A stretch of DNA of 41,013 nt, taken from IMG/VR virus record IMGVR_UViG_3300030061_000272, positions 1 to 41,013 of that record; one strand, 5' to 3'. The first letter of the stretch is position 1. Every line of letters starts with the position of its first letter. Positions 1-41,013 of this stretch are shown here, one piece after another. The DNA is from a virus. A program made the translations under genes and the position numbers. Under the pieces are notes generated by a model. The model did no database searches. It had not been told where the DNA came from and saw only the letters and a list, made by a program, of their open reading frames with translations.

Positions 1-455
1 AGGTGCTGCCAACTGGATTGCAACTAACGTAACTGACGCTGGAACTTCTGGTTCACACGCAGCAGTTGTTGAGGCCGACATCATTGCAGTAGCAGAGTCT
101 ACTTGGAATGCTGGTGGAGAACCTTCAACTATGCTAATGGGTGCTACTAACAAGAAGTTAGTAACAGCAATGTCAGGTCGTGCTGATGCAGTTCGCTCAG
201 TTGCAGACAACAACCTAACTATTCAGAATGCTGTTGACGTTTATGTATCAGACTTTGGTACATTCAACATCCACTTGGATAGATACTGTGACCAAGATGT
301 AATCTACTTCCTAGACCACGACATGTGGTCAGTTGATTACCTTCGTGATTTCCAAACTGTGGACATCGCTAGGGAAGGTGACTCAGAGAAGAAGATGCTT
401 CTAGTTGAGTACGGTCTACGTTGTGGCAACGAAGCTGCTAACGGTAAGATTAGAT
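1..455. repeat. Terminal overlap, left copy (matches 40559-41013)
   Basis: Bases 1-455 align without gaps to 40559-41013 (offset 40558). The first 74 bases are identical; I count about 44 substitutions over the whole length (about 90% identity), 17 of them in bases 181-240. The overlap lies wholly inside the capsid gene, so it looks like the ends of a circular or terminally redundant assembly sampled from two related phage variants. Confidence 0.9.
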
Positions 456-469
456 ACACTACTGGTTAA
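2..469 (+). CDS. Major capsid protein, C-terminal part (5' end missing)
   Basis: This is the C-terminal 155 residues of the protein whose N-terminal part is encoded at 40125-41013. The reading frame is open from base 2 and ends in TAA at 467-469. Recognisable stretches include GEPSTMLMGATNKKLV, DVYVSDFGTFNI and FLDHDMWSVDYLRDF, which resemble the SU10-type (DUF5309) major capsid family from memory. Joining the two parts gives a capsid protein of about 300 residues, with the portal and scaffold genes correctly upstream. The protein would form the icosahedral shell around the packaged DNA. Compared with the copy at the window end, about a dozen of the 151 overlapping residues differ, concentrated in the stretch VADNNLTIQN. 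Capsid identity is fairly sure; the exact family is from recall. Confidence 0.85.
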   Translation, partial: GAANWIATNVTDAGTSGSHAAVVEADIIAVAESTWNAGGEPSTMLMGATNKKLVTAMSGRADAVRSVADNNLTIQNAVDVYVSDFGTFNIHLDRYCDQDVIYFLDHDMWSVDYLRDFQTVDIAREGDSEKKMLLVEYGLRCGNEAANGKIRYTTG

Positions 470-482
470 TAGCTAACCTACT

Positions 483-508
483 ACCACCCTAGGAAACTGG
501 GGTGGTTT
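483..508 (+). terminator. Hairpin after the capsid gene, terminator-like
   Basis: A 7-bp GC-rich stem (ACCACCC at 483-489 with GGGTGGT at 500-506, loop of 10) lies 13 bases after the capsid stop. Only a short T run follows, so it may be a partial terminator that lowers transcription after the highly expressed capsid gene. It also covers the region where the ribosome binding site of the next gene would lie, so it could instead control translation. Confidence 0.45.
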
Positions 509-513
509 ACATT

Positions 514-810
514 ATGGCAATTGATACAAAAATAATAACAAATTTAGACGGAAGCCTTACTGTCGCTAGTGGACAAAACGATAAGGCAGTCAAGAAAGTA
601 GCTGACTTTAATAAACAAGATAAGTTTAATGCAGGTACTAGAAACAAATACAAAGGTGACTCACAGTTTTCACACCGAGTAGCAAGAATACCTCTGATTG
701 TAGTAGAGAAGATGATGCGAGAAGGTGTATGGGGAAACCAAGAAAAAATGAGAGAGTGGTTAAACCACCCAGACAACGCTCCTTGGAGAACTACTAAAGG
801 AAAAGTATAA
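514..810 (+). CDS. Small virion-module protein of unknown function
   Basis: A 98-residue protein starting MAIDTKIITNLDGS. The frame extends upstream to a GTG at 502, but that lies inside the hairpin, so the ATG at 514 is preferred. The protein is basic and Lys/Asn-rich in the middle (FNKQDKFNAGTRNKYKGD) and ends with a Trp-rich segment (VWGNQEKMREWLNHPDNAPW). It sits between capsid and connector, the usual place for a head decoration or head-completion protein, but I recognise no domain. Its stop overlaps the next ATG (TAATG), suggesting coupled translation. Confidence 0.75.
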   Translation: MAIDTKIITNLDGSLTVASGQNDKAVKKVADFNKQDKFNAGTRNKYKGDSQFSHRVARIPLIVVEKMMREGVWGNQEKMREWLNHPDNAPWRTTKGKV

Positions 811-1454
811 TGGCATTAGGTACATATACAGAATTAAAAGATGCAATAGCAGACTGGTTAGATAGGTCAGACTTAACCGCAAGAATACCAGACTTTATTG
901 CATTAGCAGAAGCTAGAATTAATAGGGAGCTACGCATTAGACCTATGGAAGTAAGAAGTACAATGGTAACTACAGCAGACCAACAGTATTTCCAACTGCC
1001 GGGTGGTTACATTCAAATGCGTAACATGCAGCTTAATACAAATCCAACGACACCTCTTGAGTACATTACACCAGAAATGTTAGATAGATTGTATGGTAGC
1101 ACTACATCAGGTAAGCCTAGAGCTTACTCATTAATAGGTGACGAAATACAATTAGCACCTATACCAGATTCAACATACACGGTAGAGATGGCATTCTATG
1201 AGAAGTTTACTTCTTTAGGTGACGGTACATCTGGTACTGTAACAAGCAACTGGCTAACTACAAATGCACCAGATTTATTATTATATGGTGCTCTTATGGA
1301 AGCAGAACCTTTTATTAAAAATGATGAAAGGATACCAGTGTGGTTAAGCGGATACAACAATGCAATAGACAAATTACAAAAAGCAGACCAAAGAGATAGA
1401 CACTCTGGTTCTGCAATGAGAGTAAGAAATATATACTCTGGAGTTGAAGGTTAA
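810..1454 (+). CDS. Head-tail connector / adaptor protein
   Basis: A 214-residue protein directly after the capsid module. Its N-terminus (TYTELKDAIADWLDRSDLTARIPDFIALAEARINRELR, given here as two adjoining motifs: an N-terminal helix and an FIALAEARIN motif) and the later segment SKPRAYSLIGDEI-like pattern (SGKPRAYSLIGDEIQLAPIP) are typical of adaptor proteins that form the ring between portal and tail nozzle in podoviruses, functionally like T7 gp11. Such proteins are helical with a central beta part. The start overlaps the upstream stop and the stop overlaps the next ATG, so it is in a coupled operon. Function rests on recalled family resemblance plus position. Confidence 0.75.
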   Translation: MALGTYTELKDAIADWLDRSDLTARIPDFIALAEARINRELRIRPMEVRSTMVTTADQQYFQLPGGYIQMRNMQLNTNPTTPLEYITPEMLDRLYGSTTSGKPRAYSLIGDEIQLAPIPDSTYTVEMAFYEKFTSLGDGTSGTVTSNWLTTNAPDLLLYGALMEAEPFIKNDERIPVWLSGYNNAIDKLQKADQRDRHSGSAMRVRNIYSGVEG

Positions 1455-1885
1455 TGGCTTCTAGCACTTGGTCAGCAGACTCATCTACTTGGTCTAGTAA
1501 TTCCTACATATGGAATAACAGCACATACCAAGTAACAGCTAATATGACACAGACTATATTATCTAAGAGTGGTCTGGAAGATACAATATTCCCTAGGTCT
1601 TTGTCTATGGGCGGTAACTATGGAATGTCTGGCACAACAGCACACGTTATGCCATCAACAGCTACACTAGAAGGTACTAGTGCAGTAACAAACAGTCAGA
1701 CAGCACAGCTTCCAGTCAGTGGAACTCTGGCAGGAACAAGTAATATAAAGAACAACGTAAACTTTGAAGAGAGTGGCACTATGGGTATGACAGGTTCTGC
1801 CTCAAGTAACAACACCTTCTTATGGAACGATGTAGCGGAAGACACGGATACACTTTGGACAAAGATAAGTGACCCAGATGAATAA
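1454..1885 (+). CDS. Ser/Thr-rich structural protein of unknown function
   Basis: A 143-residue, Ser/Thr/Asn-rich protein with N-terminal repeats of the type STWSADSSTWSSNSYIWNNS, a low-complexity middle and an acidic C-terminus (WNDVAEDTDTLWTKISDPDE). Composition and position between connector and tail genes suggest a beta-rich virion component, perhaps a tail or decoration protein. No domain is recognised. ATG overlaps the connector stop (TAATG). Confidence 0.7.
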   Translation: MASSTWSADSSTWSSNSYIWNNSTYQVTANMTQTILSKSGLEDTIFPRSLSMGGNYGMSGTTAHVMPSTATLEGTSAVTNSQTAQLPVSGTLAGTSNIKNNVNFEESGTMGMTGSASSNNTFLWNDVAEDTDTLWTKISDPDE

Positions 1886-1900
1886 TAACAGGAGTAAATA

Positions 1901-2392
1901 ATGGCATTAGAAAATGTAAACATAGGGCTTGCTAACTATTGGAAAGTTACTTGTCTTGACAAAGACGGAAACGTCAAATGGGAAGAGAATAAAAAGAACC
2001 TTATTACAACAGTAGGTTTGAACCATATTCTAGATACACAATTTCACGCAGGAACACAAGTAACTACTTGGTACATAGGTCTTAAAGGTGCTGGTACTCC
2101 AGCTGCTGGTGACACTATGGCATCACACTCAAGTTGGGCAGAACTTACTGGCTATTCTGGTAACAGAAAAGAATGGACAGAAGGTGCAGCTTCTGGTGGT
2201 AGTATGACTAATAGTTCTAGCGTAGACTTTACAATTAACGCAACAGCTACAATTGCTGGTGCTTTTCTAAATACAGCAGCGACAGGAACTGCGGGTGTAC
2301 TATACGGTGTAGTAGACTTTAGTTCTTCAAGAGCAGTAATCTCTGGTGACACACTACAGGTAACAGTAACAGTAACAGCTGCTTCAGCATAA
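1901..2392 (+). CDS. Tail-associated structural protein, unknown function
   Basis: A 163-residue protein with a clear Shine-Dalgarno (GGAGT) before the ATG. It contains WKVTCLDKDGNVKWEE and ILDTQFHAGTQVTTWYIGL, a pattern I recall from conserved phage structural proteins encoded beside tail-fibre genes. The C-terminal half is an Ala/Thr/Val-rich beta-type sequence (DTLQVTVTVTAASA). It is probably a virion protein linking connector and fibre genes, but no biochemical role can be given. Confidence 0.7.
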   Translation: MALENVNIGLANYWKVTCLDKDGNVKWEENKKNLITTVGLNHILDTQFHAGTQVTTWYIGLKGAGTPAAGDTMASHSSWAELTGYSGNRKEWTEGAASGGSMTNSSSVDFTINATATIAGAFLNTAATGTAGVLYGVVDFSSSRAVISGDTLQVTVTVTAASA

Positions 2393-2403
2393 AGGAGTAG
2401 AGA

Positions 2404-2958
2404 ATGGCTTTAGAGGATTTAACAGGTACTAAGTACATAGATGACCTCGTAGCGACTAACCCAGCAGCAGGCGATAATGTCTCTGAGGGTGATGACCATA
2501 TACGAGGAATCAAGAATGTACTAAAGACTACATTCCCCAGCATAGATGGTGCAATAACTGCAACAGACACTGAGCTTAATTATGTAGATGGTGTTACCTC
2601 TGCTATTCAAACTCAGATAGATACCAAGGCTGCGACTACTGCGGTAGTAACTAAGACATCAGCTACAGGTTCAGGAGCTTTACCAGCAGGTACAACAGCA
2701 CAGAGAGATGGCTCACCTTCTGCTGGATTTATTAGATTTAACACAACAGACAGCAGTGCTGAGATTTACGATGGTTCAGCTTGGACAGCAGTAGGTGGTG
2801 GTAATACTACAGACAAAGGTTTGTATGAACACGCTCACACAATAGCAGCTAACTATAGCATAACGAGTGGCAACAACGCTATGACTGCTGGTCCGATTAC
2901 AATCAATTCAGGGGTATCAGTCACAGTACCTACTGGTTCAACTTGGGTGATAGCATAA
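2404..2958 (+). CDS. Tail fibre protein with conserved N-terminal attachment module
   Basis: A 184-residue protein. Residues about 8-70 carry a module (YIDDLVATNPAAGDN, EGDDHIRGIKNVLKTTFPSI, GAITATDTELNYVDGVT) widespread at the N-termini of phage tail fibres and shared with the gene at 11454. It is followed by a beta-rich part with SPSAGFIRFNTTDSSAEIYDG, a fibre-surface motif, and a C-terminal AMTAGPITINSG segment that recurs in the gene at 4193. It likely anchors or builds a receptor-binding fibre at the short tail. Good RBS (GGAGTAG); stop overlaps the next start. Confidence 0.8.
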   Translation: MALEDLTGTKYIDDLVATNPAAGDNVSEGDDHIRGIKNVLKTTFPSIDGAITATDTELNYVDGVTSAIQTQIDTKAATTAVVTKTSATGSGALPAGTTAQRDGSPSAGFIRFNTTDSSAEIYDGSAWTAVGGGNTTDKGLYEHAHTIAANYSITSGNNAMTAGPITINSGVSVTVPTGSTWVIA

Positions 2959-3848
2959 TGGCAAAAGTTAAAATACAAGGTAACGCATCAGGCACAGGGG
3001 TACTAACAGTAACTGCTCCAAATACGAGTACAGACAGAACGATTACACTACCTGATTCTACAGGCACACTAGCAACAACTGCGGATGTACCAGCTGGAAT
3101 TTCATCTTCGGCTGATGCTACTGCAATTACTATTGGTAGTGATGAAAGTGTTGGGATTGACAACTCTACAGGTTTCGGAACATATAGCGGAACTGGTGTT
3201 AAATACTCAAAAGGTGATGGTACTTTTTTTGTTGGTAGAGATGGTGGACAACCTTTATGGCTTAACAGGGAAACATCACAAGGGGATTTGATTGGTCTTG
3301 CTACTGCTGGCTCAACCCACGCAAGAATTGGCACTACCAGTAATGCACTTGTATTTAAAACTGGTACTGGTGGTAACACAGAATGTATGCGTATCGATTC
3401 TGATGGTCATATGACTATGCCTAAACAACCAGCGTTTCAAGCAAAAATGTCATCAATGCTGAGTAATATTTCAACTAGTACATCTACTGCATTGCCATTT
3501 AACAATGAGATATTTGACAATAACTCAGATTTTAATACAAGCACTTATACTTTTACTGCACCAGTTACAGGTAAATATCAATTTAATACCTTCTTTCGTT
3601 TACAAGAAGTTGATACGGGTGCTAGTTATTACCATTTATATTTTATTACCAGCAATACTGCATATTACGACATTATAAGTCCAATGTTTACAACTGATTT
3701 ATCGTATATGAATTTGCGTTGCTCAGTTTTAGCAGATATGGATGCAAATGATACTGCTTATGTACATATATATCAAGCTGGTGGAGCAGTACAAACTGAT
3801 GTAGCCGCTGGAGATGATGCACACTTTTCAGGATATTTAGTTTGTTAA
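2958..3848 (+). CDS. Tail fibre protein with C-terminal C1q-like domain
   Basis: A 296-residue protein; the frame also opens at 2943, but the ATG at 2958 overlaps the upstream stop (TAATG) and is preferred. Residues 1-35 are a fibre module (STDRTITLPDSTGTL), then GISSSADATAITIG, a segment repeated in the gene at 6394. The last 130 or so residues, from PAFQAKMSS through SDFNTSTYTFTAPVTGKYQF to AHFSGYLVC, match the C1q/TNF jelly-roll pattern (PF00386 as I know it). C1q-like heads form trimers and bind ligands, so this is a likely receptor-binding tip. Confidence 0.82.
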   Translation: MAKVKIQGNASGTGVLTVTAPNTSTDRTITLPDSTGTLATTADVPAGISSSADATAITIGSDESVGIDNSTGFGTYSGTGVKYSKGDGTFFVGRDGGQPLWLNRETSQGDLIGLATAGSTHARIGTTSNALVFKTGTGGNTECMRIDSDGHMTMPKQPAFQAKMSSMLSNISTSTSTALPFNNEIFDNNSDFNTSTYTFTAPVTGKYQFNTFFRLQEVDTGASYYHLYFITSNTAYYDIISPMFTTDLSYMNLRCSVLADMDANDTAYVHIYQAGGAVQTDVAAGDDAHFSGYLVC

Positions 3849-3888
3849 TAACAGGGCGAAATAACCCACTTTAAATGAAGGAGTAATA

Positions 3889-4182
3889 ATGGCAACACAC
3901 ACAAAAACAGTAAGTCTTACAGATTTACAACAAAACATTTTAAAGAACGATTTATATAGTGACGCAGATAATGCTGGACTAGATGATTGGATTCAAGCAG
4001 CAGTTGATGGCAAGATTAATAATTGTTGGAAAAGAATGCAATCTGAGTGGACAACTAAGTTAATGAATGATGATTCATTTACAGATGCAATACCAAGCAA
4101 TCAAGCAGACTTTGTAGCGTTAGTAATAGCTAGGTCAGACTACAAGAATCGTAAAGAAAGAGATGATGCACGAACACTTTAG
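3889..4182 (+). CDS. Small protein, possible tail-fibre accessory protein
   Basis: A 97-residue protein starting MATHTKTVSLTDLQQNILKND, with a mainly helical, charged sequence (LDDWIQAAVDGKINNCWKRM, DFVALVIARSDYKNRKERDD). Strong RBS (AAGGAGTAATA). It follows a fibre gene, and short helical proteins in such places often assist fibre folding or assembly, but that role is inferred only from position. Confidence 0.65.
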   Translation: MATHTKTVSLTDLQQNILKNDLYSDADNAGLDDWIQAAVDGKINNCWKRMQSEWTTKLMNDDSFTDAIPSNQADFVALVIARSDYKNRKERDDARTL

Positions 4183-4192
4183 GAGTAACTAG

Positions 4193-4447
4193 ATGGCAAT
4201 AACAATTAGTGGCGGTGGAATAACCACAAACGAAATACTAGACAACACAATTACTGCTAGTGACATTAACTCAGCAGTAGAGTTAGGTGGCCCAAGTCTA
4301 GGTACTTCGAGTGTGATTAGAACTAATGCCCAAACAATAAGCGAGAATATAACCATTCCTAGTACATCTAATGGGATGAGTGCAGGACCTATAACAATTG
4401 CTGATGGGTACACAGTCACAGTCAACGGAAACTGGAGCGTGGTATGA
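4193..4447 (+). CDS. Short tail-fibre segment protein
   Basis: An 84-residue beta-type protein: ISGGGITTNEILDNTITASDIN at the start, followed by GMSAGPITIADGYTVTVNG at the end. The C-terminal part is a paralogue of the end of the protein at 2404 (AMTAGPITINSGVSVTVPTG). It thus looks like one exchangeable module of a fibre that is split over several genes. ATG follows GGAGTAACTAG; the stop overlaps the next start by 4 bases (ATGA). Confidence 0.7.
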   Translation: MAITISGGGITTNEILDNTITASDINSAVELGGPSLGTSSVIRTNAQTISENITIPSTSNGMSAGPITIADGYTVTVNGNWSVV

Positions 4448-4983
4448 GTACATTAGAAGTCAAAGCGATACAAGCACCAACTGGTTATGATTTACAGATG
4501 CCTGCTGGTCATATATTACAAACTGTCAGCACAACAAAAACTGACACTTGGACATATACAGGTTCAACTACACTACAAGATGTTACAGGGTTGTCAGCTA
4601 CTATAACACCAACATCTACATCAAGCAAAATATTAGTTCAAGTTAGTCTTACTTTTACTGCTAGTGGAAGATATTCTGGTGCAAGATTATTAAGAGGCTC
4701 TACTTATATTGGAGGTGGAGATTCTTCGGGAAGTAGGTCAAGTGTAAGTGTATCACCTCAAGCTAATGAAGGAGAAACAGGTAACGCATATGTGTTGCGT
4801 ACTTCTAGCTTTTCTTACCTTGATAGTCCAAGCACCACATCAGCAACAACATACAAAATTCAAGCGGGAAATCCCTATGATTCTAGTGTAACAACTTATG
4901 TTAATCGAATACAAACAGATAGTGATGCTGCTTGGTCACAAAGAGGCAGTTCAACAATAACACTTATGGAGGTAGCTGGCTAA
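4444..4983 (+). CDS. Receptor-binding / tail-tip beta-domain protein, copy 1
   Basis: A 179-residue protein of the type STLEVKAIQAPTGYDLQMPAGHIL followed by a beta domain with TPTSTSSKILVQV, GARLLRGSTYIGGGDSSGSR and SPSTTSATTYKIQ. I recall this pattern from many marine phage fibre-tip proteins. The next gene is a diverged paralogue with the same order (PQFSNSKILISV, SPNTTSATTYTVY), implying tandem duplication. Likely a surface-exposed virion protein that contacts the host. Start overlaps upstream stop (ATGA). Confidence 0.75.
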   Translation: MSTLEVKAIQAPTGYDLQMPAGHILQTVSTTKTDTWTYTGSTTLQDVTGLSATITPTSTSSKILVQVSLTFTASGRYSGARLLRGSTYIGGGDSSGSRSSVSVSPQANEGETGNAYVLRTSSFSYLDSPSTTSATTYKIQAGNPYDSSVTTYVNRIQTDSDAAWSQRGSSTITLMEVAG

Positions 4984-5501
4984 TGGCATCAAAAATTAAA
5001 GTAGACCAATTAGAAACCGCAGATGGCACAGGCACTATAGCCTTACAGAATCAGTTAAGCGGATTGACGAGTGCGAGTATGCCTACGGGTAGTGTTATAC
5101 AAGTAGTACAAAATTATATAGCTAGTGAAACTTCATCAACCTCAACAAGCTATGTTGCTACTGCTGGAACAATTACTGTAACTCCTCAATTTTCTAATAG
5201 CAAAATTTTAATTTCAGTACAAAGTTTTTTTTGGAATAAAACTGCTAGTGCTGGAGGTGTTTTAACAATATACAGAGGTAGTACAGATTTAGCTGTTGGT
5301 TCGCAAATGGCAAGAATTTATCCTGTGGATGGTGGAAAAATACAGCATCACGTTAATATTGCATATTTAGACTCACCTAATACAACTTCAGCTACAACAT
5401 ACACAGTCTATATGAAAAATTCTTATGGTACTTCAGAAATGAAATTTGGTTCAAGTAGTGCAGAAGGAATAACAATGATGGCACAAGAAATCAAAGGATG
5501 A
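4983..5501 (+). CDS. Receptor-binding / tail-tip beta-domain protein, copy 2
   Basis: A 172-residue paralogue of the preceding protein. The ATG at 4983 overlaps the upstream stop (TAATG) and fits the family start MASKIKVDQLETADGTGTI; an upstream in-frame start at 4932 would give an unlikely extension. Residues about 35-170 form the same beta domain (SMPTGSVIQVVQ, SNSKILISVQ, LDSPNTTSATTYTVY). The two copies may provide alternative tips or a hetero-oligomer. Confidence 0.75.
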   Translation: MASKIKVDQLETADGTGTIALQNQLSGLTSASMPTGSVIQVVQNYIASETSSTSTSYVATAGTITVTPQFSNSKILISVQSFFWNKTASAGGVLTIYRGSTDLAVGSQMARIYPVDGGKIQHHVNIAYLDSPNTTSATTYTVYMKNSYGTSEMKFGSSSAEGITMMAQEIKG

Positions 5502-5531
5502 TTAATTTAATTTTTTTAACAGGAGCAAGAA

Positions 5532-5828
5532 ATGGCAAATGAAATAGGTACAACTGATGCCCTTCAATCTTTAAAGCCAGGAGCTGAATGGGTATTGAGG
5601 GGTGACGAATTAGAGTGGCTGGACAGTAAACAAACTGAACCCACTAAAGAAGAATTAGACGCAGAGGTTAAAAGACTTCAAGGTGTCTATGATGGTAACA
5701 AGTATCAGCGAGATAGAGCAGCAGAATATCCAAGTATTGCTGACCAACTTGATGACATATACCACAACGGAATTGATGGCTGGAAAGCTACAATCAAAGC
5801 AACTAAAGACAAATATCCAAAGGGGTAA
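5532..5828 (+). CDS. XkdW-like / tail-fibre assembly-type small protein
   Basis: A 98-residue protein whose C-terminal half YQRDRAAEYPSIADQLDDIY and HNGIDGWKATIKATKDKYPK is a pattern I know from short proteins next to phage tail-fibre genes (XkdW-like). These are usually assembly helpers or minor fibre parts. The N-terminus (GAEWVLRGDELEWLDSKQTEP) fits that family. RBS AGGAG is well placed. Family call from memory; function inferred. Confidence 0.7.
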   Translation: MANEIGTTDALQSLKPGAEWVLRGDELEWLDSKQTEPTKEELDAEVKRLQGVYDGNKYQRDRAAEYPSIADQLDDIYHNGIDGWKATIKATKDKYPKG

Positions 5829-5834
5829 GCGACA

Positions 5835-6392
5835 ATGCCAACAGAAATTAGTGGCTCAACTGGAGTCAACAAAATACAAGACGGAACAGTTGTTAATGCT
5901 GACATAAACAGTAGTGCCGCTATTGATACAAGTAAATTAGCTGGTGACAACACTCCATCATTCAAAGTTTTAGCAACAGATGGTACAAGCATTTCACACA
6001 ATACTTGGACAAAAATTACTTTTGGAACAGAAGTTTGGGATACAGACAATGCTTTCGCATCAGATAAATTTACAGTACCAAGCGGAAAAGACGGAAAGTA
6101 CCAGTTTAATTGGAGAGTTAAGCTGAGTGGTATCGATGACAATGAATACATTAGAACAAATTTATACAGAAATGGCTCAAAAGTAGAAGCATCAGGCAAT
6201 GAATGGCACAGTCCTGTTACTGATGCTCAAGTTCCAAATCTTGGTAGTTATACAATGAGTTTGTCTGCTGGTGATTATGTTGAACTCTATTGCTACCACG
6301 TTGAAGGTAGCACTAGAACTATGTTTGGTGGAACTGATGAGTATTCTTCAGATGCTTCTTACTTACAAGCAATTAGATTAATAGGAGTATAA
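5835..6392 (+). CDS. Tail fibre protein with C1q-like domain (second copy)
   Basis: A 185-residue protein. Residues 1-40 form a fibre stem module (GVNKIQDGTVVNADINSSA). Residues about 42-185 resemble a C1q-like jelly roll: PSFKVLATDGTSIS, TWTKITFGTEVWD, FTVPSGKDGKYQFNWRV, SLSAGDYVELYCYH and a final YLQAIRLIGV strand. It is a second, quite diverged C1q-type head besides the gene at 2958, so the phage encodes at least two different ligand-binding heads of this type. Confidence 0.78.
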   Translation: MPTEISGSTGVNKIQDGTVVNADINSSAAIDTSKLAGDNTPSFKVLATDGTSISHNTWTKITFGTEVWDTDNAFASDKFTVPSGKDGKYQFNWRVKLSGIDDNEYIRTNLYRNGSKVEASGNEWHSPVTDAQVPNLGSYTMSLSAGDYVELYCYHVEGSTRTMFGGTDEYSSDASYLQAIRLIGV

Positions 6393-6393
6393 G

Positions 6394-7338
6394 ATGTCAA
6401 CTATAAAATCAAGTGCAGAACACCTAACATTAAACGCTGATGGTTCGGGCAACGACATAAAGTTCCAATCTAATGGCACAGAAGTAGCCAGTATTTCAGA
6501 TGGTGGTGTAGTAACTGCGACTAGCTTTAGTGGTAGCGGTGCTAACCTAACTGGAGTTGGAGTAGCTGGAATTTCATCTAGTGCTGATGCTACAGCTATA
6601 ACTATTGATTCAAGTGAGAATGTAGGAATTGGTACTGCTACAAGTCCATCAGCTCCTTTACACATTAAAAAAGATTCTACGGAAACATCTTTAATAGTTC
6701 AGTCAAATGTTGGTGGTAGTGGTTCAGCAGTAGGTGGTAGATTAAGATTACAACTTGGCGCACAAAGTAACTCAGGCTCAGGCAATGCTGATACACAATC
6801 AGGAGATGTTCTTGGGCAAATTATGTTTGAAGGTCAAGGTACAGATTATGCTTATCAAGGTGGCAATATAAAAACTATTGTTTCTACTGGTGATGGTGAT
6901 GATGGTAGAGCCAATCAAGGTACTGATATGATTTTTGAAACAATGTCAGTTGGCAACACAGGCCCATCAGAACGCTTACGCATAAAATCAGATGGCAGAG
7001 GCTTGTCACAGTTTACTGCAAAGGCTTGGGTAAACTTTAATGGTTCAGGTACTGTAGCAATTCAAGATAGTCATAATGTTAGTTCTATTACTGACCACGA
7101 AGTAGGCAGTTACTCAGTCAATTTTGCTAATGATATGGCTAATGCAAATTTTTCTTCTACTTTGACTGCTGGAAATTGGGAAACAACTAATACTGATTCT
7201 TATATGGCTTGTGGTTTGTACGACACAGCTTCAGGGCAAACAGTAAGCAAACAAAAATTTAGAACTATAAGATTAAATATGTCTAGTGTTATGTTTAAAG
7301 ACCCTAAAACAGTTTGTGGTACATTTTTTGGAGATTAG
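6394..7338 (+). CDS. Tail fibre / adhesin-like protein
   Basis: A 314-residue protein. It begins with a repetitive beta stem (LTLNADGSGNDIKFQSNGTE, GGVVTATSFSGSGANLTGVG), continues with GISSSADATAITID (shared with the gene at 2958) and ENVGIGTATSPSAPLHIK, a motif common in phage and chaperone-capped fibres. The C-terminal 110 residues carry FNGSGTVAIQDSHNVSSITD and YSVNFANDMAN, a tip domain common among marine phage fibres. The gene encodes the longest fibre protein of this cluster. Confidence 0.78.
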   Translation: MSTIKSSAEHLTLNADGSGNDIKFQSNGTEVASISDGGVVTATSFSGSGANLTGVGVAGISSSADATAITIDSSENVGIGTATSPSAPLHIKKDSTETSLIVQSNVGGSGSAVGGRLRLQLGAQSNSGSGNADTQSGDVLGQIMFEGQGTDYAYQGGNIKTIVSTGDGDDGRANQGTDMIFETMSVGNTGPSERLRIKSDGRGLSQFTAKAWVNFNGSGTVAIQDSHNVSSITDHEVGSYSVNFANDMANANFSSTLTAGNWETTNTDSYMACGLYDTASGQTVSKQKFRTIRLNMSSVMFKDPKTVCGTFFGD

Positions 7339-7341
7339 GAT

Positions 7342-7614
7342 ATGAAAATAATTTACGATGATAATGGCACACTTGCTCAAATGACTCCAGCACCTAAATT
7401 TTTAGCAGAACTTGAAGGAACGCTAGAAGAAAAGTTAATACACTTAGCTAACAAAGACTTACCTACTGGAACGAAGTACGAAATTACAGATGCTGATTTA
7501 AGTGACAGAACATTCAGAAATGCTTGGGAATATGTAGCTGGTGCTAATGAAAAAACCTCAGAAGATTTGAGTGCAGAGGACTTAGCTAAATACAATATGA
7601 AGGAGAATAAATAA
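7342..7614 (+). CDS. Small tail-fibre accessory protein
   Basis: A 90-residue acidic protein (MKIIYDDNGTLAQMTPAP, TGTKYEITDADLSDRTFRNA). Proteins of this shape, with a predicted ITDADLPSDRTFR-like motif, are common after phage fibre genes; they are usually annotated hypothetical. Stop overlaps the next start (TAATG). I infer an assembly role from context only. Confidence 0.7.
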   Translation: MKIIYDDNGTLAQMTPAPKFLAELEGTLEEKLIHLANKDLPTGTKYEITDADLSDRTFRNAWEYVAGANEKTSEDLSAEDLAKYNMKENK

Positions 7615-7844
7615 TGCCAATGCAAATTAATATTGATAAAGCTAAAGACATAACTAAAGACAGACTTAGAGCAGAGAGAAAACCTTTGTTAGAAGAACAA
7701 GACATTCTGTTTATGAAAGCACAAGAAGCTGGCTCAGATACTTCTGCTATTGTCACAGAGAAGCAAAGGCTTAGAGATATTACAAATCAAGTAGATAGTA
7801 TGACTACTACTGATGAGTTAAAGGCAGCTAAAGTAGAAGCCTAA
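7614..7844 (+). CDS. Small helical protein paired with the preceding gene
   Basis: A 76-residue helical, charged protein (INIDKAKDITKDRLRAERKP, LLEEQDILFMKAQEAG). I recall such proteins as partners of the preceding gene type in phage tail-fibre operons. It is coupled at both ends: ATG overlaps the upstream stop, and its TAA overlaps the ATG at 7844. No enzymatic motif is present. Confidence 0.7.
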   Translation: MPMQINIDKAKDITKDRLRAERKPLLEEQDILFMKAQEAGSDTSAIVTEKQRLRDITNQVDSMTTTDELKAAKVEA

Positions 7845-8434
7845 TGAAAGAAAAAATACTGGGCTTGATTATAGGAATAATCGTAGTAGCTATTGTATTA
7901 TTTACACCTATTAATGCAGAAGCTGCTGACCCTATAGTAACTAACAGTACCAGTACAAGTACAGTAACAACAAGTACAGACAGTAAGAGTACAGTTAGAA
8001 CTAACCCACCTAGTGCAATCAGTCCAAGCATTAACGCAAGTAATAGTGACTTATGTATGGTAGGAGTTAGTGGAGCAGTACAAACACAGATACTAGGTAT
8101 CAGCACAGGACAGGCTTACACAGATGAGAACTGTATGAGGCTTAAGAATGCAAAGGTACTATATGATATGGGTATGAAGGTTGCAGCAGTTGCATTAATG
8201 TGTCAAACGAGAAGCGTATATGACGCAATGAAATTTGCCGGGACACCCTGCCCGATTTATTCACCGACTACTGGTGAGGGATTAATAGGACAAGAAGCTA
8301 CAAAAGAATGGAGACTAAACCCTAAGAAGATTCCACCTAAACAACCAGCTTCTAATATGAATAGAGGAGTATTTCTTGAGAAATTGGTTAGTGGCATTAT
8401 TGGTGTTATGCTTCTCGCTATCCTCGTCATCTGA
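7844..8434 (+). CDS. Signal-anchored membrane protein of unknown function
   Basis: A 196-residue protein with an N-terminal hydrophobic segment (ILGLIIGIIVVAIVLF, residues 5-20) followed by an AEA signal-peptidase-like site, a Thr/Ser-rich linker, a conserved-looking core with four Cys (DLCMVGVSGAVQTQILGIS, NCMRL, LMCQTRSVYDAM, TPCPIYSP) and a C-terminal membrane segment (LVSGIIGVMLLAILVI). It is probably exported and held in the inner membrane. I remember similar proteins in marine phages but not with a known role. The last 59 bases overlap the next gene. Confidence 0.75.
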   Translation: MKEKILGLIIGIIVVAIVLFTPINAEAADPIVTNSTSTSTVTTSTDSKSTVRTNPPSAISPSINASNSDLCMVGVSGAVQTQILGISTGQAYTDENCMRLKNAKVLYDMGMKVAAVALMCQTRSVYDAMKFAGTPCPIYSPTTGEGLIGQEATKEWRLNPKKIPPKQPASNMNRGVFLEKLVSGIIGVMLLAILVI

Positions 8435-9842
8435 CCCTGAGATAGTTGAGCATCAGATTGCAGACGATGGCTGGATTGAAGTACCCCTTGACTTTACTTT
8501 TCCTTTTTATGGAAATAGTTATGTCACTAGCTTTATGTTTAGTAACGGTGTTGTGGGGTTTCTTGACCCTCTCGATGTACCCGGCACTGGTATTGTACAT
8601 GATGGGTTGTGTTGTAACGGAGAGAACTTTGAAGGTGGTGCGACAGGTGTAAGATTTCATTACACTATTATGCCTTGGCATACTGACTTAATAGACACGG
8701 GAGTTGGTAAATTTTATACGCAAGGTGATGAGACTTTCCAGAAGTATATGTGGGAAAACTTGGCAGAGTATTATGACAGAAATACAAGTAATACATTTGA
8801 CTTAACAATATTCCCAATGGGCAACATAGAAATAAACTATGAGAAGGTCCACATAAAGAATCATTCGGTAACAGTAGGGGTAGTAGGAGATTTAAGTGTG
8901 GGTGAGTATGAACAATGGTTCTATAACCACCCTACTAATGGAGCAGTATACTGGGATAGTTCACAAGCTGACCCAGTAGAAATAGCGGAAGGAGAAAGCG
9001 TATGCAGTGTAATACCAGACAGTCACATAAGTTGTTTATACTACCCACAAGTCTATGCTGATAATGTGTATAATCAACAATGTGCACTTGACCCTTTGTA
9101 TGATTACGGTTGTGATGGATGGAGTGATGCTTACATAGAGGAATATGTAGAGCCAGAAGAACCAGAGGTATGGGAAGAAGAGGAAGAGTTTGAAGAAATA
9201 TTTGTAATAGAAGAACCTCCTGTATTTGAAATAATAGACATACAACCTTTGGAAAACTTTACACCTGCTACAATAGAAGAAGCTCTAGTTGAAATAGAAA
9301 CTGTATTTGAAGAACTAGCACAAGAAGAATTAATAGAAGAATTAGAAGCAGAGCTAGAAGAATTCCTAGAGCCTGAAGTAGAAGAAGAACCTATTGAAGA
9401 ACCTACGGAGGAAGAGCTAGATGAGCAAGAGCCTGAAGAAGAAACCGTACAAAAAGAACAAACAACGGAAGAGCCTCAACAAGAAGAAGTAGTAATAGAA
9501 ACTGTTGAAGAGCCAAAGCTAGTAGAGACTAAGAAGAAGGCTAGTAAGAAACAAAAGATGCGTGAGATTATTAGCGACAAGCTAAAGAATCTTGCAGTAG
9601 AAATGGGCGAAGCTGCCTCTTTAGAAGAACAACAAAAACTACAAGCTCTTATACTTACACTACTTAACTTCAATGCAGGCTTTAATAGTTACAATACGCA
9701 GCTACTTGTAGATGGTATTTTTTATGAAGACAAAGGTATATACTTAGACAAGGACATACCTGATAATAAAAGAGGCTTGAGAAACGGACTGGCCAACGAA
9801 ATATTACATAACAAACTAATGGATTTACAATGGCAGAAGTAG
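8376..9842 (+). CDS. Secreted nidogen-like (NIDO-type) protein with Glu-rich linker
   Basis: A 488-residue protein. The start is TTG at 8376, supported by GAGGAG at 8364-8369, six bases upstream; it begins inside the preceding gene. Residues 1-19 look like a signal peptide (MRNWLVALLVLCFSLS). Residues about 30-215 resemble the extracellular NIDO domain (FTFPFYGNSYVTSFMFSNGV, GVRFHYTIMPWHTDL, NTFDLTIFPMGNIEINYE). Residues about 255-380 are an acidic Glu/Pro-rich linker. The C-terminus is helical (KKQKMREIISDKLKNLAVEM). An exported adhesion-like protein is unusual in a podovirus; a role in lysis, superinfection exclusion or attachment is only a guess. Confidence 0.72.
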   Translation: MRNWLVALLVLCFSLSSSSDPEIVEHQIADDGWIEVPLDFTFPFYGNSYVTSFMFSNGVVGFLDPLDVPGTGIVHDGLCCNGENFEGGATGVRFHYTIMPWHTDLIDTGVGKFYTQGDETFQKYMWENLAEYYDRNTSNTFDLTIFPMGNIEINYEKVHIKNHSVTVGVVGDLSVGEYEQWFYNHPTNGAVYWDSSQADPVEIAEGESVCSVIPDSHISCLYYPQVYADNVYNQQCALDPLYDYGCDGWSDAYIEEYVEPEEPEVWEEEEEFEEIFVIEEPPVFEIIDIQPLENFTPATIEEALVEIETVFEELAQEELIEELEAELEEFLEPEVEEEPIEEPTEEELDEQEPEEETVQKEQTTEEPQQEEVVIETVEEPKLVETKKKASKKQKMREIISDKLKNLAVEMGEAASLEEQQKLQALILTLLNFNAGFNSYNTQLLVDGIFYEDKGIYLDKDIPDNKRGLRNGLANEILHNKLMDLQWQK

Positions 9843-10318
9843 AGTACGGTGGAATTAAAGTAGGTGGTAGTAAAGCTCTATTAATTATTCCGTTATTAGG
9901 TACAATCATTGGTGGTCTATGGGGTGGCTTTGAAGTTTACCAAAGGTATTTAGACATGGAAGCTAAGATAGCTTCTTATACTGCACCAGACCTCACAGGT
10001 ATAGAACAAGAGTTAGCAGTAATAGAAGAGACTTTAATAAGTGTAAGTGAGTCAGTTGAGTTAGCTAGAGAATACACAAGAACAATCAAGAATGATTTAA
10101 AAGATGACCTAGCTAGACAAGAAACACTTATGGAAAGGCTGGAGGATAAAGTCAACTCTTCTCAAGATGAGATTGATAAGACTATTGACACAGCCGAAGA
10201 AAGGTTTGATGCAAGACGAGATGCTTTGTATTCAGACACAGATAGAAAAATAAAGGAACTAGAAGAGAGGCTCAACGCTAGATTGCAAAGAGCTTTAGAC
10301 AACCCATTAGCAAATTAA
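9830..10318 (+). CDS. Membrane-anchored coiled-coil protein
   Basis: A 162-residue protein with one membrane segment (ALLIIPLLGTIIGGLWGGF, residues about 15-33) followed by a long charged coiled coil to the end (ETLMERLEDKVNSSQDEIDK, KIKELEERLNARLQRAL). It overlaps the preceding gene by 13 bases. Topology (short N-terminus, one anchor, periplasmic coiled coil) resembles an inner-membrane spanin or a tail-tube/DNA-ejection scaffold, but no partner outer-membrane lipoprotein is obvious next to it. Confidence 0.72.
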   Translation: MAEVEYGGIKVGGSKALLIIPLLGTIIGGLWGGFEVYQRYLDMEAKIASYTAPDLTGIEQELAVIEETLISVSESVELAREYTRTIKNDLKDDLARQETLMERLEDKVNSSQDEIDKTIDTAEERFDARRDALYSDTDRKIKELEERLNARLQRALDNPLAN

Positions 10319-10328
10319 GGAGAATAAT

Positions 10329-10427
10329 ATGCCATACGGACCCGGAACATACGGAAGTAAAAGAGGTAGACCACCTGTTAAAAAAACTGGTAAGAAAAAA
10401 GCACCAATGAGGAAAGGCAAAAAGTAA
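10329..10427 (+). CDS. 32-residue basic peptide with AT-hook-like motif
   Basis: A tiny gene with a good RBS (AAGGAGAATAAT) and a stop that overlaps the next ATG (TAATG). The peptide is MPYGPGTYGSKRGRPPVKK followed by TGKKKAPMRKGKK in character: 11 or more Lys/Arg in 32 residues. KRGRPP matches the RGRP core of AT-hook minor-groove DNA binders. It may bind or condense the phage DNA in the head. Similar short peptides occur in other marine phages as far as I recall. Confidence 0.75.
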   Translation: MPYGPGTYGSKRGRPPVKKTGKKKAPMRKGKK

Positions 10428-10687
10428 TGGCTAAAGATTCAAGACTAACCAGAGCTGGGGTCTCTGGATACAACAAACCAAAGCGTACACCTAGTCACAA
10501 AACTAAAAGCCACGTTGTTGTAGCTAAGGAGGGTGGTAAAGTTAAGACTATTAGATTTGGACAACAAGGAGTTTCTGGTGACAGGACTGCTACTAAAAGG
10601 TCAGCATCATTTAAAGCAAGACACGCTAAGAATATTAAGAAAGGTAAGATGTCTGCTGCTTATTGGGCTAACAAGGTGAAGTGGTAA
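10427..10687 (+). CDS. DUF6321-like basic protein
   Basis: An 86-residue, very basic protein: MAKDSRLTRAGVSGYNKPKR, KSHVVVAKEGGKVKTIRFGQ, SFKARHAKNIKKGKMSAAYW. This pattern is a conserved phage family I know as DUF6321, of unknown function. Charge and late-operon position suggest DNA binding in the virion or in packaging. It is translationally coupled on both sides (TAATG at both junctions). Confidence 0.85.
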   Translation: MAKDSRLTRAGVSGYNKPKRTPSHKTKSHVVVAKEGGKVKTIRFGQQGVSGDRTATKRSASFKARHAKNIKKGKMSAAYWANKVKW

Positions 10688-10812
10688 TGGCTAGACGAGG
10701 ATTGTACGCAAACATTAACGCTAGGAAAAAAGCTGGCACAAGCAGAAGCAAAAAGAATTCTACTATTAGCAAGAAAGCCTATGCCAAAATGAAAAAAGGA
10801 TTTAAGAAGTGA
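10687..10812 (+). CDS. 41-residue very basic peptide
   Basis: A tiny coupled gene (start overlaps the upstream stop, and GTG of the next gene overlaps its TGA). The product starts MARRGLYANINARKKAGTSR and ends KMKKGFKK, about 17 basic residues of 41. RGLYANINARKKAG is a pattern I recall from short phage proteins of unknown function. With its two neighbours it forms a run of three basic mini-proteins that may act together on DNA. Confidence 0.72.
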   Translation: MARRGLYANINARKKAGTSRSKKNSTISKKAYAKMKKGFKK

Positions 10813-11018
10813 CCGATGAAATCAAGCGTATGCAAATGCAATTAGACAAACACGCTGGACAGATAGCTAAGTTGTTCAGCAAAGTTGATGATACTAATGC
10901 AAGCATACAAAAAATTATGAACACTTTAAATCAGATTAGGTGGACATTTTTTGGTGCTCTAGGTTACTACGCAATATCTGAAATAGGGATTTTAGAAGCA
11001 GTGAGGATAGCAGTATGA
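10809..11018 (+). CDS. Small coiled-coil plus single-membrane-span protein, holin-accessory-like
   Basis: A 69-residue protein with GTG start at 10809 overlapping the upstream stop (GTGA) and AAAGGA 7-9 bases before it. N-terminal residues 1-42 are a coiled coil (EIKRMQMQLDKHAGQIAKLF); residues 45-64 are a membrane span (WTFFGALGYYAISEIGIL). This layout resembles XhlA-type hemolysin/holin helpers. It overlaps the next membrane protein by 4 bases, so a two-component membrane system, perhaps for lysis, is plausible. Confidence 0.65.
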   Translation: MTDEIKRMQMQLDKHAGQIAKLFSKVDDTNASIQKIMNTLNQIRWTFFGALGYYAISEIGILEAVRIAV

Positions 11019-11452
11019 TAGCATTTTTAACAAACGTAGCACCAATAGCATTAGGCTTTGTTGCTAAGTTGTTTGCACTTAAAAGTCAAGCAGCACAAGA
11101 ACAACAAAAGCTAATGATACAATCGTTGCAAGTGCGTAACGATTCTATTAATATGGCAAGAGATAGAGCAGACAAAGAAAGTCCAATGGCTGCACTTAAC
11201 AGACGAGTAATTATATTTGTCATATTAGCTTTAATTATATTTACACAAGTAGCTCCGGTGTTTTTTAATGTACCTACAGTAATACCTACTGTAATAGAAG
11301 GAGCAAGCATACTTGGATTTGAGTTGACACCTGATACAATAGAGTATGTAACTGTACAAGCAGGTGCTGTGCTCAAGTTTGATGAGGTGTTTGCTTGGGC
11401 AACTATGATTATAGAATTTTATTTTGGAGCACAATTAGCTAAAGGAAAATAA
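11015..11452 (+). CDS. Membrane protein, candidate holin (3-TM type)
   Basis: A 145-residue protein. Hydrophobic segments: residues 2-22 (IAFLTNVAPIALGFVAKLFA), about 68-88 (VIIFVILALIIFTQVAPVF) and about 123-140 (VFAWATMIIEFYFGAQLA), separated by a charged helical region. The pattern resembles the three-span holins of gene-transfer-agent type from memory. No endolysin gene is recognisable nearby. It starts within the preceding gene (ATGA). Confidence 0.6.
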   Translation: MIAFLTNVAPIALGFVAKLFALKSQAAQEQQKLMIQSLQVRNDSINMARDRADKESPMAALNRRVIIFVILALIIFTQVAPVFFNVPTVIPTVIEGASILGFELTPDTIEYVTVQAGAVLKFDEVFAWATMIIEFYFGAQLAKGK

Positions 11453-11453
11453 C

Positions 11454-12074
11454 ATGGCATTAGAATCAACAACATACATAGATGGGTTAGTAGCAACAAA
11501 CCCTACAGGCACAGACTCAAGGAGTCAAGGGGATGACCATATAAGACTAGTTAAGTCTGCGGTCAAAGCTACGTTTCCTAGTATTTCTGGTGCTATAACA
11601 GCTACACATACAGAGTTAAATAAACTAGATGGTTATACTGGTACAACAGCAGAACTAAACTACAATGACGTACCAACGCTTGGAACAGTGGAGTCTTCTA
11701 GAACTGTAACTGCTGATGCTGTAGGTACTACAAAGAAACTAAAAACACAAGAGCAAACAGAAATTGTTAATGCTATTGGTACAGTTAGTAGTTCTACTGC
11801 AATTAACTTTACACTCGGCAATGTAGTAACTGCTGTACTTGCAAGTGGTGGTTCGTTTACAATTACTAACGCACCTACTTCTGGTATATATGGAAAGTTT
11901 AAATTAATATTAACTAATGGTGGTACAGTAACAGACCCTTGGCCTAGTAGTGTTAAGTTTGCTGGAGGTACTACACCTACACTAACAACAAGCGGAATAG
12001 ACATTCTTACATTTGAAACAATTGACAATGGTGCTAACTGGTACGCAGTTGTTGACGGTTTAAATATGAGCTAG
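11454..12074 (+). CDS. Tail fibre protein, paralogue of the gene at 2404
   Basis: A 206-residue protein whose first 60 residues (TYIDGLVATNPTGTDSRSQ, GDDHIRLVKSAVKATFPSI, GAITATHTELNKLDGYTG) closely match the N-terminal attachment module of the protein at 2404. The C-terminal 100 residues form a beta domain (AINFTLGNVVTAVLASGGSF, GGTVTDPWPSSVKFAGGTT, ANWYAVVDGLNMS) common in phage fibres. It suggests two fibre types that share one attachment point. It starts just after the preceding stop. Confidence 0.8.
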   Translation: MALESTTYIDGLVATNPTGTDSRSQGDDHIRLVKSAVKATFPSISGAITATHTELNKLDGYTGTTAELNYNDVPTLGTVESSRTVTADAVGTTKKLKTQEQTEIVNAIGTVSSSTAINFTLGNVVTAVLASGGSFTITNAPTSGIYGKFKLILTNGGTVTDPWPSSVKFAGGTTPTLTTSGIDILTFETIDNGANWYAVVDGLNMS

Positions 12075-12081
12075 GAGATAC

Positions 12082-12984
12082 ATGGGAATTTCATTAGAAC
12101 AAGCCAAAGCAATAGAAGAAGAACAGCAAAAAGATTTTTTAAACAAGGTAGGATTTAGTCAAAAAATATCAAATATATTCAATCCTGTTGTAGATTATGT
12201 AGTAGATGGTGGTCTTTCTGATTTTTATACTAGATTAAATGCTGGATTTGATGTTTCAGATGATGAAATTAGAAGACATCGTTTAAATAAAAACATAGGT
12301 TACGGTGGAGGTAAGGCAGGATATAAGCATATAACTACAAACAGTGTTCCAGTTTCTGATGCTACAGATGGTTATCATATAAGGTCAGGAATTGATTTTG
12401 GAAATTTAGCTACTGGAGATAGCTTGCCGGGTGGTGGTCTACCTGCTGCTATATCTGGGATTGCGTATCAACAACTTATGGGATTAGGAGATGGCACTGT
12501 AGGTAAAAACGCTTTCTTACAATCAGTAGATAATATAACTGGTCTTAGAGAAAGTGGAAAAGCGCCTGCTTTAGATGCAATGTATGAATTTGGTGGGAAT
12601 GTGTATAATCTTTTTAATCCACCAAGTAAGCCTAGTATTGACATTACAGCATTAGGTGGTCCTAGGGCTAAAGGTAATTTTACTAGAGGTACAATTAATG
12701 TAGAAGATTATGCTACTAAAGTAGCTAGAATAGCAGCAGAAAAAGAAGCAGCAGCAAAAGCACAAGCAGCGATACAACAAAGACAGCAACAACAATCACA
12801 AGCACAACAACAATCACGATTACCTATTATGAATACACCTAGCAACATAACAAAGTTTGGACCTGCTAGGTCAACAGCAATTAAAGGTGGTAGAGGTGGT
12901 AGAGGAAATGTAGGGGCAAGAAGAAAAACAACTTCTGCACCAGTATTTAAAAGCTATGGCCCACCTAATATGCAGAGGTTCTAA
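12082..12984 (+). CDS. Virion-module protein with Gln-rich linker, unknown function
   Basis: A 300-residue protein. The N-terminal 180 residues are mixed (LEQAKAIEEEQQKDFLNKVG, AISGIAYQQLMGLGDGTVGK); residues about 215-250 are an Ala/Gln-rich low-complexity run (RQQQQSQAQQQSRL), and the C-terminus is basic and Gly/Arg-rich (KGGRGGRGNVGARRK). RBS AGGAG is good. Position just before the nozzle suggests a virion or assembly protein. No domain recognised. Confidence 0.7.
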   Translation: MGISLEQAKAIEEEQQKDFLNKVGFSQKISNIFNPVVDYVVDGGLSDFYTRLNAGFDVSDDEIRRHRLNKNIGYGGGKAGYKHITTNSVPVSDATDGYHIRSGIDFGNLATGDSLPGGGLPAAISGIAYQQLMGLGDGTVGKNAFLQSVDNITGLRESGKAPALDAMYEFGGNVYNLFNPPSKPSIDITALGGPRAKGNFTRGTINVEDYATKVARIAAEKEAAAKAQAAIQQRQQQQSQAQQQSRLPIMNTPSNITKFGPARSTAIKGGRGGRGNVGARRKTTSAPVFKSYGPPNMQRF

Positions 12985-14532
12985 ATGCCAGCACAAGTAA
13001 CAGTATTAAACCCTACAGGAATTAATAAAGATATTGATTCTTATGAGCTACCAGAGACGCAATGGTCCGATGGTAATAATGTACAATTTGATAATGATAA
13101 AACTGCCAAAGTATTAGGGCAACAACAAGTATTTGGTACACCTACAGTAGCACCTTATTGGTTACTGCCTTTTAATACTACAACTACTGATTACTGGATT
13201 TACCCTAGCTTAACTAAGATATACAGGGTACACACATCAGGTACTTCTACTACGCATGCAGACGTTACACGTTCTAGTGGTGGTGACTACTCAGCTACTG
13301 CTGCTAAAGGATGGAACGGTGGTGTTTTAGGTGGTGTAGCTATACTTAACAACGGTGTTGATGACCCACAGATGCTAGGCACAGCATCGTCTAACTTTGC
13401 TGACCTGACTAACTGGCCTGCTAATACAACATGCCAAGTTATTAGACCATTTAAAAGATTCCTAGTAGCACTGGACACAACAGAGTCCGGCACACGCTAC
13501 CCATTTAGGGTTAAGTGGTCACATCCAGCAGAAGGTGGTACAGTACCCACTACTTGGAATCCAGCAGATGCAACTAAAGATGCGGGTTATGTAGATTTGT
13601 CGCAGACTAATGGTAATGTAATAGATTGTTTGCCACTAGGTGACGTTAATATTGTATATAAAGAAGATTCAATCTGGTCTATGGCATTTGAAGGTGGACA
13701 GTCTATATTTGGATTTAGGCAACTATTTGATGATGTTGGTATCCTAGGTAGACACTGTGCAAAAAGTTTCGATAATAAGCATTTTGTGGTCTCTGAGGAT
13801 GATGTATATGTGCATGATGGTCAGACTAAACAGTCAATTGTAGACCAACAGATTAGAGATGAGTTGTTTAACTCTATGCACCCAGACTACAAGACAAGAA
13901 CATTTGTAGCTGCTGACAGAGAAAAAAATGAGATGTGGGTATGCTTTGTATCTAACACTAACGACACAAATGCATTTGCAGACACAGCTTATGTATATAA
14001 TTTTAGAAACAATAGCTGGTCTAAAAGAGACTTACCATATGTAAGTTATATTTCTTGGGGCATTGTAGACACAGTAAGTACAAGTGATTGGTCAGAGACA
14101 GGAGACTGGGACACAGACAGTGAGTCTTGGGATTCACCACTTAAGCCTAGTTTATTGTTAGCTGCTACAAGTGCTACTAAGTTATATGTATTAGGTAGCA
14201 ATCAGAATGCAGGTACAAGTTTTAGAGCTTACGTTGAAAAAGACAATATGAATTTAGGGTATCCGGGTACTAAAACTATACAAAAATTAGTACCAAGAAT
14301 AAGTGGTACAGGCTCAGTAGATTTTTATGTAGGTCAAGAGATGATGCCACATGAAGGTACTACATGGAAAGGGCCATATACATTTACTAGTGGTGTGCAT
14401 TCAGAAATACCAGTAAGAGCTACTGGAAACTACATTGGTATTAGAGCAGAGTCTACTGATGCAAACACATGGTCACTAGCTAATTTAGAAGTACACTGGA
14501 GTCCGTCAGGTAACAGAGGTAAAGGAGTATGA
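12985..14532 (+). CDS. Tail nozzle / tail tubular protein B-like
   Basis: A 515-residue protein that begins VLNPTGINKDIDSYELPETQ, WSDGNNVQFDND, the usual start of podovirus tail nozzle or stabilisation proteins. The middle has beta-propeller-like strands (NVIDCLPLGDVNIVYKEDSI, FVVSEDDVYVHDGQT, WVCFVSNTNDTNAFADTAYV) and AYVYNFRNNSWSKRDLPYV. It would form the nozzle under the connector, through which DNA leaves. Length fits the family. The start directly follows the upstream stop (TAAATG). Confidence 0.83.
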   Translation: MPAQVTVLNPTGINKDIDSYELPETQWSDGNNVQFDNDKTAKVLGQQQVFGTPTVAPYWLLPFNTTTTDYWIYPSLTKIYRVHTSGTSTTHADVTRSSGGDYSATAAKGWNGGVLGGVAILNNGVDDPQMLGTASSNFADLTNWPANTTCQVIRPFKRFLVALDTTESGTRYPFRVKWSHPAEGGTVPTTWNPADATKDAGYVDLSQTNGNVIDCLPLGDVNIVYKEDSIWSMAFEGGQSIFGFRQLFDDVGILGRHCAKSFDNKHFVVSEDDVYVHDGQTKQSIVDQQIRDELFNSMHPDYKTRTFVAADREKNEMWVCFVSNTNDTNAFADTAYVYNFRNNSWSKRDLPYVSYISWGIVDTVSTSDWSETGDWDTDSESWDSPLKPSLLLAATSATKLYVLGSNQNAGTSFRAYVEKDNMNLGYPGTKTIQKLVPRISGTGSVDFYVGQEMMPHEGTTWKGPYTFTSGVHSEIPVRATGNYIGIRAESTDANTWSLANLEVHWSPSGNRGKGV

Positions 14533-14777
14533 TTCGTTATTCACCTTCTCCAGTACCTGAGGATGCTAAAGATTTACCTGCATATTTAAGAAAAGAATTT
14601 GAAAGAATGTCTGCTATAATAGGTAACATTGCTGATGGACATTATGAAGAATCTAATGTAGTTCCGTCAAAGCCAAGAGCCGGAGATGTCAGGTACGCAG
14701 ATGGCAGTAACTGGAATCCCGGTAGTGGTGAGGGATTATACTTATACTTGAGCACAGGAGCGTGGAGTAAACTTTGA
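14529..14777 (+). CDS. Small conserved tail-module protein
   Basis: An 82-residue protein (SPVPEDAKDLPAYLRKEFER, KPRAGDVRYADGSNWNPG, GLYLYLSTGAWSKL). Proteins of this type follow the nozzle gene in many podoviruses; N-terminal helix then a small beta part. It starts inside the nozzle stop (ATGA) and its TGA overlaps the next TTG start. Function unknown; perhaps a minor tail or fibre-attachment piece. Confidence 0.75.
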   Translation: MIRYSPSPVPEDAKDLPAYLRKEFERMSAIIGNIADGHYEESNVVPSKPRAGDVRYADGSNWNPGSGEGLYLYLSTGAWSKL

Positions 14778-15187
14778 TTGAAGGGATTAAGGGGGAGAGT
14801 GTAGAGGTGTGGTGGCCTCTCGTTGAAGAATACTTGATTGCAGCCTTGAAACATGGTTTAGGGGAGTATAGTATTACTGACATAAAAAGTGCTTGTAAAT
14901 CGAAGAATATGCAGCTTTGGGTAAAAATAGACAAAGAAGTACAAGGTGCTTTTGTTACAAAAATTAGCAAGTATCCACAGAAAAACATATTATGTGTATT
15001 GCTATTAAGTGGAAAAGAATTTATGACATGGAGAAATGAAGCAGATGCACTCCTAAATGCATTTGGAAAAGAAAACAACTGTGAGTATGTAGAACTATTT
15101 GGTCGCAAAGGATGGGGAAAGGTACTTAAAGATATTAACTATAAAGAACAAACAAGATTATTTGCAAAGGAGATAAACAATGTCTAA
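14774..15187 (+). CDS. GNAT-like internal-virion-module protein
   Basis: A 137-residue protein starting at TTG (14774), supported by GGAG six bases upstream. The sequence EYLIAALKHGLGEYSITDI, FVTKISKYPQKNILCVLLLS and ADALLNAFGKENNCEYVELF, GRKGWGKVLKD has the order of a reduced GNAT-like fold that occurs beside internal virion genes in many podoviruses (often compared with T7 gp13). Acetyltransferase activity is not shown; the acetyl-CoA loop is not clear. Overlaps both neighbours by a few bases. Confidence 0.7.
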   Translation: MIEGIKGESVEVWWPLVEEYLIAALKHGLGEYSITDIKSACKSKNMQLWVKIDKEVQGAFVTKISKYPQKNILCVLLLSGKEFMTWRNEADALLNAFGKENNCEYVELFGRKGWGKVLKDINYKEQTRLFAKEINNV

Positions 15188-15974
15188 AGGTGACAACACA
15201 AGTACAGTAAACCAAGACCCTTGGGATGTCGCTGTACCTTATATGGAAAGTGGCTTTAAAGAAGCTGCTAATTTATATAATAACAATACACCTCAATATT
15301 ACAGTGGTCAAACACAAGCAGGGTTTACACCAGACCAACTAACAGCACAACAGGGTATTAGAGACTTTGCAACACAAGGTGCTCCTAGTATAATGAATCC
15401 TGCATTAAGTGCTTATCAGCAAAACCTTGACCCTAGTATGCTTGATGTAGCTAACAATCCATATGTTAATAATATGGCACAAGCAGCAGCAGATAGAGCA
15501 ATGTCAGGTGTACAAGATAGTTTAGCAGATATAAGAGGCGGTGCTATTATGTCAGGAGGTTATGGTGGTGGCAGACAAGGTATTGCAGAAGGTAATGCTA
15601 TAGCAGGGGCAGCTGACGCAGCTAACCAAGCAGCAGCACAGATATATAGTAATGCATATGGACAAGGATTAGGACAACAAAGAGCTACACTAGGAATGAC
15701 TGGTGGTTTAATGCAAGCTGGGTTTAGTCCTTATAGTGCATTAAGTGCATCAGGCGGGCAACAACAAAAAAGAGAGCAAGCATTGATTCAAGATGCAATG
15801 GCTAAACAAGAGTTTGAACAAAACTTACCATACCAGCAGTTAAAACAATATCAGTCTGGTATTACAGGGTTTAGTCCTTTAGTTGGAAACGCAGGACAAT
15901 CTATATCAACAACACCGGGTGCTAGTGTTATAAGCAACTTAGGTGGCTTGGCTCAAATGTATAGTTTATTTTAA
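15180..15974 (+). CDS. Internal virion / DNA ejection protein
   Basis: A 264-residue Ala/Gly/Gln-rich protein: DPWDVAVPYMESGFKEAANL, GFTPDQLTAQQGIRDFA, MAQAAADRAMSGVQDSLADI, GGAIMSGGYGGGRQGIAEGN. This is the pattern of small internal or ejection proteins of podoviruses, which leave the capsid with the DNA and help form a channel across the cell envelope. It starts inside the preceding gene by 8 bases. Confidence 0.75.
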   Translation: MSKGDNTSTVNQDPWDVAVPYMESGFKEAANLYNNNTPQYYSGQTQAGFTPDQLTAQQGIRDFATQGAPSIMNPALSAYQQNLDPSMLDVANNPYVNNMAQAAADRAMSGVQDSLADIRGGAIMSGGYGGGRQGIAEGNAIAGAADAANQAAAQIYSNAYGQGLGQQRATLGMTGGLMQAGFSPYSALSASGGQQQKREQALIQDAMAKQEFEQNLPYQQLKQYQSGITGFSPLVGNAGQSISTTPGASVISNLGGLAQMYSLF

Positions 15975-15983
15975 GGAGACAAA

Positions 15984-17645
15984 ATGGCAATAGGCCCTAT
16001 AAAAATTACTTTAGCAGATAGGTATGAAAACCCCTATCCTACAGATGTGCATTCTCCTTACACTGCTCCAGTGTCTACTCCGGCACAAAACACTAGTGGG
16101 CCCGGTCCTTGGAATAATTTTAATCCAGTACAGCCGAATGTATTTGACCCTACTGTGCAAATTAATCCAGCAGGTGTAACTTCAGAAGATGGTTTAATGA
16201 CAGAGCCGGCTATGTATTTGTATCCGGGCGAAGAAATAGGAATTGATGGTGTGCCTTACAGACCAGATGCTGGTCAGACTAGACCAGAGTACAGCTATGA
16301 ACCAAATCAAAACAATACTGCTACTGTAGCAAACACAGTACCAACAACACCAGTATTAACTCCAAAAGTTTTTACACAACGCACACCTTCTGGAACTGTA
16401 TACGCACCAGATTTGTCTGCGTACAATGATTCATCATTGTTTAATTATACTGGTCCGGGTGGCTTAGATGAGTATACTTATGGGCAAGGATTAAGAACAG
16501 GTGGTGCAGATTATAGTATTTTTGGTACACCTGCTAATGCAATAAATCCTTATTATGAAGGACAGTTTAAACCACAAGGGCCTGCGGATGCTGCAATAAA
16601 TATGCCAGCAGTTGAATTACCTGAGGGTGTACAACCAGTAACTCCTACAGAAGTAAGTGCAGACGTTAGTATGCCGGGATTTGTTGGTGGTGGTAATTCA
16701 GTGGTAGGTGGAAGTTTGCCTAGTGATTTAACATATCAGCAGACAATAGATGAGATGGGTATATTTGGACCAGACAATCCTCCACCTAGCACTATGTTTC
16801 CTAGCCCTAATAATGCAGAGCCTTCTATATTTTTAACCCCTGAGCAACAAGCTATATTGGCAGAACAAGATAGAATGCAACAAGGACAAATAAGCAATGC
16901 AACTATACAACCACCTGCTATAGACAAAGTTGTGTCTGATTATATAAATGACCAAGCTGCTACAGATGAAATTGTTTCTAATTACATAAATAGTAGACCT
17001 ACAGTACAAGACCAAGCCGACCAGTTACAAAATATGGCTGACCAAATGGCACTTAATTTAACAGCAGAAGAATTAAGAGATGGTTTGTTTATTGAGCCTA
17101 CATTTAGTAGAGACAGTAATGGCAATTTTGTAGGTAAAATGGGAATACCTGATGCATTTTTACAGGACAAGACACCAATAGAATCTGAAGCTGATTATTC
17201 TTTTGATGATAGTATGTTGTTTAATCAACCACTAACTCAAGCAGAAATGGATAACCAAGATTTGTACCAAGGCAATGATGGTAATTACTATAAAAACTAT
17301 GATGATTTAGGTACAGAACCGGTAACACCAAAACCAGTGGCTGGGCCTAGAGAAGAAACTCTTAATGACATTTATAATGATATTGCTGAGTTAGAAAATA
17401 AAATAAAGTTTGAAAATCAATACACAGATACTTTAAAAACAACTAGGGAGTTTGCAGAAGCTAGAGCAGACGCTATTATTAAAGCAGTTAATAGCGAAAG
17501 AGCTGATGTAAAAGATGTAGCTAGAAGACCTGCACCTAGGTCTACACCTGCACCTAGGCCTACTGCTCCAGCAGGAGGATACAGCACAGGAAGTTTAAAC
17601 AATAGTTTTTCAACACGAAGAGATGTAAGAAATCTTTTTGATTAG
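15984..17645 (+). CDS. Pro/Asn-rich internal virion-module protein
   Basis: A 553-residue protein with low-complexity, Pro/Thr/Asn-rich sequence (SPYTAPVSTPAQNTSGPGPW, NTVPTTPVLTPKVF), two related units near residues 310-335 (VVSDYINDQAATDEIVSNYI) and a helical charged C-terminal part (NDIYNDIAELENKIKFENQY), ending in a Pro/Ala-rich tail. No enzymatic motif found. Position between ejection proteins suggests an internal virion component. RBS AAGGAGAC. Confidence 0.7.
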   Translation: MAIGPIKITLADRYENPYPTDVHSPYTAPVSTPAQNTSGPGPWNNFNPVQPNVFDPTVQINPAGVTSEDGLMTEPAMYLYPGEEIGIDGVPYRPDAGQTRPEYSYEPNQNNTATVANTVPTTPVLTPKVFTQRTPSGTVYAPDLSAYNDSSLFNYTGPGGLDEYTYGQGLRTGGADYSIFGTPANAINPYYEGQFKPQGPADAAINMPAVELPEGVQPVTPTEVSADVSMPGFVGGGNSVVGGSLPSDLTYQQTIDEMGIFGPDNPPPSTMFPSPNNAEPSIFLTPEQQAILAEQDRMQQGQISNATIQPPAIDKVVSDYINDQAATDEIVSNYINSRPTVQDQADQLQNMADQMALNLTAEELRDGLFIEPTFSRDSNGNFVGKMGIPDAFLQDKTPIESEADYSFDDSMLFNQPLTQAEMDNQDLYQGNDGNYYKNYDDLGTEPVTPKPVAGPREETLNDIYNDIAELENKIKFENQYTDTLKTTREFAEARADAIIKAVNSERADVKDVARRPAPRSTPAPRPTAPAGGYSTGSLNNSFSTRRDVRNLFD

Positions 17646-17683
17646 GAAGAAAACATGAATTACAAATTTAAAGGAGAAAGATA

Positions 17684-18724
17684 ATGGGTTACTGTACAAA
17701 TGCTAGTGGAGCACTAATTCCATTTGCTAATGATAAAGCATCTTGTGATGCAGTCGGAGGAACTTTTACAGCAGATGTAAACCCTACGTTTGCAGATTCA
17801 ACAGATGGATTTGCGTCAGCTTTAAACCCGAATACTTATTTAGAGGCTTCTGAAAATATAGCTAACTATCCATATGTCGGAGGTGCATTAGACATTTTAA
17901 ATCCGGTAGAGCCTGTTGCAGAATATATTAAAAGTTTGTCTGACCCAGAGTTAAGAAAAGCTACTTTAGAGTTTGTAAAACAAAATCCGTTAAAAGCTAC
18001 GTTAGCTGGTGTTGCGGGGTTTGTTACTAAAAAAATGAAAAAGGTAGGTTCGAGTGCAAGAGCAGCAGGTTTAATTAACGCAGGTAGTAATGTACTAGCT
18101 GATGAAGATTTAGGTTTAATTCAAAATGTACAAGAATACTATATTGACCCTGCTAAAGCAGAACTAGAAAAAGGTCTTTTCAATGTAACAGGTGAAACAA
18201 CTGAAGAAGAAACTACTGACAACGAAGAACAAAGAAAGAAAGATGAAAAAATAGCCGATGACATAGTGTCAAATAAAGGAAGTAAAGAAGAAGAGGAGGC
18301 AAGAAAAAGTTTTGCCGACAGGTTTAAAGAAGGCATGAAAGACCCGGCTACTTTAAATAAGCTAGGTATGCTTATGGATTACTATGGTAGAAACTTACAA
18401 GACAGGGGAGAAAATCCTTTAGTAGCTTATGAAAAAGCTCAGGCAACTAAAGCTGCTGCTGGTAAGCCAGACACTGCTGCATTTAATGCTGTTGATATGA
18501 GCAGAGAAGATTTAGAAAATATATTTACACCAAAGAAAGGGTGGTTTAAATTTAAAAGCGAAGCATCTAGAAAAAAAGCAGCTTCTGATATGATAGGTAG
18601 ATACAGAACTATACAAAACGCAGCTTTTACTAGGCATGGTGTTATACTTACTCATGCAGAAATAATGGCAATGCTTGAAAAAGAAAGAGACGAAGCAGCA
18701 GCAAGAGCAGCAGCAAACAAATAG
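17684..18724 (+). CDS. Internal virion-module protein, unknown function
   Basis: A 346-residue protein. The N-terminus has a Cys pair motif (GYCTNASGALIPFANDKASC), then a helical middle (LSDPELRKATLEFVKQNPLK), an acidic/charged stretch (TEEETTDNEEQRKKDEKIAD) and a basic helical C-terminus (KAASDMIGRYRTIQNAAFTR). Strong RBS (AAAGGAGAAAGATA). It probably belongs to the ejection protein set. A 9-codon ATG reading frame just upstream ends on the start (TAATG) but merely spans the RBS. Confidence 0.72.
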   Translation: MGYCTNASGALIPFANDKASCDAVGGTFTADVNPTFADSTDGFASALNPNTYLEASENIANYPYVGGALDILNPVEPVAEYIKSLSDPELRKATLEFVKQNPLKATLAGVAGFVTKKMKKVGSSARAAGLINAGSNVLADEDLGLIQNVQEYYIDPAKAELEKGLFNVTGETTEEETTDNEEQRKKDEKIADDIVSNKGSKEEEEARKSFADRFKEGMKDPATLNKLGMLMDYYGRNLQDRGENPLVAYEKAQATKAAAGKPDTAAFNAVDMSREDLENIFTPKKGWFKFKSEASRKKAASDMIGRYRTIQNAAFTRHGVILTHAEIMAMLEKERDEAAARAAANK

Positions 18725-18733
18725 AGGTAGTAT

Positions 18734-21700
18734 ATGGCTACAAGAAAAGAAGAAGAAGAACATCCTTTTGCCGATTTTGATTTTGGCAGTGCTTCATCTC
18801 CTGATTTAAACGAAGATTATTATAGCAACTTTGATTTTAATTCAGGCGGTAGTGGGTCAGCTTTTGATTATTCTATAGATAGGTTAATGAGGGCATCAGG
18901 CAGAGGCTTGTCTGAGTTGTTGCCTAAGATGGGTACTCAGTTGCCTTTAAATGTAAGAGACTACGGTAGCACACTGCAACAAGCAGGTGAACAAGGCATG
19001 AAAGAATATACTCCTGAGTACGAAGGAGGAATATTTGACCAGTCTTTGTCAGACATGCCGGGATTTATTGGTGAGAAGTTAGCAGAAAATGGTGCTGCTT
19101 CTGCAATAACTATGTTTGGTTTAACCCTAGGTCAAAATCTTATGATGAAGGGACCGGGTGCTACTAAACTTATTGGTGCTGGTATAACAGGAGCTGCTGC
19201 TGGGTTAAACTATTTAATGCTGTTAGATGAAGCGGTAGAAACACACGCAGCTGCTGATAACAAAACAGTAGATGAGTTAACAGACAAAGAAATAGGCAGG
19301 GCTAGTTGGACTGCTATACAAAATGCAGGATTAGATTTTGTACTTCCTAATGTATGGGCTAGGTCTTTAAACAAAGCAGGGTTGCCTGCCAAGAAATCTT
19401 TAAAGCAAATAGCTAAAAATTTAAAAGAAACAGACAAAGAAAAAATAGGTGCTATGCTGTACAAAGGAGCAAAACAAACTGCTCAGTCAGCAGGTATAGA
19501 AGGTGCTACAGAAACTGCACAGCAAATAAACACAATGCGTACTTCTGCATTAGGCTTAGAAGGACTGGACAAAAATGATTTAGCTACTGATTTTGTAGTA
19601 GGTGCTGCTGGTGGTGGTGTCTATGGTTCTCCTGTTGCACTTAGCAAAGCTACAGATGTAAACAGAAGTCGTAAGAAAGATAAATTAATTTTAGATTATG
19701 AAGACGCTCGTAAAAAAGCTGCTGCTGCTGAACAGTATACTTTAAACGTAGACCAATATAACAAGCAGTATGATGAGCTACTAAAGCAATTTAATACAAT
19801 GACTGGGGCAGGTGTAGCTACTGCTGGTGTAGGCCCTGTTGTTAGACAGCCAGATGCAATGGTAAACATCAGGCCACCTAAAAAAGACATTGATGCGAAT
19901 GTAGAAGATGTAATTCCTGAGCTGTTTAATGCAGAAGCAGACCCTAAAGGATTTCTTACTAATATTAAAGACGCAGCTGCTAATGTGTTACTAAGAAGAG
20001 CAACAGATGGTCTTCCTGATATACGCAACAGAGTACAGACAGGTAAAGAAATGGCAGCTTTTATGGCAGTGTCTTCTCCTCTTACTGATGTTGCTACTGG
20101 TAGTAATGAAACACAAGATGTATCTAAGTCTTTTGAAACACTTAGGCATACATACATTGGTGATTACATAAACAAGTTTGAAAAAATTAAAAATAAATGG
20201 ACTCGCCATGTAGCTCTTATGGGGGAAATGGCTAGTAGTGTTAGACCTTCTGTTAATAAATACATAGCAGCTAAGCTAGAAGAAAATAATCCTAATCCTT
20301 TGTACAATTTAAAAGAAGCAGAAGCTGAGGTAACTAGGTCTTTAGGTAAAAGAAAGAAAAAAGAATTAGATGCGAGTATAAAAGATATAGCTGGCATACA
20401 AGAAAATATTTATCAAGCGTTAAGCAAAACATTAGGTAAAGATGGTTTAACTATTGGACACCAAGAGGGTTATTTAACTAGAGGTATTGACTATAAAAAA
20501 GTTAAAAAGAATCCAGAAAGGTTTAGACAAAGTTTAATAAACGATGTTGGACTTAGTACAGTAGAAGCAGATTTAGTATTACAAAATGTATTAAATGATG
20601 TTGACCCTAATGTGTTTACTTCTGAGCAAATTAGAGCAGAAGCTACAGATGGTGGTATGGGAGTATCTTCTTTTGAAAGAGCAAGAGATGGTAAGTGGGA
20701 TAATCTTTCTCCTGAGTTTAGAAATGAAGATACGCTAGATTCTATAGAAAGGTATTTGTTTAGTGCTGTTACAAGAATGGCATCAGCAGAAGCATTTGGT
20801 GGAGACAAAGCTAATAAGTATAACGATGCTATTAATACTTTGATTGAAGCAGGTGCAGTTGATTCAGCTCAAGTAGAAAAGCTATGGGGTATTTATGATG
20901 CATACCATAATGTATATAAGAAACCAAAGACACCTGAACAACGAGCTGCTATACAAGCAATGAAAGGTTTGTCTACAGTAACTTCTATCAGTTACTTAGG
21001 ATTAGCTACTATAAGTTCTTGGACTGAGCCTATGTGGATTGGACAAAGAGCTGGCTGGTACAACATGCTTAAGGCTTCACCTACTGTAGCTGGATATGCG
21101 TTGAAAGGACTAGCTCGTTCTATTTATGGAGGGTCAGAAGGAAAAGATGCAAGAACTTCTTTTGGCCGAGACTTGCTTAGAGTTATGGGCATGGCAATGC
21201 AACCACAAATGTCTGAAAGAATAGACAAGCTAATGGCAGGAGATAGGAATGTTGCATTAAACTATTTCTTTCGTAGTCCGGGTGCTATGTTTTTAACACA
21301 GTACACAAACGCTGTAAGAGTATGGACTGCTGCTGCTGGTTTAAATATGATACAAGACCAGTTAAACAACATAAATAATTTAAGTAAAACAAAGAAAAGA
21401 ATGTTGTTGCAAGAGTTAAAAGAAAATGGATTAAGCCTGTCAGACTTTGAAAAGGTAGGTGCTCTTGCTAATGGTAACATTAAAAATGCTATATTAGATG
21501 ATGCATTCTTAGACAGTACATTTGTAAATTCAAAAGGTAATATTATTTCTGTAAGAGATGTAATGATTCCTTGGATGCGTAAGATAACAACAGATGTAGC
21601 ACTTGAGCCTACTGCTGGCAATCGCCCACTCTGGATGTCAGACCCTAATCTCATGTTAATTGCTCAGCTTAAGTCTTTCCCTATACTATTTGGTAATACA

Positions 21701-22081
21701 ATAGCTAGAAGAATAAATGCTAAAATAAATCCACAGTTTTGTTCGGCAGATTTTGTTGGAAAAATGGCTGCGATTTCATCTATAAGTGCAGCAATAGGAA
21801 TGGCTGCATTAGCTATGGCAATCAAAGATGCTATTAAGGGTGTGGAAGAAGAAAGGGGTGTATTAGAAACAGTAAGTGCTGTTGGTATTCCATTGATAGG
21901 AGAGCTTGGAGATGCTAAAGTTGCGGGTTACATTGCAGGGCCGGGTCCGGCATACGTTGATGGTTTCTTAAGAAAGATTATGGGTGAGGAACCAATAGGA
22001 GAGACTGCGGAAGAAATGTACAAGATATTTTTAAATGCTACTACTGGTAGAATCGGACAAGAATATTTCTTAGGGGATTAA
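18734..22081 (+). CDS. Large internal virion (DNA ejection) protein
   Basis: A 1,115-residue protein, the largest in the window. It has hydrophobic stretches near residues 115-160 (GAASAITMFGLTLGQNLMMK, LIGAGITGAAAGLNYLMLLD), long helical regions, and a C-terminal hydrophobic part (AAISSISAAIGMAALAMAIK). Size, Ala-rich helices and last place in the late operon match the large internal core proteins of podoviruses such as T7 gp15/gp16, which extrude into the envelope during DNA entry. I see no clear transglycosylase active site, so a peptidoglycan-cutting role is not supported. Confidence 0.78.
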   Translation: MATRKEEEEHPFADFDFGSASSPDLNEDYYSNFDFNSGGSGSAFDYSIDRLMRASGRGLSELLPKMGTQLPLNVRDYGSTLQQAGEQGMKEYTPEYEGGIFDQSLSDMPGFIGEKLAENGAASAITMFGLTLGQNLMMKGPGATKLIGAGITGAAAGLNYLMLLDEAVETHAAADNKTVDELTDKEIGRASWTAIQNAGLDFVLPNVWARSLNKAGLPAKKSLKQIAKNLKETDKEKIGAMLYKGAKQTAQSAGIEGATETAQQINTMRTSALGLEGLDKNDLATDFVVGAAGGGVYGSPVALSKATDVNRSRKKDKLILDYEDARKKAAAAEQYTLNVDQYNKQYDELLKQFNTMTGAGVATAGVGPVVRQPDAMVNIRPPKKDIDANVEDVIPELFNAEADPKGFLTNIKDAAANVLLRRATDGLPDIRNRVQTGKEMAAFMAVSSPLTDVATGSNETQDVSKSFETLRHTYIGDYINKFEKIKNKWTRHVALMGEMASSVRPSVNKYIAAKLEENNPNPLYNLKEAEAEVTRSLGKRKKKELDASIKDIAGIQENIYQALSKTLGKDGLTIGHQEGYLTRGIDYKKVKKNPERFRQSLINDVGLSTVEADLVLQNVLNDVDPNVFTSEQIRAEATDGGMGVSSFERARDGKWDNLSPEFRNEDTLDSIERYLFSAVTRMASAEAFGGDKANKYNDAINTLIEAGAVDSAQVEKLWGIYDAYHNVYKKPKTPEQRAAIQAMKGLSTVTSISYLGLATISSWTEPMWIGQRAGWYNMLKASPTVAGYALKGLARSIYGGSEGKDARTSFGRDLLRVMGMAMQPQMSERIDKLMAGDRNVALNYFFRSPGAMFLTQYTNAVRVWTAAAGLNMIQDQLNNINNLSKTKKRMLLQELKENGLSLSDFEKVGALANGNIKNAILDDAFLDSTFVNSKGNIISVRDVMIPWMRKITTDVALEPTAGNRPLWMSDPNLMLIAQLKSFPILFGNTIARRINAKINPQFCSADFVGKMAAISSISAAIGMAALAMAIKDAIKGVEEERGVLETVSAVGIPLIGELGDAKVAGYIAGPGPAYVDGFLRKIMGEEPIGETAEEMYKIFLNATTGRIGQEYFLGD

Positions 22082-22083
22082 TT

Positions 22084-22233
22084 ATGAGAAAATGTATAGA
22101 CTTAGATAATCAACCGGGATTTCAAAATATAAAATCTCCTCCTTTGCAACAAGCTATTGATAAAGGATTGTCAGAGATTGCTTGGGGATATAAAAAAAGT
22201 AAGCCTAAGAAGAAACAGCCTTCAAAAGTTTAG
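22084..22233 (+). CDS. 49-residue basic protein ending the late operon
   Basis: A short gene two bases after the preceding stop: MRKCIDLDNQPGFQNIK at the start, SEIAWGYKKSKPKKKQ near the end. The basic C-terminal tail resembles the other small basic proteins of this phage. It has only a weak RBS (TTAGGGGATTAATT). Its last 29 bases overlap the end of the convergent gene on the other strand, so the two operons run into each other. Confidence 0.6.
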   Translation: MRKCIDLDNQPGFQNIKSPPLQQAIDKGLSEIAWGYKKSKPKKKQPSKV

Positions 22234-22603
22234 TTATATTGACTAAATACATCTTAGATGCTTTGTTATCTCCACCCATGATTTGAAATGGTTTCATTTC
22301 TTCCATTGTTTTTCTTAGCTTATCTGTATTAAATACTAAGCTACAACACAACTCCCCATCTTTAACTAAATTATGTACCCACAGCTCAGCCTCTGTGCTA
22401 GTTAATCCTGAGGGTTTACCATAGCTCTCTGTCTCAATACATATGTTGCCAGTAGTTGCCCACTTATCTCTTTCTGTTTTAACCTCACACTTCTTAGCAC
22501 CTGAGAACATTTCATCTATGTGCCTCTCCCACTGCTGACCAAACTCTAGGTCAACATCAAACTTCTTTAATTCCTTTATGTCCTTGCTCTTGTTTAGTGC
22601 CAA
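22205..22603 (-). CDS. Putative PD-(D/E)XK-type nuclease
   Basis: A 132-residue protein with TTG start at 22603, supported by GGAG six bases upstream. FGQQWERHIDEMFSGAKKCE, VKTERDKWATTGNICIETES and GKPSGLTSTEAELWVHNL have the arrangement of small phage nucleases with an E-x-K core (EVK) and later conserved E and S/T residues. Likely acts on DNA in recombination, packaging or host DNA breakdown. It overlaps the RusA-like gene by 47 bases and ends tail-to-tail inside the convergent late operon. Confidence 0.6.
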   Translation of the reverse strand: MALNKSKDIKELKKFDVDLEFGQQWERHIDEMFSGAKKCEVKTERDKWATTGNICIETESYGKPSGLTSTEAELWVHNLVKDGELCCSLVFNTDKLRKTMEEMKPFQIMGGDNKASKMYLVNITKLLKAVSS

Positions 22604-22997
22604 GTTCCTCTCCTTTTATTTCAACAACAACATAGTTGTCATCATCTAATCCACCAATCTCTGTAGTAACCTTAGTTACTATTTCAAAATGGTCATCTTC
22701 AATAACCCCACCTTCCACTAACGCATCCATAAGAAACTTATGCATAGTAAATGTATAGTTATCCAAATCTCTTTTGTGTTTTGTTTTAAAGTATAGCTTG
22801 TAATGTGGCTGTATTGTTTTGTATTTAGGTAGTGTTAGTACCCACTCCATTACAGTATCATGATAGGCTCGTTTAACATTATTCTTTTGTATGTAATGCA
22901 TAGGAAAGAAATTGTTTAAACTAACTAAGTGTTCCCTTTTCTTTTCGCCTCTGCCTCTTGTGAATACAGGCAAGGGTAGTATCCCTTTGTGCTTCAT
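22557..22997 (-). CDS. RusA-like Holliday junction resolvase
   Basis: A 146-residue protein from the ATG at 22997, which has GGAG at proper distance and overlaps the upstream stop (TAATG); an upstream TTG at 23021 is less likely. The C-terminal half KHKRDLDNYTFTMHKFLMDA, LVEGGVIEDDHFEIVTKV contains the D-x-DN and ED-D acidic pattern of RusA-family resolvases (PF05866), with catalytic Asp in DLDN and EDD. It would cut branched DNA during replication or before packaging. Confidence 0.78.
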   Translation of the reverse strand: MKHKGILPLPVFTRGRGEKKREHLVSLNNFFPMHYIQKNNVKRAYHDTVMEWVLTLPKYKTIQPHYKLYFKTKHKRDLDNYTFTMHKFLMDALVEGGVIEDDHFEIVTKVTTEIGGLDDDNYVVVEIKGEELGTKQEQGHKGIKEV

Positions 22998-23125
22998 TAC
23001 TTTCTCCAGTCTGACTTCCAAAGTCTAGGGTTTTGTTTTTTCTTTCTGAGTTTAATGTATAGCTTGGAAGTCTCATCCAGTTGGACAAGACCCCAAGTAT
23101 TTTTAGATTTAGTCTTTAAGCTCAT
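22997..23125 (-). CDS. 42-residue basic protein, not found by length-limited gene calling
   Basis: A short ORF that starts inside the end of the membrane-protein gene (17-base overlap) and whose TAA overlaps the ATG of the RusA-like gene (TAATG). The product begins MSLKTKSKNTWGLVQLDETS and contains YIKLRKKKQNPRLWKSDW, a basic, aromatic-rich sequence. The tight coupling at both ends and the lack of any other gene in this 87-base space support it. No strong Shine-Dalgarno is seen. Function unknown. Confidence 0.55.
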   Translation of the reverse strand: MSLKTKSKNTWGLVQLDETSKLYIKLRKKKQNPRLWKSDWRK

Positions 23126-23351
23126 TGACTATGTCTTTGTCAAGTAGCCTCCAAATGATTAACGCTGTGATTAAACCAGCTAATCCAGCATTGCCTAAAG
23201 TCCAAACTATATCAAGTACAGAACCGATTACATTGCCTGTAAGGAATGCTACCTTTTGGCCAAATATAATCTGTAGTACAATTGATAAACTTATCAACTT
23301 AATGCCGACATCTATCGCACCATCAGCACCATTCTTGATTTTCTCTAACAT
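23109..23351 (-). CDS. Small two-span membrane protein, candidate holin
   Basis: An 80-residue protein with two hydrophobic segments: residues 17-38 (IKLISLSIVLQIIFGQKVAF) and 42-68 (VIGSVLDIVWTLGNAGLAGL), N-terminal and C-terminal charged ends. RBS AGGAGCAAGTT before ATG is strong. Size and topology are those of class II holins; I recall similar proteins in marine phages. Being in the early/middle operon rather than the late one argues for caution; it could be a host-membrane-acting protein. Confidence 0.65.
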   Translation of the reverse strand: MLEKIKNGADGAIDVGIKLISLSIVLQIIFGQKVAFLTGNVIGSVLDIVWTLGNAGLAGLITALIIWRLLDKDIVNELKD

Positions 23352-23424
23352 AACTTGCTCCTATATTAGTCTAACATTTTTATAATAATTAGTTGAAGGG
23401 TAATGATAAGTACAATAGTTTCTA

Positions 23425-25389
23425 TCATTCTGTGTCTCTCTCTTCTTCAACTAAGTCTACAAGTTCACAGACACTACCAGTACACGCTAATGACTTAGTA
23501 CCTACTGTCATATCTGTCAGCTCGTACTCGCTAATTAAATCCCAGTCAACAGACTTAGGCATTTGCTTAGCCAGTTCTTCATACTGTTTCTTAGTGCAGT
23601 CTTCATAAGGTGCTTGTTGGTAGGTGTGGTCTGAGTGTGGTAAGAAACTAACACCACTGACTTCATCAAAGTGCTTGTATACCCATGCACCTACTTCCAT
23701 CCACTCATGTTCTCTTACACTAACAGTAACGCTAGGCTTATGCTCACAATAATATCTTTGGTAAGTGAGCCATAGTTCTAGCTGTTCGATAGCAGTCCTA
23801 TCATTCCTAAGTATAGCACCCTTTGGTGCTTTCATTGGAAAGGTAAAGACTTTAACGCTATCAGGTTTCATAACATCAGCCTCACAAGGTATGCCTTGTT
23901 CTTCCATTAGACGAGCGATAGGGTCTTTAGCATCTGCCCTAACTCTACGGAAATAGTAGTCATTGTGCCTAGTGTGTATTCCACTTGCACTATCTACTAA
24001 TTGACTGACTGTGCCACTAGGCTTAATCGCTGTTGTTGCAGTGGCTTGACTAATGCCTAGCAGTTCTGACCAATGCTCATTAATCTTAACTGATTCTTTT
24101 CTAAGGTCGCTGAGAAAGTCAGGTAAACTTCTTTTACCATAGTAGCCTCTATCTTCACTGCTACCATTCATAAAACTGTTGTCCATTATACCAGTTAATG
24201 ACACTCCAAGCAAGGCTTCTTCTTCTGTATTTTTAACCCATTTCGGTCTAAGTCTCTTAATGTTAGTAAGACTTGCCTGAAATGTGCCCAGTGTGGTGGC
24301 TAATCTTACCTTACGGAGTATATCTTTCTGTGTGTCTGTTGCTCGTATCACTACCTCTGTTAAGTTGCAAAATTGACCATCTCTTAGGATTATTTCGCTA
24401 CATGGATTACAACCAAAGTCATGCTCAGTGTCTCTTCTGCCTATAGAGGCTACTTGTTTGATAGCGGCTTCTCTGTTAAAGATACCACGCTCACCTGACT
24501 TAGACTCATATAATGCAGTCCATTCTTTCATAAATATTCCCATGTCAGGCTTCTCTGTATAGCATACACTGTTGTTACTGAGTGCCATTTCCGGTGTGTC
24601 TGACCACCACTGACCTGACTTAGCGTTACGCATACGCTCGTCAGTTAAGTTAGATAGGGAGATAAGTGCTGACCTACGCACACCACCTACGACTACCACC
24701 TCTGCTACCTTACACATCATTCTATGACACTCATAACTTGTCAGCTTTCTTCCTACTGCTTCTTTAAATAGGTTAGTAGCGAAGTTAAATAAGTCAAGCA
24801 GTGGTTCAGGGCCACTTGCTCTGCCACCAAAAGTAGCTAACCTAGAGCCCTTAGGTCTAATCTTAGAGAAATCCCACTTAGGCATCTCACCATTATATAA
24901 GTAAGTAATGAGTTTTCTAAATGCAGACTGCCAACCCTCTTTGCTGTCCTGTACTACTACTGTATCCTCTACATCTATCATCTCCTCAGGTACTTCGGGT
25001 AGCTTAGAAATAAATTGTCTCTCTACACTAAAGCCTACACCAGTACCATGCATTAGAATGTATAGGCACTCATCAAATGCCTTAGGATGGTCAACACTTA
25101 GATAGGCACAGTTGTATCCGGCTATGTTGTTGTCTTTGAGTGCCTTGCCTGATGTCATCAATGCTCTCATACTTGGCATAACTTCTAGTTTAAGCACTGC
25201 TTCTTCAAGTATCTTCCTAGTCTTAGGTAATAACTCATGGTCACAATTCTCTTTGAGATGTTCTTCCATGAAGTCAAAGTATCTAGCGACTGTCTCTTTC
25301 CATGTCTCTCTTCTGTTCTTCTCAGGTAGCCACCTTGCGTATCTGCTTAGTGCTATAAAATTTTGGTAGTCATTTGGTAATGTGTTCAT
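23425..25389 (-). CDS. nrdJ: Class II (adenosylcobalamin-dependent) ribonucleotide reductase, monomeric type
   Basis: A 654-residue enzyme that makes deoxynucleotides for phage DNA. Active-site pattern as in Lactobacillus RTPR: C94 (GYNCAY), the thiyl Cys and Glu in NPCSEI (C330, E332) and C341 (GQFCNL), with the same 11-residue spacing as C408-C419 of the reference enzyme, plus a C-terminal redox pair (ACTGSVCEL) with the usual 5-residue step. FNRE near residue 305 is also typical. No separate radical-generating subunit is encoded, consistent with vitamin B12 as radical source. The host must therefore supply adenosylcobalamin. Its ATG overlaps the stop of the upstream gene. It is somewhat shorter than the 740-residue bacterial form. 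Confidence 0.93.
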   Translation of the reverse strand: MNTLPNDYQNFIALSRYARWLPEKNRRETWKETVARYFDFMEEHLKENCDHELLPKTRKILEEAVLKLEVMPSMRALMTSGKALKDNNIAGYNCAYLSVDHPKAFDECLYILMHGTGVGFSVERQFISKLPEVPEEMIDVEDTVVVQDSKEGWQSAFRKLITYLYNGEMPKWDFSKIRPKGSRLATFGGRASGPEPLLDLFNFATNLFKEAVGRKLTSYECHRMMCKVAEVVVVGGVRRSALISLSNLTDERMRNAKSGQWWSDTPEMALSNNSVCYTEKPDMGIFMKEWTALYESKSGERGIFNREAAIKQVASIGRRDTEHDFGCNPCSEIILRDGQFCNLTEVVIRATDTQKDILRKVRLATTLGTFQASLTNIKRLRPKWVKNTEEEALLGVSLTGIMDNSFMNGSSEDRGYYGKRSLPDFLSDLRKESVKINEHWSELLGISQATATTAIKPSGTVSQLVDSASGIHTRHNDYYFRRVRADAKDPIARLMEEQGIPCEADVMKPDSVKVFTFPMKAPKGAILRNDRTAIEQLELWLTYQRYYCEHKPSVTVSVREHEWMEVGAWVYKHFDEVSGVSFLPHSDHTYQQAPYEDCTKKQYEELAKQMPKSVDWDLISEYELTDMTVGTKSLACTGSVCELVDLVEEERDTE

Positions 25390-25589
25390 TCTTCATCCTC
25401 TAGTGGTGCGATTTCAATGTCAACCATCTTCTCGCCATTCTCATCATAATAATCTTTGTACTTCAATCTTCCATTTCTATGTAGCAGTATAGCTGTTGTT
25501 ATACCTTTGTCGTATGCTTTCTTGTGCGTAAAGTATATAGCAACTGCACCTAGTAACAAAAGACTTCCACTTAATGCTAAGTATTCCAT
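25386..25589 (-). CDS. Small single-span membrane protein
   Basis: A 67-residue protein with N-terminal membrane span (LALSGSLLLLGAVAIYF, residues 4-20) and a charged, acidic C-terminal part (DYYDENGEKMVDIEI). Start overlaps the end of the preceding 57-residue gene by 13 bases; the last 4 bases overlap the ribonucleotide reductase start (ATGA). Unknown function; small membrane proteins like this are frequent in phage replication operons. Confidence 0.7.
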   Translation of the reverse strand: MEYLALSGSLLLLGAVAIYFTHKKAYDKGITTAILLHRNGRLKYKDYYDENGEKMVDIEIAPLEDEE

Positions 25590-25750
25590 TCTCGTTCCTC
25601 GAAATCTTCTAAAAATCTATCTTTCTTCTCGATAAGTTTACTTTCAAATGCATCAAGCAACTCATCAGGCTCTATCTCTAACTCATCACAGATTAAACAG
25701 GTGTCATAAGTTGCAGAGATAAAAGCCTTTAGCTCTGGTAGTAGCTTCAA
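25577..25750 (-). CDS. 57-residue acidic protein following the exonuclease (TTG start)
   Basis: This gene is absent from length-limited calls. It starts at TTG (25750) inside the stop of the exonuclease gene, with AAAGGAG seven bases upstream, and ends TAG at 25577-25579. The product is acidic and helical: KLLPELKAFISATYDTCLIC then EPDELLDAFESKLIEKKDRF. I recall short proteins with a DELLDRFE-like core after Cas4-like exonucleases in other phages; function unknown. Coupled translation at both ends supports it. Confidence 0.68.
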   Translation of the reverse strand: MKLLPELKAFISATYDTCLICDELEIEPDELLDAFESKLIEKKDRFLEDFEEREWNT

Positions 25751-26565
25751 AAACTTGCTCCTTTGTTGTCAACAAAATAATTAGTTATCTTGCCTGAGGG
25801 AATAGGTTTAGCTATTAATCCACCAGTCTCACTGAAACAGTCTTCCTTGAAACCACAGAAAGAACAAGTCATGCATAGCTTTTCTTCTCCCTTCTTGTTT
25901 ATGGTAGTAGCGTTGGCTATCCTCATAGGCGGTACATCCATTTTCATCTTGTCTTTTAAGTCAACAATAAAAGTATCAACATCTTGTTCAAGTTCCTGTT
26001 TGCACAGCTTGAGAGTTGATTTGTTTTTATTCAAAGCAAGGAAGTATCCATGCTTTCTGTTGTCAGATTTTCCGTAGGCTGATAGTTGTTTTATGTAGCC
26101 GAAGCCATCATCTTTGATACCATCCTCGTCAAACTTATTTTCCCAAGACCAAGCACTTGCGGTTTTTATGTCCACAAGTTCTCCGTCAATAGTACAATCC
26201 TGAGAACCATCCACTCCCTCTACAGTATGTTTCTTTTGTTGGTCTTCTACTTTGTGTCCTGATAACTTAATCAAGGCCACAAGCATGGCTTCTAGTACAT
26301 GACCTTGTAGAAAGGTAAGGTACACACTCCCATCTATCTCCTCAGGTGTGTACCCCTTCACAGTATACCACTGTGCCCTTTCACAACGACCAATGCTAGA
26401 CATTCTCAAGTTTGCCTTTGCTTCATAAGGTTCAAAGGCATTCTTAATTGCCTGTTCAACCTCTCTACCACATTGCATAGCTATGGTATCTAAGTCTCCG
26501 GAATAATCCTTTGACTTCATTACCTCGTATACATCGGGTATTATAGTGTCTATACTCTTTTCCAC
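25747..26565 (-). CDS. Cas4/RecB-like PD-(D/E)XK exonuclease
   Basis: A 272-residue nuclease. Core motifs: H89 (QGHVLE), D127 and D132-x-K134 in CTIDGELVDIKTA, and the QhxxY motif Q160-Y164 (IKQLSAYG). Four Cys suited to an iron-sulphur cluster as in Cas4/AddB are seen: C61 (GRCERAQWY) and C231, C234, C237, C243 (CMTCSFCGFKEDCF, one spare). It sits among replication genes and probably plays the exonuclease role filled by gp6 in T7, in DNA recycling or recombination. Confidence 0.85.
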   Translation of the reverse strand: MEKSIDTIIPDVYEVMKSKDYSGDLDTIAMQCGREVEQAIKNAFEPYEAKANLRMSSIGRCERAQWYTVKGYTPEEIDGSVYLTFLQGHVLEAMLVALIKLSGHKVEDQQKKHTVEGVDGSQDCTIDGELVDIKTASAWSWENKFDEDGIKDDGFGYIKQLSAYGKSDNRKHGYFLALNKNKSTLKLCKQELEQDVDTFIVDLKDKMKMDVPPMRIANATTINKKGEEKLCMTCSFCGFKEDCFSETGGLIAKPIPSGKITNYFVDNKGASF

Positions 26566-26569
26566 TTTC

Positions 26570-26812
26570 TTACTCCTCTCTTGTTGTAATTTCTATTAGC
26601 CGATTTAAATACCATTGTGCTTTCTTTAAATCTTCTAATCCATTCTTCATTTTGTAACGAGTTACATATTTTATCACATTGCCTTCTAGAAAACTCATGT
26701 TTTTTGAAGTGATATAATCAATGCACTCTATCCCTTGTGTGTAATGCTCAGGATTGATGTTATCTTTCTTTCTATTCTCATTCCATTGCACTTTAAATTC
26801 TTTGTCAGCCAT
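26570..26812 (-). CDS. DUF3310 family protein
   Basis: An 80-residue protein. The motif NPEHYTQGIECIDYITSKN, FLEGNVIKYVTRYKMKNG, LEDLKKAQWYLNRLIE is the DUF3310 signature, frequent in phage nucleotide-metabolism and replication operons but without settled function. I choose the ATG at 26812 (AGGA 8 bases upstream) over an in-frame ATG at 26833 that has no RBS; it overlaps the preceding gene by 8 bases. Confidence 0.85.
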   Translation of the reverse strand: MADKEFKVQWNENRKKDNINPEHYTQGIECIDYITSKNMSFLEGNVIKYVTRYKMKNGLEDLKKAQWYLNRLIEITTREE

Positions 26813-27116
26813 TCCTATCTGTCCTATTAACATATTTAGTTAAAAAATCTTCAATGCCATTAGAGTGGTAATGTTTAGATGGAATAACTGTAGCACCTCT
26901 AGGTACTCCCCATCTTCCTGTTGTGTAAAAGTATTGGTATGTCTGGTCTTCATGAATCCAAAACATTTTTGCACCTGCTTTGTACTCATATGTTATGTCA
27001 TTGTCATCTAAGTGTTTAATCACATCTTCTAATTTTTCATTGGTATCTCTCCTAAACTTTTTCTCTCCACGAGAGTTTGTTCTGTCATAATACCATTCGC
27101 TCTTAGTGTGTTTCAT
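26805..27116 (-). CDS. Hypothetical protein in replication operon
   Basis: A 103-residue protein (KHTKSEWYYDRTNSRGEKKF, EDVIKHLDDNDITYEYKAGA, YFYTTGRWGVPRGATVIPSK). The RRDTNEKLEDVIKHLDDN and TTGRW parts suggest a small alpha/beta nuclease-like or DNA-binding fold but no catalytic set can be named. It overlaps the polymerase end by 14 bases and the DUF3310 gene by 8 bases, so it is part of one coupled operon. Confidence 0.7.
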   Translation of the reverse strand: MKHTKSEWYYDRTNSRGEKKFRRDTNEKLEDVIKHLDDNDITYEYKAGAKMFWIHEDQTYQYFYTTGRWGVPRGATVIPSKHYHSNGIEDFLTKYVNRTDRNG

Positions 27117-28848
27117 TCCAACTTCTCCCTATTTTATACTCTCCAGTTATTGGACAGTTTAGTTTGTAATAATCTGTTGTCTGCTCCATGGCCTTAACAA
27201 CTAAAGAACCAATCTCATCTGCATCCTCTGGACTGCACTCTAGTTGTATCTCATCATGTATAACACCCAGTTGCCTGTACTCTAGGTGTAGTGCAAGCGA
27301 GTGAAAAATAACCCATGCTCTCTTACTTATTATAGCACCCGCACTCTGTAGTAAAAAATTAAGTGAGGCATGTTCGCTCCTAACTTTGACGTGTCTACCA
27401 TCTAATGCCTTGAGGTATCCCTTGTCTGATGCTTTGCCTACCCTTTCTCTTAGTACCTTTAATGCAGGTGTGTTGTTAAGGAAGTTCTCTTTTAGTTTCT
27501 TCCCTTCTTCTATGCCACCGCCTGCTATACTACCTATCTTCTTATCACCTGCACCATAGAGGAATGCATAGATAAATGTCTTGGCCTTATCTCTTGTGTC
27601 TAGTCCGGCTGACTTTTGATTGGCGGTATGTATGTCACCTGTGAGTAATTCCTTTGTATAGTTCTCATCTCTCATGTAGTGGGCGAGGCATCTTAGTTCT
27701 AGTCCACTGAGGTCAGCACCTACTAGCACCTTATCCTCAGGCACAGTAAACAAGGCTCTCATCTCAGAGCCATACTCTTTACCACTAGCAGTTACTTGTT
27801 GTAGGTTTGGATTGCTACTGCTCATCCTGTGAGTTACAGTTCCCATGGTGTGTACTCTGCTATGTATCCTACCAGTTCTCTCATCTATAGCATCAAGCCA
27901 TGAGTTAATCTGACCTTGTCTCTTTTGTAACATAAGGTATCTGCCAATGAGTTGTGCCTCAGGTATGTCTACATCCTTGAGTGTGGACTCATCAACCTTA
28001 GGTCTGCCAGTTTCAGTAAATACCTCAGGCTTCCAACCATAGTGCATAAGGTGTCTACCTACTTGTTGCCTACTACCTAAGTTTAGTTCGGGGTATGCCC
28101 AGTAACCATAGTCACCTTCCTCATTGGTATGACATTGCAAGTCTACCTCTGCTTGGTATCCCTTGGTTCTAGTAAAGTCCTTCTTAAATCTCTGCTCCAC
28201 TGGTTTCTTGCTTTTCCATACTGGCAGTGGTTTGAATGACTTGTGTACTTCTTCTTCTGCTTTTCTTAAGTCATCATTTACTTGTTGTAATATCTCTATC
28301 GCACCTCGCTCATCAAAGAGCCAACCAGTTCTCTCTTGCCAAGAACAGTGCCTTTTAGTAGCATACTCTAAGTCAATAGCATCTCTGCTTAATCCTTTCT
28401 GTCTTAGAATTTTAAAGACTTTAGTTGTTATCTCCACATCTCTAAAGCAATAGTCAATCATCTCCGTACTTAGCTTTGACCAATCCTCATGCTCTCCCTT
28501 AGGGTAGCCTAGGTACTCACCCCAGTTAGCCAATGAGTGTCCACCCTCTCTGCGTGGACTGTCCAATTGACTCAGTATAAGAGTGTCCTCTAAGGCTACA
28601 TTGCTAAAGTCTATGCTGTGTAGCTGAGCTAGAACAGGTACATCAAACGCTATTCCGTTATGAAATACAACAGTCTCTACCTCGTCAGAGTCTAACCAGT
28701 CTTGGAATCTACCATTGTCATTTATATCCCAACCTTCTTCGGGATACCATATCTTAGTTTCCTCGCTGTATATATCTTGAACCGCAATACACCACACTTT
28801 AGTAGCTTCTATGCCATCAGTTTCTATGTCACAACTAAAAATCGCCAT
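27103..28848 (-). CDS. polA: DNA polymerase, family A, with 3'-5' exonuclease
   Basis: A 581-residue replicative polymerase from the ATG at 28848 (GGAG six bases upstream); an earlier start at 28881 is possible but its extension looks non-native. Exonuclease motifs: SCDIETDG (residues 5-12), FHNGIAFDVP, DYCFRDVEIT. Polymerase motif A VGADLSGLELRCLAHY, motif B (O-helix) RDKAKTFIYAFLYGAG, motif C GVIHDEIQLEC. The residue matching E. coli Phe762 is Tyr (residue 427, codon at 27568-27570), as in T7 polymerase; this variant has been linked with lytic phages. No 5'-3' exonuclease domain is present, as usual in phages. Confidence 0.95.
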   Translation of the reverse strand: MAIFSCDIETDGIEATKVWCIAVQDIYSEETKIWYPEEGWDINDNGRFQDWLDSDEVETVVFHNGIAFDVPVLAQLHSIDFSNVALEDTLILSQLDSPRREGGHSLANWGEYLGYPKGEHEDWSKLSTEMIDYCFRDVEITTKVFKILRQKGLSRDAIDLEYATKRHCSWQERTGWLFDERGAIEILQQVNDDLRKAEEEVHKSFKPLPVWKSKKPVEQRFKKDFTRTKGYQAEVDLQCHTNEEGDYGYWAYPELNLGSRQQVGRHLMHYGWKPEVFTETGRPKVDESTLKDVDIPEAQLIGRYLMLQKRQGQINSWLDAIDERTGRIHSRVHTMGTVTHRMSSSNPNLQQVTASGKEYGSEMRALFTVPEDKVLVGADLSGLELRCLAHYMRDENYTKELLTGDIHTANQKSAGLDTRDKAKTFIYAFLYGAGDKKIGSIAGGGIEEGKKLKENFLNNTPALKVLRERVGKASDKGYLKALDGRHVKVRSEHASLNFLLQSAGAIISKRAWVIFHSLALHLEYRQLGVIHDEIQLECSPEDADEIGSLVVKAMEQTTDYYKLNCPITGEYKIGRSWNETH

Positions 28849-30496
28849 CGCTACTCCATCCACCCACATCAGGATTGACACCTTTCTCTAGCCTAGCAGT
28901 CTCAGGGTTAAAGTATGTCCAACCACCCTCTCCTGTCTGACCAGTTCTTCTTAACTTAGGTACTCTAATGCGTGTTGAGTTCTTAGTGTAGTCATCCTCT
29001 GCTAACTTATCTCTTGAGAATAGTATGTTAGTATGGCAGGCCTGAGGTATAGCACCACTACCCTTGACATCATACTCGCTTATCTTATGAGGATGTGAGC
29101 CATCATCAGGCTTCCTTGTATGTGTGCTCAGTATAACTGCACACTTAGTTTCTTTACACAGCTTTATGAATCTGTCCATGACTTCTTCAATGTTCTCATT
29201 ACTTAGGTTTTTAATTGCAGTATGTAATGGGTCTACCAATATTATAGTACAACCTAATCCTTTTACAAAATATCTTATCTTAGAAAACATTTCCTCAAGG
29301 TCAATGCTACCGCCACCATCATTATGCAACTGTATCTTTGTGCCGAATCCTATCTCAATAGCCTTGTCCATGATGTTGTCAACATTTAGTTCTGTTGGCT
29401 TAACTAGTTGTAAGTTCTCTGCTGTATGTACACTCACTACTTTTCTTATTGTCTCATCAATGTTATCCTCTACCATGAAACAGCCTATCTTCTCATCAGT
29501 TTCTGTGGCAAAGTGGTAGATGAGTTCGTTAAGTATAGTAGTCTTTCCAATACTGGTATGTGCTATGATTGATACGAGTTCTCCCTTTGCTATACCGCCC
29601 CTCATCATATGGTTTAGGTCTCCGAAAGAGTCAGGCAATGGTACAAGTTCAGTGTTCTTGTAATCAAGCATGGCTTCTCTCATGTCCTCAAGAGTAGCTA
29701 CACCACTGACTGTATAATCTTTTGAATAGCTCCACCATTCCTCTAAGAAATCTTTTCCATCACCATTTCTCAGATAGTCACTTGCATCCTTGTGCTTAGC
29801 TAGTGTCAGTATCTTGCATTTATTTGGCCCAAGTATAGGAGCAACCTTTTCAACTGCATCTCTACCCGCTTCGTCATTGTCAAAGCACAATACTACAGTT
29901 TCAAATGAGTCAAGCCATTCAAGATTAGCTTTTACATTGGCAATGGCATGGACACCATTGTTGATGGATACAGAAGCATACCGCATACCAAACATTTCAT
30001 AGACAGACATAGCATCTAGCTCACCTTCACATACTGTTACAAACTTGCCACCGCTTTGGAACAGGTTCTGTCCAAATAGCATGTTCTGATTTGTTGTGTC
30101 TCCTTTTCCATAGAAAGATTTACTGGCCACCACCCTCGTTTTCATACCTACCATATTATTCTTTTGATTGTAGTATGGGTAATGGTGCTTGATTACTTTG
30201 CCTTTGTCATCCTTCTCACACTTTACCTTGTATCTCTCTAGGGTTTCGGCTCTAAGTTTTCTGTCATGTAATGTAAAGTAACCACCCCTATACTCATGTT
30301 CCCATGAGTCATCGTTTACTTTTACCCCACCTAGTGCCTCGCCTTCCTTTCTCCCTGTGTGTCCATGTATGCCACAAGCGAAGCAGTGTGTTTGTCCATC
30401 TGAGTATACTGCTAAGTTATCTTTGCTAGTATCCTTGCCATTCTTAGCACATACTGGACATTGTTCTTTTCTTACTAATTCATTTTTACTTTCCAC
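28835..30496 (-). CDS. Bifunctional primase-helicase (T7 gp4-like)
   Basis: A 553-residue replisome protein. Zinc-binding primase part: C13-x2-C16 and C38-x2-C41 (QCPVCAKNG, THCFACG). TOPRIM part: VCEGELDAMSVYEMF and CFDNDEAGRDAVEK. Helicase part: Walker A in IAHTSIGKTTILNEL, Walker B in IILVDPLHTAIKNLS, then RIRVPKLRRTGQTGEGGW near the end. It makes primers and unwinds DNA ahead of the polymerase encoded just downstream, whose start it overlaps by 14 bases. A terminator lies directly upstream, so its level is separated from SSB. Confidence 0.93.
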   Translation of the reverse strand: MESKNELVRKEQCPVCAKNGKDTSKDNLAVYSDGQTHCFACGIHGHTGRKEGEALGGVKVNDDSWEHEYRGGYFTLHDRKLRAETLERYKVKCEKDDKGKVIKHHYPYYNQKNNMVGMKTRVVASKSFYGKGDTTNQNMLFGQNLFQSGGKFVTVCEGELDAMSVYEMFGMRYASVSINNGVHAIANVKANLEWLDSFETVVLCFDNDEAGRDAVEKVAPILGPNKCKILTLAKHKDASDYLRNGDGKDFLEEWWSYSKDYTVSGVATLEDMREAMLDYKNTELVPLPDSFGDLNHMMRGGIAKGELVSIIAHTSIGKTTILNELIYHFATETDEKIGCFMVEDNIDETIRKVVSVHTAENLQLVKPTELNVDNIMDKAIEIGFGTKIQLHNDGGGSIDLEEMFSKIRYFVKGLGCTIILVDPLHTAIKNLSNENIEEVMDRFIKLCKETKCAVILSTHTRKPDDGSHPHKISEYDVKGSGAIPQACHTNILFSRDKLAEDDYTKNSTRIRVPKLRRTGQTGEGGWTYFNPETARLEKGVNPDVGGWSSDGDF

Positions 30497-30507
30497 TTTT
30501 TCTCCTC

Positions 30508-30537
30508 ATTAAATTAAAAGGGCAACCGAAGTTGCCC
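30508..30537 (-). terminator. UUCG-loop intrinsic terminator between SSB and primase-helicase
   Basis: Read on the - strand: GGGCAAC-TTCG-GTTGCCC (stem 30520-30526 / 30531-30537) followed by TTTTAATTT. A 7-bp GC-rich stem, ultra-stable UUCG tetraloop and U tract make a classic intrinsic terminator after the SSB gene. It lies 32 bases downstream of SSB and 12 upstream of the primase start, so it likely lets SSB be made in excess of the enzymes behind it. Confidence 0.9.
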
Positions 30538-30568
30538 ATATTATAACCTACTTTATTTAAAAGTACAA

Positions 30569-30955
30569 TTAAAATTCAGAAGGGTCATACTCCTCTACAC
30601 CATCTGCCTTCTCATCTACCCTTACACGCTCTAAGTAAGTGTATCCATCATAGGGTGCTTTGCCTTTCTTTACAAGCATAGTTACTTTGTCACCAAACAA
30701 AGATAGGTGAGTAGCATCTACCTCATCCTTATCTGCATTGTAAATCTTAGGCTGACCAAAGTCTACCTTACGCTTAGAAGTAATTTGAGTCTTACCCTCA
30801 TACTCCTTAGTCACTAAGCCATTCTTCTCAGCAGTCTTGATACCTGACTTATCTAAGGATACAGTAAGTGTGTACTTACTCTGTCCTTTGAATACATCAG
30901 GCTGTGTTACTTTGTTAAACACAACTTCACCAGTCAATGATATATAATCACTCAT
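30569..30955 (-). CDS. Single-stranded DNA-binding protein (T7 gp2.5-like)
   Basis: A 128-residue protein with an OB-fold-like sequence: YISLTGEVVFNKVTQPDVFK, SKYTLTVSLDKSG, PKIYNADKDEVDATHLSLFG, KVTMLVKKGKAPYDGYTYL. It ends in an acidic tail with C-terminal aromatic residue (EEYDPSEF), the feature by which gp2.5-type proteins contact polymerase and primase-helicase. First gene of the middle operon, with its own promoter at 31152-31180, long leader, and a terminator after it. Confidence 0.88.
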   Translation of the reverse strand: MSDYISLTGEVVFNKVTQPDVFKGQSKYTLTVSLDKSGIKTAEKNGLVTKEYEGKTQITSKRKVDFGQPKIYNADKDEVDATHLSLFGDKVTMLVKKGKAPYDGYTYLERVRVDEKADGVEEYDPSEF

Positions 30956-31002
30956 CTCTACATCTCCTTATAGTTAACATTTAATTTTACATCTAGCAGC
31001 AT

Positions 31003-31076
31003 TCTAAGTAATACTACTAAAAGTGTAGTAGAAAAAATGGAAGTAAAAACTACTACACTCTTAGTAATACTAAGTA
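31003..31076. repeat. Long imperfect inverted repeat in the SSB leader
   Basis: A perfect 10-bp stem (AGTGTAGTAG at 31022-31031, CTACTACACT at 31050-31059, loop 18) extends outward with mismatches to about 25 bp (TAAGTAATACTACTAA against TTAGTAATACTAAG). The right arm also contains a separate 7-1-7 dyad, CTTAGTAATACTAAG at 31060-31074, that looks like a protein operator. It lies in the leader of the SSB message, downstream of the promoter. Confidence 0.75.
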
Positions 31077-31103
31077 AGTATCATTGACTCATCTATACAT
31101 TTA

Positions 31104-31130
31104 GAATGTTGTTGGTAGTGGGTTCAATGT
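31104..31130 (-). promoter_or_regulatory. Shared leader element, SSB operon copy
   Basis: Read on the - strand: ACATTGAACCCACTACCA then ACAACATTC, about 20 bases after the predicted transcription start. A near-identical element is found at 34614-34640 (+ strand) in the leader of the terminase operon. A phage-specific control element such as an anti-termination or RNA-processing signal is a fair guess. Confidence 0.6.
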
Positions 31131-31151
31131 TTTCTTTCTTAGAATAGTAGT

Positions 31152-31180
31152 ATTGTATCATAGATTTTATACTTTGTAAA
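31152..31180 (-). promoter_or_regulatory. Sigma70-type promoter for the SSB/replication operon
   Basis: On the - strand: TTTACA (31175-31180), 17-base spacer, TACAAT (31152-31157); each box differs from consensus at one base. It lies directly downstream of the terminator of the early operon and about 190 bases upstream of the SSB start, so it can start a new transcript for the DNA metabolism genes using host RNA polymerase. Confidence 0.85.
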
Positions 31181-31192
31181 GTAATTGTACAT

Positions 31193-31217
31193 AAAAAAGG
31201 AGCATTTCTGCTCCCTT
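31193..31217 (-). terminator. Intrinsic terminator of the early leftward operon
   Basis: On the - strand: AAGGGAGCA-GAAA-TGCTCCTTTTTT, a stem of 6 strict pairs extendable to 9 with one G-U, a GNRA-type GAAA loop, and a run of six U. It begins 6 bases after the last early gene. Confidence 0.93.
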
Positions 31218-31222
31218 AGGTT

Positions 31223-31459
31223 CTAGCTTTTTAAGTCTTTGTGCCTTTGTACTAAGTAGCCTAGCTTATGCATCATACCAAACAAGGAGTCTTCGTCAGC
31301 CTCGCTTAAAGCTACCTTTAAGGCCTGTTCTCTCTGTTCCCTTTCAAACTCCTTAGTCTCTAGGTATTCGTCTACAAAATCCATGCTCTCGACCTCACCA
31401 TACTCGTTAACATAACCCTTGTCCTCACACCAACTAATATATCTTTTAATTCCACTCAT
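31223..31459 (-). CDS. Small acidic early protein, unknown
   Basis: A 78-residue acidic helical protein (YISWCEDKGYVNEYGEVESM, LETKEFEREQREQALKVALS). Last gene of the early operon, directly before its terminator. GGGAG RBS before the ATG. No domain recognised; early phage proteins of this size often modify host functions. Confidence 0.7.
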   Translation of the reverse strand: MSGIKRYISWCEDKGYVNEYGEVESMDFVDEYLETKEFEREQREQALKVALSEADEDSLFGMMHKLGYLVQRHKDLKS

Positions 31460-31468
31460 TTTTTCTCC

Positions 31469-31666
31469 CTAAAACTGAGGCTCAAACTCTATGCCTCTAT
31501 CCATTAAAGACTTGAAATGCTCTGCCTTACCTTTGTAAAACCTAGCATCATCAAGCCTATCCTCGAAGTCAGCATCTAAGTATAGATTGTGTAGCCTTTT
31601 GTACTCAACCGCACAATCTAATAACTCATGACTAACTTCCCAATTTCTACCTGTCATATCACTCAT
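31469..31666 (-). CDS. Small early protein, unknown
   Basis: A 65-residue protein (WEVSHELLDCAVEYKRLHNL, DARFYKGKAEHFKSLMDRGI), helical and charged. It overlaps the upstream gene by 8 bases and lies 9 bases before the next, so it is in the same transcript. No domain recognised. Confidence 0.68.
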   Translation of the reverse strand: MSDMTGRNWEVSHELLDCAVEYKRLHNLYLDADFEDRLDDARFYKGKAEHFKSLMDRGIEFEPQF

Positions 31667-31895
31667 TGAGTCTATTATACATCAAATCAAACTCAACATC
31701 TTCCCTTGTAGGAGTGTTAGCACCAAGATATTTTTTTAATACTTCTTCGGTGTCTTCTTCAATGAGCCTAATCTTTTCTATACGGTCATTAATTTCTTTC
31801 CTGAGTTTCTTCTTGACTTTGTTTTTCCTAGTCAGTTCTTTCTCAAGTTCTTTGAGCCATTCATTGCTCTCCGTTGCACCTTTAATATTCATCAT
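31659..31895 (-). CDS. Small coiled-coil early protein
   Basis: A 78-residue Lys/Glu-rich protein with a clear coiled coil (EWLKELEKELTRKNKVKKKL, INDRIEKIRLIEEDTEEVLK). AAGGAG lies five bases before the ATG at 31895, and that ATG overlaps the upstream stop (ATGA). Function unknown. Confidence 0.7.
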   Translation of the reverse strand: MMNIKGATESNEWLKELEKELTRKNKVKKKLRKEINDRIEKIRLIEEDTEEVLKKYLGANTPTREDVEFDLMYNRLNE

Positions 31896-32137
31896 GTGTA
31901 CTCCTTATCAATGAAATCACTACGACTCATACCTTTGTCAGCGTATTCATCATCCTCGTAATCTTGCCATTGTCCAACCTTTGGCTCACTCTTATAATCA
32001 GCTAATAGCTTTTCGAGTTCGGAAAGGTCAGACCAAAGACTTTTAATTTCTTTCTTGAGTCCGTCATTCTCTCTCTTGAGTTCACGATTAATCCTAAGTG
32101 CCTCATCATTAAAATTCTTATTGCTATTAGGATTCAT
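31892..32137 (-). CDS. Small coiled-coil early protein with acidic tail
   Basis: An 81-residue protein: a coiled coil (RINRELKRENDGLKKEIKSL, WSDLSELEKLLADYK) and an acidic C-terminus (QDYEDDEYADKG). It overlaps both neighbours. With the gene after it, also coiled-coil, it may form a heteromer; this is inference. Confidence 0.7.
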   Translation of the reverse strand: MNPNSNKNFNDEALRINRELKRENDGLKKEIKSLWSDLSELEKLLADYKSEPKVGQWQDYEDDEYADKGMSRSDFIDKEYT

Positions 32138-32354
32138 TATTCTTCTCCTCTACCAGATGTACAATTAGTCTGGCAACATCCATATCAAACAGAGTCTCAC
32201 TATCATCAGCTTTGACACATGCCTGTTCCCATAATTCTTGAGTCATATGAGGTATATCCCATTTGACATCATCAAACTCACAGTAACCAATCATTATATG
32301 GTCATCTAAACTGTGGTATTTTTGTAATTGTTCTATTACGTTTTTTACTATCAT
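32127..32354 (-). CDS. Small early protein, unknown
   Basis: A 75-residue acidic protein (IVKNVIEQLQKYHSLDDHIM, DDVKWDIPHMTQELWEQACV). GGAG lies nine bases before the ATG. It is the first gene downstream of the structured RNA region, so that RNA may be its leader. N-terminal pattern (VIEQLQKYHSLDDHIMIGYC) resembles small phage proteins of unknown role. Confidence 0.7.
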   Translation of the reverse strand: MIVKNVIEQLQKYHSLDDHIMIGYCEFDDVKWDIPHMTQELWEQACVKADDSETLFDMDVARLIVHLVEEKNNES

Positions 32355-32385
32355 TTTATCTTCTCCATTTCTTAGTTAGTAGGAG

Positions 32386-32826
32386 TATAGACTATCGCCC
32401 TCATGAGTTAATAGCGATAGCCTATATTTCTAACAACTAATTTATACTTGCTTCGGTTATGTAACTTGACTTGGTTCGCATACTTGTGTACTGCCTTTTA
32501 TAACCTCATCCCTTTTAATTTTTCTGCTTAGTATAAACAAGTGAGCAGTTTTTACCATGCTGTTGCATTTGTCATACTCAGGACATTCCAGTCGTAGTTT
32601 TTAGGACTTCCACCTAGACTTACTCAGGTCTTGTAAGAAAGCATGGCTAGTTCATTAATCGCAAACTTCACTAGCTACCCTCGTAATGGCGATTGGGTAA
32701 TCATGCTTAATAAGGGAGCAGTTTATTAAGTCATGCTCAGGACTCGGAGATTATCTTTATAGGCTATTAAACCATGTATCGAAAGTTAAGTCAAGCCAAT
32801 TATGTGAATTATTAAGGCTGATAATC
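32386..32826 (-). ncRNA. Candidate large structured RNA with kissing-loop pseudoknot
   Basis: No gene is seen from 32355 to 32756. Read on the - strand, pairings found by hand are: GATTATC/GATAATC (32820-32826 with 32749-32755); a 12-bp hairpin with one bulge (32723-32735 with 32702-32713); TACCC/GGGTA (32695-32699 with 32676-32680); GCTAGT/ACTAGC (32670-32675 with 32646-32651); a loop-loop contact AATCGC/GCGATT (32689-32694 with 32657-32662); CCATGC/GCATGG (32641-32646 with 32555-32560); CTGCT/AGCAG (32544-32548 with 32524-32528); GGTTAT/ATAACC (32500-32505 with 32455-32460); and a 13-bp hairpin (32414-32426 with 32386-32398). The last contains one G-U pair that would be A-C on the other strand, so the - strand is the likely RNA. 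A near-consensus promoter lies just upstream. Ends are approximate; it could also be a long leader for the gene at 32127-32354. Confidence 0.6.
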
Positions 32827-32912
32827 ACTTGTACTTGCCATAATAATATACTTGTGTTAATTATAACACCAATTGCACCCAATGTCATAAGTATTTTATA
32901 GAGTGCTTTCAT
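32757..32912 (-). CDS. 51-residue small membrane protein (short ORF)
   Basis: A short ORF with AAGGA nine bases before the ATG at 32912, which overlaps the stop of the 38-residue ORF (ATGA). Product: a hydrophobic segment (ILMTLGAIGVIINTSILLW, residues 7-25) and a C-terminal part with aromatic residues (HNWLDLTFDTWFNSL). The 3' part overlaps the 5' side of the predicted structured RNA and an internal promoter at 32860-32888, so either both uses are real or one is chance. Function unknown; toxin-, holin- or exclusion-like roles are possible for such proteins. Confidence 0.5.
   Translation of the reverse strand: MKALYKILMTLGAIGVIINTSILLWQVQVIISLNNSHNWLDLTFDTWFNSL
32860..32888 (-). promoter_or_regulatory. 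Promoter upstream of the structured RNA
   Basis: On the - strand: ATGACA (32883-32888), 17-base spacer, TATAAT (32860-32865). The -10 box is perfect and the -35 box differs at one base. Transcription would begin near 32853, about 27 bases before the first predicted stem of the RNA. It lies inside the 51-residue ORF. Confidence 0.7.
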
Positions 32913-33025
32913 TCTTGTAATTCCTTGTCTATTTTGTCATTGACTTCTTTTGCATAGTCCTGAGTTACTACAACACAGCACAGGCCTATAATAACCAGTA
33001 AGGCAATAAATATATCTAATAACAT
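32909..33025 (-). CDS. 38-residue small membrane protein (short ORF)
   Basis: A short ORF whose ATG overlaps the upstream stop (TAATG at 33025) with a G-rich run six to ten bases before it, and whose TGA overlaps the next ATG (ATGA). Product: one membrane span (LLDIFIALLVIIGLCCVVV, residues 2-20) and a charged tail (QDYAKEVNDKIDKELQE). Coupling at both ends supports expression. Unknown function. Confidence 0.58.
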   Translation of the reverse strand: MLLDIFIALLVIIGLCCVVVTQDYAKEVNDKIDKELQE

Positions 33026-33219
33026 TATTTACCCCCTGATTTAGCTAATGTACTACTTTTAATCCAACCCAAAGGAATGTTATAATTATCTCTAACTATT
33101 GCCATTGCTTCATAGTCGTTTTTAGCATTAATAAATTTAATTGATATGCCTAAGTTTTCGCTCAGGTTATCAAGTTCTTGATAGTGTACTATCTTATATG
33201 TATTAAGTATCTTTTCCAT
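33025..33219 (-). CDS. Small early protein, unknown
   Basis: A 64-residue protein (ILNTYKIVHYQELDNLSENL, AKNDYEAMAIVRDNYNIPLG), mixed alpha/beta in look. RBS AAAAGGAG before the ATG. It follows the GP88-like gene by 5 bases and is coupled to the small membrane ORF after it. No domain recognised. Confidence 0.68.
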   Translation of the reverse strand: MEKILNTYKIVHYQELDNLSENLGISIKFINAKNDYEAMAIVRDNYNIPLGWIKSSTLAKSGGK

Positions 33220-33224
33220 TTGTT

Positions 33225-33839
33225 TTATCTCCTTTTTACCTTTTCGATTATAACTGTGCTTTCATTATGTCTATAACATGCCATACAATCAACACATTTT
33301 TGGCCAGTGCAATGTACTTGGCCTTCTTTAACGCTGTCATTATATGAAGCATTAAAAACCTTGTGAAAGCCTTTAGGGGGCTTTTCTATTATTCTATTGG
33401 TTTTTGGGTTAGAATAAATAAATATAATGTTTTTGGGTGCTTCTTGGCCTTCTAAGAATTGTTTTACTAAGTTACTTCTCTTAGTCCATAAAGCGAAATG
33501 AGTATCAGGGTTCAATTTAGCTATGTTAATAAAATTAATTAAATGCTCGTAGTTGATTAACTCTCCATGTGCATGGAATCGGAAAGTGTGAGCGTTAATT
33601 GAGGGTAAATTATCAAGGGGTATTATACTCTCTAAAGCCTTTGAATTCTTCTCCCATGAGGGGGCGCAATTCTTCCTTGAACCTTCTAACATTGAAGCAC
33701 TATAACAAACCTTGCAAATAGTTTCTGTACTTCGCATTTTTGTGCAATATTCATTTGTCAAGGTGTTTGTATTGAGGGCGGGTATTCCTTTTAATTTACC
33801 TGTCATTTTTGATTCTGTGAGCCTGTTTAAGTATTCCAT
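33225..33839 (-). CDS. GP88-like Cys-rich protein
   Basis: A 204-residue protein with two Cys clusters: C32, C42, C45, C58 (YCTKMRSTETICKVCYS) and a C-terminal set (HCTGQKCVDCMACYR). Between them lie HTFRFHAHGELINYEHL, HFALWTKRSNLV and NIIFIYSNPKTN. This matches, from memory, the phage Gene 88 protein family (GP88), whose Cys suggest a metal or iron-sulphur site and whose barrel-like core has been compared with radical-SAM-type proteins. Biological role unknown. Its place among early genes suggests a host-directed or nucleotide-related function. Confidence 0.8.
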   Translation of the reverse strand: MEYLNRLTESKMTGKLKGIPALNTNTLTNEYCTKMRSTETICKVCYSASMLEGSRKNCAPSWEKNSKALESIIPLDNLPSINAHTFRFHAHGELINYEHLINFINIAKLNPDTHFALWTKRSNLVKQFLEGQEAPKNIIFIYSNPKTNRIIEKPPKGFHKVFNASYNDSVKEGQVHCTGQKCVDCMACYRHNESTVIIEKVKRR

Positions 33840-33869
33840 TCTTTATATCTCCATTTTATAATAAAGGGT

Positions 33870-33894
33870 AAAGGCTCTCATACTGAAAGCCCTT
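33870..33894 (-). terminator. Hairpin between first early gene and GP88 gene
   Basis: On the - strand: AAGGGCTTTC-AGTAT-GAGAGCCTTT, a 10-bp stem with two G-U pairs (33885-33894 with 33870-33879), then ACCCTTTATTAT. The U tract is weak, so partial termination or RNA processing is more likely than full stop. The two G-U pairs support the - strand as the RNA. Confidence 0.6.
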
Positions 33895-33899
33895 AGCTT

Positions 33900-34148
33900 T
33901 TACTCCTCGATTGCTTCTACTTGCTTTTGGGCTTCTCTCTCCCATGAAATATTAAAGCTTTGTATTGCTAGTTCTTCGTATAGCTTCTCAATCTGTTTTA
34001 CTTTGTCATTCATTTCGCTGAAATGCTCTCCATATTGTATGAGCTTATAGGCTTGACTGTCTTTGCTCCAACGCTTGACATATTCAGCTTGTGTAACTTG
34101 TATTTCTCCCTCGAAATAATCCTTGACTGTAATTGTTTTGTTTTTCAT
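33900..34148 (-). CDS. First early gene, unknown function
   Basis: An 82-residue protein (TITVKDYFEGEIQVTQAEYV, HFSEMNDKVKQIEKLYEELA) with a basic N-terminus and a helical C-terminal half. It is the first gene behind the strong early leftward promoter and so probably among the first expressed. GGAG lies twelve bases before the ATG. No domain recognised. Confidence 0.72.
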   Translation of the reverse strand: MKNKTITVKDYFEGEIQVTQAEYVKRWSKDSQAYKLIQYGEHFSEMNDKVKQIEKLYEELAIQSFNISWEREAQKQVEAIEE

Positions 34149-34178
34149 TTGTTTTATTCTCCATTTTGTTAAAAGATT

Positions 34179-34193
34179 GAATGATAATCATTC
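34179..34193. promoter_or_regulatory. Fur-box-like perfect palindrome in the early leader
   Basis: GAATGATAATCATTC is a perfect 7-1-7 palindrome. Its 13-base core AATGATAATCATT is identical to the core of the classical Fur box (GATAATGATAATCATTATC); the outer three bases on each side mostly differ. It lies about 30 bases after the start of early transcription, where a bound protein could block elongation. It may be a host regulator site or the site of an unknown phage protein. Confidence 0.5.
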
Positions 34194-34226
34194 GCATTTA
34201 GTACTTTTCTTTGTCTTTCAAGGGTT

Positions 34227-34254
34227 AATATACACAGATTAATTCATATGTCAA
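34227..34254 (-). promoter_or_regulatory. Strong early leftward promoter
   Basis: On the - strand: TTGACA (34249-34254, perfect -35), 16-base spacer, TATATT (34227-34232, one mismatch). Transcription would start near 34220, giving a leader of about 70 bases before the first early gene at 34148. Confidence 0.85.
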
Positions 34255-34552
34255 GGGATTTATGCATTAATTATAAAACTTTGTACACTTCATGTATTAA
34301 GAAAATGATGTATAAAAACTATGAAAACGACTCCGAATAAAAAACAAAAGGGGAGTTTATACCCTTCGAGAGTCTCCGAATAAAAACGAGGGGAGAAAAG
34401 CCCAGAAAGGCGAGGGGCGGGAACCCTTTCCACGAATTTACACACACACAGAATCCTACCTCCATCCAAAATTATTATTTTTTGAGTAATTCCCTGCACA
34501 CATACCCAGAATTCGGGCACAATGAATAAATACTTACACAAACTAAGAAATA
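34255..34552. other. Divergent control region without recognised genes
   Basis: About 300 bases without a supported gene. Most is AT-rich, but 34320-34440 stands out with purine/G-rich runs (GAGGGGAGAAAAGCCC, GGCGAGGGGCGGGAACCC) and a short CA repeat at 34440-34450. This contrast, between divergent operons, would suit a replication origin or protein-binding region; nothing proves it. Confidence 0.5.
34331..34386. repeat. Direct repeat pair CTCCGAATAAAAA
   Basis: The 13-mer CTCCGAATAAAAA occurs at 34331-34343 and 34374-34386, 43 bases apart (about four helical turns), each followed within ten bases by a G-rich run (AGGGGAG and GAGGGGAG). Two spaced copies between divergent promoters suggest a protein-binding site, possibly linked with replication or switching. 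Confidence 0.6.
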
Positions 34553-34563
34553 TATGGTATAAT
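34553..34563 (+). promoter_or_regulatory. Extended -10 promoter P1 for the terminase operon
   Basis: TATGGTATAAT gives a perfect -10 box (34558-34563) with the TGn extension. No good -35 box is present, as usual for extended -10 promoters. Transcripts would start near 34570 with a 140-base leader containing the shared element at 34614. Confidence 0.75.
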
Positions 34564-34613
34564 ATTGCTTATATTTTGAAGTTAAGCATACCTAGAACCA
34601 CACATATAAACAT

Positions 34614-34640
34614 ACATTGAACCCACTTCCACAACAATCC
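34614..34640 (+). promoter_or_regulatory. Shared leader element, terminase operon copy
   Basis: ACATTGAACCCACTTCCA then CAACAATCC; the first 14 bases are identical to the element at 31104-31130 and the rest differs by about four changes including one missing base. Located about 45 bases after the P1 start. Confidence 0.6.
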
Positions 34641-34690
34641 AAATTAAATGAATGACTTTGTATATATTCTAGGAATAGCATAAGCAATTT

Positions 34691-34701
34691 TATGGTATAA
34701 T
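34691..34701 (+). promoter_or_regulatory. Extended -10 promoter P2, next to the terminase start
   Basis: A second exact copy of TATGGTATAAT, 138 bases after the first. The -10 box ends at 34701, so transcription would start near 34708, only about two bases before the ATG at 34710. This implies a leaderless message for the small terminase. Confidence 0.75.
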
Positions 34702-34709
34702 ATAAGTAT

Positions 34710-35297
34710 ATGGCAAATAAAGGTGAAATCTCTATAGACTCAGAAGATGAGATTAGAGAAATAGAAAAAGAACTTGAAGAAGAACTACGTTATGCAGTTG
34801 CATCAGCTAAGGGTGTCGTACCAGCAGACGCTGTATTAAAGATAGAGCGCAAGCGAGGTCGACCTACTGGTGGTCTTAGTTCAGAATCTAAGAAAGCAGG
34901 TGGTAAAAAGTCTAGAATTAAGCGTGGACAAACGTATAAGCCTACAGATGACGATTATTCTAAGGTAGAAGAAATGGTTACTATAGGATTAGACCAGCAT
35001 ACTATAGCTAAAATTATGGGTATTAGTAATGCCACCCTTACAAAATATTATGCACACAATTTGACTGTAGGAAAAGAAAAACGTACCGCAAGGGTTGCCG
35101 GAGTTGCTTATGAAATGGCAGTTTCAGGAGAATCTCCTAGCATGACTACGTTTTGGTTAAAGACTCAGGCCGGATGGTCTCCAAAACACCACGTTGTTGT
35201 AGAAGATAGACAGTTTGACATACAATGGGCTAGTGATGAAGCGGATATTGCGGATGCAAATCAAATACTAAAGAATAAGGAAGGCAAGATACACTAG
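34710..35297 (+). CDS. terS: Terminase small subunit
   Basis: A 195-residue protein that recognises phage DNA for packaging. The N-terminus is acidic (DSEDEIREIEKELEEELRYA), followed by a basic linker with an AT-hook-like core (ERKRGRPTGG) and a helix-turn-helix (KVEEMVTIGLDQHTIAKIMG, ISNATLTKYYAHNL). The C-terminal part (ARVAGVAYEMAVSGESPSMT, FWLKTQAGWSPKHHV) is typical of small terminases. No Shine-Dalgarno is present before the ATG, which agrees with the leaderless P2 transcript. Large subunit follows at once. Confidence 0.85.
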   Translation: MANKGEISIDSEDEIREIEKELEEELRYAVASAKGVVPADAVLKIERKRGRPTGGLSSESKKAGGKKSRIKRGQTYKPTDDDYSKVEEMVTIGLDQHTIAKIMGISNATLTKYYAHNLTVGKEKRTARVAGVAYEMAVSGESPSMTTFWLKTQAGWSPKHHVVVEDRQFDIQWASDEADIADANQILKNKEGKIH

Positions 35298-35302
35298 TAT
35301 TT

Positions 35303-36592
35303 ATGCAAGAGGAGAGGAAATCTATTGTAATTCCCTATACACCTAGGGATTTACAGAAACACCTACATACTAATCTAGATAGATTTAATGTAGTTGTATG
35401 TCACAGAAGGTTTGGTAAGACTGTATTTGCTATAAACCAGCTAATCAAAAGTTCTGTAGAAGATATACAAGCTGGCAAGAGACAACCTAGATATGCGTAC
35501 ATAGCACCACTATTTAAGCAGGCTAAAACAGTTGCTTGGGATGAATTAAAAAGACTATGTAGCGTATTCCCTGAAGTTAAGTTTAATGAAGCGGAACTAA
35601 GGGCTGACTTCATGGGAGCTAGGATACAACTGTACGGAGCTGATAACTATGACACTCTCCGTGGAATTTATCTTGACGGTGTAGTATTAGATGAGTATGC
35701 CCAAATGAACCCTAAGATGTTCTCAGAGGTTATAAGGCCGGCACTCTCAGATAGAAAGGGGTATGCAATATTTATTGGTACACCTAAAGGAAAAAACGAA
35801 TTTTATGATTTATACCACTCTGCCCCAGAGAAGAAGGGATGGGCCAGATTCTTATACAAGGCGAGTGAAACAGGAATATTAGATGATGAAGAGCTCGAAC
35901 TTGCGAAACAGGATATGGCAGAGACTGAATTTGAACAAGAATACGAGTGTTCTTGGTCTGCTGCACTTAGAGGTGCGTATTATGCTAAAGAGATTGAAAC
36001 TGCTTATGAAGAAGACAGAGTGGGGAAAGTCCCTTATGACCCGGCTAAACAAGTAGTAACAAGCTGGGACCTCGGAGTAAGTGACGCAACTAGTATATGG
36101 TTCTGTCAGTTTGTAGGTAAAGCGGTACACGTTATAGATTATTTTGAAGGTTCAAACGAAGGATTGCCATACTATATAGATGTACTTAAACAAAAAGGCT
36201 ACCACTATGGTGCACACATAGCACCACACGATATAGTAGTTAGAGAATTTTCTACTGGTAAGTCACGAAGAGACCTAGCATTTGACCTAGGCATTGACTT
36301 TCAAGTAGCACCAAAGTTAAAGGTTATGGATGGTATAGACACTACCAGAACTTACCTAAATAAATGTTGGTTTGACGAAGAAAAGACTAGAAAGGGTTTA
36401 GAAGCATTACTACAATATAGAAGTAGTTATGATGATAAGAAGAAGATTTGGTCACAGAAACCAGTCCACGATTGGACTTCACACGCTAGTGATGCATTTC
36501 GCTACTTGTGTATAACAGATGTAGTGTTTACAGGTAATGATAGTGTCTGGGGAAGGGAACTCCCTGAGACAGATTTAAGTTGGATAGTATAA
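35303..36592 (+). CDS. terL: Terminase large subunit
   Basis: A 429-residue packaging motor. ATPase: Walker A CHRRFGKTVFA (residues 33-43), Walker B GVVLDEYAQM (D130, E131), coupling motif FIGTPKGKNEFYDLY. Nuclease: SWDLGVSDATSIWF with D256 and D261, and a last acidic site in THASDAFRYLCI near residue 405. The nuclease type resembles that of T7/T3-like or P22-like enzymes with unit cutting unknown. The ATG at 35303 has only a weak upstream RBS; a strong AGGAGAGG lies inside the coding start. Confidence 0.95.
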   Translation: MQEERKSIVIPYTPRDLQKHLHTNLDRFNVVVCHRRFGKTVFAINQLIKSSVEDIQAGKRQPRYAYIAPLFKQAKTVAWDELKRLCSVFPEVKFNEAELRADFMGARIQLYGADNYDTLRGIYLDGVVLDEYAQMNPKMFSEVIRPALSDRKGYAIFIGTPKGKNEFYDLYHSAPEKKGWARFLYKASETGILDDEELELAKQDMAETEFEQEYECSWSAALRGAYYAKEIETAYEEDRVGKVPYDPAKQVVTSWDLGVSDATSIWFCQFVGKAVHVIDYFEGSNEGLPYYIDVLKQKGYHYGAHIAPHDIVVREFSTGKSRRDLAFDLGIDFQVAPKLKVMDGIDTTRTYLNKCWFDEEKTRKGLEALLQYRSSYDDKKKIWSQKPVHDWTSHASDAFRYLCITDVVFTGNDSVWGRELPETDLSWIV

Positions 36593-36601
36593 GGAGAAGG
36601 T

Positions 36602-36739
36602 ATGAATCCAAAGTGGTTAGAAAATAAAATATTAGAAATATTGCAAGAGGTTCAAGACATCAAGCATATTATGAAAGCAGTTAGTATGTCGCAACCGCCA
36701 GAAAAATCGGCAAAAGAACCAGCAAACAAAGGTAAATAA
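36602..36739 (+). CDS. 45-residue protein between terminase and portal
   Basis: A short gene with a strong RBS (AAGGAGAAGGT) right before its ATG. The product begins MNPKWLENKILEILQEVQDI, an amphipathic helix, and ends in a Pro/Lys-rich tail (QPPEKSAKEPANKGK). It stops three bases before the portal start. Small helical proteins here are common in marine phages; function unknown. Confidence 0.75.
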   Translation: MNPKWLENKILEILQEVQDIKHIMKAVSMSQPPEKSAKEPANKGK

Positions 36740-36742
36740 TAT

Positions 36743-38791
36743 ATGGCAAAAATGACAAAACGTGAGCTCTCTGCTCACCTAGAGCAAGAAATTAATTCTG
36801 CACTAGGTTATAAAGACGGAAAGCTAACAGAGCAACGCTCTGATGCGCTAGACCGTTACTACGGTAAGCGTTATGGTAACGAGCAAGAAGGTCGCTCACA
36901 GATTGTCACAAGAGATGTAGCTGATGTAATCGAATGGATTATGCCAAGCCTTATGAAGATATTTACTTCGGGCGATAAGGTAGTACAGTTTGAGCCACAA
37001 GGACCAGAAGATGTGGAGATGGCAAAGCAGTCTACTGATTATGTTAATTATGTAATCATGAGACAGAACCCCGGATTTCATATTATATACCAGTGGTTCA
37101 AAGATGCCTTACTACAAAAAAATGGTATAGTCAAACACTATTGGGATGACAGCAGTGAGACATTAAGAGAAGAATATAAGAATCTTACTGAAGAAGAGTT
37201 TACTGCTCTCTTAATGGATGACAATGTCGAGGTAAAAGAACACACAGCTAATGGCGGTGAAGAGAACATGGATGAAATGGCTCTTGCACCTCAAGCTGTA
37301 ACGCATGATGTTGTTGTTAATAGAACATATGAGGATGGACAAGTTCGTATAGAAGTTGTACCACCAGAAGAATTTTTAATAAACAAGTATGCTAAAACAA
37401 TAGAAGATGCTCGTTTTGTAGGACACAGGGTAAAGAAAACTAAATCTGAGTTAATACAACAAGGATACCCTAAAAGTAAAATTGAGAATATATTTAGTAA
37501 TGACGAAGCTGACCACAAAGCTGAAAGACTTTCTAGATTCTCACACGAACAAGACAATGCACCTGAGGGTGACATTGATGATGGAATTTGGGTTACAGAA
37601 TGCTACATGCGTGTAGACTTTGACAATGATGGCATTGCTGAACTAAGAAAAGTAACGAAGGTTGGAGATGAACTTTTAGATAATGAGGCTGTGGATAGTG
37701 TTCCCTTCTCCTCCCTTACACCTATACCAATGCCTCATAAGTTTTACGGTCTGAGTATATACGACTTAATCTCTGACCTTCAACTAATTAAGACTACATT
37801 AATGCGTAACTTGTTAGATAATATGTACCTAACAAATAATGGGCGATATGAAGTAGTCGAAGGACAAGCTAATTTAGATGACCTAATGACTTCTAGACCG
37901 GGTGGTATTGTACGAGTGCGTACACCGGGTGCTGTTAACCCATTGGGAACACCACAACTAGATGCTAACTCATTCAACATGCTAGGATACTTAGATAGTA
38001 TTAGAGAAGAAAGAACAGGAGTTAGTAAACAATCAATGGGTTTATCTGAAGGTGCGTTAAAGTCACATCAAACTGCTACAGGTGTCGGTCAAGTCATGAC
38101 TGCTGCACAGCAGAAGATTGAATTAATAGCTAGAGTATTTGCTGAAACAGGAATGAAAGATTTAGCAAACTCTGTCTATATGCTAGTACAGAAATACGAA
38201 AAGCCTGAAAAACTAGTTAGACTAAATAACAAATGGACTACGCTATACCCACACGAGTGGAAAGAAAAATTAGATTGTGTAGCACAAGTAGGTCTAGGAT
38301 TTGGTAACAAAGATATGAACCTAATGCACTTAGGTAGATTGTCGCAGACAATACAAATGATTGCACAACACCCAGCAGCAGGTATGTTACTTAAACCAAA
38401 GCATGTATATAATTTAGTAGCCGAGCAAATAAAAGCTATGGGTATGAAAAATGTAGATGACTTTATACAAGACCCCGGTGAAGCAGATGTGCCACAACAA
38501 CAAGGCCCTAGTCCAGAAGAGCAAGCCAAGCAAATGGAATCACAGCTTAAGGCAGAAGAAATAAAAGTCAAACTACAAAAGATACAGCAAGAGTCTGCAC
38601 TAAGACAACAAGAAATGCAAATAGATGCTGAAATAGCACAGCAAAATCTTGAACTAAAAGCACAAGAAGCTAAAGTAGAAATGCAAATTAAAGCACAAGA
38701 GCTTGAAATTAAAAAAGCAGAATTAGCACTTAAACAACAAGAACTTATTTTAGAAAAAGAACAAGAGCGAGCTGTTAAAATAGGAGACTAA
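36743..38791 (+). CDS. Portal protein
   Basis: A 682-residue protein forming the twelve-part ring at the capsid vertex through which DNA enters and leaves. Typical parts: RSQIVTRDVADVIEWIMPSL, VNYVIMRQNPGFHIIYQWFK, VVPPEEFLINKYAKTIEDAR, FYGLSIYDLISDLQLIKTTL, LLDNMYLTNNGRYEV and LDSIREERTGVSKQSMG. The last 90 residues are a long Gln/Glu/Lys-rich coiled coil (EIKKAELALKQQELILEKEQ), likely the barrel extending into the head. Position between terminase and scaffold agrees. Confidence 0.93.
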   Translation: MAKMTKRELSAHLEQEINSALGYKDGKLTEQRSDALDRYYGKRYGNEQEGRSQIVTRDVADVIEWIMPSLMKIFTSGDKVVQFEPQGPEDVEMAKQSTDYVNYVIMRQNPGFHIIYQWFKDALLQKNGIVKHYWDDSSETLREEYKNLTEEEFTALLMDDNVEVKEHTANGGEENMDEMALAPQAVTHDVVVNRTYEDGQVRIEVVPPEEFLINKYAKTIEDARFVGHRVKKTKSELIQQGYPKSKIENIFSNDEADHKAERLSRFSHEQDNAPEGDIDDGIWVTECYMRVDFDNDGIAELRKVTKVGDELLDNEAVDSVPFSSLTPIPMPHKFYGLSIYDLISDLQLIKTTLMRNLLDNMYLTNNGRYEVVEGQANLDDLMTSRPGGIVRVRTPGAVNPLGTPQLDANSFNMLGYLDSIREERTGVSKQSMGLSEGALKSHQTATGVGQVMTAAQQKIELIARVFAETGMKDLANSVYMLVQKYEKPEKLVRLNNKWTTLYPHEWKEKLDCVAQVGLGFGNKDMNLMHLGRLSQTIQMIAQHPAAGMLLKPKHVYNLVAEQIKAMGMKNVDDFIQDPGEADVPQQQGPSPEEQAKQMESQLKAEEIKVKLQKIQQESALRQQEMQIDAEIAQQNLELKAQEAKVEMQIKAQELEIKKAELALKQQELILEKEQERAVKIGD

Positions 38792-39052
38792 ATGGGGAAT
38801 AAGGGAGAAGAAATAGCAAGGGCAGACCAAGCTAAACAAATTTTAGAACATCCTCTTTATATAGAGGCTCTATCCACAGTCAAGGAAGCATTAATACAAT
38901 ACTTACTTGATACCAAAGTTGCCGAGGAAGTGGAAAGAGATAGATTGTATATAACAATTAAAGCACTGGAGTTAGTTAACCAACACATAACTTCGGTACT
39001 TGAAACGGGCAAACTTGCTGAAAGGGAGCAAGAAGAATTTTTAACACAGTAG
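38792..39052 (+). CDS. Small helical protein between portal and scaffold
   Basis: An 86-residue helical protein (EEIARADQAKQILEHPLYIE, VNQHITSVLETGKLAEREQE). This gene type is found in the same place in many podoviruses; RADQAKQILEHPLYIEA is a pattern I recall. Probably a minor head-assembly protein. ATG directly follows the portal stop. Confidence 0.78.
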   Translation: MGNKGEEIARADQAKQILEHPLYIEALSTVKEALIQYLLDTKVAEEVERDRLYITIKALELVNQHITSVLETGKLAEREQEEFLTQ

Positions 39053-39065
39053 AGGAGAAAGACCT

Positions 39066-40109
39066 ATGGATTCCGTAGAGAACACCCAAGAAGGTAAATT
39101 TGATAGAGCACAAGCAGGTTCGGCAGAAGAAGCTGCAAACCAAATCCTAAGTATGTGGGACTCAGAAGAGCAAACCGCAAGCGAGGAAACCGAACCCACT
39201 GTTGACGAGGAAGTGGTAGAGGATACAGAGGAAGCTGAAGAGGTAGAAGAAGAGGCCCCCGAAGAAGAGGGACAAGCTGAAGAAGAAACCGAAGAAGAGG
39301 TAGACGAAGAAGAAGCTGAAGAAGAAACTGAAATAGTAGCTGAAGAAGATTTGAAGTACACCATTAAGGTAGACGGAGAAGAATTTGAGGTTGGTATTGA
39401 TGAGCTTAAAAACGGATACCAAAGGCAAGCTGACTATACTCGTAAGTCTCAGGCACTAGCCGAGCAGCGTAAGGAGACGGAACAAATCCAGTCCGAGCGT
39501 ATGCAACTAGAGCAAGAGAGGCAAATGTACGCTAATGGCTTACAAATGTTGCAAGAGCAACAAACAGCTAAACTTAAACCTTTTGAAAGTGTTGATTGGG
39601 AAGCATTAAAAGCAGAAGACCCTTATCAGTACATGATTAAAAAAGATGAGTACAGAGACGCACAGGAAAGAGTTACTAATATACAGCAACAACAACAACT
39701 TGTTCAACAAGAGCAAAATCAACAAGCTCAAAAAGCAAGGGCACATTTTGTTCAACAAGAGTACAGTAAATTAGTAGAAGCCTTACCTGAGTGGAACGAT
39801 AAAGATTCTACTATTAAGAAAGATGTACAAGAGTACGCTAAATCAGTAGGATTTTTGCCAGAAGAGATTAACCAGTTGGCAGACCACCGTAGTGTTCTAG
39901 TAATTAAGAAAGCTATGGAGTATGACAAGCTAACAAAAAAGGTTGCTCCTAAAAAGAAAGCGGTAAAGAAAGTTCCTAAAGTACAAAAATCTGGAAGAGG
40001 CAATTCAAAAGAAGACGCAGCTGTTGAAGCTATTAAGAAAAAGCGTGCAAGGTTGCAGAAGTCAGGCAAGCAAGATGATGCCGCTTCTGTATTTTATGAT
40101 ATGCTTTAA
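39066..40109 (+). CDS. Capsid scaffolding protein
   Basis: A 347-residue protein directly before the capsid gene. Residues about 36-95 are extremely acidic (EETEPTVDEEVVEDTEEAEE and further Glu runs), the centre is a long coiled coil (SQALAEQRKETEQIQSERMQ, LEQERQMYANGLQMLQEQQT), and the C-terminus is Lys-rich (KKVAPKKKAVKKVPKVQK), the usual capsid-contacting end. A KYTIKVDGEEFEVGIDELKN segment near residue 97 is typical of such phage scaffolds. It guides head assembly and is then removed. Confidence 0.88.
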   Translation: MDSVENTQEGKFDRAQAGSAEEAANQILSMWDSEEQTASEETEPTVDEEVVEDTEEAEEVEEEAPEEEGQAEEETEEEVDEEEAEEETEIVAEEDLKYTIKVDGEEFEVGIDELKNGYQRQADYTRKSQALAEQRKETEQIQSERMQLEQERQMYANGLQMLQEQQTAKLKPFESVDWEALKAEDPYQYMIKKDEYRDAQERVTNIQQQQQLVQQEQNQQAQKARAHFVQQEYSKLVEALPEWNDKDSTIKKDVQEYAKSVGFLPEEINQLADHRSVLVIKKAMEYDKLTKKVAPKKKAVKKVPKVQKSGRGNSKEDAAVEAIKKKRARLQKSGKQDDAASVFYDML

Positions 40110-40124
40110 TATGGAGAAAATGAA

Positions 40125-41013
40125 ATGCCTACGCAATTCAAAACTTATGATGCAACAGCAATCCGTGAGGACTTGTCTGATGTAATCTATGACATTTCCC
40201 CAACTGATACTCCCTTCCTATCGAGTATTGCAGGTAAAGGCTCGGTTTCTAACACTTACTTTGAGTGGCAAACCGATGCATTAGCTGCTGCTTCTGGAAC
40301 GAATGTTCATGTTGAGGGTGCAGCTGCTGGTACTGCTGCAACTACAGCTACTACTCGTTTGGGTAACTACACTCAAATCAGTAAGAAAGTTGTTGAGGTT
40401 TCTGGTACACACGAAACTGTAAACAACGCTGGTAAAAAATCTGAGATGGCTCACCAACTCGCCAAGGCTTCTAAGGAGCTTAAGCGTGATATGGAGACTT
40501 CACTTCTAGCTGACAACGCTGCTGTTGCGGGTAACGCATCAACAGCTCGTGAGACTAAAGGTGCTGCCAACTGGATTGCAACTAACGTAACTGACGCTGG
40601 AACTTCTGGTTCACACGCAGCAGTTGTTGAGGATGACATCATTGCAGTAGCTCAGTCTACTTGGAACGCTGGTGGAGAGCCTTCAACTATGCTACTTGGT
40701 GCTACTAACAAGAAGTTAGTAACAGCTATGTCAGGTCGTGCTGATGCAGTACGTTCAGTATCAGATGACAATATGTCAATCTACAATGCAGTAGATGTAT
40801 ATGTATCAGACTTTGGTACATTCAACATCACTCTTGACAGATACTGCGACCAAGACGTTGTATACTTCTTAGACCACGATATGTGGTCAGTTGATTACCT
40901 TCGTGATTTCCAAACTGTGGACATCGCTAAAGAAGGTGACTCAGACAAGAAGATGCTTCTAGTTGAGTACGGTCTACGTTGTGGCAACGAAGCCGCTAAC
41001 GGTAAGATTAGAT
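40125..41013 (+). CDS. Major capsid protein, N-terminal part (3' end runs out of window)
   Basis: The first 296 codons of the major capsid protein; the last four residues and stop are found only in the copy at the window start. Typical parts: QFKTYDATAIREDLSDVIYD, ISPTDTPFLSSIAGKGS, FEWQTDALAAASGTNVHVEG, RLGNYTQISKKVVEVSGTHE. This N-terminal pattern is that of SU10-type (DUF5309) capsid proteins from memory. RBS ATGGAGAAAATGAA precedes the ATG at 40125. The last 455 bases are the overlap with bases 1-455. Confidence 0.9.
   Translation, partial: MPTQFKTYDATAIREDLSDVIYDISPTDTPFLSSIAGKGSVSNTYFEWQTDALAAASGTNVHVEGAAAGTAATTATTRLGNYTQISKKVVEVSGTHETVNNAGKKSEMAHQLAKASKELKRDMETSLLADNAAVAGNASTARETKGAANWIATNVTDAGTSGSHAAVVEDDIIAVAQSTWNAGGEPSTMLLGATNKKLVTAMSGRADAVRSVSDDNMSIYNAVDVYVSDFGTFNITLDRYCDQDVVYFLDHDMWSVDYLRDFQTVDIAKEGDSDKKMLLVEYGLRCGNEAANGKIR
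40559..41013. repeat. Terminal overlap, right copy (matches 1-455)
   Basis: Ungapped match to bases 1-455 with about 44 substitutions by my count. See the left copy for details. Removing one copy gives a circular unit of about 40,558 bases. Confidence 0.9.

Follow-up and report, generated by a model that had tools for sequence, protein, structure and literature searches.

Why does one phage genome carry the same short segment in the leaders of two operons that lie on opposite strands? We analyzed a virus record of 41 kb (41,013 nt; hereafter the window), and the relatives with which it is compared are metagenome contigs. ACATTGAACCCACT is found as an exact 14-mer at 34614-34627 (+) and at 31130-31117 (−), as a preliminary description of this DNA had stated, and the resemblance is far from chance: the two leaders can be matched with gaps over ~32 nt (31130-31099 vs 34614-34644), their local alignment scores 42 (z = 9.7 against 300 shuffles), and the ~32-nt match belongs to an ungapped 42-nt pair (71%), which no other inverted repeat found in the window exceeds in length. 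With up to three mismatches allowed, sites for the 14-mer are not in excess within the window (5 found vs 4.6 expected); the unusual feature is the presence of two exact copies with matching flanks, not the abundance of the 14-mer. The literal 14-mer was rejected as a conserved motif, the pattern with its flank occurring in 12 IMG/VR contigs, probably by chance, and in none of the relatives’ contigs. As had been proposed, the copies lie outside coding sequence and point in the direction of transcription. Each follows a good sigma-70-like promoter, and the distance of 20-45 bases previously given between transcription start and copy is roughly right, since the copies begin ~15 nt (SSB) and ~44 nt (TerS) past start sites that are predictions from sequence only.

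The terminase label of the plus-strand operon is backed by the PHROG 309 match of its small subunit gene (TerS). The SSB label of the minus-strand operon has no sequence-family support, with neither a Pfam nor a PHROG match for the gene, and draws its support from the fold, the predicted model (pLDDT 81) matching Enc34 SSB and T7 gp2.5 with a Foldseek probability of 1.00. A search of 50,697 deposited phage genomes found no relative of this SSB, which leaves the group without a close isolate there. In the TerL gene region the window shows a distant relationship to HTVC010P-kind Pelagibacter phages (66-72% DNA identity over short stretches). On the 3′ side of SSB lie genes for a Toprim/DnaB-type primase-helicase, a family A DNA polymerase, a ribonucleotide reductase and a RusA-like nuclease. 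Because an intrinsic terminator follows SSB, these replication genes are out of reach of the SSB promoter unless there is read-through or an extra promoter; the position of the terminator is conserved in most relatives, in sequences that differ but stay paired. In several relatives, a TATAAT stands immediately 5′ of the post-SSB hairpin (GGTTATAATATGGGGCAAC; window 30515-30550, −), a possible extra promoter from which a transcript would start at the hairpin. Two methods were both applied to 34700-41013 of the late operon, and neither detected a strong intrinsic terminator there. The record also repeats 300 bases at its ends (1-300 vs 40559-40858, 88% identity, same head gene region), probably because a contig that was circularly permuted or of mixed strains was joined imperfectly.

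Table 1 Features of the SSB and TerS leaders and adjoining genes in the window.
Feature	Position	Strand	Remarks
Intrinsic terminator, GGGCAAC-UUCG-GUUGCCC-UUUU	30520..30537	−	between SSB and primase-helicase
SSB gene, gp2.5/Enc34-SSB-like fold	30569..30955	−	Foldseek
CUUAGAAU, predicted closing strand of the leader, paired with 5′-end AUUCUAAG	31001..31008	−	whole-leader fold
HP2, long hairpin with conserved loop UUUUUACUUCCAUUUUUU	31009..31072	−	covariation; one per relative
HP1 region	31081..31145	−	5′ end AUUCUAAG at 31145-31138; module in apical part
HP1 stem	ACAUUGA (31130-31124) / UCAAUG (31087-31082)	−	
Module copy 1, SSB leader	31099..31130	−	repeat match to TerS leader
Predicted SSB promoter, TTTACA-N17-TACAAT	31152..31180	−	estimated transcription start ~31145
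Promoter P1, TACACA-N17-TATAAT, extended −10	34535..34563	+	conserved in relatives
TerS leader hairpin	34591..34673	+	exactly one per relative (covariance model)
TerS stem 1	CCUAGAA (34591-34597) / UUCUAGG (34667-34673)	+	
TerS stem 2	AUAUAAA (34604-34610) / UUUGUAU (34657-34663)	+	covaries
Module copy 2, apical part of TerS hairpin	34614..34644	+	repeat match to SSB leader
−10 of promoter-like site P2 (TATGGTATAAT)	34696..34701	+	8 nt before TerS start codon
Terminase small subunit gene	34710..35297	+	PHROG 309

What the preliminary description missed is that each copy forms the apical segment of a larger RNA hairpin leader, both leaders being conserved. SSB and TerS searches gathered about 100 related loci, and several near-complete genomes were read; in ~80 related IMG/VR loci each copy is apical in a conserved 5′-leader hairpin, which is the TerS hairpin in one leader and HP1 in the other. 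The SSB leader of the relatives has HP1 at its 5′ end, followed by the long HP2, with a −10-like hexamer 72-112 nt ahead of HP2 in most of them. By itself, HP1 is weakly folded in the window (z −0.8) and strongly folded in most relatives, and the fold of the whole SSB leader has a z of −5.9, the CUUAGAAU/AUUCUAAG closure being limited to the window’s close relatives. In the HP2 alignment, 99.2% of cells are paired, 10 of the 21 pairs have changed on both sides (0/500 shuffles) and the G-U pairs never vary, and this covariation with invariant G-U pairs argues that HP2 works as RNA rather than DNA; stem 2 of the TerS hairpin covaries too, and both hairpins are thus conserved RNA structures. Each genome has one HP2 by covariance model, the E-values of which are rough, and weaker opposite-strand matches are the same palindrome. 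No Rfam covariance model matched the leader structures at the gathering score (HP2 gave weak miRNA-like matches, E 0.01-0.4, far below gathering), and no tRNA/tmRNA or other known RNA family was found.

In close relatives, every TerS leader shows a promoter (TATGGTATAAT) and then a hairpin with an invariant stem 1 (CCUAG/CUAGG) and a stem 2 that is variable yet covarying (CUAAAG/CUUUAG, CUAGUG/CACUAG, CUAAUG/CAUUAG and others). Nearly all relatives have the TATAAT of P2 ahead of TerS, usually 6-10 nt from its start codon (8 nt in the window; 34690-34712, TATGGTATAATATAAGTATATG), and no Shine-Dalgarno site; position and missing site together suggest that the terminase mRNA may be leaderless. 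Two further candidate elements of this leader were set aside, namely a leader peptide (MNDFVYILGIA), whose start codon is absent in G003 as judged by eye, and an outer helix (ATTGCTTA/TAAGCAAT), which lies mostly upstream of the estimated start and was not counted. Upstream of P1, AAAATTATTATTTTTT (34465-34485) is conserved at the same place in nearly all relatives and is perhaps the early leftward promoter or a packaging signal. Farther upstream, where the early genes give way to the TerS leader (34331-34400), CTCCGAATAAAAA...GGGGAG occurs twice in tandem and resembles a terminator if read on the minus strand.

The two hairpins of the SSB leader appear to follow different partners. In L229 and L230, where SSB lacks a promoter of its own, HP1 is missing and HP2 is retained, and HP1 thus seems to go with the promoter and transcription initiation, HP2 with the SSB gene. 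This retention is in line with an autoregulation of the T4 gp32 kind, where SSB would bind HP2 and an AU-rich region and repress translation, the shared segment being a second SSB site. As in the gp32 operator (PMC535899), a structured leader is followed by a conserved AU-rich stretch (here UUAAAU/GUUAAC) before the Shine-Dalgarno site, and the gene that it precedes is an SSB gene by its fold match to Enc34 SSB and T7 gp2.5; in T4 and RB69, moreover, the RNA targets of the gene 32 protein diverge between related phages although the proteins stay alike (PMC535899). However, the T4/RB69 operators contain a pseudoknot, the structures predicted here being hairpins, the modules change while SSB stays 99% identical, and autoregulation accounts for HP2 but not for the matching segment in the terminase leader. 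It is therefore very unlikely as the explanation of the shared segment, and would be a good separate candidate for HP2. The HP2 loop (31037-31054, −) is strongly conserved, and its CUUCC could pair weakly with a downstream GGAG.

Across phages the apical segment varies, yet both leaders of one genome carry the same type. The window shares type A with G003 and G004, type B is found in G001, G002 and L028, type C in G005, G006 and G019, type D in L030 and L100 (where ~42 nt are nearly identical in both leaders) and type E in G008, G010, G020, L083, L101 and L213, with L194 listed as a further type. In types C and E the two segments match better in reverse complement, a behavior of some clades that had also escaped the preliminary description. 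Among 31 non-redundant genomes, leaders paired within their own genome scored 990 vs 584 ± 37 when partners were swapped, and in a set of 20 genomes 743 vs 398 ± 39, neither own-pair score being reached in 20,000 permutations. Permutations within one type were mostly not significant in the 31-genome set because related genomes of one type pair well mutually, and what the test picks up is that the two leaders switch type together. In the other, divergent genomes the match is only weak (p = 0.004 for the group). The check proposed earlier was to look in related phages for the element upstream of the same operons, and its outcome is positive with one modification: ACATTGAACC persists in the two leaders of close relatives, whereas more distant ones replace the whole segment jointly in both. 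What stands of the proposed control element is therefore a shared, transcription-oriented leader element, and not a fixed sequence, the segment being phage-specific. Hairpins at or near the predicted 5′ ends could also stabilize the mRNA or guide its processing, the apical match then being a secondary matter, but such a role does not predict a loop sequence shared within one genome, and we consider it highly unlikely.

The joint change can occur between close relatives. For example, G000 and G001 have SSB proteins that are 99% identical and different modules in both leaders, and G000 and G002 have most early genes between the modules in common (GP88-like, 98%) while both modules differ, which speaks against transfer of the two modules together as one cassette. 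The GP88-like gene itself (Pfam PF17338; window 33225-33839, −) belongs to a variable early region, is found in G002 (98%) and is absent from the other five near-complete relatives compared. Site-specific inversion was likewise rejected, with no tyrosine integrase in nine records and promoters that keep their places. Each of five near-complete genomes tested for it holds exactly two copies, and neither a third copy nor an antisense partner elsewhere was found in them, save one short coding match in the window.

The main rival to a functional pairing is homogenization by recombination, in which gene conversion or template switching between the two loci would preserve the likeness of two hairpins of common descent, no shared trans-acting factor being involved, and loop flipping by recombination between the hairpin arms would yield the reverse-complement cases. 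The matches in both senses are in keeping with this, as are a reverse-complement alignment that spans ~43 nt of the hairpin (L205), the SSB copy of G000, which scores 63 against the TerS copy of G003 and 42 against its own as if sequence had moved between sites, and the failure to find a gene that tracks types A and B. On the other hand, the match is limited to the apical part in most genomes while stems, promoters and HP2 remain locus-specific, and the pairing holds across phages with SSB proteins 64-100% identical to that of the window. In clade A, several substitutions and an indel separate the copies within one genome, and any conversion there is not recent. On balance we regard homogenization as rather unlikely.

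The orientation-independent matching could also reflect a double-stranded DNA operator, with one phage or host regulator binding both segments downstream of the promoters in either orientation. Their position (+15 to +75 from the estimated start) and the partly palindromic segments of types B and C agree with this, but the segments lie within conserved RNA hairpins, those of types A and D are not palindromic by eye, and no regulator gene tracks the A and B classes; an operator of this kind is decidedly improbable. More generally, no phage gene was found to track class A vs B in the five near-complete genomes, none being common to A and lacking in B, although changes of a few residues could escape, and the residues separating A from B are the fewest of all ten partitions of these genomes. 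Since neither a gene nor a residue pattern follows the classes, there is no support for a dedicated phage factor. It is conceivable, if improbable, that the two leader elements must match each other through RNA, through a host factor or in an R-loop, and that no phage protein is dedicated to the task; if so, the segment would drift and even invert while forming a private two-site code that links the replication and packaging operons.

The explanation that we favor, tentatively and at a little under even chances, is that the copies are the apical, phage-specific parts of two promoter-proximal hairpins that form a shared cis-acting control element. One hairpin leader heads the SSB-replication operon and the other the late terminase operon, and we infer that the pair is a recognition element placing both under the same control. 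Both operons would seemingly be transcribed by the host RNA polymerase. No match to a T7-like RNA polymerase was found, in a search that gave none in control genomes either, and a phage RNA polymerase is likely absent. Shared control is favored because two promoter-proximal elements in outward-facing operons, which here sit at the 5′ end of the predicted transcripts, resemble nutL/nutR and putL/putR, and within this explanation it has about an even chance. Its most likely form would be processive antitermination of the nut or put kind, in which the polymerase is modified during elongation and transcription would thereby pass the conserved post-SSB terminator and run through the long late operon; this specific mechanism is possible but doubtful. 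Several observations weaken the explanation as a whole: no phage protein tracks A vs B as a matching N-like factor might, the reverse-complement match of types C and E is odd for a recognition site in single-stranded RNA, 34700-41013 lacks a strong intrinsic terminator, several divergent phages match weakly, and HP1 of the window is weakly folded on its own.

The put RNA of HK022 suppresses termination via the zinc-binding domain of the RNA polymerase beta′ subunit, and the nut hairpin loops of lambdoid phages are type-specific in different related phages. The lambda system of nutL/nutR and N shares with our leaders two co-oriented noncoding copies in outward-facing operons and type-specific loops; unlike lambda, however, the window has a ~32-nt segment rather than a 15-nt hairpin, neither leader contains a boxA (YGCTCTTTA-like) site at one mismatch or fewer, and no N-like gene tracks class A vs B in the five near-complete genomes. 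In HK022, putL and putR are related RNA elements that lead the two early operons from PL and PR; both fold into a pair of stem-loops, and the promoter of putL is immediately followed by putL (PMC9378689). The SSB leader has two stem-loops (HP1 and HP2) right after its promoter, with a single conserved hairpin in the TerS leader, and the two leaders of one phage are similar in sequence, although here in the apical segments only. The two put elements are ~70 nt long and share sequence; in the leaders studied here the apical segment alone is shared and varies between phages, the likeness to put being one of layout.

Taken together, two leader RNA structures without an Rfam match are defined in a group of uncultivated marine phages, and unusually, the apical sequences of the two agree within each genome in many divergent phages. 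Should conversion maintain this match, two noncoding hairpins would offer a clear example of concerted evolution in nature; should selection maintain it, a partner factor should be findable. The pair offers a direct, testable handle on how replication and late-gene expression may be coordinated in phages of AT-rich marine hosts that seemingly lack an RNA polymerase of their own.
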